Origin: Akkermansia muciniphila | Lineage (GTDB): Bacteria > Verrucomicrobiota > Verrucomicrobiia > Verrucomicrobiales > Verrucomicrobiaceae | Length of the DNA stretch: 64,000 nucleotides | NCBI GenBank assembly: GCA_945882215.1 | Contig: CAMCWM010000005.1 | Location: forward strand, 1 to 64,000 | Reading direction: 5' to 3' | Shown here: positions 1 to 64,000 of the stretch, one piece after another | Numbering within the stretch: the stretch's first letter is position 1 | Layout of the letters: each line of letters begins with the position of its first letter | Notes under the pieces: generated by a model | The model's database searches: none | Seen by the model: the letters and a program-made list of their open reading frames with translations, nothing else | What the model was told of the DNA's origin: nothing | Program-made: the position numbers and the translations under genes

Positions 1-966
1 CATGCAGTAGGCGTAACCAACAATCGTGCCGGTAAGCAGGATGATTTTCGCCATGTTGTCGATGTGCTTCGGCGTGATGAGGTCGTCCAAACCGTAGATG
101 CGGCGGCAGGGGATCATCAGAGTGAGCACCATCGCGAAGCCACCAAAGATGGCGCCAGCGACGAAGTAAGGTGGGAAGATCGTGGTGTGCCAACCGGGAA
201 CGACGGAGGTGGCGAAGTCGAAGGACACGACGGAGTGCACGGAAAGCACCAGTGGTGTCGAAAGAGCGGCCAACAGCATGTAGCCAGTCTCGTAGTGGCT
301 CCAGTGGCGGTTGCCACCGCGCCAGCCGAGGGCAAACAGGCCGTAGAGGAATTTTTTCAGGCCGGGACGGCAGCGGTCACGCAGCGTGGCAAGATCCGGC
401 ACGAGGCCAAGGAACCAGAACACGAGTGAGACGGAGAAATACGTCGAAACGGCAAACACGTCCCACAGCAGGGGCGATTTGAAGTTCTGCCAGATGGCGT
501 TGGCATTCGGGATCGGCGCGAGGAACCACACCATCCACACACGACCGACGTGGAAGGCAGGGAACAAGCCCGCGCACATCACGGCGAAGATCGTCATGGC
601 TTCCGCAGCACGATTGACGGACGTGCGCCACTTCTGACGGGTGAGGAAGAGAATGGCGGAGATGAGCGTGCCGGCGTGGCCGATGCCGATCCAGAACACG
701 AAGTTCGTGATGTCCCAAGCCCAGGCGACTGGCTGTTTCTGCCCCCACACACCGACGCCGGTGGAGATGAGGTAGGTGAAACAGAACACCATGACACCCG
801 TGAGGATCACACTTGGGATAAACAGCAGCCACCAAAGGGCGGGCTGCTTGTTTTCCACGATGCCGCAGATGCGATTCGTGATCCATGAGTAGGAGCGGTT
901 GTTGAGAACCAACGGCTCACGGTCGAGGATACGCGGGGTGTTTGAGGCTGGGGCGGAAGCGTCCAT
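1..966 (-). CDS. actC: Alternative complex III NrfD-like integral membrane subunit (ActC-type), truncated at window edge
   Basis: Minus-strand reading from ATG at 966 gives [46 protein letters not shown]..., a multi-TM NrfD-like protein directly downstream of the actB-like gene; no stop inside the window. Confidence 0.85.
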
Positions 967-975
967 GTGTCCGGT

Positions 976-3900
976 TTAGAATTGATTGTTGCTCCACACG
1001 GCGATGTCTTCCGCGCCGGGCATGTTCTTGTTCGGATTGCGCAGACGGGCGAGGTAGCTCGTGCGCGGGCGGGTGCCGATGTATTTGAGCACTTGGTAAT
1101 CACGCGGGGAGGCCTTCGATTTGACGACGGCGGATTTTGGATCGGCCAGGTCACCGAAGACGATGGCGTCAGCCGGGCAGGACTGCTGGCAGGCGGTTTT
1201 GACGCTGTCGGTGGGCACGCGGAAGTTCTTGGAATCGCGCTGCACCTGCTTCTGCAGGATTTTGGCGGTCTCGATGCGCTGCACGCAATACGTGCATTTC
1301 TCAATGACACCACGCATGCGGACGGTGACGTTCGGGTTGCGCTGAAGGCGGAGGCTTTCATCTTCCTTCTTCTCGCCGAGCGGGCCGGCGTAAAGATTGC
1401 CGACTTTCATGCCGAGCACGGTTGTGTCGATCAGCGGGTTGCGCTTGTTGTAGTCAAACCAATTGAAGCGGCGGGCGGTGTAAGGGCAGTTGTTGGCGCA
1501 GTAGCGCGTGCCGATGCAGCGGTTGTAGGCCATCGCGTTGAGGCCGTCGTCGGTGTGGACGGTGGCATTCACAGGGCAGACGGTTTCGCACGGCGCTGCT
1601 TCACATTGCTGGCAGGCCATCGGCTGATGCACCATCTCGGCGTTCTCAAGCTGCTCGGGCGTCGGATCATCGACGGCATACGTGCTTTCCTGAGCGACCT
1701 CGTTCTTGCCCCACTTCGAAACGGCGAAATAGCGGTCCATGCGGATCCACTGCATCACGCGTCCTTTGCGAACCTGGTCTTTGCCGACGACGGGAATGTT
1801 GTTCTCGCTCTGGCAGGCAACGATGCACGCCGTGCAGCCGATGCACTTGCTGAGATCAATGGTCATGCCCCACTGATGCTGCTTCTCGTAATCGAAACCG
1901 GCTGGGTTCTCTTCGGAACGCACGCCAACCTGGCCTTTGTAGAAGGAAATGTTTTCCGGGATATGGCCGTCCATGCCGGTCTTCTGCGCAAACGCCACAT
2001 CCTTGTTGAAGGTGTCGAGCGTGCCTTCGCGATACACCGCGCGGCCTTCCATCGTGTTTTGATCCTGCGTGATGGCGAGTTCAGCGACGGTAGGCAGCAC
2101 TTCGATCTTCGCACCGCCCAAGACAAACGCGCCGGGCTGCTTGCGCAGCACATAAGCGTTCACACCACGCTGGCTGCCGACAGTGCCGACGCCCTTCTGG
2201 CCGTAGCCAAGGGGCAAAGTGATGGAATTGGAAACATGGCCGGGAGCTTCAATTGCCGGGATTTCGATTTCAGCGCCACCGACGGAAATCCTGACGTTCT
2301 GGCCTTCCTTGAGGCCCAGACGGCGGAACGTGACGGAACCGATCCACGCCGCGTTGTCCCAAGTGAGTTTCGTCACGGGATCGGGAGCTTCCTGAAGCCA
2401 GGCGTTGTTGGTGTAACGGCCATCAAACACGCTGGAGTCAGCCACAAGCACCACTTCGAGCGAATCGTCCGTCGGAGCCGCAGCAGGCTTGGCCTTGGCA
2501 ACGATTCCGGCAACAGCGGCGACATTGGGAGCCGCGCTGGCTTTGGCGAAGACGGAGCCTTTGAGGAAGCCGTCGCGCAGGGTGAAATTCCACTTCGCTT
2601 CGTCAAGACCACCAGAGACAGCGGCAAAAGTGTCGCGAACTGCGGTGTATGCAGCGTCTTCGGCCGGAGCTGCCGCAGGGGCCGGGGCCGCACCTGCCAC
2701 AGGAGCAGCGGCAGGGGCTGCAACTTCGACTGGGCCCAGTTTTTTGCGGCCCAGCAGAGCGAGGAGAACTTCAATCTTGCTCGCACCATCAAACAGAGGA
2801 GCAATCATCGGCTGAACGATGGAGTAGGTGCCGTCAGCGGCACGAGCATCGCCCCATGTTTCCAGATAATGTGCCGCCGGGATGTGCAGTGCCGCGTGGC
2901 GTGCCGTGTGGTTCTTGAGCATGCCGACGTGAACAAGCTTCACGCCTTTTTCAGTGATGAGCTTCGCGAACGCCTCGGCGTCCGGTGCGTCGTAGTAAAG
3001 GCTGGCAGGAGTGAGAGAAACGAGAGTCTTGATCTGACCACCGGAAACAGCGGCCTGAAGCTCGGCAAAGCCACCCATTTCGGGGGCCGGGCTGTCCTGG
3101 AGCAGTTCGATCGTCGAACCGTAGGCACCGAGAGCATTGTTGATCGAGGCGACGAGTGCGTGAACTTCGGCACCATAGCGGGAGCCCGCGAGAACAACAG
3201 CCTTGCCCTTGTTGTCGATCAAATCGCGAACCGCCGGGGCGATCCACTCTTTGAGGCCGGCAGGAGCCGTGTCAGCCAGCGCTTTGGCAGAAGCATCTCC
3301 CATCGCTTCAGCGATTACCGCCGCAGCGACCGGGATCAAGCTGGCCGCGAGTGGCTTGCGATGATCGGCCATGCCGCCGGTAAGGGTGTAACGATTTTCA
3401 AGGACGTAGAGGCGGTTCATGTCCGCCGTCTTGGCATCTTTGGCACGATGTTTCGTGAAGGCGGCGATCGGTTCGCCTGCAACCGGGTCAACACCGAGGA
3501 AATCGCAGTCCAACGAGAGGATGCGCATCGCGGAGCCGAGCTTCACGAAGGGCTTCACACCCGCGCCAAGGACTTCCTTGTTCGCTGCGGCCAAACCTTC
3601 GCCACCGACGGCTTCGTACTGAAACAGTTTCACCTGTGGGTAAGCGGCCTTCACTTCAGCGAGCAGACGCACATAAGTCGGCGAAGTCGTGGCACCCGCG
3701 ACGATGCCGAGGCTGGCACCGGAGGTTTTTTTGGCTTCCGCGATCGCAGCAGCGATCAAATCGTTCGCCTTGGCCCAGGAGAGCTCTTTGCCAGCGCCAA
3801 GAGGCTTCTGGGAGCGCTCAGGATCGTAAAGATCGAGCACGGAAGCTTGGGCGAAGCTGTCAACACCGCCTCCAAGCGGATGGAGCGGATTGCCCGTGAC

Positions 3901-4263
3901 GTGTGTCGGACGGCCTTCGTGTGTGGTGACGACGAGAGGCGTGGCACCACCGCTGCGCGGCATCGTGGTGGCGTAGAGGAGCGGCTTGCCCGGAATCATC
4001 CACTCCACATGCTGGGTGTACGGCAGGATCGTGGTCAGCGGACGGCGGCAGCTTGCCAGACCCATCATGCCCACGCTGGCACCCATGATTTTCAAAAACT
4101 CACGGCGGCCGCTTTCGCGTTCTTCTTCGGTCAAGGTGTCGCCAGCAGGAAACTCGCGACCCAGGTTCTTGAGAAAATCTTCACGACGATCCAGTTCGGA
4201 GACACTGCGCACGTAGCGCTTGGCGTTCTGCGGCTCCTCGGGATGCTTCCAAATGCGTTTCAT
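976..4263 (-). CDS. actB: Molybdopterin-oxidoreductase-like / 4Fe-4S ferredoxin fusion subunit of alternative complex III (ActB-type)
   Basis: 1095 aa; CIGCTACIVACQSENNIPVVG, CQQCEAAPCETVCPVNAT, CIGTRYCANNCPYTARRFNW cluster motifs at the C-terminal half; N-terminal molybdopterin-like region; gene order actA-actB-actC. Confidence 0.92.
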   Translation of the reverse strand: MKRIWKHPEEPQNAKRYVRSVSELDRREDFLKNLGREFPAGDTLTEEERESGRREFLKIMGASVGMMGLASCRRPLTTILPYTQHVEWMIPGKPLLYATTMPRSGGATPLVVTTHEGRPTHVTGNPLHPLGGGVDSFAQASVLDLYDPERSQKPLGAGKELSWAKANDLIAAAIAEAKKTSGASLGIVAGATTSPTYVRLLAEVKAAYPQVKLFQYEAVGGEGLAAANKEVLGAGVKPFVKLGSAMRILSLDCDFLGVDPVAGEPIAAFTKHRAKDAKTADMNRLYVLENRYTLTGGMADHRKPLAASLIPVAAAVIAEAMGDASAKALADTAPAGLKEWIAPAVRDLIDNKGKAVVLAGSRYGAEVHALVASINNALGAYGSTIELLQDSPAPEMGGFAELQAAVSGGQIKTLVSLTPASLYYDAPDAEAFAKLITEKGVKLVHVGMLKNHTARHAALHIPAAHYLETWGDARAADGTYSIVQPMIAPLFDGASKIEVLLALLGRKKLGPVEVAAPAAAPVAGAAPAPAAAPAEDAAYTAVRDTFAAVSGGLDEAKWNFTLRDGFLKGSVFAKASAAPNVAAVAGIVAKAKPAAAPTDDSLEVVLVADSSVFDGRYTNNAWLQEAPDPVTKLTWDNAAWIGSVTFRRLGLKEGQNVRISVGGAEIEIPAIEAPGHVSNSITLPLGYGQKGVGTVGSQRGVNAYVLRKQPGAFVLGGAKIEVLPTVAELAITQDQNTMEGRAVYREGTLDTFNKDVAFAQKTGMDGHIPENISFYKGQVGVRSEENPAGFDYEKQHQWGMTIDLSKCIGCTACIVACQSENNIPVVGKDQVRKGRVMQWIRMDRYFAVSKWGKNEVAQESTYAVDDPTPEQLENAEMVHQPMACQQCEAAPCETVCPVNATVHTDDGLNAMAYNRCIGTRYCANNCPYTARRFNWFDYNKRNPLIDTTVLGMKVGNLYAGPLGEKKEDESLRLQRNPNVTVRMRGVIEKCTYCVQRIETAKILQKQVQRDSKNFRVPTDSVKTACQQSCPADAIVFGDLADPKSAVVKSKASPRDYQVLKYIGTRPRTSYLARLRNPNKNMPGAEDIAVWSNNQF

Positions 4264-4288
4264 GTGTCAGGAAAAAAGGGTCGCGGGG

Positions 4289-5095
4289 TTAGCGGTGGCA
4301 GGCGGTGCAGGATTCCGGCGGCTGAATCTGCCAGTGCTTCTTGATCTGGGTGCCCACTTCAGTCTGAGTCACTTCTTTGCCGTAAGTTTTTTCGGCGAGT
4401 GCGAGGAGCTGCTCAAGGCCGTCGGCCTTGGCACCTTCACCAGCGATCACGGTGGCGATTTCGCCCGCTGGAACCTTTTTGTCGAGCAGACCCTTGTAGA
4501 AATCGGCGCGCTTCAGATCGGAGGGTTTGAAGTTTAAATTGGTGATGTGCTCAAGCGGACGCAGGTTCTTCTCAGGGTTGCGGTGGCAGTCAAGGCACCA
4601 GCCCATGGACTGCGGCTGGTCGTGGCGGACGACTTCCATCTCATTGATCTTGCCGTGGCAGGAAACGCAGGAGACGCCGCGGTTGAGGTGGGCACTATGA
4701 TTGAAATACACATAGTCAGGCGCCTTGTGCACCTTGACCCACGGGATGGACTTGCCGGTTTCGTTGGCCTTGATGACCAGTTCCAGCTTGGGAGAATTGC
4801 TGCGGATGTTGCCCTTGCCCGGGCCGTGGCAGTTGAAACAGGTCTGGTTCGTCGGAACGTTCGAGTGGCTGGAGACTTCGCCAAAGCTGTGACAATAGCG
4901 GCAGTCGAGGCCGAGCTGTCCGGCGTGAATCTTGTGCGAGAAAGGCACCGGCTGCGTCGGCTCGTAACCCACGCGTGTGTATTTCGGTGTGAAGTAATAG
5001 GCGACGCCGACACTCACGCCAAAGGCAATGAACACGACGGCAATGGCTACCTTGAGCGGCAGCCAGTTGGTCCAACGCGGAAAAAAGTTACCCAT
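4289..5095 (-). CDS. actA: Pentaheme cytochrome c subunit of alternative complex III (ActA-type)
   Basis: Five CxxCH motifs (CRYCH, CFNCH, CVSCH, CLDCH, CTACH) and an N-terminal TM segment. Confidence 0.9.
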   Translation of the reverse strand: MGNFFPRWTNWLPLKVAIAVVFIAFGVSVGVAYYFTPKYTRVGYEPTQPVPFSHKIHAGQLGLDCRYCHSFGEVSSHSNVPTNQTCFNCHGPGKGNIRSNSPKLELVIKANETGKSIPWVKVHKAPDYVYFNHSAHLNRGVSCVSCHGKINEMEVVRHDQPQSMGWCLDCHRNPEKNLRPLEHITNLNFKPSDLKRADFYKGLLDKKVPAGEIATVIAGEGAKADGLEQLLALAEKTYGKEVTQTEVGTQIKKHWQIQPPESCTACHR

Positions 5096-5269
5096 AGAAA
5101 ATGTCAGCAGATGAGCTTGTGAAAAATTTCACAAGGATTCCCAGAATAGGGAAGCGGCAACAGGTTTGCAACCGTCATCTTGATTTTTTTGAACTTTTGT
5201 GTGCATGGCTTGTCCTGTTGCGATTCCGTCGCAAAAAATCGCCTTTTTCAGGCGGGGAATTACTCATCC

Positions 5270-6313
5270 TCAGCCCCACTCGATCCAGAGCAGCTTGCGT
5301 TCAAAATCCAACGTCACGCGGTAGTCCTCCAGCAGGTAGGTTCCGAGACGCGATGGCCCCGGCATCACATCCACCTCGGCAAATGGGTAGTACGAGCCGA
5401 ACAAGCCGAGCGCCATGAACTCCAGCACCCGCACCTTCGCTTGATCCGGCGTTTGAGCACCGCCAACGCCGGTGATCAGGTAGTTTCCACCCACATGCCA
5501 GCCACCATCCTTGTAACCGAGCACTTGGGCCACCCGTTGATCAAGCTGCACACCGAAGACAGAGCCGGAATCGACCACTGCTTCCCACGCGACCTTGCCG
5601 TACTTCAAGACCGTCGTCGGCACGCCGCTCTTCATGCTGAAGCTTGTCTTGTGCAGATGCTTGCGCTGCTGGCCTGGGTAACTGCGGGTAAAGCCAAACT
5701 CGACCTCCTCCTTCAAAAAATCGAGCGTCAGGTATTTGCAGTGATTCGCCGCCAGGTGCACGCCGAGCACCGAAACGCCGAGATGTTCCTTCAAAATGCC
5801 GGTTCCCCACGCGGTGCGCTGCATGCGCACGATGCAAGGCAGGTTCTCCAGCTTCCACGGCCCGATCTGCACCGTGGGGATCAAGGCCGCCATGCCCGGT
5901 TCTTTGCCAAGCACGCCCGCCATGGTCGGCCGCACTTGGGGCACCGTCCGCAACCCATATTCCACCGCTTGTTCCGCATCGAACACGCTGAAGGTCGCCC
6001 CGGTATCGAACATGAACTTCTTCGGTTTGCGCCCGTTCAGGCTGACTTTGATGTGTGGGATGCCGTTCTCGTAATACATCGGCACTTTGAGCACGCCCTC
6101 GGGCGGCGGCACGCTGTGGGTGCGCACGCTCAAGCCTGCTTTGGTCACCTTCAACTCCGAAGCCGGCACCGCCTGCGATTGAAGCTGCTTCTGCATTTCC
6201 GCCGGCACCGCCTCGTTTTTTACCGCGAAAGAGTCCGCGCAGCCTGCGGCACCCAGCACCACAATGATCATCTGCGCGATTCGCAGTCCGGTGCTCCAAG
6301 TGAGTTGGTTCAT
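5270..6313 (-). CDS. Retropepsin-like aspartic protease domain protein
   Basis: Signal-like N-terminus from MNQLTWSTGL (ATG at 6313); FMFDTGATFSVFDAEQA and AVVDSGSVFGVQLD resemble aspartyl protease active-site motifs. Confidence 0.7.
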   Translation of the reverse strand: MNQLTWSTGLRIAQMIIVVLGAAGCADSFAVKNEAVPAEMQKQLQSQAVPASELKVTKAGLSVRTHSVPPPEGVLKVPMYYENGIPHIKVSLNGRKPKKFMFDTGATFSVFDAEQAVEYGLRTVPQVRPTMAGVLGKEPGMAALIPTVQIGPWKLENLPCIVRMQRTAWGTGILKEHLGVSVLGVHLAANHCKYLTLDFLKEEVEFGFTRSYPGQQRKHLHKTSFSMKSGVPTTVLKYGKVAWEAVVDSGSVFGVQLDQRVAQVLGYKDGGWHVGGNYLITGVGGAQTPDQAKVRVLEFMALGLFGSYYPFAEVDVMPGPSRLGTYLLEDYRVTLDFERKLLWIEWG

Positions 6314-6422
6314 GCGGCGCAAGCCATCCACGCGGCACGCATTTCTGTCAACACGCGCAAATCGCACACAAATCCTTGTGCGCACAGACGTACTGTCGGA
6401 GGTTTCCGCTTCACCGACCTGA

Positions 6423-7721
6423 ATGACCGCCTATTTAATCCGCCGCCTGCTGCTCATCCCGCCGACACTTGTCGGCATGACGCTGGTGGTGTTTTTCATC
6501 ATCCGCTTCACTCCGGGCGGGCCGATGGAGCAGGCGCTGCTGGAGGCGCGCATGAAGAGCGATGGCCAGCGCGGCGGCAGCAGCCGGCAGCAGTCGAGTG
6601 GATTGACTCCGCAACAGCTTTTGAAGCTCCAGGAGCAGTACGGCCACGATAAACCCTTCCTCATCGCCTACGCCTCGTGGCTGGGCGCCTGGCCTAAAGA
6701 CACGAATCGTTCCCGCGCCGACTTTGCGGAAGGTAAATCGGAAACCGAGGTCAAATTGCCCGGCACGGCGAATGTGGTGACGGTGAAGCGCAATGCGAAG
6801 GATGAGGCGGAAATCGTGCCTCTCAAGGAAGTGGACACCTCGGTCTGGCGGGCACGCATCATCACGCCGGAAAAACAGAAGCAGGAGTGGGAGAAGGCCA
6901 ATCCCGGCCAGAAGCTCGACAAACCGCAGCCGTATGTGGCGCTGATCTACCAACCGAAATTCGCCGGCGTGCTACAGGGCAACCTGGGCGACTCCACACG
7001 CTATTCGGAGCCGGTTTGGACGATGATGAAGCGCCGTTTCCCGATCTCGCTCTTCTACGGCGTGATGTCGATCATCCTCACTTACATGGTGTGCGTGCCG
7101 CTGGGCGTGCTGAAGGCCATCAAACATCGCACGCCGGTCGATACAGCCACTTCAGTGCTCATTTTCTTCGGTTACGCGATTCCAGGCTTCGTGCTCGGTG
7201 TGTTTCTGATGGTGCTGTTTGCCGCGCGGCTGCGCTGGTTCCCGCTGGAGGGCTTTGTGAGCGTGGATTTCGCGGAACTTGGCTTTTTTGGCAAAATCTA
7301 CGATCTCTTCCATCATGCCTTCCTGCCGCTGTGCTGCTACATGGTCGGCAGTTTCGCCGGATTGACGATGCTGGTGAAGAACAACCTGCTCGATCAGCTC
7401 GCCAGCGATTATGTGCGCACCGCTGTGGCGAAGGGCGTGGAGTTCAAAAAGGCCGTCATCGGCCATGCGCTGCGGAATTCCTTCATTCCAGCCGCCGCCA
7501 CGATGGGCCAGGCGCTCACGGTGCTCGTGGCGGGCAGTTTCTTGATCGAGCGCATCTTCGACATCGACGGCTTTGGCCTCATGGGCTTCAACGCTTTGTT
7601 GGAAAAGGATTACCCCATTGTCATGGGCACCGTCACGGTTGGCGGGCTGCTGCTCATGCTCGGCAACGTGCTCTCCGACATGATCACCGCCCGGCTCGAT
7701 CCGCGCATTCGATTTGAGTGA
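6423..7721 (+). CDS. Peptide ABC transporter permease (OppB/YejB-type)
   Basis: MTAYLIRRLLLIPPTLVGMTLVVFFIIRFTPGGPMEQ... typical DppB/YejB start; C-terminal binding-protein-dependent permease region; followed by overlapping permease, SBP and two ATPases. Confidence 0.92.
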   Translation: MTAYLIRRLLLIPPTLVGMTLVVFFIIRFTPGGPMEQALLEARMKSDGQRGGSSRQQSSGLTPQQLLKLQEQYGHDKPFLIAYASWLGAWPKDTNRSRADFAEGKSETEVKLPGTANVVTVKRNAKDEAEIVPLKEVDTSVWRARIITPEKQKQEWEKANPGQKLDKPQPYVALIYQPKFAGVLQGNLGDSTRYSEPVWTMMKRRFPISLFYGVMSIILTYMVCVPLGVLKAIKHRTPVDTATSVLIFFGYAIPGFVLGVFLMVLFAARLRWFPLEGFVSVDFAELGFFGKIYDLFHHAFLPLCCYMVGSFAGLTMLVKNNLLDQLASDYVRTAVAKGVEFKKAVIGHALRNSFIPAAATMGQALTVLVAGSFLIERIFDIDGFGLMGFNALLEKDYPIVMGTVTVGGLLLMLGNVLSDMITARLDPRIRFE

Positions 7722-9241
7722 TGAACCGCAAGCTCTCCATCACCGCGATCCTTCTCGGCGCTCTCGCGATCCTCGGCGAGTTATGCGGACTGCTGATTCC
7801 GACGGTGTCGTGGTTCTTCAGCAATGGCCGCGTGTTTGGATGGGCGAGTTCGGCGCTCTTGATCGTCGGTGGCGTGCTGGGGTTGCTGTTCCTGCCGCGT
7901 GAGATCCGCTGGACGCCGGTCACCTTGCAGCGCTTCCGCCGTTTCCGCAGCATCGGACGCGGCTGGTGGTCGTTCCGCATTCTGCTGGCCTTGATCGCGC
8001 TGGCGATGCTGGATCAAATCATCGTCGGCAAGCGGGCGCTCATGGTGCGCTGCGATGGGAAGACGACTTTCCCGGCTTTTGTGACGAAGCGCTACCAAGC
8101 GCAGGATTTTGGCCTCCAAGGCGAGCAGGAGGTGAGTTATCGCGAGCTAAAGCAGCAGTTGAGCAAGGAGAAGCGTGGCTTTGTGCTCATGCCGCTCGTG
8201 CCGTGGGACCCGGTGCTCGATTCAGACACGCTGCAATCCATCACACTGGAGCAGCGCGATGGAAAGTGGTTCAAACCCGGCGATGCGGAGCCGTACTCCG
8301 GCCGCGCACGCACCTCGTATGTGGATGCGCCAACGCAGAAGCACACGGACACGCGTTTCCGCAAGGGCGTGCCCGATGGCGAGTCGCAAGGCTACGCGAA
8401 AAACGGTGCGCTGGCGTTTTCGGCTTTCTACAAGGCGGGCGTGAAGGATCGCGAGAAATGGACGGGCGAGATGCCGCAGGAGGAATTTGAGAAGGCGGCG
8501 GTCACACCTTATGAAGTGACGATTTACCCACCAATCCCGCCGCTGTGGAAGGCGAGCCATTATCTCGGCACGGACAGCAAGGGCTGGGATGTGCTGGCGC
8601 AGATTTACGGCGGCTGGCAGGTCAATCTGAAGGCCATCGTGCTCTACCTGGCCTTCACCTACGGTGTCGGCATGATCATTGGCTCGCTCATGGGCTTCCT
8701 CGGTGGCGTGTTCGACATCACCTTTCAGCGCATCATCGAAATCATCGAGGAACTGCCCTTCCTCTACATCGTGATGATCGTGGTGAGCATCATCACCGTG
8801 GCGGAGATGAATCTCGTCATCCTGCTGGCTGTGATCTGCCTCTTCTCGTGGACGAGCCTCACTTACTCGCTGCGTGCGCTGGCCTACAAGGAGAAGGAGC
8901 GCGACTACATCTCCGCCGCCCGCCTGCAAGGAGCGAGCACCTGGCGCATCCTCACGCGCTACCTGCTGCCGAACATGCTCGCCACCGTGGTCACGCAGGT
9001 GCCGTTCAGTGTCGCGGGCATCATTTCATCCATCACCGCGCTCGCCTTCCTCGGCTTCGGCCTGCCGGAGACGTACCCGCAATGGGGCTGGCTGTTTGAC
9101 GACGGCGTGAACCATCTCTCCGCGCTGTGGATCTCCACCTCGATGTTCGCCGCGATGGTTTTCATCCTCCTCCTCGTCACCTTCGTCGGCGAGGCGCTGC
9201 GGGAGGCCTTTGATCCGAAGAAGTTCACGACTTACCAATGA
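7718..9241 (+). CDS. Peptide ABC transporter permease (OppC/YejE-type) with an extended extracytoplasmic insertion
   Basis: ATGA overlap with upstream permease; GTDSKGWDVLAQIYGGWQVNLKAIVL and EELPFLYIVMIVVSIITVAEMN typical of YejE/OppC. Confidence 0.92.
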   Translation: MMNRKLSITAILLGALAILGELCGLLIPTVSWFFSNGRVFGWASSALLIVGGVLGLLFLPREIRWTPVTLQRFRRFRSIGRGWWSFRILLALIALAMLDQIIVGKRALMVRCDGKTTFPAFVTKRYQAQDFGLQGEQEVSYRELKQQLSKEKRGFVLMPLVPWDPVLDSDTLQSITLEQRDGKWFKPGDAEPYSGRARTSYVDAPTQKHTDTRFRKGVPDGESQGYAKNGALAFSAFYKAGVKDREKWTGEMPQEEFEKAAVTPYEVTIYPPIPPLWKASHYLGTDSKGWDVLAQIYGGWQVNLKAIVLYLAFTYGVGMIIGSLMGFLGGVFDITFQRIIEIIEELPFLYIVMIVVSIITVAEMNLVILLAVICLFSWTSLTYSLRALAYKEKERDYISAARLQGASTWRILTRYLLPNMLATVVTQVPFSVAGIISSITALAFLGFGLPETYPQWGWLFDDGVNHLSALWISTSMFAAMVFILLLVTFVGEALREAFDPKKFTTYQ

Positions 9242-11298
9242 AGTTCTCTGTTTCCAGTTCGCTGTTCGCAGTTTTGCTCGCCACCTTGCTTGGCGGGGCG
9301 CTGTATGCGGCCGATTTCCCGCCTTACGACGGCACGAAGGAGCGCGAGGCGTTTTGGGGCTTCTACAACAAGAAGGTGCTGGAGGGTTTGCAGAGCCAGG
9401 AGAAGGATCTTCCGACTCAAATCGCCAAAGAGGCCGACGTGGTCAAAAAAACCGAGCTGGAGGCCGAACTGGTCAAAGTGCGCGAGCGGTTGAAGAAACC
9501 GGAGTACTTCACCTTTGCGAAGCCGGAGGACATTCCGACTGATTTGAAGTGGGAGGACGGCATGAACGAGCCGGAGATCGGTGATGCGAACGCGAAGAAG
9601 GGCGGCACAATTCGGGATTACATCCTCTCCTTCCCGGCCACGCTGCGTGTGCTCGGTGAGAACAGCAACGGCTCCTTCCGCGGCTATCAATACGACGACG
9701 TGGAAATGTCGCTGATCAATCTGCATCCCGAAACAGGCCGCGTGATCCCGTGCGTGGCGAAGCAGTGGGCCGTCTCGCCAGACAACCGCACCGTTTACTT
9801 CCGCATCGACCCGGACGCGACCTTCTCCGACGGCACGCCCATCGAGGCGGATGATTTCTTCAACCACTTCTACATGCAGCTCAGCGAGTATCCGAAGAAC
9901 CCCTTCGGCAACGAGTGGTATGGCACAAACTACTCAAACATCGCCCGCTACGACGCCCGCACGCTGTCCATCACGCTCACGGATCCAAAGCCACTCGCGC
10001 CGTATTATGTGAGCACCTCGCCGATGTCACGGCACTTCTACCGCGAGTTCGGGCCGGATTTTGAGCAGCGCTATCAATGGCGCTGCCGCCCGAGCGCCGG
10101 ACCGTATGTGATTCACGAGGAGGACATCCAGTTCGGCCGCAGCGTGACGTTATCACGCGTGAAGAACTGGTGGGCGCGGGACAAGAAATTCTACAAGCAC
10201 CGCTTCAACGTGGACCGCATCGTGTATCGCGTGATTCGCCTCCAGGACAAGGTGCTGGAACTCTTCCGCCAGGGCGAGCTCGACGTGGAGCAGCTCATGA
10301 TGGGCATCCCGGAGTACTGGTATGAGAAGCTGGAGATTCCCGAAGTTCACAAAGGCTACATCCACAAGACGAAGTTCTACAACATCTGGCCCGGATCCCA
10401 CGCCGGCCTGTGGCTGAACTGCGCCGTGCCGCCGCTGAACAACAAGGACGTGCGCCTCGGCCTCAGCTACGCCACGAACTACCAAAAAGTCATCGACTTC
10501 GACCTGCGTGGCGATTTCCAGCGACTGAACACTTTCAGCGAAGGCTTCCCGCTCATCGGCGATCCACCGCTCAAAGCGCGGCCCTTCGATGTGCAGCTCG
10601 CCCGCGAGCATTTTGCCAAGGCGGGCTACACGAAGCTCGGCAACGACGGCGTTCTCGTGAACGACAAAGGCGAACGCCTCACCGTGACGATCCTGCATCG
10701 CAAGACCGAGATCGTGCAGAAGGTCATGCAGCGTCTCAAGGAAGAGGCAATCAAAGCCGGCCTCGAATACAAGCTCGAAGGTCTCGAAAGCACGTCCTAC
10801 TTCCAAAAAGCCACGCAGAAGAAACATCAAGCCGCGTCGGTGGCCTTCAGCGTCACGCCGCCGATTCCCGATCACTACCAGGCTTGGCACTCAAAGGACG
10901 CTTTCATGGAAGATGGCAAGACACCGAAGCCGAACACCAACAACCTCACCAGCTTCGCCGATCCGCGCATGGACAAATTCTGCGAGGACGAGCGCCGCGC
11001 GACGACGATTGAGGAGATTCGCCAGGCATCATGGGGTGCGGATCAGATCATTCATGACGAAGCGGCCTGGATTCCCGGCTACGAGCAGAACTATTACCGC
11101 GTGGCCTACTGGCGCTGGGTGAAGTGGCCGGAAAAGACATTCAACGTCGCCGTGAGCGAGCTGCCGATGTCGAATCACCTCCACTGGATCGACGAAGACG
11201 TGAAACGTGAAACCGAGGCTGCGATCCGCAGCGGAAAGACCTTCCCCGAGACCGACCAGGTCTTCGATCACAACCTCAAATCAGGAGGAACCAAGTGA
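9238..11298 (+). CDS. Extracellular solute-binding protein (SBP family 5, YejA-like)
   Basis: Signal peptide; [24 protein letters not shown]..., [20 protein letters not shown]; sits inside the ABC operon. Confidence 0.92.
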
Positions 11299-12293
11299 TG
11301 GCGGCACCCCTGCTCGAAGTTCGCAATCTGCGTGTCGGTTTCCAGACCGACAACGGCCTGCTCACGGCCGTGGATGATGTTGATTTCACGCTCGAAGCCG
11401 GCAAGACGCTCGGCGTGGTCGGTGAGAGCGGCTGCGGCAAAAGCGTGACCGCGATGAGCCTCATGCGCCTGCTGCCACAGCCTTCGGGACGCATCCTCGG
11501 TGGCGAAGTGCTGCTCGAAGGCCGCGATTTGACGAAACTGCCCATCGAAGAGATGCGGAAGATTCGCGGCAACGACATCGCGATGATTTTCCAGGAGCCA
11601 ATGACCGCGCTGAACCCCGTGCTGCGTGTCGGGAAGCAAATCATTGAGGCAATTCAGCTCCACGAGCCCATGTCGCCCGACAAAGCGCTCAAGCGTGCCG
11701 TCGAACTCATGGAATGGGTTGGCATTCCCGCGCCCGATCAACGCGTGAACGAGTATCCCCATCAGCTCAGCGGCGGCATGCGCCAGCGTGTGATGATCGC
11801 CATGGCGCTCTCCTGCCATCCGAAGGTGCTCATCGCCGACGAACCGACCACCGCGCTCGATGTGACCGTGCAGGCGCAGATTCTCGATCTGCTCAAACGT
11901 CTCCAACGCGAAACCGGCATGGCCGTCATCCTCATCACGCACGATCTCGGTGTCATCGCCGAAGTCTGCGACGACGTCGCCGTCATGTATGCCGGGCGCA
12001 TCGCCGAGCGCGGCCCGGTGCATGAGATCTTTGCCAAACCATTGCACCCCTACACGCAGGGCCTCATCCGCTGCCTGCCGAAGCTCGATCACCCGCCAAA
12101 GACCGATCTCCCCGTCATCCCCGGCATGGTCCCCAGCCTCCGCGACATGCCCGCTGGCTGCCGCTTTGCTTCCCGCTGCCCGAACAAGCACGACGACAGC
12201 GTTTTGAACACCCGCCAGCCTTGGAAAGACTGTGGCAGCGGCCACGGCGTCGAAGCCTGCGCGTGTTTTGCCTCTCAATTGTCCGTGTCATGA
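11298..12293 (+). CDS. Peptide ABC transporter ATP-binding protein (OppD-type)
   Basis: Walker [24 protein letters not shown] signature, Walker [14 protein letters not shown]-terminal oligopeptide ATPase Cys motif. Confidence 0.93.
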
Positions 12294-13258
12294 GCCTCCT
12301 CACCGTCCAGAACCTCAAGATGCACTTCCCGGTGCGCGGCGGCGTGTTTTACACGAAGAAGGCGACTTGCAAGGCCGTGGATGGCGTGAGCTTTGATCTC
12401 CAGCCTGGCGAAACGCTCGGCCTCGTCGGCGAAAGCGGCTGCGGGAAGTCAACAGTGGCCAAATCGGTCGTGCGATTGCTCAAACCAACGGCTGGCATCG
12501 TGAACTTCAACGGCCACGACATCTCCACGCAGTCGCAGAGCCAGTTGCGCACGCTTCGCCGTGAAATGCAGATGGTCTTCCAAGATCCCGCCGAGTCGTT
12601 GAACCCGCGCCACACCATCGGGCAGATCTTGGAGGAGCCGTTCATCATTCAAAAAATGGGCACGCGCGCCGAACGCGGCGAATGGGCCGCTGAGCTGCTC
12701 AAACGTGTCGGTTTGCCGGCGGATGCGCTGCATCGCTACTCCTTCGAGTTCAGCGGCGGTCAACGTCAGCGCATCGGCATCGCCCGGGCGCTCGCCTTGA
12801 AGCCGAAACTCATCGTGTGCGACGAACCCGTCTCCGCGCTCGACGTTTCCGTGCAGGCACAAGTCTTGAACCTCCTGCTGGAGCTTCAGCGAGACTTCGG
12901 CCTCGCCTACCTCTTCATCGCGCATGATTTGAGTGTCGTGCAGCACATGAGTGATCGCGTCGCCGTCATGTATCTCGGCAAGATCGTCGAAATCGCCCCT
13001 GCAGCCGAGCTTTATAAGAATCCACGCCACGCCTACACCAAGGCGCTGCTCGACGCGATTCCCATCGCGGACCCGACGAAGCGTCGCGAGCGGAAACTCC
13101 TGCGCGGCGATGTCCCTTCACCGATCAACCCGCCTGCGGGCTGTGCGTTCGGCCATCGCATGAAGCATCCGAAGTGGGAACAGAGCGTGAACATGGATCT
13201 CACGCTCAAGGAAATCGCGCCGGTCCATTTCGTGCAGCCGTGTCCGTGCTGCACATGA
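12290..13258 (+). CDS. Peptide ABC transporter ATP-binding protein (OppF-type)
   Basis: [18 protein letters not shown]..., [38 protein letters not shown]. Confidence 0.93.
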
Positions 13259-13263
13259 CGTAA

Positions 13264-13317
13264 CTTCGATTGCTAATCGAAGCCAAGCGTCACCAGAAAT
13301 TCGACTGCCAGTCGAAT
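13264..13317. repeat. Twin short palindromes between convergent genes
   Basis: CTTCGATT-GCT-AATCGAAG (13264-13282) and ATTCGACT-GCC-AGTCGAAT (13299-13317), each with a perfect 8-bp stem. Confidence 0.8.
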
Positions 13318-13324
13318 CTACTCA

Positions 13325-14935
13325 TCAATGCGCCGTCGCCTTCTCGGAGCCGAGACCGGTGTGGGCGCGGACCTTGAGTTCGGCGAATTTAGCTTCGGCT
13401 TCGGGCTCCCGCTTCATCAAGGAACCGATGATGGCGGCAAAGAAGCCGAGGGGGATGCTCAAGATGCCGGGATTGGTGAGCGGGAAGATGGCGTTCGCCT
13501 GAATGAGGTGGCGTTTGGCGGCGACGACTTCGGGGCCGTCGATGCCCATGATGCTGGGGCTGAGGATGATCAGCACGATGCTGCTCACGAGGCCGACGGC
13601 GAGACCGGCGACGGCTCCCGTGGTGCTGAATTTCTTCCAGAAGATGCTCAGCACGATGACGGGCAGGTTGGCACTGGCTGCGACAGCAAACGCGAGGCCA
13701 ACGAGGAAGGCGACGTTGACGTTTTGCAGTTTGATGGCGAGGAAAATCGAAATGGCACCCACAACAAAAGCGGTGATGCGGGCGACTTTCACTTCCTGGC
13801 CGGGACGGTTTTCTTTGCCGTGATGGAGCACGTTGGAGTAGAAATCGTGCGCAAAAGAAGCGCTGGCGCTGATGGTGAGGCCGGCGACGACGGCGAGGAT
13901 GGTGGCAAAGGCCACGGCGCTGATGAAGGCGAAGAAAATCGGCCCGCCGAGGGCTTCCGCGAGCTGCGGAGCGGCCATGTTGTCGGTAACGATGTTCGTG
14001 GGCGTGAGAATGGTGGCAGCGCCGAAGCCGAGGAAGGTGGTGAGGATGTAGAACGTGCCGATGATGACCATGGCCCACACCACGGAGACGCGGGCGGTCT
14101 TGGCGTCGGGCACGGTGTAAAAGCGTACGAGGATGTGTGGCAGTCCGGCGGTGCCGAAGACCAACGCAAGGCCGAGGGAGATGAGATCGAGCGGTCCCCA
14201 GCCGTTGGTGACATCGGCACCGAATTTCATGCCAGGTTCGAGGAAATTCTTGGTCACTTGGACGCCCGATTTGTCGGTGTAGGTGAGGTTGGCGATGGCC
14301 TCGAAGAACGTGGTGAAGCTGTAGTCGAAGTGCTTCATCACCAAGATGCTCAGGAAAATCGTGCCCGTCATGAGCAGGATCGCCTTGATGATCTGCACCC
14401 AAGTGGTGGCCAACATGCCACCGAAGACGACGTACACGACCATCAGTACGCCGACGCCGATGATCGCCCACTCGGTGCTGATCCACGGCAGGTCTTTGAG
14501 CAGCAGCTTGACCAGCGTGCCCGCGCCGATCATCTGCGCGACCATGTAGAAGGTGGAGACGGTGATCGTGCTCAGCGAGGCCATCGCACGCACAGGCCGC
14601 GGCGTGAGGCGGTAGGCCAAAAGGTCGGCCATGGTGTATTTGCCCGCGTTGCGCAGCGGTTCGGCAACGACGATGAGCACCGTCAGATAAGCCACGAGCC
14701 AACCGACGGAGTACATGAAGCCGTCGTAGCCGAAAAAGGCGATCATCCCGGAAATGCCGAGGAAACTGGCCGCGCTCATGTAATCACCCGCCACGGCGAG
14801 TCCGTTCTGCCAGCCGGTGATGCTGCGGCCCGCAGCGAAGTACGCGCTGGCTCCGGTGTTCTTTTTGGCAGCCCAAACAGTGATACCGAGCGTCGCGACG
14901 ACGAAGGCGAGAAACATCCAAACAGCGATGGTCAT
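13325..14935 (-). CDS. actP: Sodium:solute symporter (cation/acetate symporter, ActP-like)
   Basis: AAKKNTGASAYFAAGRSITGWQNGLAVAGDYMSAASFLGISGMIAFFGYDG; paired with a DUF485 gene. Confidence 0.92.
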   Translation of the reverse strand: MTIAVWMFLAFVVATLGITVWAAKKNTGASAYFAAGRSITGWQNGLAVAGDYMSAASFLGISGMIAFFGYDGFMYSVGWLVAYLTVLIVVAEPLRNAGKYTMADLLAYRLTPRPVRAMASLSTITVSTFYMVAQMIGAGTLVKLLLKDLPWISTEWAIIGVGVLMVVYVVFGGMLATTWVQIIKAILLMTGTIFLSILVMKHFDYSFTTFFEAIANLTYTDKSGVQVTKNFLEPGMKFGADVTNGWGPLDLISLGLALVFGTAGLPHILVRFYTVPDAKTARVSVVWAMVIIGTFYILTTFLGFGAATILTPTNIVTDNMAAPQLAEALGGPIFFAFISAVAFATILAVVAGLTISASASFAHDFYSNVLHHGKENRPGQEVKVARITAFVVGAISIFLAIKLQNVNVAFLVGLAFAVAASANLPVIVLSIFWKKFSTTGAVAGLAVGLVSSIVLIILSPSIMGIDGPEVVAAKRHLIQANAIFPLTNPGILSIPLGFFAAIIGSLMKREPEAEAKFAELKVRAHTGLGSEKATAH

Positions 14936-14992
14936 AGGGGAAAGAAAGTCAGGTCAAGGGGTCAAGAGATGGTCAAGACGGTCAAAAAGCGG

Positions 14993-15298
14993 TCAATGAC
15001 CGTGGACGATGGCAGCAGCTTCGATGTCCCACTGGGCTGCTTTGCGGGTGTAGATGAAGGCCAGCGCCCAGGCCATGAAGAATTGCGACAGGGCGAAAAG
15101 GTAGGCCCAGTTCAGGCGGCCCAGCACTTCCTGTTTCATCATCTCCGGGAAATAACCCACCAGCACCGGCAGCGCGAAGTAATAGACCACGAAGAAGATC
15201 GTGGAGCCGATGATGAAACGCGATTTGCGGGCCAGCAGCGCACGGAATTCCGGCTTCGCCTCCAGTTGTGCCCAGTTCACAGGTGATTTTTCGCTCAT
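14993..15298 (-). CDS. DUF485 domain membrane protein (YjcH-like), adjacent to the acetate symporter
   Basis: RALLARKSRFIIGSTIFFVVYYFALPVLVGYFPEMM..., two TM segments; conserved partner of actP. Confidence 0.88.
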   Translation of the reverse strand: MSEKSPVNWAQLEAKPEFRALLARKSRFIIGSTIFFVVYYFALPVLVGYFPEMMKQEVLGRLNWAYLFALSQFFMAWALAFIYTRKAAQWDIEAAAIVHGH

Positions 15299-15382
15299 AG
15301 TGGGCGCGAGGTTAGGAAGTAGGCTCCGGTTTGGCAAGACCTAGCGTCCAAACAGACGGGAATTCTTTCCCGGTCTGACGCT

Positions 15383-16297
15383 TCACTCAAACGCACTCGT
15401 CACGGGTTTGCCGTCGAATTCCGTAGGCAGGGGAACATCCAGCAGCCAGAGCGCCGTGGCGGCGGTGTCGTAGGTGGTGACCTTGTCGGTGATGGTGAAG
15501 TTTTTCTTCACGCCTTTGCCCCAGGCCACCCAGGGGATGATCATATCGTCTGGAATGTCCAGGCCATGCGTCTTGTCGTGGCCGCCGTGGTCGGCGGAGA
15601 CAAGCATGACACTGGAATCGGCGATGCCCGCGTCTTTGATGGCCTGCCAGACCTGCCAGAGCGCTTGGTCGGTCACTTTCAGCGCTTCTTTTTGTTGAGG
15701 TGATCCCCAGCCGTCTTTGTGACCGGCGGTGTCGATGTCGGCAAAGTGAATGAACGCGAGGCGCGGTTTGTTTTCCTTGAGCCAAGCGACGGCCTGCTTC
15801 GCCACCATCTGCGAGGGCTTTTTGTCCTTCTCGACCTCCTGTCCGCCTGCGATCGGAGCCGCTGACTGCGGACCGCCAAAATCGAAGACGTCGAGCGAAC
15901 CTTTCAGCCACAGGTGTCGGAATTTCATCTTGCCGACGAACATGGCGGAAACCGCGTTGGGATCAGCCGCACGAAGCAAAGAAAAGACCGTGGGCACCTT
16001 CACGAATCCCTTGATCGGGGTGTAGCCGTTCCACAGAATCTTGTGCTTGTCCGGGCCGACGCCGGTGAGCATGGAGGTGTGCGAGGGCAGCGTGATCGAG
16101 GGGAAAATCGTGCTCGCCTGCCATGTCACCGCGCCTTCGGCGGCGATTTTTTTCAACGTGGGTGCCTCGCTTTCGGCGATGACGGCAGGTTTAGCGCCAT
16201 CCAGGCTGATGATGAAAACATGCTCGGCACGCGGTGCCGCAAAGGCGCTGAAACTGAATGTGGCTGCGGCAATGAAAAGGCGGGGAATGAAACGCAT
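15383..16297 (-). CDS. Alkaline-phosphatase-family protein (type I phosphodiesterase/nucleotide pyrophosphatase-like)
   Basis: MRFIPRLFIAAATFSFSAFA signal peptide; HVFIISLDGAKPAVI, SMLTGVGPDKHKILWNGY, VSADHGGHDKTHG motifs. Confidence 0.85.
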   Translation of the reverse strand: MRFIPRLFIAAATFSFSAFAAPRAEHVFIISLDGAKPAVIAESEAPTLKKIAAEGAVTWQASTIFPSITLPSHTSMLTGVGPDKHKILWNGYTPIKGFVKVPTVFSLLRAADPNAVSAMFVGKMKFRHLWLKGSLDVFDFGGPQSAAPIAGGQEVEKDKKPSQMVAKQAVAWLKENKPRLAFIHFADIDTAGHKDGWGSPQQKEALKVTDQALWQVWQAIKDAGIADSSVMLVSADHGGHDKTHGLDIPDDMIIPWVAWGKGVKKNFTITDKVTTYDTAATALWLLDVPLPTEFDGKPVTSAFE

Positions 16298-16415
16298 GAA
16301 GGTAGGGCGCGAAATAACGCATTCCGCTGTGAGATGCTTCCAAAACATCACGCCAATCTTTTTTGTCGTGGCTTGTTCCTTGAGCCGTGCATTTCCCTGC
16401 GCCAATGATGCTGCA

Positions 16416-18179
16416 ATGGATCCTTGGATCGTCATCGGGCTGCTCGTCGTCGCCGTCATCGCCTTCTCCACCGAAAAAATTTCCGTGGATCTGGTGACGT
16501 TGACAATGCTGTGCGTGCTGGTGCTGTGCGGCATCCTGACGGCGGAGCAGGCCTTTGCCGGCTTTGGGAATCGCGTGATCATTCTGCTGGCGGCGATTTT
16601 TGTGATCGGTGCCGCGTTGCGTGAGACTGGGGTGCTGGACCTGATGGGAGGGGTGCTGGCGCAGACCTTCGGCACGCAGCCGAGAAGGCTGATGGCCTTC
16701 ATGATGGCGGTTGTGGGCGGTGTGTCTGCCTTCATGAACAACACCACCGTCACTGCAGTGTTCGTGGGGCCGGTCATGGGCCTGGCGCGCAAGCTGCGCA
16801 TTCCGCCGTCACGTCTGCTCATGCCACTGGCCTTTGCCTCGCTGCTGGGCGGCACCTGCACGCTGATCGGCACCTCCACGAATGTTGCAGTGAGTGGCGC
16901 GATCACGAAGCTGGGCCTGCCGCCGTTTCGGATGTTTGAGTTCACCTTGGTTGGTTTGGTGATCTTGCTCACGGGCATCCTCTACATGGTTTTCATTGGC
17001 GCACGCCTGGTGCCGGAGCGTGACGCCGCCACTGCCGCGAGTGGAGATGCCATGCGTGAGTACCTCGCAGAGGTGGTCGTCCTGCCGAATTCACCGCTCA
17101 TCGGGCAGGCGGCCTTCGATTCGGATTTTTCCGCCCTGGAATTTCAGGTGATCAAGATCCAGCGTGACGACCAACCACTCGATGCGGGGCCAAACCTCCG
17201 CTTTGAGGAAGGCGATGTCGTGCTCGTGGCCGGCAAAGTCGAGAACTTGATCAAGGTAAAGAAGATCGAAGGCATTGACATTCTTGAGGATGTCACGCTG
17301 CGTAGCTCAGGCATCGACATGCGGGATGCGCAAGTCGCTGAGGTCGTGCTCACGCCGCGCTCCGGCTTCGTGGGCCGCTCCCTGCGCGAGAACAAATTCC
17401 GTCAGCGCACAGGCCTCTCCGTGCTCGCTCTCATGCGTGGTGATCGCAGGCTGATGCACCACATGGCGGACGAAAAACTTCATGCCGGTGACGTGCTGCT
17501 GCTCCAAGGACCCAGCGAACGCTTCCGCGCTTTCGAGGAAGGCAGCGAGATGATCGTCATCACCCAGCATCAGTTCAGCTCGGAGACACGGAAGCGCGGC
17601 TTCATGCTGCTCGGTTCATTCATGCTCGCCGTGCTTGTCAGCAGTCTCGAGTGGGTGCCGGCGACCATTGCCTTTGTCATCGTGGCGCTGCTGGCGGTGT
17701 TCACGCGTTGCATCAAATTGGAGAACGCGTACGCCAACATCGACTGGCGGCTGCTGATCCTCATTGGCGGCATGATGGCCTTTGGCGAGGCGATGCAAAG
17801 CTCTGGTGCCGCAGCCATGATCGCCAATGCCATCACCGGGTTGCTACAACCGTGGGGCGTCTTCGCTGTGTTCACAGGCTTCTGCGTGCTCACCATCCTG
17901 CTCACGCAACCGATGTCGAACGCGGCGGCGGCGCTCGTGGTGCTGCCCGTCGCCATGCAGGCAGCCGCCGGGATGGGAGCCAGTCAGCGTGCCTTCGCCA
18001 TCGGCGTGATGCTCAGTGCCTCCGCCTCCGTGCTCACGCCCTTCGAGCCCAGTTGCATCCTCGTCTATGGCCCTGGCAAATATCGCTTCGCCGACTTCAT
18101 CAAGGTGGGCGGCGGCCTCACCTTTGTCATGCTCCTCGTGGTGCTGACCATGGTACCGCTGTTCTGGCCACTGAAGTGA
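16416..18179 (+). CDS. SLC13-family permease with central TrkA-C (RCK_C) domains
   Basis: MDPWIVIGLLVVAVIAFSTEKISVDLVTL...; SAFMNNTTVTAVFVGPVM; LIGTSTNVAVSG; two soluble RCK_C-like repeats between TM halves. Confidence 0.85.
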   Translation: MDPWIVIGLLVVAVIAFSTEKISVDLVTLTMLCVLVLCGILTAEQAFAGFGNRVIILLAAIFVIGAALRETGVLDLMGGVLAQTFGTQPRRLMAFMMAVVGGVSAFMNNTTVTAVFVGPVMGLARKLRIPPSRLLMPLAFASLLGGTCTLIGTSTNVAVSGAITKLGLPPFRMFEFTLVGLVILLTGILYMVFIGARLVPERDAATAASGDAMREYLAEVVVLPNSPLIGQAAFDSDFSALEFQVIKIQRDDQPLDAGPNLRFEEGDVVLVAGKVENLIKVKKIEGIDILEDVTLRSSGIDMRDAQVAEVVLTPRSGFVGRSLRENKFRQRTGLSVLALMRGDRRLMHHMADEKLHAGDVLLLQGPSERFRAFEEGSEMIVITQHQFSSETRKRGFMLLGSFMLAVLVSSLEWVPATIAFVIVALLAVFTRCIKLENAYANIDWRLLILIGGMMAFGEAMQSSGAAAMIANAITGLLQPWGVFAVFTGFCVLTILLTQPMSNAAAALVVLPVAMQAAAGMGASQRAFAIGVMLSASASVLTPFEPSCILVYGPGKYRFADFIKVGGGLTFVMLLVVLTMVPLFWPLK

Positions 18180-18401
18180 CGGTTCTCCAGTTCAAAGTCA
18201 GGGAAAACCGGAGTTGTTCCCAACTCTTATGACTGGTGGATATCTATTTGGCTGAATACTCATATCCGTAAGGACTGCGAACAAGCCTAACAACCGCGTT
18301 CTGCCCTGCAACGGCAAGGGTTCCACAGGCAGTTGGGCTGTGAATGGATCCGGCATGAATTGTGAGCGGACTCCAACAACTCGGGTTGTTCGCGTTTGCT
18401 C

Positions 18402-19133
18402 TCAACCTGGGCGGGTTTGTTCGCCCACCTGTTCACGAGTTGTTCGCAGGAGTTCGTGAAGGGTGGGCTGGTCGAGCGCGGCTTGGGCTGCTTGTACCTC
18501 GGCGTCTTTTTTGCTGCGGCCGCTGCCACGTCCAAGCAGGGTTCCTTGCCAGGAGACGGTGGCGAGGAAATTCTTGGCGTGATCAGGTCCATCCTCCGCG
18601 ATGATCTCGTAGAGTGGTGGTGCAGTGCCGACAGATTGTATCATTTCTTGAAGCTGGCCTTTGGGATTGATGTCCAGCGGGCCGTGATGCAGCGCAGCGA
18701 GATCCTCGGCAAAGAGATGTGTGGCAAAGCGCTGTGCTGCGTCGTTGCCCGCATCGAGGTGAACGGCCCCGGCGATGGCTTCCAGGGCATCCGCGAGCGT
18801 GGAGTCACGATTGCGGCCACCATTGGCCTCTTCGCCACGGCCCATGCGCAAATGGGAGCCGAGTCCGATGCGGCGTGCGATGCGTGCGAGCGCCTTGGTG
18901 GAGACCAGTTGCGCACGTGCCTTCGTGAGGACGCCTTCATCGGCCTGTGGCAGTCGTTGGAAGAGCAGATGGGAAAGAGTGAGCTGCAACACGGCATCGC
19001 CCAGGAATTCGAGGCGCTGGTTGTCGGCTTGTGCCCGCTGTGCCTCATAGCCGACACTGCCGTGCGTGAGCGCGAGCTGGAGCAGCGCGGGATTGCGAAA
19101 AGTGTGACCGAGAATGGTTTCCAGCGTGTCCAT
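18402..19133 (-). CDS. rnc: Ribonuclease III
   Basis: NQRLEFLGDAVLQLTLSHLLF signature; C-terminal dsRBD NPKGQLQEMIQ...AKNFLATVSWQGTLLGRGSGRSKKDAEVQAAQAAL. Confidence 0.95.
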   Translation of the reverse strand: MDTLETILGHTFRNPALLQLALTHGSVGYEAQRAQADNQRLEFLGDAVLQLTLSHLLFQRLPQADEGVLTKARAQLVSTKALARIARRIGLGSHLRMGRGEEANGGRNRDSTLADALEAIAGAVHLDAGNDAAQRFATHLFAEDLAALHHGPLDINPKGQLQEMIQSVGTAPPLYEIIAEDGPDHAKNFLATVSWQGTLLGRGSGRSKKDAEVQAAQAALDQPTLHELLRTTREQVGEQTRPG

Positions 19134-19183
19134 GCGTGGCGGCGATCAAAGCCGCTGGAACAGCTGCGCTCCAGTGAAAAAAT

Positions 19184-19259
19184 TGGGGTGACCGACGGGA
19201 TTCGAACCCGCAACAACCAGAATCACAATCTGGGGCTCTACCGTTGAACTACGGCCACC
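19184..19259 (-). tRNA. tRNA-His (anticodon GTG), CCA encoded
   Basis: Reverse complement GGTGGCCGTAGTTCAACGGTAGAGCCCCAGATTGTGATTCTGGTTGTTGCGGGTTCGAATCCCGTCGGTCACCCCA; G-1:C73 extra pair typical of tRNA-His. Confidence 0.95.
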
Positions 19260-19428
19260 ATCTCAATCGAGAGTGTGCGGATAGTAGCCGGTCGGGGAGG
19301 TTGCGCCAGCGAAAATTCATGGCTGGACGGTCCGGCACCGTCATGACCCAATGTTACCGAAAAGTCAGTGAGTGAATCGTCACTGCGAAGGTTTTGATCG
19401 AAGGGTTGTCGCATCGCAACTTTGAGTC

Positions 19429-19635
19429 ATGGAAACGCTTATCAGCATGTTCTCCGCACTGATTGATTTTTTCTACAGCGTGATGGCTTTTTTCACCGAA
19501 CTGGTGAAGCCGCTCAAAGGCATCTGGAACGTGGAAACCTTGATTGTGGTCATCATGCTCCTGGTGGCGGTGGCAGGCATTGCCGCCAATGGTCTGTGGA
19601 AGCGGCGCAAGCCCGGGGAGCTGCCTTGGGAGTGA
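19429..19635 (+). CDS. Small predicted membrane protein (68 aa)
   Basis: METLISMFSALIDFFYSVMAFFTELVKPLKGIWNVETLIVVIMLLVAVAGIAANGLWKRRKPGELPWE; hydrophobic segments followed by a basic tail. Confidence 0.55.
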   Translation: METLISMFSALIDFFYSVMAFFTELVKPLKGIWNVETLIVVIMLLVAVAGIAANGLWKRRKPGELPWE

Positions 19636-19650
19636 CGGCGTCCATGTGAT

Positions 19651-22032
19651 TCAACGTTTCCACCGGAACCAGACCCAAGGGAGGGCAAAAGCGGCCGTGA
19701 TCAGCACTGTGAGCACGCCGATCATCGCGGTCATGCCGAGGGTGATGAGACCGCGATTGCTGCCGGTGGCGAGAGCGCCGAAGGCCAGGCCGGTGCTGAG
19801 GCCGCAATAAGCGAGCGAACGGCCCAGCGCGGCGACGCGTTCCCGCGTCATGCCCGGCTCCCGCAGCGCGTGCATCACATGGATGGTGAAATCGAGGCCG
19901 AGGCCGAGGCACAGCGGCACTGCGCCCACGCTCATGAGATTCCAAGTGAGGCCGAACGCGCTCATGCCGCCGAGCAAAATCCAGCCGCTGGAGGCGAGCA
20001 CGAGGAAGGCAAACCCACGCTCCCGCCAGCCGTGAAACACGAGGAAGAACAGGAGGATGGCGATGACGGCGGTCGGAACGCAGACCCGTAGGATCTCACG
20101 CTTCAGCAGCGGCTCCAACGAGGTGCGCAGGAAGGCCCAGCCTGCGGGATGTGCGCCGGGGATTTTCTCCAGCGCATGCAGCACGGCGGCTTTTTCCACA
20201 TCGCGGCCTGCGGCGAGGCGGAGCGACCCCAGCGCCATCCAGCCGTGTTCCTCGTGCTTGGAGACGATGCCGCCAAGGTTTTCCAGCACGACGGGCTTCG
20301 GCCACAGCGGCAACGTAGGCTTGGTGGTGGTCCATTCGCGCCACTGCTTGAAGACGTTCTGCGTGAGTGCGAACGCCACCTCGGTGAATCCGGCGGCATC
20401 CAGGGCCTGGCGGAGGTCTTCCTCACGTTGGGCGAGAGATTGCAGCGCGGTGAGATTGGCTTTCTGCGCCTCGGCATCAGGCACGAGCGCCAGCGGCAGC
20501 ATGTGGCTTTCGACCTCGTCGGTTTTCAGCACGCCTTGCGCGTTGATGATGCTCTGACGCAGCGCGGTGGCATCGCTTGCGGCGAAGATGAGCGGGATGT
20601 TGCGCCCTGGCTCGGAGTTCGCGTCCATCATGCGTTTTTCGATGTCCTCAAACACATCGAAGGCCTCGCTCTTGTCCGGTCGCAGCACGGCGGAGCCGAA
20701 ATCCATCTTGGGCAGGCCTTGGACGATCAAAACGACCGTCGAGGCGATCAAACCGATGCCGACGAGCCAGCCCATGACGCTTTGCATTTTAAGAGCGATG
20801 TTGGTGGAGCCTTGATGCTCCTCGATCTTTCCCGCTTTCATGCCGAGCGGCAAAAAGCCAAACAGCATGACCGCCGCGCCGATCAACACGCCGAGCGCTG
20901 ACAACACACCGAGTTGCGCGACACCTGGAAGCTGGCTGAGGCCCAGCATGGCGAAGATGCCCGCGATGCTGACCGCTGACCACGCGACCCCGGGCTGCAC
21001 ACGGCGACGGATGCTCGCAAAATCCTCGCTCGGATGCTCACGCGCCACATGCAGGCCCACGACACCGAAGTCTTCGATCAAACCGGTCAGGATGGCCGCG
21101 AAGCCCATCGACATGACATTGAGCGCACCATAGATCACACCCGCGGTGCCGAGCGTGATCAAGTTTGCGCACAGGATCGCCAGCAGCAGCCAGAACAACG
21201 GCTTCACACTGCGATGCAGCAGCCAGAATAAGAAGCCAACAATGAACGTGACCGCGCCAATCGACTGCCGCATGTCCCCTTCCATGCCGGTGGCGATCTC
21301 GGCCTGAAATGCGGGATCGCCGGTGAAGCCGATCTTCACGCCGGTGAGTTCGCCCTGCTGCGGCAGCCAGTGCTCACGCACCTCGCGCTTGATCTGCGTG
21401 AGCCAGGCGTTCGCGGCACGATAATCAGCCAGCGCTTTGCCGGGCGGCGTGACAAACAGCAGGCGCAGCGTGCCGTCGGCGCTGCTGAACTCATCGCTCA
21501 TCATGCTGCTCATGTCCGCGCCGCCGCTGAGGAGCTGCATGGCTCCGCGTGCGAGTCCCAGCGGATCGTAACCGCTCATGGTGGCGTTTTGCAGATCGAG
21601 CGAGGTGCCCGCCGTTTCCTTCGCTTTCGTCAGCAGGGCCGAGAGTGACGCCGCATCGAGTGAGGCGGTCAGTTTTGCGATCTCTTGCGGCGGCGCGTTG
21701 AGCCAGAGATAAGCGACGACTTCGGCGATGATCGCGGGATCGGATTGCAGCAGTGATTTGCTGCGCACGCTGGCGCAGAGCTCCGGCTTTGACGCGAGAT
21801 GTTCGGCCAATGCTTCTGCCGTGACTTCGACAAGTGCGGGATCATCGGCCTGAACGGCGATGAGCAGGAGATCGCGCTTCTGCTCGCGCAACAAACGTGT
21901 GCCTTGCAGTCCCGGCAGCTCCTGCGGCAGCAGGCTGAGCGGATCGACATCGAAATCCAGCCGCGACACGCCAAACCAGCCCGCCACGATGACGAGCAGC
22001 ACAAACAGCAAGCGAAGCGGGGCGGGTTTCAC
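19651..22032 (-). CDS. RND/MMPL-family transporter (HpnN-like exporter)
   Basis: Two repeated 5-TM blocks (MGFAAILTGLIEDFGVVGLHVAREH; VPLCLGLGLDFTIHVMHALREPG). GTG start at 22032 overlaps the upstream vapC stop (GTGA). Confidence 0.82.
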   Translation of the reverse strand: MKPAPLRLLFVLLVIVAGWFGVSRLDFDVDPLSLLPQELPGLQGTRLLREQKRDLLLIAVQADDPALVEVTAEALAEHLASKPELCASVRSKSLLQSDPAIIAEVVAYLWLNAPPQEIAKLTASLDAASLSALLTKAKETAGTSLDLQNATMSGYDPLGLARGAMQLLSGGADMSSMMSDEFSSADGTLRLLFVTPPGKALADYRAANAWLTQIKREVREHWLPQQGELTGVKIGFTGDPAFQAEIATGMEGDMRQSIGAVTFIVGFLFWLLHRSVKPLFWLLLAILCANLITLGTAGVIYGALNVMSMGFAAILTGLIEDFGVVGLHVAREHPSEDFASIRRRVQPGVAWSAVSIAGIFAMLGLSQLPGVAQLGVLSALGVLIGAAVMLFGFLPLGMKAGKIEEHQGSTNIALKMQSVMGWLVGIGLIASTVVLIVQGLPKMDFGSAVLRPDKSEAFDVFEDIEKRMMDANSEPGRNIPLIFAASDATALRQSIINAQGVLKTDEVESHMLPLALVPDAEAQKANLTALQSLAQREEDLRQALDAAGFTEVAFALTQNVFKQWREWTTTKPTLPLWPKPVVLENLGGIVSKHEEHGWMALGSLRLAAGRDVEKAAVLHALEKIPGAHPAGWAFLRTSLEPLLKREILRVCVPTAVIAILLFFLVFHGWRERGFAFLVLASSGWILLGGMSAFGLTWNLMSVGAVPLCLGLGLDFTIHVMHALREPGMTRERVAALGRSLAYCGLSTGLAFGALATGSNRGLITLGMTAMIGVLTVLITAAFALPWVWFRWKR

Positions 22033-22433
22033 AGTTTGGACCAGTCTTCCACCGGCATTCCGCTGACTCGCTGGAACTCGGATGTATTGTTCGTCACCAG
22101 GATGCCATTTTGTGAACGAGTGGTGGCGGCGATCCACAAATCCGCTTCGCTGATGACTTGGCCCCTCGCTTCGAGATCCACCCGAATGGAGACATAGTGA
22201 TCGGCCGTCTGCTCATCCGGCCACACTACCGTGAAGGGCGCGATGAATGATAGAACGGCCGACTTGTTTTGCGCGGCTCTGGCACTTTTGGCCGCGCCGA
22301 CAAGCAACTCGGCCCGCACTTGAGCAGGAATAAAAACTTCGCTGGCAGGCGTCGCATTGAGCTGTCGCATGACCTCTGCGGATTTTCCACGCAGGCAGAA
22401 CACCACCATGTTTGTGTCGAGAAACCAGGCCAT
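22029..22433 (-). CDS. VapC-like PIN-domain toxin
   Basis: MAWFLDTNMVVFCLRGKSAEVMRQL..., ISEADLWIAATTRSQNGILVTNNTSEFQRVSGMPVEDW: PIN-domain acidic residues. Confidence 0.9.
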   Translation of the reverse strand: MAWFLDTNMVVFCLRGKSAEVMRQLNATPASEVFIPAQVRAELLVGAAKSARAAQNKSAVLSFIAPFTVVWPDEQTADHYVSIRVDLEARGQVISEADLWIAATTRSQNGILVTNNTSEFQRVSGMPVEDWSKL

Positions 22434-22442
22434 GCGCGTGAG

Positions 22443-22694
22443 TTATTCCAGGCTCAGGGCTGTCACGGGCCGTGACTCGCCTCTTGCTGGTGCTTCAAAG
22501 GTCAGATCATCGGACACGGAGCCGAACAACTTCAACCAGCCGGCAGGATAGCCGTTTTGTTCGGAAGTTTCCTCGAGCGCCGCTCTGGCAAGCCGTTCCC
22601 TTGCCCAGATGCTCACCGGCTTCTTTTCTCGACGCGCCACATCCTCAAGGCAATGCGCGAGGCCGGGATCGAGCTCAATGGTTAACGTGGACAT
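22443..22694 (-). CDS. Ribbon-helix-helix-like antitoxin (VapB-type partner)
   Basis: MSTLTIELDPGLAHCLEDVARREKKPVSIWARERLARAALEE; directly upstream of vapC in the same orientation. Confidence 0.75.
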   Translation of the reverse strand: MSTLTIELDPGLAHCLEDVARREKKPVSIWARERLARAALEETSEQNGYPAGWLKLFGSVSDDLTFEAPARGESRPVTALSLE

Positions 22695-22819
22695 GCTGGC
22701 AATATGGCCGCCATGGGGTGAATTGCCAAGCGCTGAGAATCCAAGCCCTGGCCAGATTGATGCCGGGCCGCCTCATTTTCGGCTGGATCATCTTGCGAAG
22801 ACCCGCCAGCATCGCGGCC

Positions 22820-24313
22820 ATGTTTTTCCTTGCCGCCACCTCGGCCAGTTACTGGCCCTTCGTCGTTCTCGCTGTCAGCGTCGCCTTCATCATCATCGCG
22901 ATCAGCAAGCTGCGCATGCATCCCTTTCTGGCGCTCATCCTGGCGGCGTTGCTGGCCTGCCTGCTGGCGGGGAATGCTTCGTGGGATGTGGTGCAGAAGG
23001 ATGGCAAGGTGAAGACGATGCCCGCCCTGGTGGGCGCGGTGGAGATGGTGTCGAAGGGACTCGGTGACTCGGCGCGTGACATCGCGATCTCCATTGCCCT
23101 CGCGGCGATCATTGGCATGTGCCTGATGGAAAGCGGTGGCGCGGACAAGGTGGTGCGGCGTTTCCTGGCGTTCTTTGGCGAGAAGCGGGCGGGCTGGGCG
23201 CTGCTGTGGAGCACCTTCATTCTGAGCGCGCCGATTTTCTTCGACACGATGTTCATGCTCATGGTGCCGCTGGCGATGGCGCTGCGCATGCGCACGGGGA
23301 AGGATTACACGCTCTACCTGATGGCGATCTGCTGCGGCGGCACGGTGACGCATTCCATGACCGTGCCGCATCCGGGACCGGTGGCGGTGGTGGAGAGCCT
23401 GAAGCTCAATGTGGGCGAGTCGCTGGTGGGCGGACTGGTGATCGGCGCGATCACCTGCTTCTTCGGCTTTCTGTTCAGCAAGTGGCTCAATGCGCGCACC
23501 GATGTGCCACTGCGTGAGTCGGGCGGTGTTTCGTTGCAGGATCTGCAAGGCGTCAGCGCCAAGCCGGAAAACGAGCTGCCGTCGTTCTTCTGGAGCATCA
23601 CGCCGGTGATCCTGCCCATCCTGCTCATCAGCCTGACGACGGTGTTTGAACTGGCGCATGCCGGGGCCGCCAAAGGCGCGGGCTGGGGCCTGACGATGGT
23701 GAACGCGTTCGGTGGCGAGCATGGTTTCAACGGCATCCGCGCCTGGGTGGACTTCATCGGCCACAAGAACATCGCGTTACTCATCGGCGCGGCGATCTCG
23801 GTGGGTGTGCTGGCGAAGCAGCGCCGCTTTGGCCTGAAAAAGATCGAGGATCTGATGGGGCCGCCGCTGGAGACGGCCTGCATGATCATTCTCATCACCA
23901 GTGCCGGCGGTGCGTTTGGCTATGCGCTGCGGGTTGCAGGCGTGGGCGGTGCGGTGGCGGAGCTGGCGAAGAACTACAGCCTGAATCTCATCCTGCTCGG
24001 CTGGGTCGTGGCCGCGGTCGTGCGCGTGGCGCAGGGCTCAGCCACGGTGGCGATGCTCACCGCCGCCTCCATCATGGCGCCCATGGTGGTGGGAGCCGAT
24101 CTCGGCTGTCATCCGCTCTACCTCTTCACGTCCATCGGCTTCGGCGCGATGTTCTGCTCCTGGATGAATGACAGCGGCTTCTGGGTCGTCTCCCGTCTCA
24201 GTGGCATGACGGAGAAGGAAACACTGCGCACCTGGTCGCTTCAGCTCACAGCGGATTCGATCATCGGCCTGCTGGTGACACTCACCTTGAGCAAACTGCT
24301 GCCGATGGTGTAA
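22820..24313 (+). CDS. GntP-family permease (gluconate:H+ symporter-like); alternative start 22760
   Basis: SYWPFVVLAVSVAFIIIAISKLRMHPFLALILAALLACLLAG; CCGGTVTHSMTVPHPGPV; SATVAMLTAASIMAPMV. Confidence 0.88.
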   Translation: MFFLAATSASYWPFVVLAVSVAFIIIAISKLRMHPFLALILAALLACLLAGNASWDVVQKDGKVKTMPALVGAVEMVSKGLGDSARDIAISIALAAIIGMCLMESGGADKVVRRFLAFFGEKRAGWALLWSTFILSAPIFFDTMFMLMVPLAMALRMRTGKDYTLYLMAICCGGTVTHSMTVPHPGPVAVVESLKLNVGESLVGGLVIGAITCFFGFLFSKWLNARTDVPLRESGGVSLQDLQGVSAKPENELPSFFWSITPVILPILLISLTTVFELAHAGAAKGAGWGLTMVNAFGGEHGFNGIRAWVDFIGHKNIALLIGAAISVGVLAKQRRFGLKKIEDLMGPPLETACMIILITSAGGAFGYALRVAGVGGAVAELAKNYSLNLILLGWVVAAVVRVAQGSATVAMLTAASIMAPMVVGADLGCHPLYLFTSIGFGAMFCSWMNDSGFWVVSRLSGMTEKETLRTWSLQLTADSIIGLLVTLTLSKLLPMV

Positions 24314-24326
24314 GGGTCACGCGTTC

Positions 24327-24929
24327 ATGTCTGACATCGCCACGCATTCTCAACTCAGCGCACTCATCCGTCACCGGCGTTCGATCAAACCGGTCGATAT
24401 GGATGCAACGCGGACGGTGGAGCGTGCGTTGCTCACGCAGGTGCTGGAGGATGCGACGTGGGCACCGACGCATGGATTGACGGAGCCGTGGAAGTTTGTG
24501 ATGCATCAAGGCGCGGCGAGACAGCGGCTCGCCGAGGCGATGCAGCAGATTTATCGTGAGACGACGCCGGCGAATGAGTTCCGCGAGGATAAGATGAAGA
24601 AGATGGGTGAGAACCCGTTGCTCGCGGCCGTGGTGATCGCGTGTGTGATGGAACGACGCGGCGGAGCAAAGATTCCGGAGGTCGAGGAGATCGAAGCGGT
24701 GGCCTGTGCGTTGCAGAACTTGATGCTATCGGCCACGGCGGCCGGTTTGGGCTGCTACTGGTCAACGCCGCCGTTGCTGGGCACGAAACAGTTCGCGGAG
24801 TGGCTGCAAATCGGTGCGGAGGATCGCTGCGTGGGTTTGATCTATCTCGGCTGGCCGCGTGCGGGACTGAACTGGCCGCGCAGTGTGCGGCAGCCGGTCG
24901 AATCTAAAACGAGGTGGTGTGATGAGTGA
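24327..24929 (+). CDS. Nitroreductase-family protein
   Basis: LIRHRRSIKPVD...VERALLTQVLEDATWAPTHGLTEPWKFVM typical nitroreductase N-terminus. Confidence 0.88.
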   Translation: MSDIATHSQLSALIRHRRSIKPVDMDATRTVERALLTQVLEDATWAPTHGLTEPWKFVMHQGAARQRLAEAMQQIYRETTPANEFREDKMKKMGENPLLAAVVIACVMERRGGAKIPEVEEIEAVACALQNLMLSATAAGLGCYWSTPPLLGTKQFAEWLQIGAEDRCVGLIYLGWPRAGLNWPRSVRQPVESKTRWCDE

Positions 24930-25470
24930 GTGGTTCACCAGCGCCTGGAATGCGACGGCGCAGTTTTTCACGGCGATGCCGTGGGACATGTTGGGCGTGT
25001 GGTCGTTGACGATTTGTCTGCTGATCGTGGGCATCATCGGCTCGGTGGTGCCGTTTTTGCCGGGGCCGTTTTTGATCTTCATCGCCGGCATCGTTCACAC
25101 CTTGCTGCGGCCTGAATCCGCGCTGAGCGCCTGGGGCTTTGTGCTTTTGTCGCTCGGCTTGGTGTTGTCTTATGTGATTGATTTTGTCAGCGGGGCGATG
25201 GGCGCACGTTGGTTTGGCGCGAGCCGCTGGGGCATCGCGGGGGTGTTCATCGGCGGCATCGTGGGGATGTTCTTTGTGCCGTTCGGTTTGATCCTGGGTC
25301 CGCTGATCGGTGGTGTGGCGTTTGAGCTGATCTTTGCGAAGAAACGGCTGCAACCAGCGGCCAAATCGGCGTGGGGATCGCTGCTGGGCACAGGCGTGGG
25401 CTTGGTGCTGCGCTTGATCGTCGCCCTGGGAATGGTGGCGACGTTTTTCCTTGATGCGTTGGTGTGGTGA
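24922..25470 (+). CDS. DUF456 domain membrane protein
   Basis: VGIIGSVVPFLPGPFLIFIAGIVHTLL...YVIDFVSGAMGARWFGASRWGIAGVFIGGIVGMFF. Confidence 0.85.
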   Translation: MSEWFTSAWNATAQFFTAMPWDMLGVWSLTICLLIVGIIGSVVPFLPGPFLIFIAGIVHTLLRPESALSAWGFVLLSLGLVLSYVIDFVSGAMGARWFGASRWGIAGVFIGGIVGMFFVPFGLILGPLIGGVAFELIFAKKRLQPAAKSAWGSLLGTGVGLVLRLIVALGMVATFFLDALVW

Positions 25471-25473
25471 GTG

Positions 25474-25607
25474 GGAGCGCGAGTATTTTACTCGCCTGAC
25501 TTTCCTTCTGCGTGGAAGGCAGACAAAGGACGGCGTGGATGTGGTGTGGCGGATCGAAAGCGCCGGGAGGGACAAGTGGCGAGTAGGCTTCGCCATACTC
25601 GCGCTCC
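25474..25607. repeat. MITE-like palindromic element with 13-bp terminal inverted repeat
   Basis: Starts GGAGCGCGAGTAT and ends ATACTCGCGCTCC (perfect inverted 13-mers), with internal TACTCGCC / GGCGAGTA continuing the pairing. Confidence 0.7.
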
Positions 25608-25614
25608 ATAGAAC

Positions 25615-25986
25615 TCAGGCCTTCCCCGCCAGCAGCATGCGCAGGCCGAAGATGACAAGCACGGTGCCGAAGATGCGCGTGAGCGTTTCGTTGCTCATCG
25701 TCTTGAGCCAGCCAGCGCCAAAGTAAGCGAAGATGGAGGCGGAGATCGCGGTGATGGCGGCGACTTTCCAATCGACGAAACCCGAACGTGCATTCTGTGT
25801 CGTCGCCATCAATGCGGTGGGGATGATGATGGCCAGCGAGGTCGCGACAGCGGTCTTCTGCGGCAGTTTGAGGAAGAACACGAACGCAGGCACCATCACG
25901 ACACCGCCGCCGACTCCGCACAGTGCAGCGATGACGCCGCTGACAACGCCGATGGCGAGACAGGTGAGAATGGTGGAGGTGGACAT
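25615..25986 (-). CDS. TauE/SafE-family sulfite exporter-like protein, half-length (123 aa)
   Basis: AIGVVSGVIAALCGVGGGVVMVPAFVFFLKLPQKTAVATSLAIIIPTAL. Confidence 0.82.
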   Translation of the reverse strand: MSTSTILTCLAIGVVSGVIAALCGVGGGVVMVPAFVFFLKLPQKTAVATSLAIIIPTALMATTQNARSGFVDWKVAAITAISASIFAYFGAGWLKTMSNETLTRIFGTVLVIFGLRMLLAGKA

Positions 25987-25989
25987 GAA

Positions 25990-27114
25990 TCAACGGGATT
26001 GTCTGGCGAGCATGCCGACGAGCAGACGCTCCAGCACAAGCTTGGGATCGAGCGAGGAAGTGACGAGCTTGGTGTTCGCGGTGAGGCAGGCTTTGAAGGC
26101 AGCGTGCAGTTCTTCGAGCGAGAAGTTCCCGGTTTCGGGAATGGCGAGGAACATTGGATAGGCGTTGAAGCCGGTGCCGTCTTTCTTGCGTGGCAGATGC
26201 GAGGTGGCCGATGAAGGCAGGCCTTCGAGCGAGGTGCAGAAGCCGGTGTAGTTGAACTTGTTCAGCTTGTAGCGTGAGCCCAGGTCTTTGATGAGCAGCA
26301 GGCTGCGCACGCGCGGCACGATGGCGGCGAGCAGCAGCCCGATGGCGTTTTGCCCCTGATACATGAGCGTGCCGAGCAGTTCGAGCGCACGCGGCAGATC
26401 GCGTTTGCCGATGGCGTTGCCGAGATCCCAAAGCACACCGGCGCGACTCATGGACACCATGTTCTGCACTGTTTTGAGTCCGGCGCGACGGCGTTCGCCG
26501 AGATAGAGGTCGATCTTTTCGAGTTCGTTCTCCATCTGCCGTGTGTCATCGCCTGCCATCTGCACGAGGAGTTCGAGCGCGCCACTTTCAAAGGTGATGC
26601 CGAGTTCTTTGGCTTTGCGTGAGGCGACGGCTAGCACGGGTCCTTCCCAACCTGCTCTCGAAGTGTCGGGTTTGTCGAAGACTTCCAAGTTGGCGATCTT
26701 GGAGATGCGTTTGTAAGCGCTGCGACGTTTGTCGATCCCGGTGGCGCTGATGACGAAACGCACGTCGCTGCCGAGACCGGATTCAACGATGTCCAAGATG
26801 CGCTCGAAACCGTTCACCGCATCCTGGCCACGGCCAGGGCCGGAGTCCGCGAGGAAGTTGGCGTTCTTGAGCCACACCACTTTCGTGCCGCCGAAGAACG
26901 GCAGCATTTGCAGCGCCATGCAGACATTGGAGCAGATGGTGCCGGCGTGCTCAGAGTTGTCGGCAGTGCCATCGATGATGTCATTGCTGAAGTCGCCCGC
27001 GTCCGGCGGTGTGAGGCTGCGCACGAGCAAAAGCGCGGCCTCTTTCACGCGTGCCTCATCCGTACCCATGAGTACGTTCACCTGGCTGGCGGTGGGTTTT
27101 TTCGGCGGCGGCAT
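25990..27114 (-). CDS. holA: DNA polymerase III subunit delta
   Basis: VNVLMGTDEARVKEAALLLV..., PFFGGTKVVWLKNANFL, GDDTRQMENELEKIDLYLG, LLAAIVPRVRSLLLIKDL. Confidence 0.88.
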   Translation of the reverse strand: MPPPKKPTASQVNVLMGTDEARVKEAALLLVRSLTPPDAGDFSNDIIDGTADNSEHAGTICSNVCMALQMLPFFGGTKVVWLKNANFLADSGPGRGQDAVNGFERILDIVESGLGSDVRFVISATGIDKRRSAYKRISKIANLEVFDKPDTSRAGWEGPVLAVASRKAKELGITFESGALELLVQMAGDDTRQMENELEKIDLYLGERRRAGLKTVQNMVSMSRAGVLWDLGNAIGKRDLPRALELLGTLMYQGQNAIGLLLAAIVPRVRSLLLIKDLGSRYKLNKFNYTGFCTSLEGLPSSATSHLPRKKDGTGFNAYPMFLAIPETGNFSLEELHAAFKACLTANTKLVTSSLDPKLVLERLLVGMLARQSR

Positions 27115-27220
27115 GTGTCACCGATGGAGCAGGATGCGGGCGGCATCAAGCCTCGTGGCACGCGCGATCTTGACATGCGTCAGGCGATCTGATGAAATCG
27201 CTTCAAATCCAAACCATCCT

Positions 27221-27802
27221 ATGAAAACACACACGATTGGGACGAAGGTTACTGTTTCTGCGGCCGCACTCGTTGCGGCCTTCTTTTTGGTCACGGCTCC
27301 GGCGCACTCGGAAGATCTGAACGCGGTGTATCAGCAGGGGCGCGCGGCCTTTTATCAAGGCGACTTCGCCAAAGCGCAGCAGCTTTTGACGCGGGTCGCG
27401 GCAGCGAACCCGAAGCACCCGGACACCGTCCGCATGCTGGCCTACATCCAAGCCAACCATCGAAAGGTGGACACCACGCTCAAAGATCAATACGCCACTG
27501 TGATCCTGCCCAAGGTGGAGATGGCGGATGTGACGCTGGCCGAGGCGATCGAGGGTTTGCGGGCGCTCACGAAGAATGCCAGCAACGGCAAGGTGGTGCC
27601 GAATGTGATCGTCAAAGGCGAGGAATTGGGGCAGCGGAAGCTTTCCCTCTCGCTGGCGAACATCCCGCTGTCTGAGGCATTGAGTTATGTGACTCAGCTC
27701 ACCAGTTCCAAGGCCACCTACGACAAGCATGCGGTCATTTTGACCACCATGGCAGACACCGTGACCTCGACTGCTGAAACGACTGCAAAGCCCTCGAAAT
27801 GA
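27221..27802 (+). CDS. Exported protein: TPR-like N-terminus plus STN/secretin-short-domain-like C-terminus
   Basis: MKTHTIGTKVTVSAAALVAAFFLVTAPAHSEDLNAVYQQGRAAFYQGDFAKAQQLLTRVAAANP; C-terminal LSLSLANIPLSEALSYVTQLTSSKATYDKHAVIL. Confidence 0.7.
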   Translation: MKTHTIGTKVTVSAAALVAAFFLVTAPAHSEDLNAVYQQGRAAFYQGDFAKAQQLLTRVAAANPKHPDTVRMLAYIQANHRKVDTTLKDQYATVILPKVEMADVTLAEAIEGLRALTKNASNGKVVPNVIVKGEELGQRKLSLSLANIPLSEALSYVTQLTSSKATYDKHAVILTTMADTVTSTAETTAKPSK

Positions 27803-27829
27803 AAGACTTGGATCGGTATTTGGCCTCGG

Positions 27830-28906
27830 TCAGTCGTTGAAGAAATGCCGTCCGGTCTGGCCGGCTTCGGTTTTGTTGTCCACTTCCCAGTAAACGTCTT
27901 CGAAGATGCTCTCCGGCTCGGGATAGGGGCTGGCCTTGGCAAACTCGGCCGAGTCCTCGGCTTCCTTCTGCGCTTCCTTGTCGATCTTCTTCAGGTCTTC
28001 CTCGGTGGCGACGCCTTCGGCGAGAAGGTTGCGCTTCCAGACTTGGATCGGGTCGTGATCGTTTTGGAATTTCTCGACCTCTTCCTTGGTGCGGTACTTG
28101 AACTTGTTGGCGTCGGCCACGGAATGGCCTTCCCAGCGGTAGGTGGCGATTTCGAGGATGCTCGGCTTCGACTCGTTGTGCGCACGCTCGATGGCCTTGC
28201 CCACGCCGGCACGCACGCTGTAAACGTCCTCGCCATTGAACTGCTCCCAGGCCATGCCGTAACCTTCGGCGCGCTTGGCGAGGAAGTCGGTGTAAGCGGA
28301 GGAGCGCTGCTGGCTGGTGCCCATCGAGTAGCCATTGTTCTCGATCACATAGATCACCGGCAGATCCCAGAGTTCGGCCAAATTGAGCGACTCATGGAAT
28401 GCACCTTGGTTCACCGCACCATCACCGAGGAAACACAGCGCGGCACCCTTGATGCCGCGATACTTCAAACCGTAGGCGAGGCCGAGACCCAGCGGCGTCT
28501 GACCGGCCACGATGCCGTGACCGCCCCAGTAATTCTTCTCCGGCGCGAAGTAGTGCATCGAGCCGCCCTTGCCGCGGGAGCAACCGGTCGCCTTGCCGAA
28601 GAGCTCGGCCATGCACTCGTTCATGCCCATGCCCACGGCCAAAGCATGACCGTGATCGCGATACGCCGTGATGACGTGGTCGTTCGGTCCCATGACCGAA
28701 ACGGTACCGACAGCGACGGATTCCTGGCCGATGTAGAGATGAAGGAAGCCACCCATCCGACCCGCTTGGTAGTGCTGGAGCGAGACCTGCTCGAAGCGGC
28801 GGATGCGCACCATCTGGCGGTAAAGCCCCACTTTGTCGGCTGCGGTGAGCTTCTGATTGATGGGATCGGCGGCGTGCGCGGCGACGGGGGTTTTGGCTTT
28901 AGACAT
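27830..28906 (-). CDS. pdhA: Pyruvate dehydrogenase (acetyl-transferring) E1 component alpha subunit
   Basis: [85 protein letters not shown]. Confidence 0.93.
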
Positions 28907-28986
28907 GTTCAGACAGAGTGGAAAATTCATTCTAGCCAACGTCCCAACGGACGCAAAGGATTGTTCAACCCCTCCCAGCAATCCGC

Positions 28987-29000
28987 GTTCCACATGGAAC
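28987..29000. promoter_or_regulatory. Degenerate parS-like site
   Basis: GTTCCACATGGAAC, one base different from GTTCCACGTGGAAC, in the pdhA-mnmG divergent intergenic region. Confidence 0.45.
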
Positions 29001-29065
29001 AATTTGCCCCACATGCTATCCTCTCTCCCCTGCACCGCTCGGGATCATTCGTCATTCGTCATTCC

Positions 29066-31033
29066 ATGTCCAGCCTCTACACCTACCCCAAGCACTACGA
29101 TGTCATCGTCTGCGGCGCAGGCCATGCCGGGGTGGAGGCAGCGATGGCTTCGGCCCGGCTCGGTTGCCAGACGGCCATCCTCACGCAGAATCTGGACACC
29201 ATCTCGCAGATGTCCTGCAACCCCGCCATCGGCGGTCTGGCCAAGGGACATGTGGTGCGCGAGATCGACGCCCTCGGCGGGGTCATGGGCCGGAACACCG
29301 ACGCCACCGGCATCCAGTTCCGCATGCTGAACGCCCGCAAGGGCCCCAGCGTCCAGGCTCCCCGCGCCCAGTGCGACAAGAAGGCCTACCAATTCCGCAT
29401 GAAGTGGCTCATCGAGAACCAGCCCAACCTCGACCTCCACCAGGGCAACGCCGCCGAGATCTTGGTCGAAAACGACGCCATCACCGGCATCCGCACCAGC
29501 CTCGGCATGATCTACCGGGCTAAGGCCGTCGTCATTTCCTCCGGCACCTTCATGCGTGGACTGCTCCATGTCGGTCAGCAGAACCAAGCCGGCGGGCGCA
29601 TGGGCGACAGCATTTCCACCCTGTCCGACAGCCTCCGCCAGCTCGGCTTCGACGTGCAGCGCTTCAAGACCGGCACCCCTTGCCGCCTCAACAGCCGCAG
29701 CATCGACTTCTCCAAGTGCGAACTTCAGCCCGGCGATGAGCCCGCTCCGCGCTTCAGCTACCTCTCGGGAGTGTTGGGAGAAGACGAAGCGGAGGAGGTT
29801 AGGAGTGAAGAGTTAGGGGTTAAGGGCCCCCATCCTTCTAACCCATCACCTCTAACTTATAACCCTTCTTCCCCCCTCCCCTCCACCGGTCCGAACCAGT
29901 TTACCCTCAACTCCTGGGCCCCCGAAAAGTTCCACGTGGAACAAATCCCCTGCTGGATCACCTACACGACGCCCCAGACGCACGACATCATCCGGGCGAA
30001 CATCCACAAATCGGCCATGTATTCGGGCAAGATCGAGGGCGTCGGCCCGCGCTACTGCCCCTCGGTGGAGGACAAGGTGGTGCGCTTTGCCGAGAAGGAT
30101 CGGCACCAGATCTTCCTCGAGCCCGAGGGCCGCCATACCCGGGAATTCTACGTCAACGGCGTCTCCACCTCCCTGCCCTTCGAGGTCCAGTACGACTTCA
30201 TCCGCTCCATCCCCGGCCTCGAAAACGCCGAGATCGTCCGCCCCGGCTACGCCGTGGAGTACGACTACTGCCCGCCGACCCAGCTCCACCCCACCTTGGA
30301 GACGAAGCGTATTTCCGGCCTCTACTTCGCCGGGCAGATCAATGGCACCTCCGGCTACGAGGAAGCCGCCGGCCAGGGCCTCATCGCCGGAGCCAATGCC
30401 GCCCTGAAGGCCACCGGCCGCCCCCCGTTCCTGCTCCAGCGCAGCCAGGCCTACCTCGCCGTCATGATCGACGACCTCGTCACCAAAGGCACCACCGAAC
30501 CCTACCGCCTCTTTACCAGCCGCGCCGAATACCGACTCCTCCTCCGCCAGGACAACTGCGACCTCCGCCTCACCCCCCTCGCCGCCGCCATCGGCCTCGC
30601 CTCCCCTTTCCGCGTCCGGCACACCGAGGAAAAAATCACCCAGCTCGCCGCCGCCCGCGTCCTCCTCCAGGAAGCCCGGCTCGACGGCATCACCCTGGAA
30701 AAATGGCTGCGTCGGCCCGAAAACACCCCCGCCGCCCTGCCCCCGGAGATCCACGCCCAGTTCACCCCCGAGGTCTGGTCCTTGGTCGAGAACGACGTCA
30801 AATACGCCGGCTACATCACCCGCCAGGAAGACATGGTCGCCAAGACCTCCCGCATGGAGGAAAAAACCATCCCCGCCGACTTCGACTACCACGCCATCCC
30901 CGGCCTCAAAACCGAGGCCAAGCACCGCCTCACCGCCCTCCGCCCCGCCACCCTCGGCCAGGCCGCGAGAGCCCAAGGGGTCAATCCGGCGGACATCGCG
31001 CTGTTGGCGGTGATGCTGAAACGCAATAGCTAG
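29066..31033 (+). CDS. mnmG: tRNA uridine-5-carboxymethylaminomethyl(34) synthesis enzyme MnmG, with in-frame insertion
   Basis: [83 protein letters not shown]. Confidence 0.96.
29786..29872. repeat. TTAG-rich imperfect palindromic insertion inside mnmG
   Basis: ggaggaggttaggagtgaagagttaggggttaaggg ... ccttctaacccatcacctctaacttataacccttctt; the arms are roughly complementary and the insertion is in frame. Confidence 0.6.
29929..29942. promoter_or_regulatory. parS-like palindrome inside mnmG
   Basis: Perfect 14-bp palindrome GTTCCACGTGGAAC, matching the ParB-binding half-site pattern of chromosomal parS sites. Confidence 0.7.
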
Positions 31034-31827
31034 ACTTTGATCTCGTCGTAAACCAATGCGAAATCACTTTCGTGATAACGAGCTTTTCGCAATTTGATAG
31101 ACCGTTGGGACGTGCGCACAAAGTCAGTGATTGGGTCTATTATCTTTGACTCATCACAAGCAGCTCCGAAATCGACCGAGTGCAGCCAACTTTTGCTATA
31201 ACGAAAGCCCAATGCTCCAGGCCCCTTCTCGCATCTTTCTCGGTGAATCAATAATCGGTATTCAGCTTCGTACTCCCAAGCCTTGCTCTTGGTCTTGTGA
31301 GCTGCGTACATTTTTTCGCCGGTTGTGTCTGGTTCTTCATCGAGAGCGATTTGTATTCTCTCATCTGTGTAGTTTACGGCTTCAAGGGCATACGTGCGCG
31401 TCTTAACAGGCGTGATCTCAAAACCCAGCCTTACGCCACGATGATTGTCCGCATAATGAGACCACATCACGACCTCGTCTCGGGCCGAAACTTTGGAACT
31501 TGTGAAGCAAACAACATGAATGAATTCATCTCTTCCTTTGCTCCAGGCCTGCAACATTTCTTGCCGCTTTTTTGGATAGCCCACGACGTATGCGCGAGTC
31601 ACTGAAGGCAAATGCGGTTTTAAACCAAACAGCCTTGGCGAGCATTCGATTGATGGGCGTTTGACTTCTTTTTCAACGTAGGCCTTGGCTTCCTTAGCCG
31701 AGAATGATTCTGGCATTCCAAACATACCTTCAAATGGATCATTGAATTCGGAAAGCCGGGAGACTTTCAGCAGGCCATCACGAATGGTTTCTAGAGCATG
31801 GCTCTTCAGATAACGGTAGATCAACAT
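31030..31827 (-). CDS. DUF2971 domain protein
   Basis: [58 protein letters not shown]; locally AT-richer than neighbours. Confidence 0.82.
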
Positions 31828-31890
31828 GGCACGAAACTAAAGCTAGAGGGCCTTTCAGCAACTCTAGGAGACGCTTTCCCATGACCCCGG

Positions 31891-32261
31891 ATTTCCAGAG
31901 CATGCCCTCGAAACCCCTTTCCCGGCCCTTCGGATTTTCAGAATGGCCTCCGAAAGGCTTTTTCGGTCGTTCGGATTTCCAGAGCTGCCGCCGAAACGTT
32001 TCCCCGGCGGTTCGGGTTTCCAGAGGTGCCGCCGAAAGGGTTTTTCGGTCGCTCGGATTTCCAGAGGAGCTGCCGAAAGGCTTATCCGGCCCCTCTGATT
32101 TCCAGAGCGACCGCCGAAGCGGTTTTTCGCGACTTCGGATTTCCAGAGAGGGCTCTGGAGCGGTTTCCCGGCAGTTCCGAAATTCTGGGGTGGCGGCGAA
32201 GGCGGTTTTCGTGGCTTGCGGTGGTCAGAGGACGTTTCTAGCAAGTTTCTTATGCCATTTG
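31891..32261. repeat. Degenerate 41-bp tandem repeat, about 8-9 units
   Basis: ATTTCCAGAG-type unit starts at 31891, 31934, 31975, 32016, 32057, 32098, 32139, 32180 and about 32221; spacing exactly 41 bp from the second unit on. Confidence 0.9.
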
Positions 32262-32365
32262 TTATTTGATCCTGAATGACATAGGTCATGGGCTGGAAAA
32301 TAGAATTGACGCTTGCGCTGCTTTTTCATTAAATCCCGCAATTCTCCAACCTGCACTCGTGAATC

Positions 32366-33151
32366 ATGGCTCGCTACGGCTACGCGTTTTTCGACAGTGG
32401 TGTGCGCTTTGATTCACCGGATGCTCAACCCAGCAGCTCCATGAGAAACCTGTCACGCTTCCTCGACAATCCCTTCGACGACAAGGACATCAGCGTCGCC
32501 GAGCTCGTCGCCTTCACCACGGATCATCTGGAACGGATGACCGCCAACAACAGCGGGGGCGAACTCTCCGCCCGCATCACCGCCACCAGCCAGGCGCTGA
32601 CGCAGGTCGAGGACTGCGTGACCGATGATCAGGGCAAACTCGGCATCCGCATGGCGCGCAAGCAGGCCAAGGACAACTTCCGCAAGACCTTGCCCGCCGC
32701 CGTGACGAAGATCGTCGCCGCCGTCATCGCCCACTATGGCGATGGTTCCCCTGAAGTGACGGAGTGCGTGCCGAGCGGCCGCAGCATCTTCAGCTCCTGC
32801 CGCGATGATCAGGTGGAGGTCCACCTGCAAACCCTCGTCACCGCCATCACCGCCCATCAGGCCGATCTCGGTGCGCCACTCGTCACCGCCGCCACGAATC
32901 TGAAAACGGCTTGGGTCACGATCTACACCGCCAGCGAATCCTCCACCGGCGGCAAGACCACCACTCAAGACGGCAAGAAGCTGGCCCGCGAAAACTTGCA
33001 GCTCATGCTCTACCTCAACCTCGTCAAGCTCATGGAGATGTTCCCCCGCCAGCCGGAGAAGCTGGCCCTCTACATGATGCAGCACCTGCTGGAGAATTCG
33101 TCGTCCGGAGAAGAGCCGGAGCCCCCTGCCCCCCCGCCGCCCGGCCCGTGA
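32366..33151 (+). CDS. Hypothetical protein, mostly helical, Pro-rich C-terminus
   Basis: 261 aa complete ORF (MARYGYAFFDSGVRFDSPDAQPSSSMRNLSRFLDNPF...); no family recognised. Confidence 0.6.
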   Translation: MARYGYAFFDSGVRFDSPDAQPSSSMRNLSRFLDNPFDDKDISVAELVAFTTDHLERMTANNSGGELSARITATSQALTQVEDCVTDDQGKLGIRMARKQAKDNFRKTLPAAVTKIVAAVIAHYGDGSPEVTECVPSGRSIFSSCRDDQVEVHLQTLVTAITAHQADLGAPLVTAATNLKTAWVTIYTASESSTGGKTTTQDGKKLARENLQLMLYLNLVKLMEMFPRQPEKLALYMMQHLLENSSSGEEPEPPAPPPPGP

Positions 33152-33162
33152 TGCGACAAAAC

Positions 33163-33187
33163 TGTGGGCGAATCAGATTCGCCCACA
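33163..33187. terminator. Odd-length perfect palindrome downstream of 32366..33151
   Basis: TGTGGGCGAATC-A-GATTCGCCCACA; no U-tract, so the terminator role is only a possibility. Confidence 0.45.
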
Positions 33188-33208
33188 ATTAAGTGTGGCT
33201 AAACAACG

Positions 33209-33807
33209 TTAGGCGTCAATCGGCCATGAGTCTCGACGAAACCACCTTCCAACTTCGGCTTGAGAGCACAGAAACCGACGAGGCAGCCGCAGAGTTGCTC
33301 CTGCAAATGGTGGGCGAGCATCTTCGGACGGCGGGCGCTCAGCATGATTATCTCGCCTCGCTCGCCGAACTGCCTGCCGCCTTGCGCCGCCTCTACTTGG
33401 TCCATACGCTCGATATCGGAGTGTCCATGGAGGGTTTCCACAGCTACTATGCTTGGGGGCTGCCTTATGACCAGCTGTATCCGGAAGTCGCGCTAGGATT
33501 CCGACTGCTCGACGAAATTGAACTCGAGCAAATCTTTCTTGAGGCTATTGCCTACTTGAAGACTGTCGGTCGGCCTGAAGCCTCGCGCATGTCACTGGTC
33601 ACTATTGACGCGGACACACGAGACGTTCACGGCAGGTATTTTGCCCGGCATAAGCATCTCGTCGACAGGATTGGTCGCTATTTACGCACCCATCAAGACA
33701 CGCTATTTAACTCGCATGAAGCCTAACCATGCGCTGCAGCGAACCCGGCCATCGCATCACTGTTGCAATCCACGCGTCCCGTGGGCCGGGTCGCTGAGCT
33801 TGGGTCG
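33209..33807 (+). mobile_element. Integron-type gene cassette 1
   Basis: Bounded by G^TTAGGC (33208-33214) and the G^TT of the attC at 33807; its own ends GCCTAAC (33721) and GTTAGGC (33208) are perfectly complementary. Confidence 0.75.
33226..33726 (+). CDS. Cassette-encoded DUF4375-like protein
   Basis: MSLDETTFQLRLESTETDEAAAELLLQMVGEHL...SMEGFHSYYAWGLPYDQLYPEVALGFRLLDEIELEQIFLEAI; family resemblance is weak. Confidence 0.65.
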   Translation: MSLDETTFQLRLESTETDEAAAELLLQMVGEHLRTAGAQHDYLASLAELPAALRRLYLVHTLDIGVSMEGFHSYYAWGLPYDQLYPEVALGFRLLDEIELEQIFLEAIAYLKTVGRPEASRMSLVTIDADTRDVHGRYFARHKHLVDRIGRYLRTHQDTLFNSHEA

Positions 33808-33813
33808 TTCGGC
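33721..33813 (+). repeat. attC-like integron recombination site
   Basis: GCCTAAC ... GTTCGGC, 93 bp; stem GCT(g)CAGCGA(a)CCCGGCC pairs with GGCCGGGTCGCTGAGC, leaving unpaired extrahelical bases as in attC sites. Confidence 0.85.
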
Positions 33814-34488
33814 CAATGAACCACACGATGGGTGATCGAGTTCCAAGTTCAGCTGAGTTCCATGCTGCCATATCTGACGGGTTCGCTTTTCTGACTGAGA
33901 ACCATGGCTTCAGAAAGGGCTTTTCGTCAGTGAATGACTTCGAGGTTTCCTTTGCCCATGATCGTTGCGTTATCCGTGTTTTCGGCGGCGGCTACGGACA
34001 GATGGCGTGGATGGAGGTTTCGTTCGATGGCCGCAATGTCCCTTACTATTTATTGCTCCCGTCGCCACGGACTCGCCATTTCCCGTCCACTGATTCTCCC
34101 CAGCTCGATGACTTACGGGAGATCTCAGCCCTGCTCCGAGATGAGTGTGGCGGTCTTTTGATCGATCCCGTTCGATTTGCGGAGAGTGCGTGGCAGGCAG
34201 AGCAAGATGCGGCAGATGCAGCTCAACGCCGGAGAGATGCGGACCCAAAGGGAACATTCTTCAGTCGTGCCGACGCACTTTGGAAGAACAAGAAATGGGC
34301 TGATCTTCACGAACATCTGACCTCTTCGTCCTATCCGCTCAGCGCTGCATGGACGGAGCGCCTAAGCCAAGCACATGAACACACACGCAATCAATGACGA
34401 GGCCGAACAAAGCGGATGCAGGCAACGGCTCGAAGGCTATCTGTCGTGTCAGCAACGTCTTGCGCTCGCCGTCGCCTGATCCGAGACG
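33808..34488 (+). mobile_element. Integron-type gene cassette 2
   Basis: Begins TTCGGC after the 33807 cut point and ends at G of 34488; its own ends GCCGAAC (34402) and GTTCGGC (33807) are perfectly complementary. Confidence 0.8.
33816..34397 (+). CDS. Cassette-encoded hypothetical protein (193 aa)
   Basis: Start within a few bases of the attC end and stop just before the next attC; MNHTMGDRVPSSAEFHAAISDGFAFLTENHGFRKGFSSVNDFEVSFAHDRCVIRVFGGGYGQMAWMEVSFDGR. Confidence 0.75.
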   Translation: MNHTMGDRVPSSAEFHAAISDGFAFLTENHGFRKGFSSVNDFEVSFAHDRCVIRVFGGGYGQMAWMEVSFDGRNVPYYLLLPSPRTRHFPSTDSPQLDDLREISALLRDECGGLLIDPVRFAESAWQAEQDAADAAQRRRDADPKGTFFSRADALWKNKKWADLHEHLTSSSYPLSAAWTERLSQAHEHTRNQ

Positions 34489-34494
34489 TTAGGC
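34402..34494 (+). repeat. attC-like integron recombination site
   Basis: GCCGAAC ... GTTAGGC, 93 bp; CGGAT(g)CAGGCaACGGC pairs with GCCGTCGCCTGATCCG with an extrahelical base. Confidence 0.88.
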
Positions 34495-34936
34495 TACAGT
34501 CACGTCATGCCGCCTTGGAAGCAAAAAGCAGAAGAGATGTTCCCGGAGTTGGTTTCCCGATTCGAGGACGCCGACACGCCGTATCTGCTTTGGTTTGAGT
34601 TGCGTGAGACTTTCGAGCGGGCATACGGGCAGTCGCCTCGCGACGAGTCTCTCATCAGGCGCATCTATCAGTATTCAGATTGGTGTGCTGACCAGCCACA
34701 AGGACAGACTGCGGAGGACGACCTGCTCACTTGCGCTGCCGTTTGTTTCTATGAGCACATTCCGCAGCATCCAGCGGCACGCGAGGACATGCCGCGTTGG
34801 TGGCGTGCTGAGGATTTGTCTGTCGAGCCGCATGTCATGCAGCATCATTTGTCCGACGAGCAGTTCAGCGAGCTGAAGAGATTCTTGGCCCAAGAGAGTC
34901 ATCGTTATGATGCGAGTCTCAGAACTGTAGTCTAAC
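34489..34936 (+). mobile_element. Integron-type gene cassette 3, right end truncated
   Basis: Leading TTAGGC at 34489; trailing half-site GTCTAAC at 34930-34936 overlaps the ORF stop, but no downstream GTTRRRY or stem partner is visible. Confidence 0.65.
34507..34935 (+). CDS. Cassette-encoded hypothetical protein (142 aa)
   Basis: MPPWKQKAEEMFPELVSRFEDADTPYLLWFELRETFERAYGQSPRDESLIRRIYQYSDWCADQPQG... Confidence 0.75.
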   Translation: MPPWKQKAEEMFPELVSRFEDADTPYLLWFELRETFERAYGQSPRDESLIRRIYQYSDWCADQPQGQTAEDDLLTCAAVCFYEHIPQHPAAREDMPRWWRAEDLSVEPHVMQHHLSDEQFSELKRFLAQESHRYDASLRTVV

Positions 34937-34977
34937 CTGGGAAATAGGGTCGGTGTGTAACTGTCTGAGAAAGGGCT

Positions 34978-35811
34978 TCATCCCACCTCCACCATCACCG
35001 GCCAGAGCGGGGTGTTCTTGCTGAGGAAGGCGAGGGCATGCTCGTCGTCGGTGACGACACCGCAGGCGAGTTCGATGCCGGGCGGGGTGAGCTTGCCGGC
35101 GAGGAGGCTGAGGTCGTTGTAGAAGTCGTTGTCCTCGCTGCGCAGCCGCAGGATGAGCCGCCACCGCCGCAGGTCGGGCTGGCCGGTGGCGGGATCGACG
35201 AGGACGAAGAGATAAACGGCGATGGGGACGGGCGTGCGGTCGCAGAAGCGGCGGATGCCGTCGCGGAAGTCGGGCGGGATGCTGTCTGCCTCAACGCCAT
35301 GCAGGGTGGTGGCCTCCTCTTTGCCATGCGACGGGCGGGAGTGGCGCATCTCGCCGGAGACGAGGTCGGCGATGGCCTCGGGCTTGAGCAGGAGGCGGTG
35401 TGTCATGCCGGCATTCAAGATCACATCGTGCTTCAACTGGGCCATCATGATGAAGAAGGCCTCACCGGGCATGGAGGCGACAGCCTGCGGGCCTTTGCCC
35501 TTCGCGTTCTTGGTGATGCAGTACTCGGCCACGGCCTCGCTGCTGAAGACCGGGATGAAAGTGCCGGTATCGTCCTGCACGAGAACAAAACGCGGCATGG
35601 GGGAGCCGTTGCTCAGCTCCATGGTGGCACCCGCCAGTTCTGGATGGTATTCGATGAGCGTGTGCAGCTCACTGTCCCATAGCGCGCGCATCATGCGCCC
35701 GTGCATGGCGGGATCGACGGCGGCTTTTTGCAGAAGGCGTTCCAGTGCGTTGCCCGGCTCCGGCTCGGGACGCCATTGAGGGCTGAATTCTCCGTCCATG
35801 TGGCGGATCAT
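34978..35811 (-). CDS. SseB-family-like protein
   Basis: NALERLLQKAAVDPAMHGRMMRALWDSELHTLIEYHPE... MPRFVLVQDDTGTFIPVFSSEAVAEYC resembles the SseB N-terminal domain. Confidence 0.6.
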   Translation of the reverse strand: MIRHMDGEFSPQWRPEPEPGNALERLLQKAAVDPAMHGRMMRALWDSELHTLIEYHPELAGATMELSNGSPMPRFVLVQDDTGTFIPVFSSEAVAEYCITKNAKGKGPQAVASMPGEAFFIMMAQLKHDVILNAGMTHRLLLKPEAIADLVSGEMRHSRPSHGKEEATTLHGVEADSIPPDFRDGIRRFCDRTPVPIAVYLFVLVDPATGQPDLRRWRLILRLRSEDNDFYNDLSLLAGKLTPPGIELACGVVTDDEHALAFLSKNTPLWPVMVEVG

Positions 35812-35996
35812 GCCGAAAACTCGCCAGATGAAAAGTACAAGCTGTCGTCATGCGAAGGTGGCATCGTTTGCGTAGAGCGCTCTCCCTCGCGCAACCCCGG
35901 TCCGCTGCCCGTCAAAAGTGAAAAGACAGGAACGGAAGGAAGCTTTGGGCTTGCCGTGGACGTATTTTCCTGTGTTCAATCTCCTTTGTCGTGCAA

Positions 35997-37556
35997 ATGC
36001 GTCTTCTCATCCTTCTGGTTTTCGGGCTGGCGCTCACCGCGCGTGCCGCGGTCAGCCTGCCGGTGATATTCAAGGATCACATGGTGCTGCAACGGGAAAA
36101 ACCGGTGCCGGTGTGGGGCTGGGCGGATGCGGACCGGGAAGTGAACGTGAAATTTGCAGGTCAGGCCAAGACCACGAAAGCTGACAAGGATGGCAAATGG
36201 AAGGTGACGCTCGATCCTCTGAAGGCCTCCCATGATCCGCAGAACCTCGTGATATCCGGCCACAAAAACACGGTGGTGGTCAAAGGTGTGCTGGTGGGCG
36301 AGGTGTGGCTGTGCTCAGGCCAGTCGAACATGGCCATGACCGTCAAGGGCGTGAAGGACGCTGAGAAGGAGATGGCAGCGGCGAATTTTCCGCTGATCCG
36401 CATGTTCTTCGTGCAGTCCTTCACGGCCACTGCGCCACAGGAGCAATGCAAAGGCGTGTGGCAGACCTGCTCACCCCAGACGATCGCGAACTTCTCGGCC
36501 GCCGCCTATTTTTTTGGCCGCAACCTGCACCAGACATTGAAAGTGCCGGTAGGGTTGATCAACTCGTCGGTGGGTGGCACGGCCATTGAAGCCTGGACCA
36601 GCATGGAGGTGATGCAGAAGCAGCCCGGGCTGCAACCGATGCTGGAGCAATGGCGGCAGGGTGTGGCTTTGTTCGAGCAGCCGGAGACTCTGGCCAAAAA
36701 TGCAGCCACCAAGAAACAGTGGCAGGATGCGGTGAAGGCGGCACAGGCGGCGCAACAACCCACGCCGCCCCAGCCAGCCTATGTGGGTCGTGACCCGCTC
36801 AGTGCCAACCGTCCCGCCAATCTGTTCAACGGCAAGATCGCCCCGCTCGTCCCCTTCGCGATTCGCGGCGCGATCTGGTATCAGGGCGAATCAAATGCTG
36901 GCAACGGGCCGCTCTATGCCACGCAACTGCCGCTGATGATCCGCGACTGGCGTACACGCTGGGGCGATGAGTTTCCCTTCGCCTGGGTGCAATTGCCGAA
37001 TTTCCTGAAGCGTGAGCCCGAGCCAGGAGCCGCCTCCACCTGGGCACGGCTGCGTGAAGCGCAATCCAAGTCGCTGGCCGTACCCAACACCGGCATGACC
37101 GTCAATCTCGACATTGGCGAGGCGGGCAACATTCATCCCCTGAACAAGCAGGAGATCGGCCGTCGCCTCGCGCTGTGGGCCCGGGCGAAGGTTTACGGAG
37201 AAAAAATCGCGTGGAGCGGTCCGCTGTACCAAAGTCATGCGATCAAAGGCAACCAAGTGGTGATCCAGTTCCAACATGCGGAGGGGCTCAAGACGGTGGA
37301 TGGCGGCGCAAGCGTGAAAGGTTTTGTCATCGCTGATGAAGCGAAAAAATGGCAGGCAGCCGAAGCGCGCATCGAAGGCGGGCAGGTCATCGTGTCGCAT
37401 CCGGCAATCCAGGCGCCGCTGGCGGTGCGTTATGCCTGGGCCAACAACCCTGAGGTGAATTTGGTCAACGGTGCCGGCCTGCCCGCAGGCCCGTTCCGCA
37501 CGGACGACTGGCCGATGGACAATGCCTCCATGCCGCTCAAGGCAGGCGCCGAGTAG
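35997..37556 (+). CDS. Sialate O-acetylesterase-like exported protein
   Basis: Signal peptide; PVIFKDHMVLQREKPVPVWGWADADREV; EVWLCSGQSNMAMTV; AIRGAIWYQGESNAGN. Confidence 0.9.
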   Translation: MRLLILLVFGLALTARAAVSLPVIFKDHMVLQREKPVPVWGWADADREVNVKFAGQAKTTKADKDGKWKVTLDPLKASHDPQNLVISGHKNTVVVKGVLVGEVWLCSGQSNMAMTVKGVKDAEKEMAAANFPLIRMFFVQSFTATAPQEQCKGVWQTCSPQTIANFSAAAYFFGRNLHQTLKVPVGLINSSVGGTAIEAWTSMEVMQKQPGLQPMLEQWRQGVALFEQPETLAKNAATKKQWQDAVKAAQAAQQPTPPQPAYVGRDPLSANRPANLFNGKIAPLVPFAIRGAIWYQGESNAGNGPLYATQLPLMIRDWRTRWGDEFPFAWVQLPNFLKREPEPGAASTWARLREAQSKSLAVPNTGMTVNLDIGEAGNIHPLNKQEIGRRLALWARAKVYGEKIAWSGPLYQSHAIKGNQVVIQFQHAEGLKTVDGGASVKGFVIADEAKKWQAAEARIEGGQVIVSHPAIQAPLAVRYAWANNPEVNLVNGAGLPAGPFRTDDWPMDNASMPLKAGAE

Positions 37557-37673
37557 CACCCGCCGCAAGGCGCAAACCGAGAGGGGTACGGCGCGGGAGG
37601 AGGGGGTGGGCAAAGATTCACCCATCCGCAGGCGCTCCCAATGACGATCCTGTCATAACCAACCCAACCTACC

Positions 37674-37976
37674 ATGAAAAACATCCTGCTAGCCATTCTC
37701 GCCGCCGCTGCCGTCAGCGTTGTCGGCTGCAACAAACAAAAGCAAGCCATCGACAATCAAGCCGAGGCCACCAAAGCCGAACTCGATCGTCAGAAGGATG
37801 CTGCGGAGGCCGCTGCCGAACACGGCAAGGAGCAGACGGACGCCGCCGCCAAGGTCGCCAAGGCCGACATCGAAGCCAGCAAGGAGGCCACCCAGGCCCA
37901 GCTCGATGCGGAAAAAATCAAGGCCGATGCTGAAGCGGAAGCCGCGAAGGCGCGGGTGGACGCGGAAAAGAAGTAA
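37674..37976 (+). CDS. Small lipoprotein with Ala/Lys/Glu-rich coiled coil
   Basis: MKNILLAILAAAAVSVVGCNKQKQAIDNQAEATKAELDRQKDAAEAAAEHGKEQ..., lipobox VVGC. Confidence 0.75.
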   Translation: MKNILLAILAAAAVSVVGCNKQKQAIDNQAEATKAELDRQKDAAEAAAEHGKEQTDAAAKVAKADIEASKEATQAQLDAEKIKADAEAEAAKARVDAEKK

Positions 37977-38042
37977 CACCACCCCATCTGCGCGCGCGCG
38001 GTGTTCCGTCACCACGCCCGTTGGCCTTCTGGTTGTGTCTGG

Positions 38043-38414
38043 TCAGGAGCCCTCACTCCAGCGGATGTCCCGCCGCACGCCGACGTGATGAAAATGCGCG
38101 TCGGCATCCTGGATGCAGCCGTCTTTGTCGAGGCGCAGGCCTTCGGCTTTCAGCAGGCGGCATTGTTTGCGCGAAAGCGCGGCGTCCATGTTTGGACTGA
38201 TTCGCGCATCGGCGGAGACAACGCGGTGCCAGGGGAGCATGGAAGATTCCTCCTCCGTGAGACGGCTGAGCACGGTGGCCACATGCCGGGCGATGACGTT
38301 CATGTGGATGGCGATGCTGCCGTAGGTGGTGAATTTCCCCGGCGGAATCAACGCGACGAGACGAATGACCTCCGCACGGATGCGGGCGAAGGCGATGGAT
38401 TTTCCACGGGCCAT
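38043..38414 (-). CDS. Alkyltransferase-like (ATL) / MGMT-family DNA-binding protein; longer ORF extends to 38528
   Basis: IPPGKFTTYGSIAIHMNVIARHVATVLSR...LPWHRVVSADARIS; Trp where O6-alkylguanine transferases have the acceptor Cys (PCHRV). Confidence 0.85.
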   Translation of the reverse strand: MARGKSIAFARIRAEVIRLVALIPPGKFTTYGSIAIHMNVIARHVATVLSRLTEEESSMLPWHRVVSADARISPNMDAALSRKQCRLLKAEGLRLDKDGCIQDADAHFHHVGVRRDIRWSEGS

Positions 38415-38533
38415 GAGGGCGGAAGGATGGGCAGCGCAACGAAGTTGTCGATGCCGGTGAACGTCATCAAGGAAACGGGCTGACAAGACCGCGGCTGCGC
38501 GGATGATGGCTGCGAACCATCTGATCATCTCTC

Positions 38534-39076
38534 ATGCAAAGTCCCCTGGGCAGCCACAAAGGTCTGGAACGTGTCGAATTGGAGAGCGGCTTGATCGCGT
38601 TTCGCTGTCCGGAAACGGGCGGGCACTGGATTCCGGCGGAGAACTACTGGCGCTGGCATGGCACGCAGCCCGCCACTGAGGTGGAACATGAGGGCGTGGA
38701 AGCGAAGGACAACACGCCGGTGAGCGAATTTGACGACACCGTGAAGCTCTGCCCGGAATCCGGCACGGTGATGATGCGCTACCGCGTGGGACATGGGAAA
38801 CCGTTTCGGGTGGACCGCTCCCGCACTGGCGGCATCTGGCTGGATGGCGGTGAATGGGAAGCGTTGAAGGCTGGGAACCTGCATCACTCGATCCACCGGA
38901 TCTTCACGGCACCGTGGCAGCAGGCGGTGCGGCATCAGGCACTGGATGAGACCCTGCATGCGCAACTGCGGGAAAGACTGGGCGCGGAGCTGTTCGCCAG
39001 ATTGATGGCGCTGCGGAAGGAACTGGCGGCTCATCCGCATCGTGAGGCGGCGCTGGCGCTTTTGCACGGCCACTAG
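38534..39076 (+). CDS. zf-TFIIB-like domain protein (degenerate zinc ribbon)
   Basis: KLCPESGTVMMRYRVGHGKPFRVDRSRTGGIWLDGGEWEAL resembles the TFIIB-like ribbon with several Cys replaced. Confidence 0.55.
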   Translation: MQSPLGSHKGLERVELESGLIAFRCPETGGHWIPAENYWRWHGTQPATEVEHEGVEAKDNTPVSEFDDTVKLCPESGTVMMRYRVGHGKPFRVDRSRTGGIWLDGGEWEALKAGNLHHSIHRIFTAPWQQAVRHQALDETLHAQLRERLGAELFARLMALRKELAAHPHREAALALLHGH

Positions 39077-39321
39077 TTCCGCCCTTTGATCAGACGAAAC
39101 ACCAGCAACACCAGGATCGCGCCCACCACCGACGCGAGAAAGCCGACGGGCTCACCCTCCGCATACCAGCCGGCCGAACGACCCAGAAAGCCGGCGAGCA
39201 TCGCGCCGACAACTCCCAGCAGCATGGTGACCAGGCATCCCTGGGGATCCCTGCCGGGTGTGAGAAATTTGGCGATGGCGCCGACGACAAGGCCAATGAG
39301 AAGCATCCAGAGAAATGACAT
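39073..39321 (-). CDS. GlsB/YeaQ/YmgE-family stress-response membrane protein
   Basis: MSFLWMLLIGLVVGAIAKFLTPGRDPQGCLVTMLLGVVGAMLAGFLGR. Confidence 0.9.
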   Translation of the reverse strand: MSFLWMLLIGLVVGAIAKFLTPGRDPQGCLVTMLLGVVGAMLAGFLGRSAGWYAEGEPVGFLASVVGAILVLLVFRLIKGRN

Positions 39322-39517
39322 AAGTGAAGGTGTTTGAGTGAAAGATGGGACTGCGATGTGACATCGCGCCTCCGGTCGGCGGTGGATGTATGAGTTTTGT
39401 CCGCTCACATTTGCCTCATCGTCACTTCAGGCATGAACAAGCCGGGTGCGAGACTGGGTAACTGCGTCCGAAACGGTTCGCGACGCGAATGATCTCACAT
39501 TCACCCCCAACAACCTC

Positions 39518-39940
39518 ATGAGCGTGCAAGTCTATGGCTGCAATCACGTCGCGATCGAAGTCGGCGACATCGAGCAAGCGGTCGCCTTCTATCGCGATGT
39601 CTTCGGCCTGGAAAAACTCGATGAGGGCGAGGGTGATGCCTTCTTCAAACTCGGCGAGCATCAGTTCCTCGCGATGTTCGAGCGCAAAGACATGCCGCGC
39701 GACGCAAGCGCCCGCCACTTCGGCATCCTCGTCCGCGATGAGGCGCAGATCGCCGAAGTGCGCGGGAAACTGACGACGAAATACGGGATCGAACTGATCG
39801 AGGGTTTTCGCTGCGACTTCCGTGATCCGTGGGGCAACCGCATCCAGGTGGTCGATCTCCACGACGAATCGCTCATCTGGCTGCTGCCGTATCGCGAGGT
39901 GAAGACGGCCGGCGTGACGTTCGGGAGTGGATGCTCATGA
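39518..39940 (+). CDS. VOC (glyoxalase-like) family protein
   Basis: GCNHVAIEVGDIEQAVAFYRDVFGLEKLDEGEGDAFFKLGEHQFLAMFE...FRDPWGNRIQVVDL. Confidence 0.88.
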   Translation: MSVQVYGCNHVAIEVGDIEQAVAFYRDVFGLEKLDEGEGDAFFKLGEHQFLAMFERKDMPRDASARHFGILVRDEAQIAEVRGKLTTKYGIELIEGFRCDFRDPWGNRIQVVDLHDESLIWLLPYREVKTAGVTFGSGCS

Positions 39941-39956
39941 ATAACACACCCTTGGC

Positions 39957-40808
39957 ATGATTGCATCCTCCCAGCCAGCGACGCGTGACGACGTGGCGCG
40001 GCATTACGACCAGCTCGACCGGTTTTACCGGGAGATCTGGGGCGATCACGTGCATCACGGACTGTGGCGTACGGGCCGCGAAACGAGTGATGAGGCGACG
40101 CGGAGCTTGGTGGATGCGGTGGTGGCGAAGGCACGGCTTTCTCCTGGCATGGAACTGTGTGATGTGGGCTGCGGGTATGGCCACACGGCGCGGATCATCG
40201 CCCAGGAGCAGCGGGTGAAGGTCACAGGGCTCACGGTATCGCCTGCACAGCATCGTTATGCGGTGGCGGCGACGGTCGCTGAGTTGCCCGCCACGTTCTT
40301 GCTGGAAGACTGGCTGCACAATGAGCGGCCAACAGCGGCTTTTGACGCGTTGATCGCCATCGAGAGCACGGAACACATGGCGGACAAGGAGCGGGTGTTT
40401 CGCGAGGCCGCACGCGTTTTGAAACCGGGCGGGCGGCTGGTGGTGTGCGCATGGCTGGCGAAGGAACAGCTCAAACCATGGGAGCAGCGGCATCTCATCG
40501 AGCCGATCTGCCGCGAGGGACGAATGCCCGGCCTGGGCACGGAGAATGAGTATGTGCGTTGGATGACGGAGGCCGGGTTTGCGCTGAACGAGGCCGAAGA
40601 TGTGTCACGGCAGGTGGCGCGCACCTGGCCGATCTGCGCGTGGCGATTTCTTGCAGGCGTGCTGCGCCGGCCAGGGTATCTGCGCTTCCTGCTGGATCCG
40701 AAGAGCGACAATCGCATCTTTGCACTGACGATGTTGCGGCTCTGGCTGGCCTACCGCACCGGAGCCATGCGCTATGTGATATTCTCCGCCATTGCGACGA
40801 AGCAATGA
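39957..40808 (+). CDS. SAM-dependent methyltransferase
   Basis: RHYDQLDRFYREIWGDHVHHGLW...GMELCDVGCGYGHTARIIAQ...IAIESTEHMADKERVFREAARVLKPGGRLVVCAW. Confidence 0.88.
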   Translation: MIASSQPATRDDVARHYDQLDRFYREIWGDHVHHGLWRTGRETSDEATRSLVDAVVAKARLSPGMELCDVGCGYGHTARIIAQEQRVKVTGLTVSPAQHRYAVAATVAELPATFLLEDWLHNERPTAAFDALIAIESTEHMADKERVFREAARVLKPGGRLVVCAWLAKEQLKPWEQRHLIEPICREGRMPGLGTENEYVRWMTEAGFALNEAEDVSRQVARTWPICAWRFLAGVLRRPGYLRFLLDPKSDNRIFALTMLRLWLAYRTGAMRYVIFSAIATKQ

Positions 40809-40949
40809 CGCCAAGGGTAGAGATGGGCCAAAGAGATCACAGCAGGGTCTTGCGATGGCCTGAAACGGCCTATCAGGGTGGCTCCCGAGAGACGATACAT
40901 TCCCTCCACCCGTTGTTAGCTTGTGTCGGCTGCCCAATCCTGGACCTTC

Positions 40950-41534
40950 TCAAAGATAGACGGGATGACGCACGTAAAAGCCGTCCTTGTGACGGCTGGG
41001 GACGCGCCAGCGCGGACCTTCACCCGCACGAGAGCCGGTGGTGTCGAAGCGCAGGCCGCAGACCTCCATGAAAACATGGCGGCCTGGATTGGCGTAAACG
41101 GTCACATAACGTCCAGGCCCCGGCTGCGCATAATTGGCGAAGGACGAGGAGGTCAGCGGACGATCCAGCAGTTTGGCGCGGTAGAGCACATGCGAGATGG
41201 ATCCCGAGCAGTCAAAGCCGTCATCAAACAAAACGCGGTGGCCGCCGCCCCACTTGTAAGGCTTGTCCACCAGTTGATTGGCGAGAGCGACGATGGAATG
41301 AACGATCGGTGGATGCGTGAAGTGGGCGTAGGCGTGCAGGCCGTTGAAGTAGAGCGGCACGATGGCGGCTGGCTGTTCACGGTAGTACTCCAGGCCGCCA
41401 GTGACGGTCCCCAAGACGCCCCAGACACTGAGATTCAGCCAATGTCTGCGGCTGTACATCTGGCGCACACATTGGGCTTCGGAAGTGTTCTCCAGCGTTT
41501 TGGGCACGGCGGAAACAAGGGTATCAACTCTCAT
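40950..41534 (-). CDS. NlpC/P60-like (C40) peptidase-fold protein
   Basis: LVDKPYKWGGGHRVLFDDGFDCSGSISHVLYRAKLL...PGRHVFMEVCGLRFDTTG. Confidence 0.75.
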   Translation of the reverse strand: MRVDTLVSAVPKTLENTSEAQCVRQMYSRRHWLNLSVWGVLGTVTGGLEYYREQPAAIVPLYFNGLHAYAHFTHPPIVHSIVALANQLVDKPYKWGGGHRVLFDDGFDCSGSISHVLYRAKLLDRPLTSSSFANYAQPGPGRYVTVYANPGRHVFMEVCGLRFDTTGSRAGEGPRWRVPSRHKDGFYVRHPVYL

Positions 41535-41804
41535 GCGGTGAGGCTACCGCCAAAGCGCATTTACACATGTAAACTGAGTTTCATTCTACCCTCGATAGAA
41601 ATTCAAAACGGGCACTGATGTTTAAGGAGTTACGATGGTTTTGGTGGTGGCTGTGACTGCGGATGAAGACCGGTGTCTCCCAAGAATCACGCGTCTGCGG
41701 CGTGCTGCCACTGCGGCTTTACCGGGCCTTTACACATCCATTCTCGTCATGCGCCATCGTTCCTGATAAAAAATCTGCGAAATCCAAACCAACCGCCAAT
41801 TCTC

Positions 41805-44800
41805 ATGCGTGCGCTCCTGTCCCTCCTCCTCGTGTCGTGTTTCGCCTCCGCCTTCGCGCAGGAACCGGCTCCGCCGAACGACAAACTGCCGGTGCGCGAG
41901 CGTGAACGCCGCGTCTATGTGCCGTTTGATGAGCTCGAAAAAGTCTTCAAGGACGGTGGCAAGGGCGTCTTCCTGCCGTATCGCGAATTCCTCGAACTCT
42001 GGAACGAGCTGACGATCAAACGGGCGGAGGACGAGAAACCACCGCCCGCCGAGGCCGTCATCGCCAAAGCCGAGTACTCCGGACGCGTCGAAGGTGACAG
42101 CGTGGTGCTCGACGCGAAGATCACCGCCGAATCCTTCAAAAAAGGCTGGGTGCTGCTGCCGCTGACGGAAAAAGCGGCTCCCGGCATCGGCGAAGCGACC
42201 ACGGGCAAGGCCGTGCTGCGTTCGCGTGCCGATGGCAGCGACCTCCTGCTGCCGGAAAAAAGCGTTTATGAGATCACGCTCAAAATTTATGCGCCGATCA
42301 TCCGCAGCGGCGGCAAATCGCGCGTCACGCTGAATCTGCCGCGTGCGGCGGTGTCGCGTCTCAACATCACCGTGCCGGGCGAAGGCCTTGAATTTGAACT
42401 CACGCCCGCCGCCGCCTTCACCGCGCAGCCTGCGGCCGGGCAGACACAGTTCTCATGCTTCTTCGGTGCTGGTTCGCAGCAAACCATCGCCTGGGGCGCG
42501 GCGCAGGCCGTCACGCAGATGGCACCGCTCGTGCTGGCCCAGCACAAACTGAGTACGCAAGTCGGCACGGGTTCCGTGGCGACGACGGCGGACATCGCGC
42601 TGCGCATTTTGCGTGCGCCGATCAGCGAATTGAAGATCGCGCTGCCTGCCGATCAGGAAATCCTTGGCGTCACCGGTGCGGGCATCAAAGAATGGAAGAT
42701 CGAAACCGCCGCCGCTGGCCGCAAAACGCTCGTCATTCTGCCGGAAAAACCGCTGCGGGATGATTACGCGTTCAAACTCCAGCTCGAAGGCCCCGTGGCC
42801 AAACTTCCGGCTGAAGTGAACGTGCCCGACCTCGAAGTCATCGATGCCGCGCAGGCCAATGGCGAGGTGGTGGTCAATGCGGAGTCGCAGCTCGATGTGA
42901 CGCCCAAGACACTGACCTCCGCCGCACGCACTCAGGCCGGTGGCAACGCGGGCGTCGGCACCTTCCGCATTTTGCGCCAGCCGTACAAGCTCACGCTCGA
43001 TGTCGCCGAGGCGAAACCGCAGGTCGAGGTGAGCAGCCTCACGCGTTTGAGCGTGAAACGCGATGTCGCGACGCTCAGCGCGGAGTTGAACTACCAGGTG
43101 CGCCGCGTCGGCATCTTTGAAACACGCCTCACCCCGCCCGCTGGCTGGACCGTGACCGACGTGAAAGGCCAGATCGACTCCTGGAACCTCGAAGGCGCTG
43201 ATCTTGTCATCAAACTGCCGAAACAAACCGCCGGTGACTTCAAAGTGAACCTCACGGCCCGCCAGACACGCAAGGTGGCCACGGATGACGTCACGCTGCC
43301 TGTTTTCACGCCGCAAAACGTCACGCGGCACGAGGCGCTTGTCGGTGCGACGATTCATTCGAGCCTGGAGCCGAACACCAAAGACCTCGGCGATTTTCAG
43401 CAGGAAGACGTGAGCGCGCTCGGTGCAGCGCAGCAGCAGGAGGCGAACGCGACCGAGCTGGCCTTCCGCTACCGCGATGCCGCCAAGGCGGCCGTTTTGA
43501 GCCTGAAAAGCCGCAGCTCGCAGGTGAGCGTGGAAGTGCTGACACTCGTCGAGGTGAAGGAACAATCGACGCGCCACACCTGGACGCTCGCGTTCGATGT
43601 CGCGTATGCGGCCACGGACCGCTTCGTGCTCGCCGTGCCGAAGGAAGTCGCGGGCGAGATTCGCTTCGTCGATCCGCAGGTGAAGGAGATCAACAAGACC
43701 TACACACCGCCGCAGCCGGTCACCTTGCCCGATGCCGCGAATTATGTGCTGTGGGAAGTCGTGCTGCGCAGCGAGCGGCAGGGCGCGTTTTCGTTGAGCC
43801 TCAATCTTGAGCGTCCCGTCGCTCTCGAAGCGGGAAAAACCGGCAAGATGGATCTGCTGCATGTGCATGTGCCCGGCGCGTTCCAGGAAACCGGCCAGGT
43901 GGCCGTGGTGAAGGCCGACAGCCTCGAAATCCGCAAGTCAGAGCCTGAAACACTCGAAGAAATCGACGCGCGTGAACTGCGTGGCGAATTGCAACGGCCC
44001 GGCGTCTTCCTCGCCTACAAGTATCGCTCGCTGCCGATCAAGCTCGGCGTCGAACTCGCGAAGAACAGTTTTATTGCCGTGCCGCAGGCCGTCATCACGC
44101 ATGCGGATCTCGTCACCGCCGTCGCCACCGACAAAGCGCAGACCACGGAGGTGATTTACTGGGTGAAGAACAATGATCTGCAGTTCCTCGTCGTGAGCCT
44201 GCCGAAGGGTTCGCGTTTGCAGTCCGATGTGTTCGTGAATCGTGAGGCGCAGCAACCGATGCGACGCGAAGGCAGCGAGGACATGCTCGTGCGCCTGCCC
44301 AGCGGCGACGCCGCACGCGTGGCCTTCCCGGTGCGCTTCGTGTTTGAATCTCCGAGCGCGAATCCCGGCGAAAAACTTGGCTGGTGGGGCAGCGTCGCCG
44401 TCAATGCGCCGCAGGTGGCCGATGTCGGCATCATGGAGACGCGGCACACGCTGTTCCTGCCGCCGAACGAATGGCATTACACCGGTTTCACTGGCCCGCT
44501 CACGCCGGAATCTCGCGACCGCTCGTGGCGTATGATGCAAAGCATCGTCAACGAAGTGCTGCCCGCCTTCGGTCCGCAGCTTGACACGCTGGATCAGGCG
44601 CAGCAGGGCCAGATGCCCGCTGTCGCCAGCGATGTGCGCACGCTCTACGGCTCCCAGGTGCAGCAGCAGGGCCACCGCGAGGTGTTGCATCGCCTTGGTC
44701 CGCCCGCGGAGATCGGCGTGAGCTTCCGCGGCCGGCGCATCACGTTCTTTTATCAGGCGCTGGCGTTCTTGCTTTCGCTCCTGGCCGGCGTGCGTTGCTG

Positions 44801-45083
44801 GAACGGCAGCACGACCGACAAATTGCGCTACCTCGCGATCTTCGGCCTCGGGGCGATGCTCCTCACCGGATTGTGGAGCGCCGCCAACGTCCCCGTCCTC
44901 CTCGCCGCGATGCTGGCCGCGATGATTCTGACTTTCACCTGGCTGTTCCGCAGCGCGTTGGGAATAGGACTGAGAGCTTGGCAGTTCGTTTATGCGTGGT
45001 GGACCAAACGACACACGAAGCCACCTGCGCCCACCACGCCGCCGCCTGTTCCGCCCACGAATCCAACTCCAGCCGCGAAGTGA
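41805..45083 (+). CDS. Giant exported membrane-anchored protein, module 1 (1092 aa)
   Basis: Signal peptide MRALLSLLLVSCFASAFAQEP; RRVYVPFDELEKVFKDGGKGVFLPYREFLELW; beta-rich middle; C-terminal TM segments and Pro-rich tail. Confidence 0.8.
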   Translation: MRALLSLLLVSCFASAFAQEPAPPNDKLPVRERERRVYVPFDELEKVFKDGGKGVFLPYREFLELWNELTIKRAEDEKPPPAEAVIAKAEYSGRVEGDSVVLDAKITAESFKKGWVLLPLTEKAAPGIGEATTGKAVLRSRADGSDLLLPEKSVYEITLKIYAPIIRSGGKSRVTLNLPRAAVSRLNITVPGEGLEFELTPAAAFTAQPAAGQTQFSCFFGAGSQQTIAWGAAQAVTQMAPLVLAQHKLSTQVGTGSVATTADIALRILRAPISELKIALPADQEILGVTGAGIKEWKIETAAAGRKTLVILPEKPLRDDYAFKLQLEGPVAKLPAEVNVPDLEVIDAAQANGEVVVNAESQLDVTPKTLTSAARTQAGGNAGVGTFRILRQPYKLTLDVAEAKPQVEVSSLTRLSVKRDVATLSAELNYQVRRVGIFETRLTPPAGWTVTDVKGQIDSWNLEGADLVIKLPKQTAGDFKVNLTARQTRKVATDDVTLPVFTPQNVTRHEALVGATIHSSLEPNTKDLGDFQQEDVSALGAAQQQEANATELAFRYRDAAKAAVLSLKSRSSQVSVEVLTLVEVKEQSTRHTWTLAFDVAYAATDRFVLAVPKEVAGEIRFVDPQVKEINKTYTPPQPVTLPDAANYVLWEVVLRSERQGAFSLSLNLERPVALEAGKTGKMDLLHVHVPGAFQETGQVAVVKADSLEIRKSEPETLEEIDARELRGELQRPGVFLAYKYRSLPIKLGVELAKNSFIAVPQAVITHADLVTAVATDKAQTTEVIYWVKNNDLQFLVVSLPKGSRLQSDVFVNREAQQPMRREGSEDMLVRLPSGDAARVAFPVRFVFESPSANPGEKLGWWGSVAVNAPQVADVGIMETRHTLFLPPNEWHYTGFTGPLTPESRDRSWRMMQSIVNEVLPAFGPQLDTLDQAQQGQMPAVASDVRTLYGSQVQQQGHREVLHRLGPPAEIGVSFRGRRITFFYQALAFLLSLLAGVRCWNGSTTDKLRYLAIFGLGAMLLTGLWSAANVPVLLAAMLAAMILTFTWLFRSALGIGLRAWQFVYAWWTKRHTKPPAPTTPPPVPPTNPTPAAK

Positions 45084-45084
45084 G

Positions 45085-48000
45085 ATGAAAACATCGCCAT
45101 CGATGGTGCTCAAAAATCTCGCGCCAGCGTCCTGGAGCGCTCCAGCCCTCTGGAGCTTTGCGCAGGCCAATGAACGTTCGAAAGCGCCGGAGGGCCGGCG
45201 CACTCCAAAACGCTGGCGCGTCTTTGCGCTCACGCTTTTGCATTCGTCCTTCTGCATTGCGGCGGAGCCGACACGTCAGGAACTCTGGGTGCCGACGAAA
45301 AACCTCGACTCGGTGCTCAAGGAACATCCGAACGCGGTCATGCTCTCGCCGGAGCAGTACGAGGCACTGATTCGTGATGCGGGCAAAATCAAACCCGAGG
45401 ATGATCCGGCCACAGCAGCGCCGAAGCTCATCGCCATCGAAGGTTTGCGGCTGAACGGCAAGGTGGAGCCGAATGCCGCGAGCGTGAAGCTGCAAGGCGA
45501 ACTCACGCTGCAACTGCCGTCGAAGGAATGGCTCAGCACGAAGATCGCCTGGCCGCTGGCGATGAGCAGCGTCAGTTCCGAGGGCAACGTGCTGGCCTAC
45601 ATCGAGAAAGACGCGAAGGAACGCGAGTTGATCGTCTTCGCGAAAGGTCCGGGCGTGGCGAAGCTCCACTTTGAGGCCGAGATCCCCGTGCATCTGCGGC
45701 TGCGAGCGGGCGAGCATACGCTGGAGCTGCCGGACGTGCCGTTTGGCGGCGTGTTGAATCTGGAACTACCCGCCGAGGCGCGGTTGCTGGCCGGATCGGC
45801 GCATGAACGCGTGGAGAATAGGATCAAGGTGGCCTTCGATCATCGCGGCTACGACGACAACGAGTCGCAGATTTCGCGTAACGTGGCTCGTGCCTTCCGC
45901 GTTCGCTGGATCGAAGCGCCGCCGCAGATCGCCCCGCAGCCGAGCCGTTATTCGGAAACGGCGCAGGCGGTGTTCACGGTGACGGAATCGAACGTGGAGG
46001 CGCTCATCACCTTCGGACTGCGGCAGCAGGGCGGTGATGCGCGCGAGACGGTCGTCACCCTGCGACTGGCGGGCAAGGACACGCAGGTCACCGATGTCAC
46101 CGGAACTGCCGTGCGGAGCTGGAAGCAGGAGAACGAGCAGCTCTCCGTGACTTTGGAACGCGACGGCGGCATGCATGACATCACCGTGGGCTTGCGCCGT
46201 GCGATCAACTCGGCGGCGGAAGCCGGTGAGCTGCCGGTGCTGGCTCTGAATCCGCCACTGCGCGCTGTGGCGAGGCTCCATCTTGCCCCTGATCTCGATT
46301 TTCTCGATCTTGTGGGCGCGAAGCAGACTCAGCTGGATGTGTTCGAGTTTCAGCTCGGCGTCGATCAACCGCGTCTCGTGCTGCGCACGTCGAAACCGCG
46401 TCTGGAGTCCGATGTCGATGTCGTGGTGAAGCTGGACAAGGACAGCGTGCAGATCGAGCGCAAGATCATGCTGCGCAGCGACCGGCCGGTGAATGAGATC
46501 AAGCTCACGCTGCCCGCCGGAGAGGAGTTCAACGCGATTTTGTCGAAGCCGGTCGGTGCTGGCCAGGCAGCGTCCATTTCAAATGTCGCCACGCTTAATA
46601 CAGCGCAGCAGCAAGAGCGGCTCGTCACGCCGAACATCATCAGCCAGCCGATTTTTTCTCAGCGTATCATCACACCCGGCAACGGCAATGCGGTGCCAGC
46701 GGGTTCGCCCTTCCTCATGACGTGGCGGCGCGTTGGTCAGACCATTGCGATTCTGCCAGCGCAGCCTTTGTCGCCGTTGAATCCGCTGGAGTTCAGCCTC
46801 ACGTCACGATTGAAGCTGACGAAGGCATGGAAAGGGCCGCGTACGCCGGAGACGGTGACGGTCGAGCATTTGCAGATTCCCGAGGCGGTGAAGGTGGCGG
46901 GTTACACGGCGCTGGATTTCGATGATGCATGGCGCGTGGCCTTGAAGGAGGCCAAGGGGCTCGAAGATCGCGATGCGCGGCTCACGCCGGTGAAAGGACG
47001 CATGGCGTGGTTCGGCCTGCGCGAGCATGCACTGACGTTTGAGGTGGAGCGTGCGGAAGCGGTGTTCTCCACCGAGGTCACGGCCTATGCGCTGCCGCGT
47101 GCGCGCACGATTGAGATCGAAGGGCAGTTCGCGCTCGACATCAGCGGTGCGCCGCTGCGCAGTTTTCAGGTCAAGCTGCCGGTGGAAAGCGCCAAGCTGC
47201 TGCGCGTGACCTCGCCGCTCGTCGGCGAGCAGCAGCTCGATGAAAAAAACGGTGTGTGGACCTTCACGCTGCGGCAGGAGTCGAAGGGACGGCAGAACGT
47301 GCGGTGGCGGATGAGTCTGCCGGCAACGTCCACGAATGCGGCGGAAGTCATGGAGAAAAATGTTCCCATCACGGCCACGCTGCCGCATCTCGAACTGCCG
47401 CAGTCACGGCGCTTCGCAGGAACGTGGGTGATTGAGGCAAACACGGACACGCAGCTCTCAACGAAGATGCAGAGCATGCAGCCGCTCGATGTGTTGCGCG
47501 TGCCGGCGGTGGCGGAATATCAGCCGCGGCATCGCATCACCAGCGCGTTCACCTATGGCGCGGGCGAAAATGCGCTGACGATCACGGCGCAACGCCACGC
47601 GCACTCGGAACTGGCCGCGCTGGTGGTGAATCGCATGAGTTTGATCTCCGTGCTCGGCATCGATGGGCACAGTTTGCACGAGGCGACGCTGGATCTGAGT
47701 CATTCCGGCGAGCAGTTCGTGAGTCTGCATCTGCCGAAGGACGCGGAACTGCTCAGCACGTCGAGCGGCGGTCAGGCGGTGAAACCGGTGCGTGGTGTGG
47801 AGGACGCTCTCGCCATTCCGCTGCCCGTCGGCTCGGCCAATGCACCGCATACCGAGGTGCGTGTGCAGTTTCGTCAAAACGGCACGCCTTGGGACCGCAG
47901 CGGCACGCAAAAGCTCGAACCCGTGCGCATCGTCGGCAATGTGCCTGTTTTGAGCACCGACTGGGCTGTGCATGCTCCGGCGGCGTTTGGGTATGGGAAA

Positions 48001-51000
48001 GTGGACACGACGCTGGAACAGTGGGGTGTTATCCAAACGCCAGTTTTAACCGATCTGTCGAGCTACTGGAAGTTTTGGAGTTGGCTGCATGCAATGAAAA
48101 CAAGCGGCGCAGGCGACCCTCCCAAATTGAGCAATGCCCCAGAGGAAGTGCGCAGCTATTACCAAGCAGCAGCCAATCACCAGCGCGCCAAGATGCTGGC
48201 GCAGGTCGATGAGAAGTGGGAGGAGAAGACGGCGGTGACGGCTGAGGCCATGCCTGCGGCTCCTGCGGATCCTTTCGCCGCAGGCGGCGCAGAACGCAAT
48301 GGCAGCGCGATGCTGGCCGCTCCCAAAACAGTCGCGCAGATGCAGAAGATGGATCGCATCATCCTGCCGCGTGTGCAGTTTCAGGAGGCGACGATTGAGG
48401 AGGCGATTGAGTTTCTGCGGACGAAATCGCGTGATCTTGACACGAGCAGCCCAGGCGGAGGAGGAGTGAATCTCATTCTGCCTAATTTTGATTCTCCTCC
48501 CTCCGCGCGCATAAGTCTTGATCTCAAAGACGTGCCGTTGAGCGAGGCGCTACGCTATGTCACCGAGCTGGCGCAGATGAAATACAAGGTGGAGTCGAAC
48601 GCGGTGCGGATTATGCCGCTCACGGAAAACGCTAGCCAGATGTACACGCGCACCTTCAAGGTGCCGCCGGATTTTCTGGTGTCTGGTGGTGACATCGGCG
48701 CGGCAGCAGCTCCGGCTGATCCATTTGCGGCCGGTGCTCCTGCGACGGGCCAAAAAACCGCCAGGCAGATTCTTGAAGCTCAAGGCATCACTTTTCCCGA
48801 AGGGGCGGGTGTTTCGTTCACGCCTACCACATCGATGCTCGTGGTGCGCAACACTCAACCTAACTTGGATTTGGTTGAGGCGTCGGTGGAAAGCCTCAGT
48901 CCTGGCAAAGCGAGTGATTCACGCCGACTTTATGAGTCCATCGACGAAATGCGGTTCAAATCCGGCCTGATCCCGCTGGATGTGGTGCTGCCGGAGACAG
49001 GAAGGCTGCTGCGGTTCCATGGAGCGCAGCCGCCGGTGGTGCTGGCGTTGCATTACACATCATGGTCGCAGCAGATCGTGCGTGCGGTGCTGGCGATGGC
49101 ACTGGGGCTGGCCTTGTTCTGGCGCTACGGCAGAAAACAGCCGTGGTTCATGACGCTGCTGGTCGTGGTGCTGGCGGCGTGGGGCGCGCCGCTGCTGTTT
49201 GAAGGCACCTGGCTGGCGCTGTCGAACGCGGTGGCGTTTGGCTGGCTGTGCGCGCTGGCGCTGCATGTGCTGGGGCGGTTGTTCTCGTTCATCCGGCCCC
49301 GTGAAGCGAAGGGCGAAGGGCAGAGGGCGGAGAGCCTGATGTCGCGGGTGAGAAGCCTGCGCTCCTTCGTCATTCGTCATTCTGCATTCGTCATTCTCTT
49401 TGCCCTTAGCCCTTCGCTCTTTGCGCAGGATCCGCCTACTGCCGATCCGGCGGCGCACACGGTAATCGTGCCTTATGATCCGAAGCAGCCGCTCGAAACA
49501 CAGAAGGCGGAGCGGTTTTACCTCGGTTACGAGGAGTTTCAGCGGCTGTGGAAGACGGCGAAGGAGAATCGGCGGTCGCTGGCAGCGGAAACGGATGCGA
49601 CGCAGCATGCGGTGATTCACAGCGCTTTGTATCAGGGGCGCATCGAAGAACGCGGGCTGGTGCTGGAGGCACGTATCACGGCGACGACACGCGGGCAGTG
49701 GTCGAAGCTGCTGCTGCCGTATGCGCAGGTCGTGGGTGGCAAGGACGGCACGAAGGCGCTGGTGGGCGAGGTGCGGGTGAATGGGAAGGCGGCGGCGTTG
49801 AACGACAACTGGCTGACACTGGAAAATCCGGGCCCGCATGCGATTGAACTGACGGCGACGCTGCCGCTGGCGCGAGATTGGAATGATCTGACGCTGCGTC
49901 TGCCGCCATCGCTGGCTGGGATGCTGGCGTTGCGCACGCCAAAGTCGGACGGCTGGCTGCGGGTGAATGAAACGGCGGCGAGCACGGTGGAGGAGCAGGC
50001 GGAGGGGCGTTTGTTCACGCAGACGCTGGGAACGCATCGCGAAGTGCGTTTGCAACGCTCCGCACGCGGCTTGGAACGAGGCGAAGGGCCGGTGCCAGCG
50101 GCGAATGTGCGTGGGATACTCACATTGCGTGAACTGGAGCCGGAGGATGTGGATGCGCTGATCGAGTATGAGTTTCCCGGAGCGGTGCGGCGCACGCTGG
50201 AGTTTGCGGTTGAAGAGAAAAACGGGCTGGAGATCGGCGCAATGAATGTTTACACGATGATTCCCGGCGCTGGTGAGGTGCGTGTGCCGACGATGACGAC
50301 GATGACGCGGCGTGAGGGAGGCAAGCTGATTTTCACTGTGACGCTGCGGCACGAAGTGAGCCACGGGGCGATCTTGAAGCTCACGAAGGCCACTCGGTTC
50401 CTGAACGCGGCGGGGACACGCACGCTGCCGTTGATTCAACCGCTGGCGCAGCGGGTGAAGCAGGAGATGGCAGTGCTGCACGATGAAACGATGAAGGTGC
50501 AGGTGAGCGGCGGGACGGCGCAGCGTTCGACGAACATGGACCGTGGCTCCTTGCTCGATGCGGGACGCTGGCAGTGGAGCGGTGGGCAGGCGCCGACGTA
50601 TGAGGTGACGCCTGCGGCGATGTTTGCGGAGGCGGATGTAAGTTATGTGTTTCAATTGAGCGAGCAGAAGGCGGAGCTGCTGGCCGCGCTGACCTTGATG
50701 CGAAAGTCGGGCGTGTGGTCGCGGGCGGTGATCGGTCTGCCGCCTGAATACGAAGTGCAGGCGGTGCAGGGTCCGGCGGTGCTGGCCTGGCAGCACGAAG
50801 GCACTCAGCTTTACCTGCAATTGAATCCGAACCTCGCGGTCATGGAGGCACGAATCGTGGTGCATCTGGCGCGGGTTTCGCCGCAGGCGGTGACGTCCTG
50901 GAAGCTGGAACCGTTGAAGCTGGAGAGTTACGAGAAGGTCGGTGGCAAGGCATTGATCGTGGCGCATGCGGCAAATGAGGTGAAGCTGCCGGATCTCACC

Positions 51001-53400
51001 GCGACGAACGATTTGAAGGAGCTGGATGCTTCCGCGCTCGACAGCGTGTTCGCCATTGCTCCACCGATGGAGAAGAAGCGCGCACTGCAACATGAGAGCG
51101 CGACGTGGAGCGTGGATGTGGCGCTGACGCGGCAGGCTTCGCGTTATTCGGCGGACGCGGTGCTGCTGGTGCTGGCCTCGGACGCGGGCATTCGTTTGTC
51201 ACAGCAGATCGCGGCTGTGGTGGAGCAGGGAGCGGTGCGCCAGATCAGCGTGCGCCTGCCTGCAACGCTGCCGGAAGCGGTGGTGAGCGGGCCGCTGCTG
51301 CGTGAGACGCGGTCACGCATCGAGGGCAATGAGCGCGTGTATGAATGCTCGTTCCAAACGGAGGTGCTGGATCGTGCGGAGCTGACGTTTGACCACGATC
51401 TGCCGCTTACGGCGGAACTGGACGTGCCGTTTGTGAAAGTGCCGGGCGCAGGCCGCCTCACACGCTGGTTCGCGCTGGACAACGGCTCCGCACGCGAGGC
51501 AAAGATCGCGAATCAAACGGCGCTGGAGGCTGTGGCACGCGAGGCGCTGCCGTATCTGCCGCAAGGGCTCGCGCGCCCGCAATTTTTCCGCGCCACGGGT
51601 GATGGTGCGCTCAAACTCGCCTATCAGCAGCTCACGAGCACGGAGGGCAACGCGGCGCTGGTGACGCTGGCGGATCTGACGACGATTTTGCGCGCGGATG
51701 GCGAGCGCTGGGACATCGCGCAGTATTCGCTGATCAATCGTTCGTTGCAGTTTTTGCCGGTGATTCTGCCGGAGAGCGCGGAATTGATCTCGGTGAGTGT
51801 TTCGGGCGAACCGGTGCGTGCGGACGAGGAAACGCAGGGTGGCAAGCGTGTGCGTTTGATTCCGCTGATTCACACACGGCCGGGGCAGCGGGCGCTGGAG
51901 GTGAAGATGATTTATCGGTTTGCGAAGGAGAAGAACGGACTGAAGTCCGGGACGACTTTGGATGATCCTGAACTCGTCGGTCTGTCGGTGGAACGCACGA
52001 CCTGGACGGTGTGGACGCCGAAGGGCTTCAAGCTGGAGGATTTTGACGGCAACATGACCGAGACCGTCGAGGAAGGCCGCGAGCTGCAACGGCTCGAAGG
52101 AATGTTAAGCGAACTGGGCGAGGTGAACCGGGCCCTGGCGTCGGGGAAACTCGAATATGGCGACGCGGAGGCAGCATACATGGCCGCCAATGAGCTGGCG
52201 CATAAAGTGCAGGAGAAAAAGCGTGTGCTTGCGAGCAAGGTGGGGCAGGGATCGCTGATTCTGTCTGACAGCCGCTATCAGCAAGACCGATCCGTTTTCA
52301 TGACGGAATATGTGCAGCAAGACCAGATGGACAGCGAAGTGAGGCAGCAGCAGCAGCTTTTGAAGGGCAACTGGGACAGCAACTACGCGGGAAAGAACGC
52401 GGAGAGGAAAGGCGGCAAGGATTCCGGGCAGATCGCGCAGGGAAACACGAGCTGGAACTTCAACAAGGTGGCGCCGGCGGAGCAACAACTGCGGCAGGCG
52501 GGCGCGAACACGTTCAGTGGCTCGATCACGACCAACGGCGCACAGTTGTTCAATGACAACGTGGCGGTGGACAACACCTACTTCGCGAATGGGCTGTCAA
52601 TGACACAGCCGCCGCAGGTTGGAACACGCAGCGGCCAGGTTGCCATCAACAATACCGCCATTGATAACCTGCTGACCACGGGCAGTGCCACTGCTGCCAC
52701 ACAGCCGATGGCGGGCAGTGGAGGCATCGTGAAGTTTGGCTCGGGAGCCTTCGCGCTAAGCGGTACCAACACTTATACCGGAGGCACGACGATCAACGGT
52801 GGCACGGTGATGCTGCAAAATGGCACCAGCAACATCAGCTCAAACGCGCGCGGGAACAATCTGAGCCAGACCCAGGTGGACATGCCGCAAAGCCGCCCGA
52901 GCAACGAGACGCTCGGCGCTTTGACGATAAATCGAGGCGCGGCGAACACGACAGCCATTCCACTTCCGGCTGCTGCTCCAGCGATGGGGTCTGATCCGTT
53001 TGGCGCGCCTGCCTCAGCACCGCCCGTGGCAGGCAAACCGGTGGAACCGCCCTCACGGCCCGAGGCCAGGGCCAAGGAAGATCGTGAGCTCGATGGCAAG
53101 GCCGAGGCGTCCAAGCTCGGTCTTGGGGATTTCATTCCAGTGCAATCGGCGGCCGCGCTTCGCCCAACAGGTCGGCGCGCCCTGGAAATCACGCTGCCGA
53201 TGGACGGCACGGCGCATCATTTCTCGAAGCTCAAGGACCATGCGATGCTGCAGGTCGAGATCGAGCGAGTGGGGGATGCGAAAACGGCGGGCCGTGTCGG
53301 TTTCCTCGTCATCGGCCTGCTGCTGTGGCTGGGCGTGTGGTGGATGACGAAACGAAAACAAAAAGCGCGGACGACTTCGTCCGCGCTTCGCAGTGTTTGA
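45085..53400 (+). CDS. Giant fused exported protein, modules 2+3 (about 2771 aa), with STN-like segment and one PATR repeat
   Basis: ATG one nucleotide after the module-1 stop; module-2 start QELWVPTKNLDSVLKEHPNAVMLSPEQYEALI; internal TM block and signal-like segment at about 49.0-49.43 kb; module-3 start HTVIVPYDPKQPLETQKAERFYLGYEEFQRLW; C-terminal TM. Confidence 0.8.
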   Translation: MKTSPSMVLKNLAPASWSAPALWSFAQANERSKAPEGRRTPKRWRVFALTLLHSSFCIAAEPTRQELWVPTKNLDSVLKEHPNAVMLSPEQYEALIRDAGKIKPEDDPATAAPKLIAIEGLRLNGKVEPNAASVKLQGELTLQLPSKEWLSTKIAWPLAMSSVSSEGNVLAYIEKDAKERELIVFAKGPGVAKLHFEAEIPVHLRLRAGEHTLELPDVPFGGVLNLELPAEARLLAGSAHERVENRIKVAFDHRGYDDNESQISRNVARAFRVRWIEAPPQIAPQPSRYSETAQAVFTVTESNVEALITFGLRQQGGDARETVVTLRLAGKDTQVTDVTGTAVRSWKQENEQLSVTLERDGGMHDITVGLRRAINSAAEAGELPVLALNPPLRAVARLHLAPDLDFLDLVGAKQTQLDVFEFQLGVDQPRLVLRTSKPRLESDVDVVVKLDKDSVQIERKIMLRSDRPVNEIKLTLPAGEEFNAILSKPVGAGQAASISNVATLNTAQQQERLVTPNIISQPIFSQRIITPGNGNAVPAGSPFLMTWRRVGQTIAILPAQPLSPLNPLEFSLTSRLKLTKAWKGPRTPETVTVEHLQIPEAVKVAGYTALDFDDAWRVALKEAKGLEDRDARLTPVKGRMAWFGLREHALTFEVERAEAVFSTEVTAYALPRARTIEIEGQFALDISGAPLRSFQVKLPVESAKLLRVTSPLVGEQQLDEKNGVWTFTLRQESKGRQNVRWRMSLPATSTNAAEVMEKNVPITATLPHLELPQSRRFAGTWVIEANTDTQLSTKMQSMQPLDVLRVPAVAEYQPRHRITSAFTYGAGENALTITAQRHAHSELAALVVNRMSLISVLGIDGHSLHEATLDLSHSGEQFVSLHLPKDAELLSTSSGGQAVKPVRGVEDALAIPLPVGSANAPHTEVRVQFRQNGTPWDRSGTQKLEPVRIVGNVPVLSTDWAVHAPAAFGYGKVDTTLEQWGVIQTPVLTDLSSYWKFWSWLHAMKTSGAGDPPKLSNAPEEVRSYYQAAANHQRAKMLAQVDEKWEEKTAVTAEAMPAAPADPFAAGGAERNGSAMLAAPKTVAQMQKMDRIILPRVQFQEATIEEAIEFLRTKSRDLDTSSPGGGGVNLILPNFDSPPSARISLDLKDVPLSEALRYVTELAQMKYKVESNAVRIMPLTENASQMYTRTFKVPPDFLVSGGDIGAAAAPADPFAAGAPATGQKTARQILEAQGITFPEGAGVSFTPTTSMLVVRNTQPNLDLVEASVESLSPGKASDSRRLYESIDEMRFKSGLIPLDVVLPETGRLLRFHGAQPPVVLALHYTSWSQQIVRAVLAMALGLALFWRYGRKQPWFMTLLVVVLAAWGAPLLFEGTWLALSNAVAFGWLCALALHVLGRLFSFIRPREAKGEGQRAESLMSRVRSLRSFVIRHSAFVILFALSPSLFAQDPPTADPAAHTVIVPYDPKQPLETQKAERFYLGYEEFQRLWKTAKENRRSLAAETDATQHAVIHSALYQGRIEERGLVLEARITATTRGQWSKLLLPYAQVVGGKDGTKALVGEVRVNGKAAALNDNWLTLENPGPHAIELTATLPLARDWNDLTLRLPPSLAGMLALRTPKSDGWLRVNETAASTVEEQAEGRLFTQTLGTHREVRLQRSARGLERGEGPVPAANVRGILTLRELEPEDVDALIEYEFPGAVRRTLEFAVEEKNGLEIGAMNVYTMIPGAGEVRVPTMTTMTRREGGKLIFTVTLRHEVSHGAILKLTKATRFLNAAGTRTLPLIQPLAQRVKQEMAVLHDETMKVQVSGGTAQRSTNMDRGSLLDAGRWQWSGGQAPTYEVTPAAMFAEADVSYVFQLSEQKAELLAALTLMRKSGVWSRAVIGLPPEYEVQAVQGPAVLAWQHEGTQLYLQLNPNLAVMEARIVVHLARVSPQAVTSWKLEPLKLESYEKVGGKALIVAHAANEVKLPDLTATNDLKELDASALDSVFAIAPPMEKKRALQHESATWSVDVALTRQASRYSADAVLLVLASDAGIRLSQQIAAVVEQGAVRQISVRLPATLPEAVVSGPLLRETRSRIEGNERVYECSFQTEVLDRAELTFDHDLPLTAELDVPFVKVPGAGRLTRWFALDNGSAREAKIANQTALEAVAREALPYLPQGLARPQFFRATGDGALKLAYQQLTSTEGNAALVTLADLTTILRADGERWDIAQYSLINRSLQFLPVILPESAELISVSVSGEPVRADEETQGGKRVRLIPLIHTRPGQRALEVKMIYRFAKEKNGLKSGTTLDDPELVGLSVERTTWTVWTPKGFKLEDFDGNMTETVEEGRELQRLEGMLSELGEVNRALASGKLEYGDAEAAYMAANELAHKVQEKKRVLASKVGQGSLILSDSRYQQDRSVFMTEYVQQDQMDSEVRQQQQLLKGNWDSNYAGKNAERKGGKDSGQIAQGNTSWNFNKVAPAEQQLRQAGANTFSGSITTNGAQLFNDNVAVDNTYFANGLSMTQPPQVGTRSGQVAINNTAIDNLLTTGSATAATQPMAGSGGIVKFGSGAFALSGTNTYTGGTTINGGTVMLQNGTSNISSNARGNNLSQTQVDMPQSRPSNETLGALTINRGAANTTAIPLPAAAPAMGSDPFGAPASAPPVAGKPVEPPSRPEARAKEDRELDGKAEASKLGLGDFIPVQSAAALRPTGRRALEITLPMDGTAHHFSKLKDHAMLQVEIERVGDAKTAGRVGFLVIGLLLWLGVWWMTKRKQKARTTSSALRSV
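45120..45220. repeat. About 100-bp imperfect hairpin element in the signal-peptide region of the giant ORF
   Basis: Left arm CGCGCCAGCGTCCTGGAGCGCTCCAGCCCTCTGGAGCTTTGCG; reverse complement of right arm CGCGCCAGCGTTTTGGAGTGCGCCGGCCCTCCGGCGCTTTCG; about 35/42 positions match. Confidence 0.85.
49306..49424. repeat. GTCATTCGTCATTC-type palindromic element at the module 2/3 junction
   Basis: GCGAAGGGCGAAGGGC (left) and GCCCTTAGCCCTTCGC (right) are inverted with one mismatch, flanking TTCGTCATTCGTCATTCTGCATTCGTCATTC; in frame (SFVIRHSAFVI). Confidence 0.75.
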
Positions 53401-53443
53401 GGTGGGTGATGGCTTGCGGATGTGGGGATACGCACTCCGCAGT

Positions 53444-54949
53444 TCACGCCTTGGCCTTCTTTTTCTCCTTGCCCGCAGCTTTGGGCCGCTCTGGTGGGCT
53501 AAGCGGCTCGGGAGCGGCCTCCGGCGGGAACTGGATGAGCGGGAAGGGATTGGCCTGGGGCTCCATGGCATACTCGCGATCTTTGAGGATGCCGGGCTGC
53601 GGGACGGGGTATTTGCCCTTCGCGTCGGCGATGATGGGAGCGGGGCCGTCGAGCGTGAGCTTGTCCACGCCTGGGGCGAACTCGAAGGCGCTGTTGATGT
53701 AATCGTTGTAGCGGATGACCTGGCCGGTGTGCGCGGCGGCACGGCCCATGGCGGTGGTGACGCTGGACTTGATGCCGCGCTCAACTTCGTTGTAGGGCTT
53801 GTCCTTGACGATGGCCTCGATGAGATCCTGCCACTCCAGGTCATACGGATTCGGCTCGGGCTGCTTGCCGCGCCAGATGATGTTCGCGCGCTGCATGTTC
53901 TGGCTGTTGAAGGTCATCGCCTTGGACGGGAAATGGCCGGCGGTGGAGACGATGGCGCTGCCTTTGGTGCCATGCACCTGCGTGGCAAACTGGTTGTGCG
54001 TGCCGATGGCGGTGCGGCCTTCGAGGAAGAGCTTGGCGCCGTCCTTGAAGGTGTATTCGCAACTGTAATGGTCGAAGTTTTGATCGATGTAATCGCCCCG
54101 GTCTGTGCGGCCGCCGCTGGCTTGGACCTCGACGGGCCAGTCGTTCTTCATCCAGCAGGCTTCGTCGATGTTGTGGATGTTGAAGTCGCTGAAGCCGCCG
54201 CCGCTGGCCCAGAGGAAGCTGTGGAAGCGCTGAATCTGCCACTGCAGCTCGCTTGGATCGACGTTTGGATCACGCGGCAGTGAGAAGGCGGAGCCGACGG
54301 GGCCTTGCATGCGGTAGGCGCGCATGAGCAGCAGCTTGCCGATCTCGCCATCCTGGATGCGATTGAAAAGTTCGCCACGCACGCGGCAGTGGCGGCACAT
54401 GAGGCCGACGCCGACCTTCAGATTCTTCTTCTTCGCCTCTTCGTTCAAAGCGAGCAGACGGCGGGCGGTGGGGCCGTCCGTGCAGATCGGCTTTTCCATG
54501 AACACGTTCACGCCTTTGTCGATGGCATACTTGTAATGCACCCAGCGGAAGGCCACCGGTGTGGTGAAGATGGCCACGTCACCTTTGCGCAGGCTGTCGA
54601 TGGCGTTCTTGTAGGCGTCAAAGCCGATGAATTTCGCGTCTTCGGACACGGACATGCGGTCGGGGTGCTTCGCGCTGAGCGCTTCAAAGCTGCCCTTCAG
54701 GCGCTTGTCGGAAACGTCCGCCATCGCCACGAGGCGCGTCACGCGCTCCTTGATGTTCATCGCATTGCTCGCGGCACCAGTGCCACGACCGCCGCAGCCG
54801 ATCAGGGCCGTGCGAATTTCATCGCTGCCGGCGGCATGAACATACGGGATGCTGATGCCGGAGAGCACGGAGAGGCCGGCGGCCGTCTTGGTGGTGGTTT
54901 TGAGAAATTCGCGACGTGACGCGGAGGCAGGGTCAGAGGTGTTGTTCAT
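53444..54949 (-). CDS. Gfo/Idh/MocA-family oxidoreductase with Tat-like signal
   Basis: ASRREFLKTTTKTAAGLSVLSG; RTALIGCGGRGTGAASNAM; VNVFMEKPICTDGPTARRLLAL. Confidence 0.92.
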   Translation of the reverse strand: MNNTSDPASASRREFLKTTTKTAAGLSVLSGISIPYVHAAGSDEIRTALIGCGGRGTGAASNAMNIKERVTRLVAMADVSDKRLKGSFEALSAKHPDRMSVSEDAKFIGFDAYKNAIDSLRKGDVAIFTTPVAFRWVHYKYAIDKGVNVFMEKPICTDGPTARRLLALNEEAKKKNLKVGVGLMCRHCRVRGELFNRIQDGEIGKLLLMRAYRMQGPVGSAFSLPRDPNVDPSELQWQIQRFHSFLWASGGGFSDFNIHNIDEACWMKNDWPVEVQASGGRTDRGDYIDQNFDHYSCEYTFKDGAKLFLEGRTAIGTHNQFATQVHGTKGSAIVSTAGHFPSKAMTFNSQNMQRANIIWRGKQPEPNPYDLEWQDLIEAIVKDKPYNEVERGIKSSVTTAMGRAAAHTGQVIRYNDYINSAFEFAPGVDKLTLDGPAPIIADAKGKYPVPQPGILKDREYAMEPQANPFPLIQFPPEAAPEPLSPPERPKAAGKEKKKAKA

Positions 54950-55025
54950 GAGGAGCGCTCATGTACGTTACCGATGCCTTGGAGCTTGCCGAAGAATCTT
55001 CACCTCTGCCGGATCAAGACTGGCA

Positions 55026-55460
55026 TCAGCCCAGCAGGCCGCCGCGGGAGGAGATTTCTGAAAACGCCCGTGCCAAAGCATTGTTCAGCTCGTGCAGCGT
55101 GGTCTGTTCGAGCTGCGGATCGAGTGTGGTCGTCAAGGTGGGTGGCAGGATGATCGCCTGATGCACGGTGCGGATGCTGTTCGCTGCCGGGGGTGGTTCT
55201 GGATCTTGGGGAGGAGTCACGGGCCGCGGCGCTTCAAACAAAGTCGCCACGGAAGGGCTGAAGACCGGTTGTTCGGACTCCTGCATGGCCGTGCGAAGCT
55301 GGTGCAGGCTGGCGAGCTGGGTGTCGAGTTGGGTGTTGAACCAATCGCGCGTGCGTTGGATGTCGTCCACGAGTGCCGCCAGTTCATGAGCGAACTGATC
55401 TCCAGAGCGGGCAGGCAAACTGGAGGAAGGCAGGGCGGCGGTGAGAGGACGTGAACTCAT
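55026..55460 (-). CDS. Hypothetical protein (144 aa)
   Basis: Complete ORF MSSRPLTAALPSSSLPARSGDQFAHELAALVDDIQRTRDWFNTQLDTQLASLHQL...; no family recognised. Confidence 0.5.
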   Translation of the reverse strand: MSSRPLTAALPSSSLPARSGDQFAHELAALVDDIQRTRDWFNTQLDTQLASLHQLRTAMQESEQPVFSPSVATLFEAPRPVTPPQDPEPPPAANSIRTVHQAIILPPTLTTTLDPQLEQTTLHELNNALARAFSEISSRGGLLG

Positions 55461-55599
55461 GCGAGGCCAAATCTATTAAAAATTCCATAAACAATCAAGC
55501 CCTCTTCACTCTCAACGCCATGTTATTTCAAAATTTCCAGAATAAGTCCGTTCAAATTTCAAGACAGACCCAACCACAGCCAAAGTCCTGATTCGAGCT

Positions 55600-56964
55600 T
55601 CACTTCGCCTTTTTCTTCCCCTTCCCCGGCCGCTTCTGGACCAGCGGCCAGTCGGGATCGGGGGTGCGGGAAGACTGCATGAGAGCCTCCGCTTTGGCGA
55701 CGAGATCAGGCTTGTCTTTGGCGAGGTCATTGGACTCTGCGGCATCGGTTTGGAGGTCGTAGAGTTCGATGGGCTTCTCAGGGCCTTGGCGGACGGCCTT
55801 CCAGTGGTCAAAGCGCACGGCCTGGAGCGAGGCACCTTCGTGCAGTTCCCAGTAAAAGTGATCGCGTTTGGGCGCGGGGCCGCCTTTGAGGAAGGAAACC
55901 AAGGAGAGGCCGTCGGTTTTGCATTCGGCAGGAATCGGAGCCCCGGCGAGTTCGGCGGCAGTGGGCAGGAAATCCCAGAAAGCCCACGGTTCATCGCTGA
56001 CCCGGCCCGCAGGCACCTTGCCAGGCCAGCGTGCCAGCGCTGCCTGGCGCAGCGCACCCTCATACAGGCCGCGCTTGAAGCCGCGCAGGCCGTTGGACGC
56101 CTGCTCAAACAGGCTGCCGACCTCGGACTTCGGATCGAAGGAGGAGCCGTTGTCACCAGAGAGCATGACGAGCGTGTTTTCGTCGAGCTTGAGTTCTTTG
56201 AGCAGGTCGAGCAGGCGTCCGACATCGCTGTCGAGCCGGGTGACCTGCGCGGCGTAGGATTTCTGGGTGAGCGTCCAGTTCTCCTTCGCGTAGATGCCGA
56301 GGTCGTCGATCTCGTGGTTGCCGTGCGGCAGCGTGATCGAGTAGTAGAGGAAAAACGGCCGGTCCTTGTTCGTGCGCACAAATTTCAGCGTCTCATCGGC
56401 GATCAAGCTCTGCGCGTAGGTCTTGCCGATGCCCTTGCCCGTGTTGCCTGGCAGTTCAAAGCGTTGGTCATCGTTGTAGAGATAGGTCGGGAAGTAGCTG
56501 TGCGCGTGGCGCTGACAGTTGTAGCCGAAGAAGTGGTCAAAGCCGAGCTTCAACGGACTCCCGGTCGTGTCGAACATGCCCATGCCCCACTTGCCGCAGC
56601 AGGCCGTCGCGTAACCGGCATCCTTCAGGATCTTCGCCACGGTGATTGTGCCCGCAGGCAGCGGCTTCTGGCCTTCCGGCTGGATTTCACGATTGGCGCG
56701 GATCGGGCAGTGACCGCTGTGCAGACCGGTCATCAGCACCGAACGCGAAGGTGCGCAGACGCTTGTGCCACAGTAGCCTTGAAGGTAACGCGTGCCTTCC
56801 TTCGCCATGCGGTCGAGATTTGGTGTCTTGATCAGCTTCTGCCCGTAGCAGCCGAGATCACCCTGCGCGAGATCGTCGCTGAGAATGAAGATGATGTTTG
56901 GTTTATCGGCGGCGATGGCAAAACTCGCGAACGCGAGAAGGAAAAGGACAGTGCGGCGGATCAT
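55600..56964 (-). CDS. Sulfatase (arylsulfatase A-like)
   Basis: Signal peptide [41 protein letters not shown]; sulfatase signature [15 protein letters not shown] (C-x-P-S-R). Confidence 0.95.
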
Positions 56965-57123
56965 GGGCCGATGAGAACGATGCCGGGGCGCTGATCTTGA
57001 CTTCATTCGTCCTCACCGCGTTCCAAGGGCACAAAAAAGCGGCCCGGAATTGCTTCCGGGCCGCGTGGAGGTTTTGGGTTTTGATTCGCGATGCGGGTTG
57101 GGACACATCGCGGTCAAAAGGCA

Positions 57124-58752
<1,629 letters not shown>

Positions 58753-58786
58753 TTAAGTGGTGAGTTAGGGGGTGAGGGGGGATGAA

Positions 58787-59083
58787 TTAGGAGATGATGC
58801 CGAGGATGTCGGTTTCGTTGATGATGAGGACATCGTCGCCATTGAGCTTCACTTCCGTGCCGCCGTATTTGGAGATGAGGACTTTGTCGCCCTTCTTCAC
58901 GGTGAAGAGGGTGGACACGTCTTTGCCTTCGTCGTCTTTGCCGGTGCCGAGTGCGAGCACTTCAGCTTCCTGCGGTTTTTCTTTGGCGGTGTCGGGGAGG
59001 AAGATGCCGCCGGCGGTCTTTTCTTCGCTGTTGGAGCGCTTCACGAGGACGCGACGTCCGAGCGGGGTGATGGAGGTAGCCAT
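58787..59083 (-). CDS. groS: Co-chaperonin GroES
   Basis: [42 protein letters not shown]...[30 protein letters not shown]. Confidence 0.97.
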
Positions 59084-59228
59084 AGTTGGTCTGGTTTGTG
59101 CTTTGAGGGTTGTGGTTCTGGTTTGGTTTCGGGTTGTCTGCCCGGCCTGCTGTCACACGGGTTGGTGTGTCGGCTGGCCGGGCGGAAAGGGGATGCTAGG
59201 GAAGAAAATCGGGGTGTTGGAGGGAGCG

Positions 59229-59430
59229 GGAATGACGAAATCCGAAGGACGAATGACGAGCCGAGCGAAGCGAGACAGACGACCGAAGGGAGCCCGAAGG
59301 GGAGCGAAGCGAATCAACGAATGCCGAAACCCAAAGCACGAATGAGGTGCGGCTTGGTGGCTTCGGTAGTTGTTCGGTATTCGTCATTGGGAGTTCGTTC
59401 GTCATTCTAAAATTCGGGATTCGTCATTCC
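59229..59430. repeat. Non-coding GTCATTC-type inverted-repeat element (about 202 bp)
   Basis: Ends GGAATGACGAAATCCGAA and (reverse complement of right end) GGAATGACGAATCCCGAA; 2 mismatches in 18; interior rich in GAATGACGA/TCGTCATTC. Confidence 0.75.
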
Positions 59431-59437
59431 GCCGCAG

Positions 59438-60052
59438 TCAGTCAGGTTGTTCAGTCTTGGGTGTCGTAGCGGCGGCGGGATTGGGAACGATGGACACGCC
59501 ATTGGGAGCGCGGTCAAGGCCGCCGAAACTGATATCGGGCGCGGCCTCGCCGATTTCGCTGACGAGAAAGGCCACGAGCTGGTTCGGGTCTTCGGAGAGC
59601 GCGGCCTGCAGCATGCGGGAGGTGCGGGCCGGGGTGTAGTTTTTCATGTCGAGGTCGAGCTTCGCCGCACCTTCGAGTCCTTTGATCTGCGCGGCGAGAT
59701 CGACGCTGCCGTTGATGCGGGCTTGCAGCGCCATGTCCTGCGCGAGCTTGCCCAGCAGATTGCGCAGCTTCGTGCTCACCTCGGGCACGTTGAGGAGATC
59801 GGTGGCGGTTTTGCCGGGGTATTTGGCGATGATGCTGTCTGCCTCGCGCTGCAAGTCATTGGCGCTGGCCACCACAGGCGCTGGAGCGGTGCCGGCAAGC
59901 GCATTGGCGATCTCCGTCTCGATGCGTGCCTCGGAAACGGCCACAGGCTGCGGCGCGGCGGGCGTTTCGGCGGCTTTGGCAGGTTTGGGAGTCGATTTGC
60001 CGCAGGAGGCGAGTGCCAGCGCCGCGACGATGAGGAGTGCGGATGTTTTCAT
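59438..60052 (-). CDS. Hypothetical lipoprotein
   Basis: MKTSALLIVAALALASCGKSTPKPAKAAETPAAPQ: lipobox LASC; ATGA overlap with the upstream gene. Confidence 0.7.
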   Translation of the reverse strand: MKTSALLIVAALALASCGKSTPKPAKAAETPAAPQPVAVSEARIETEIANALAGTAPAPVVASANDLQREADSIIAKYPGKTATDLLNVPEVSTKLRNLLGKLAQDMALQARINGSVDLAAQIKGLEGAAKLDLDMKNYTPARTSRMLQAALSEDPNQLVAFLVSEIGEAAPDISFGGLDRAPNGVSIVPNPAAATTPKTEQPD

Positions 60053-60624
60053 GCGGCGCGAGGGGCGAGAGCGGCGTTGGAGATTTCGCGCAGGGCCGCT
60101 CTCACGGCCTGCTCGAAGGTTTGGAAGGATTCGTACTGCGGCTGAACGCTGGGCCGAAACTCGGCGGTGTTTTCCAGGCGGCCCTGCACGAACCACTGGT
60201 CGTTGCCGTGATTTTCGATCAGCGACTTCAAGTAGTGGATCTCCAGCCGCTTGTTCGTGATCTGGTCATTGGTGTCTGCGCTCTGGTTGGTGAACTCCAT
60301 GAGCGGCTGGCGGCACAGCAGGATGCCGTAAGCCTTGTTCGGGGCCAGGGAGCAGGTCACGGAATACTTCGCCTGCGAATCCATCAGCGTGTGGGAAGGA
60401 TCGGTGCAACTGATCGCCAGCTCGGTTTGATCCAGCCGGGCGCTCGCGCCCATCGGATCACGCTTGATGCGGAAGCCCTCGGTCTCGGTCAGCGATGTGA
60501 AGCATTCGACGATCTGGTTCAAGAAACGACGGCGCATCGCCAGCAGGAGCTCGTCATAACGATGGAGGAGGCCCTTGGCCTCTCCATCGAGTGCTGACAG
60601 TTCCTTGAGCGCCTCCAAACTCAT
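60049..60624 (-). CDS. Hypothetical protein (191 aa)
   Basis: MSLEALKELSALDGEAKGLLHRYDELLLAMRRRFLNQIVECFTSLTETEGF...; overlaps the lipoprotein start by 4 bp. Confidence 0.65.
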   Translation of the reverse strand: MSLEALKELSALDGEAKGLLHRYDELLLAMRRRFLNQIVECFTSLTETEGFRIKRDPMGASARLDQTELAISCTDPSHTLMDSQAKYSVTCSLAPNKAYGILLCRQPLMEFTNQSADTNDQITNKRLEIHYLKSLIENHGNDQWFVQGRLENTAEFRPSVQPQYESFQTFEQAVRAALREISNAALAPRAA

Positions 60625-60752
60625 CGTGAAATTGGGGTTGAGGTGAAGAGCACCGATGATTCGTTTGCAGAAAGGAGGCTGGAATGCCGACGATTCGTCG
60701 GCATCCCATAAGCTTCACCCTCTGTCGTCATTCTTGGCATTTTCGGCAGCGA

Positions 60753-63005
<2,253 letters not shown>

Positions 63006-63070
63006 TCACAATCTGTTTGCCGCTCCATCGCACGGGGCGTATTTCTCACGGCTCTCTCACCCCACGTCCC

Positions 63071-63607
63071 ATGGTCGCCCCTGCTGAATCCACCGTTGCT
63101 GCTTACGATTCGAAGATCGAAGGCAATATCATCTTCACCAAGATGGATGCCGCCATCAACTGGATGCGCAAGAACTCCATGTGGCCCATGCCGATGGGCC
63201 TGGCCTGCTGTGCGATCGAAATGATGGCCGCCGCGTGCAGCCGCTATGATTTGAGCCGCTTCGGGGCCGAAGTGATGCGTTTCTCCCCTCGTCAGGCCGA
63301 TGTGATGATCGTGGCCGGTACCGTGACTTATAAAATGGCTCTCGCCGTGAAGCGCGTGTGGGACCAGATGCCTGAGCCGAAGTGGTGCATCGCCATGGGT
63401 GCTTGCGCTAGCAGCGGTGGCATGTATCGCAGCTACGCCGTGCTCCAGGGCATCGACCAGCTCATTCCCGTGGACGTTTACATCTCCGGCTGCCCGCCGC
63501 GTCCCGAAGCACTGCTCGAAGGCATGATGCGCCTCCAGCGCAAGATCGAAACCGAGCACTCCTTCGTCGAGCAGAAGAAGGAGCTCATCGCCGAACTGAC
63601 CGCTTAA
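63071..63607 (+). CDS. nuoB: NADH-quinone oxidoreductase subunit B
   Basis: [75 protein letters not shown]-type end. Confidence 0.96.
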
Positions 63608-63618
63608 TTTTTACGACC

Positions 63619-64000
63619 ATGAATGCCGCCCAAATGGCCGAGGCCTTGAAGCAAAAGTTCGGCGATGCCGTGCTGGAAGTGAAGGAGTTCCGTGGTGAGC
63701 AGACACTTGTCGTCAAACTCGCCAGTGCGAAGCCGCTGCTCAAGTACTGCCGCGACGAGCTCAACTTCGACTACCTCGTGGATGTCTCCAGCCTGGACTA
63801 CCTGGGCAAAGAGCCGCGATTTGAAATGGTGTACGAACTTTACGGCTATGGTCATCACGAGCACCTGCGTATCCGCGCCGCCGTGGCCGAGGACGTGGAA
63901 GTCCCCACCGTCAGCGACCTCTGGCCCACCGCCGACTGGCATGAGCGCGAGGTGTACGACATGATGGGCATCAAATTCACCGGTCATCCCGACCTGCGCC
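63619..64000 (+). CDS. nuoC: NADH-quinone oxidoreductase subunit C, truncated at window edge
   Basis: Reading from ATG at 63619: MNAAQMAEALKQKFGDAVLEVKEFRGEQTLVVKLA...VSDLWPTADWHEREVYDMMGIKFTGHPDLR. Confidence 0.93.
   Translation, partial: MNAAQMAEALKQKFGDAVLEVKEFRGEQTLVVKLASAKPLLKYCRDELNFDYLVDVSSLDYLGKEPRFEMVYELYGYGHHEHLRIRAAVAEDVEVPTVSDLWPTADWHEREVYDMMGIKFTGHPDLR

Follow-up and report, generated by a model that had tools for sequence, protein, structure and literature searches.

The locus described here lies within a window of 64,000 nucleotides, by which the whole stretch of DNA that was analysed is meant. Between a gene for a protein of 261 residues (p261) and an SseB-like gene on the opposite strand, it contains a 56-bp element homologous to integron attachment sites, two gene cassettes with one attC site each, and a third open reading frame, ORF3. 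The coordinates of all features are collated in Table 1.

Table 1. Features of the cassette array and its flanks (positions refer to the window).
Feature	Position	Strand	Remarks
41-bp tandem repeat array upstream of p261	31888-32148		TRF, 6.3 copies, 73% match; context, not part of the array
p261, left flanking gene	32366-33151	+	261 aa, predicted all-helical, no known family; stop abuts attI
attI class A (attI-A)	33155-33210	+	56-bp element; palindrome 33163-33187; predicted crossover G^TT at 33208
R' box GTTAGGC, start of cassette 1	33208-33214	+	complementary to R'' GCCTAAC at 33721
Cassette 1 gene, DMP19-like	33226-33726	+	PF14300, E=9.5e-7, above gathering score; stop codon inside R''
attC site 1	33721-33813	+	R'' GCCTAAC 33721-33727, R' GTTCGGC 33807-33813; from fold, structure scan and homologs
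Cassette 2 gene	33816-34397	+	193 aa; no family match
attC site 2	34402-34494	+	R'' GCCGAAC 34402-34408, R' GTTAGGC 34488-34494; member of a genus-wide attC repeat family
ORF3	34507-34935	+	142 aa; proteins 79% and 75% identical in G002 and G028
GTCTAAC, proposed half-site	34930-34936	+	in alignment with the G002 and G028 homologs: Val, stop and one base
Right flanking gene, SseB-like	34978-35811	-	PF07179; relatives in 10 of 56 genomes

Among the cassette genes, only that of cassette 1 could be assigned to a family (DMP19-like). The cassette 2 gene gave no family match, p261 gave none above cut-off in Pfam, NCBIfam, PHROGs or PADLOC, profiles of defence systems gave no match, and neither did a tblastn search of plasmids with the three open reading frames. 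Promoter and terminator consensus scans of positions 32200-35100 returned none. As the first-pass annotation of this DNA had anticipated for mobile cassettes, a comparison with relatives revealed variable presence: Cassettes 1 and 2 were missing from all of the 55 genomes searched, in which no relative was found even at the protein level, so that among these genomes they are private to the source genome. Short fragments of the 3' end of the SseB-like gene were observed standing alone in three other genomes (G009:C49, G015:C174, and G017:C48).

The two 93-bp attC sites that had been proposed were recovered with exactly the same coordinates, and the matter was decided by homology with repeats of the same genus. 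Their boxes lie where they had been placed, but one box per site (GTTCGGC in site 1, GCCGAAC in site 2) departs by one base from the RYYYAAC/GTTRRRY consensus that had been claimed; a deviation of this kind is normal for the genus, as judged from the set of cassettes from relatives. Folding of the sites as single-stranded DNA gave, for both, the long imperfect stems with extrahelical bases that had been described (z=-2.6 for site 1 and -2.5 for site 2), each with single-base bulges. In a scan based on structure only (box pairs enclosing inverted arms), sites 1 and 2 ranked first and second in the window, and 6 of 100 shuffled windows yielded one site equally good. By itself, the attC structure is only moderately significant and is to be read as suggestive. 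The identity of the sites was settled by the recurrence of homologous copies throughout the genus: Site 2 has copies of 85-98% identity in most genomes of the genus, often in tandem with a spacing of 0.4-1 kb, and site 1 likewise has copies in relatives. On the strength of this homology both are real attC sites, and recombination by the integron integrase (IntI) is predicted at each of them. A scan with Rfam found tRNA only, and the pattern GTTRRRY-N10-RYYYAAC, a poor one, gave no match.

A GTTAGGC had also been noted at the left end of the array; it is present, but it belongs with a conserved attI site that had been missed. The 56-bp element occurs upstream of a divergent, intact integron integrase gene (intI) in L034, L035, and L037, where the TIGR02249 matches are well above cut-off, and a homologous element is located between intI and the first cassette in these three loci and in L080 and L089. 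When 85,488 species genomes were scanned with a pattern for the element, 29 loci were obtained, all of them with titles that name Verrucomicrobia or one of its subordinate taxa (in one case Prosthecobacter), and the sequences of these 29 named loci diverge directly after AACAACGTT. To the right of G^TT, similarity is absent in nearly all of the listed pairs of attI-headed loci (docks). Because the element adjoins an intact intI in relatives and the sequences diverge right after AACAACGTT, the left end is, judged by homology, a bona fide attI, at which attI x attC recombination by IntI is predicted. The 11-bp palindrome of the attI is nearly invariant and may be a protein-binding palindrome; as to a selected fold, which is not required of an attI, covariation did not go beyond that of shuffles.

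Exchange by an integron integrase would imply that the R' box with which a cassette begins and the R'' box with which it ends derive from one circular molecule, so that the two are expected to pair. This rule was applied to 42 cassettes, nearly all of them from relatives. Complementarity was perfect within 34 of the 42 cassettes, versus 8 of 42 when the two boxes belonged to one site; the observed mean pairing was reached by none of 2000 shuffles. Both cassettes of the window consist of perfect pairs (GTTAGGC with GCCTAAC in cassette 1, GTTCGGC with GCCGAAC in cassette 2). This test, which had not been proposed in the first-pass annotation, is considered the strongest. It also bears, together with the copies of attI that are linked to intI, on the reading of the locus as dispersed palindromic repeats or hairpins unrelated to integrons, or as an artefact of assembly. 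The assembly is a draft in which short repeats can be collapsed, as such a reading would have it, but the R'/R'' rule and the intI-linked copies speak against it, as does the occurrence of the same dock layout in G016 (six contigs) and in many independent assemblies; we regard it as scarcely credible.

The certain number of cassettes is two. Three had been claimed in the first-pass annotation, and for cassettes 1 and 2 the claim stands, but ORF3 is without an attC and has its relatives in a non-cassette context. No attC was found after ORF3 in scans for boxes and for structure, and neither attC nor attI is present around the ORF3 homologs in G002 and G028. The GTCTAAC at its end, which had been taken for a half-site, is poor evidence of one: By alignment it probably represents largely the last codons of ORF3 (Val and stop), with GTC-TGA at this place in the G028 homolog, and the next gene lies only about 42 bp away. 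ORF3 may be a truncated third cassette or a resident gene.

No integron integrase was found above cut-off in the window by a search with TIGR02249, in agreement with what had been stated before. In the source assembly the best TIGR02249 match reached 77.7 bits versus a cut-off of 265, and a genus-type integrase gave only partial C-terminal matches in Xer-like recombinases of about 300-400 aa. An intI with the integron-specific domain, which defines a complete integron, was present neither in the window nor in the assembly. The latter is a draft (6.2 Mb, 391 contigs, 93% complete), and an intI could lie in its missing part; in G008 (30 contigs, 96%) and G011 (97%), too, there are several docks but an intact intI is absent. 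With two attC sites and no integron integrase nearby, the array falls under the definition of a CALIN used by IntegronFinder (two or more attC sites with intI absent from the vicinity; PMC9024848). The earlier CALIN-like reading was correct with regard to integrase-less cassettes but understates a locus that has a conserved attI. In a plain CALIN an integrase located elsewhere would have inserted the cassettes off-target, at an attG-like site that is not an attI, which is an accepted route of origin for CALINs (PMC8618304) and would go with the absence of intI; the left end of the array, however, is a 56-bp attI homolog and not a random GTT, and this origin is very improbable here.

The isolated, stray array that the earlier reading implied was not borne out either, the locus being one of several docks in the source genome. 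Four attI-A sites were found there (C5, the contig of the window, C226, C28, and C186), along with about three sites of a class B (C43, C297, and the weaker C272) that shares homology with the upstream sequence of integrases of a second lineage. In two of the class B sites (G000:C297, L093, and G000:C43, L091), inverted repeats were seen by eye before the crossover, the one in L093 being perfect over about 21 bp. A census of 56 genomes with a threshold of at least 60 bits gave 42 attI-A sites in 15 genomes of the genus. Three of the 42 are beside an intact integrase, as determined by contig position (G015:C540, G024:C437, G029:C1); G011:C89 is too near a contig end to judge. G024 has seven attI-A sites and one intact intI adjoining an attI-A. 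The docks are situated after RluA-like, ribonucleotide reductase-like, photolyase-like, p261, and other genes. A tract similar to the 41-bp repeats of the window was noticed near several other docks.

Remnants of intI, comprising its first 18 to 144+ codons, were found beside several other attI copies. One MAG (SSF29; L061, L066, and L085) contains three attI copies of 98-99.6% identity, each cut differently inside intI. Because these copies are near-identical yet cut at different points, they suggest a recent spread of fragments that carry attI and differ in their left ends. A transposing unit with a common left end was rejected, the left ends being graded. The graded truncations beside sister sites would fit equally well with loss of intI in situ, that is, with the decay of a complete integron from which intI was deleted, leaving attI and cassettes as a fossil in which exchange has ended; loss of intI is reported as common in Xanthomonas (PMC12444791). 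Such a fossil is nevertheless unlikely: The window is devoid of an intI remnant, its attI is still near-consensus (84 bits), and orthologous docks without intI differ completely in their cassettes in several species, for which later exchange or many independent losses would be needed.

Two further observations concern the surroundings of attI. In three genomes, an element that we take to be IS91-like from the proteins it codes for (a tyrosine recombinase and a Y2-type transposase) sits exactly at the attI GTT (L072:1845-4560, L089:85-2712, and the end of L158/L086), and it may use attI as a landing site. Direct repeats of 43-96 bp, in which sequence upstream of attI reappears downstream, were seen in L121, L087, and L148 (RluA-AGE locus) and in L159, L160, and L164 (G011), as if attI modules had been inserted with a copy of the 3' end of the gene; direct repeats of the 3' end of the upstream gene were absent at the dock of the window.

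Orthologous docks were found downstream of a single-copy RluA-like gene: In G008, G017, G033, and G015, an attI followed by cassettes lies about 20 bp after the gene, and there is no intI. At this RluA-AGE locus (the neighbour of RluA, named from its sequence by eye, is presumably AGE epimerase-like), identity on the left is 84-93% as far as GTT, whereas the sequences to its right are unrelated. The dock is decayed in G021, the arrangement is another one in G032, and the site is empty in six other genomes, with 5 bp or less from RluA to the next gene. Dock C28 of the source genome and its ortholog G033:C6 (2.9 kb, 85%) likewise carry unrelated cassettes. The simplest account of these docks would be integrase-mediated exchange at sites that have no local integrase; the alternative is repeated, independent loss of intI. 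The dock of the window has only remote counterparts (p261 docks, 70-72% at the DNA level), apparently elsewhere in their genomes.

Relatives of p261 are located directly upstream of a class A attI in G026, G007, and G016, and directly upstream of a class B attI (broadly defined) in G016, G029, and G032. About half of 18 copies stand in this position before an attI of the two classes, and the association is recurrent. In L090, L097, L116, L118, L121, L124, and L128, the p261 relative was seen to end shortly before attI, at distances from a few bases to some tens. A role of p261 as a functional substitute for intI is not claimed, since the tree was without a clade-wise pattern and the AlphaFold model, which is of modest confidence (pLDDT 71), matched no fold in the PDB. 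A cassette formed by p261 and attI together was dismissed, as no GTT box lies just before p261.

The locus is thus probably an integron without an intI gene, composed of a conserved attI, two attC cassettes, and then ORF3, with the docks most likely loaded from elsewhere. Judging from the precision of the crossover and from the R'/R'' rule, an integron integrase acting at G^TT would have linked the cassettes with one another and with attI. Loading in trans appears most likely because genomes of the genus have this attI class at several chromosomal loci, with intI lacking at nearly all of them; docks of this kind would receive their cassettes from an integrase that is encoded elsewhere in the cell or is intermittently present. 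That unrelated cassettes start at precisely the same base of scattered docks suggests that a single integrase can act on many docks far apart. The broader proposal of a distributed integron, in which attI sites are stable chromosomal docks at many loci, persist without a local integrase and are loaded by one trans-acting or intermittently acquired IntI, is put forward tentatively, with a little less than an even chance of being right.

The usual description of an integron is that of a single attI adjacent to its own intI. In the genomes studied here the platform seems to be split into many docks and at most one integrase of that class. The RluA-AGE locus, empty and differently filled in sister species, makes the loading of attI in trans directly testable and offers a possible way for cassettes to come to lie beside host genes. 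Because attI detection by IntegronFinder 2 is limited to class 1 (PMC9024848), such docks would either escape notice or be recorded as stray CALINs, and those with fewer than two attC sites would be missed. Integrons and CALINs of Verrucomicrobiota are listed in a review (PMC8618304). A literature search in a limited library returned no description of genomes with several attI docks that lack intI, an absence that is not proof of novelty.

The array resembles CALINs (PMC9024848) in its two attC sites, the lack of a nearby intI, and a mostly unknown cargo, and differs from them in that its left end is a bona fide attI. Among published precedents, the nearest that was found is a CALIN with its own attI in one Shewanella prophage (PMC9892861). 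That case concerns one phage genome with the integrase next door, whereas the docks described here are chromosomal, occupy several loci per genome across the genus, and are found in several genomes without an intact integrase. The sedentary integrons and CALINs of Xanthomonas are similar in that intI is often truncated or lost and CALINs occur at recurrent chromosomal loci; they derive from one ancestral intI locus at ilvD, and attI at multiple loci is not reported in the available part of that account (PMC12444791). In the delta-attI cassettes of mobile integrons (PMC12901181), attI is likewise separated from intI, but there it serves as a recombination site of resistance cassettes inside arrays, whereas here it heads the array.
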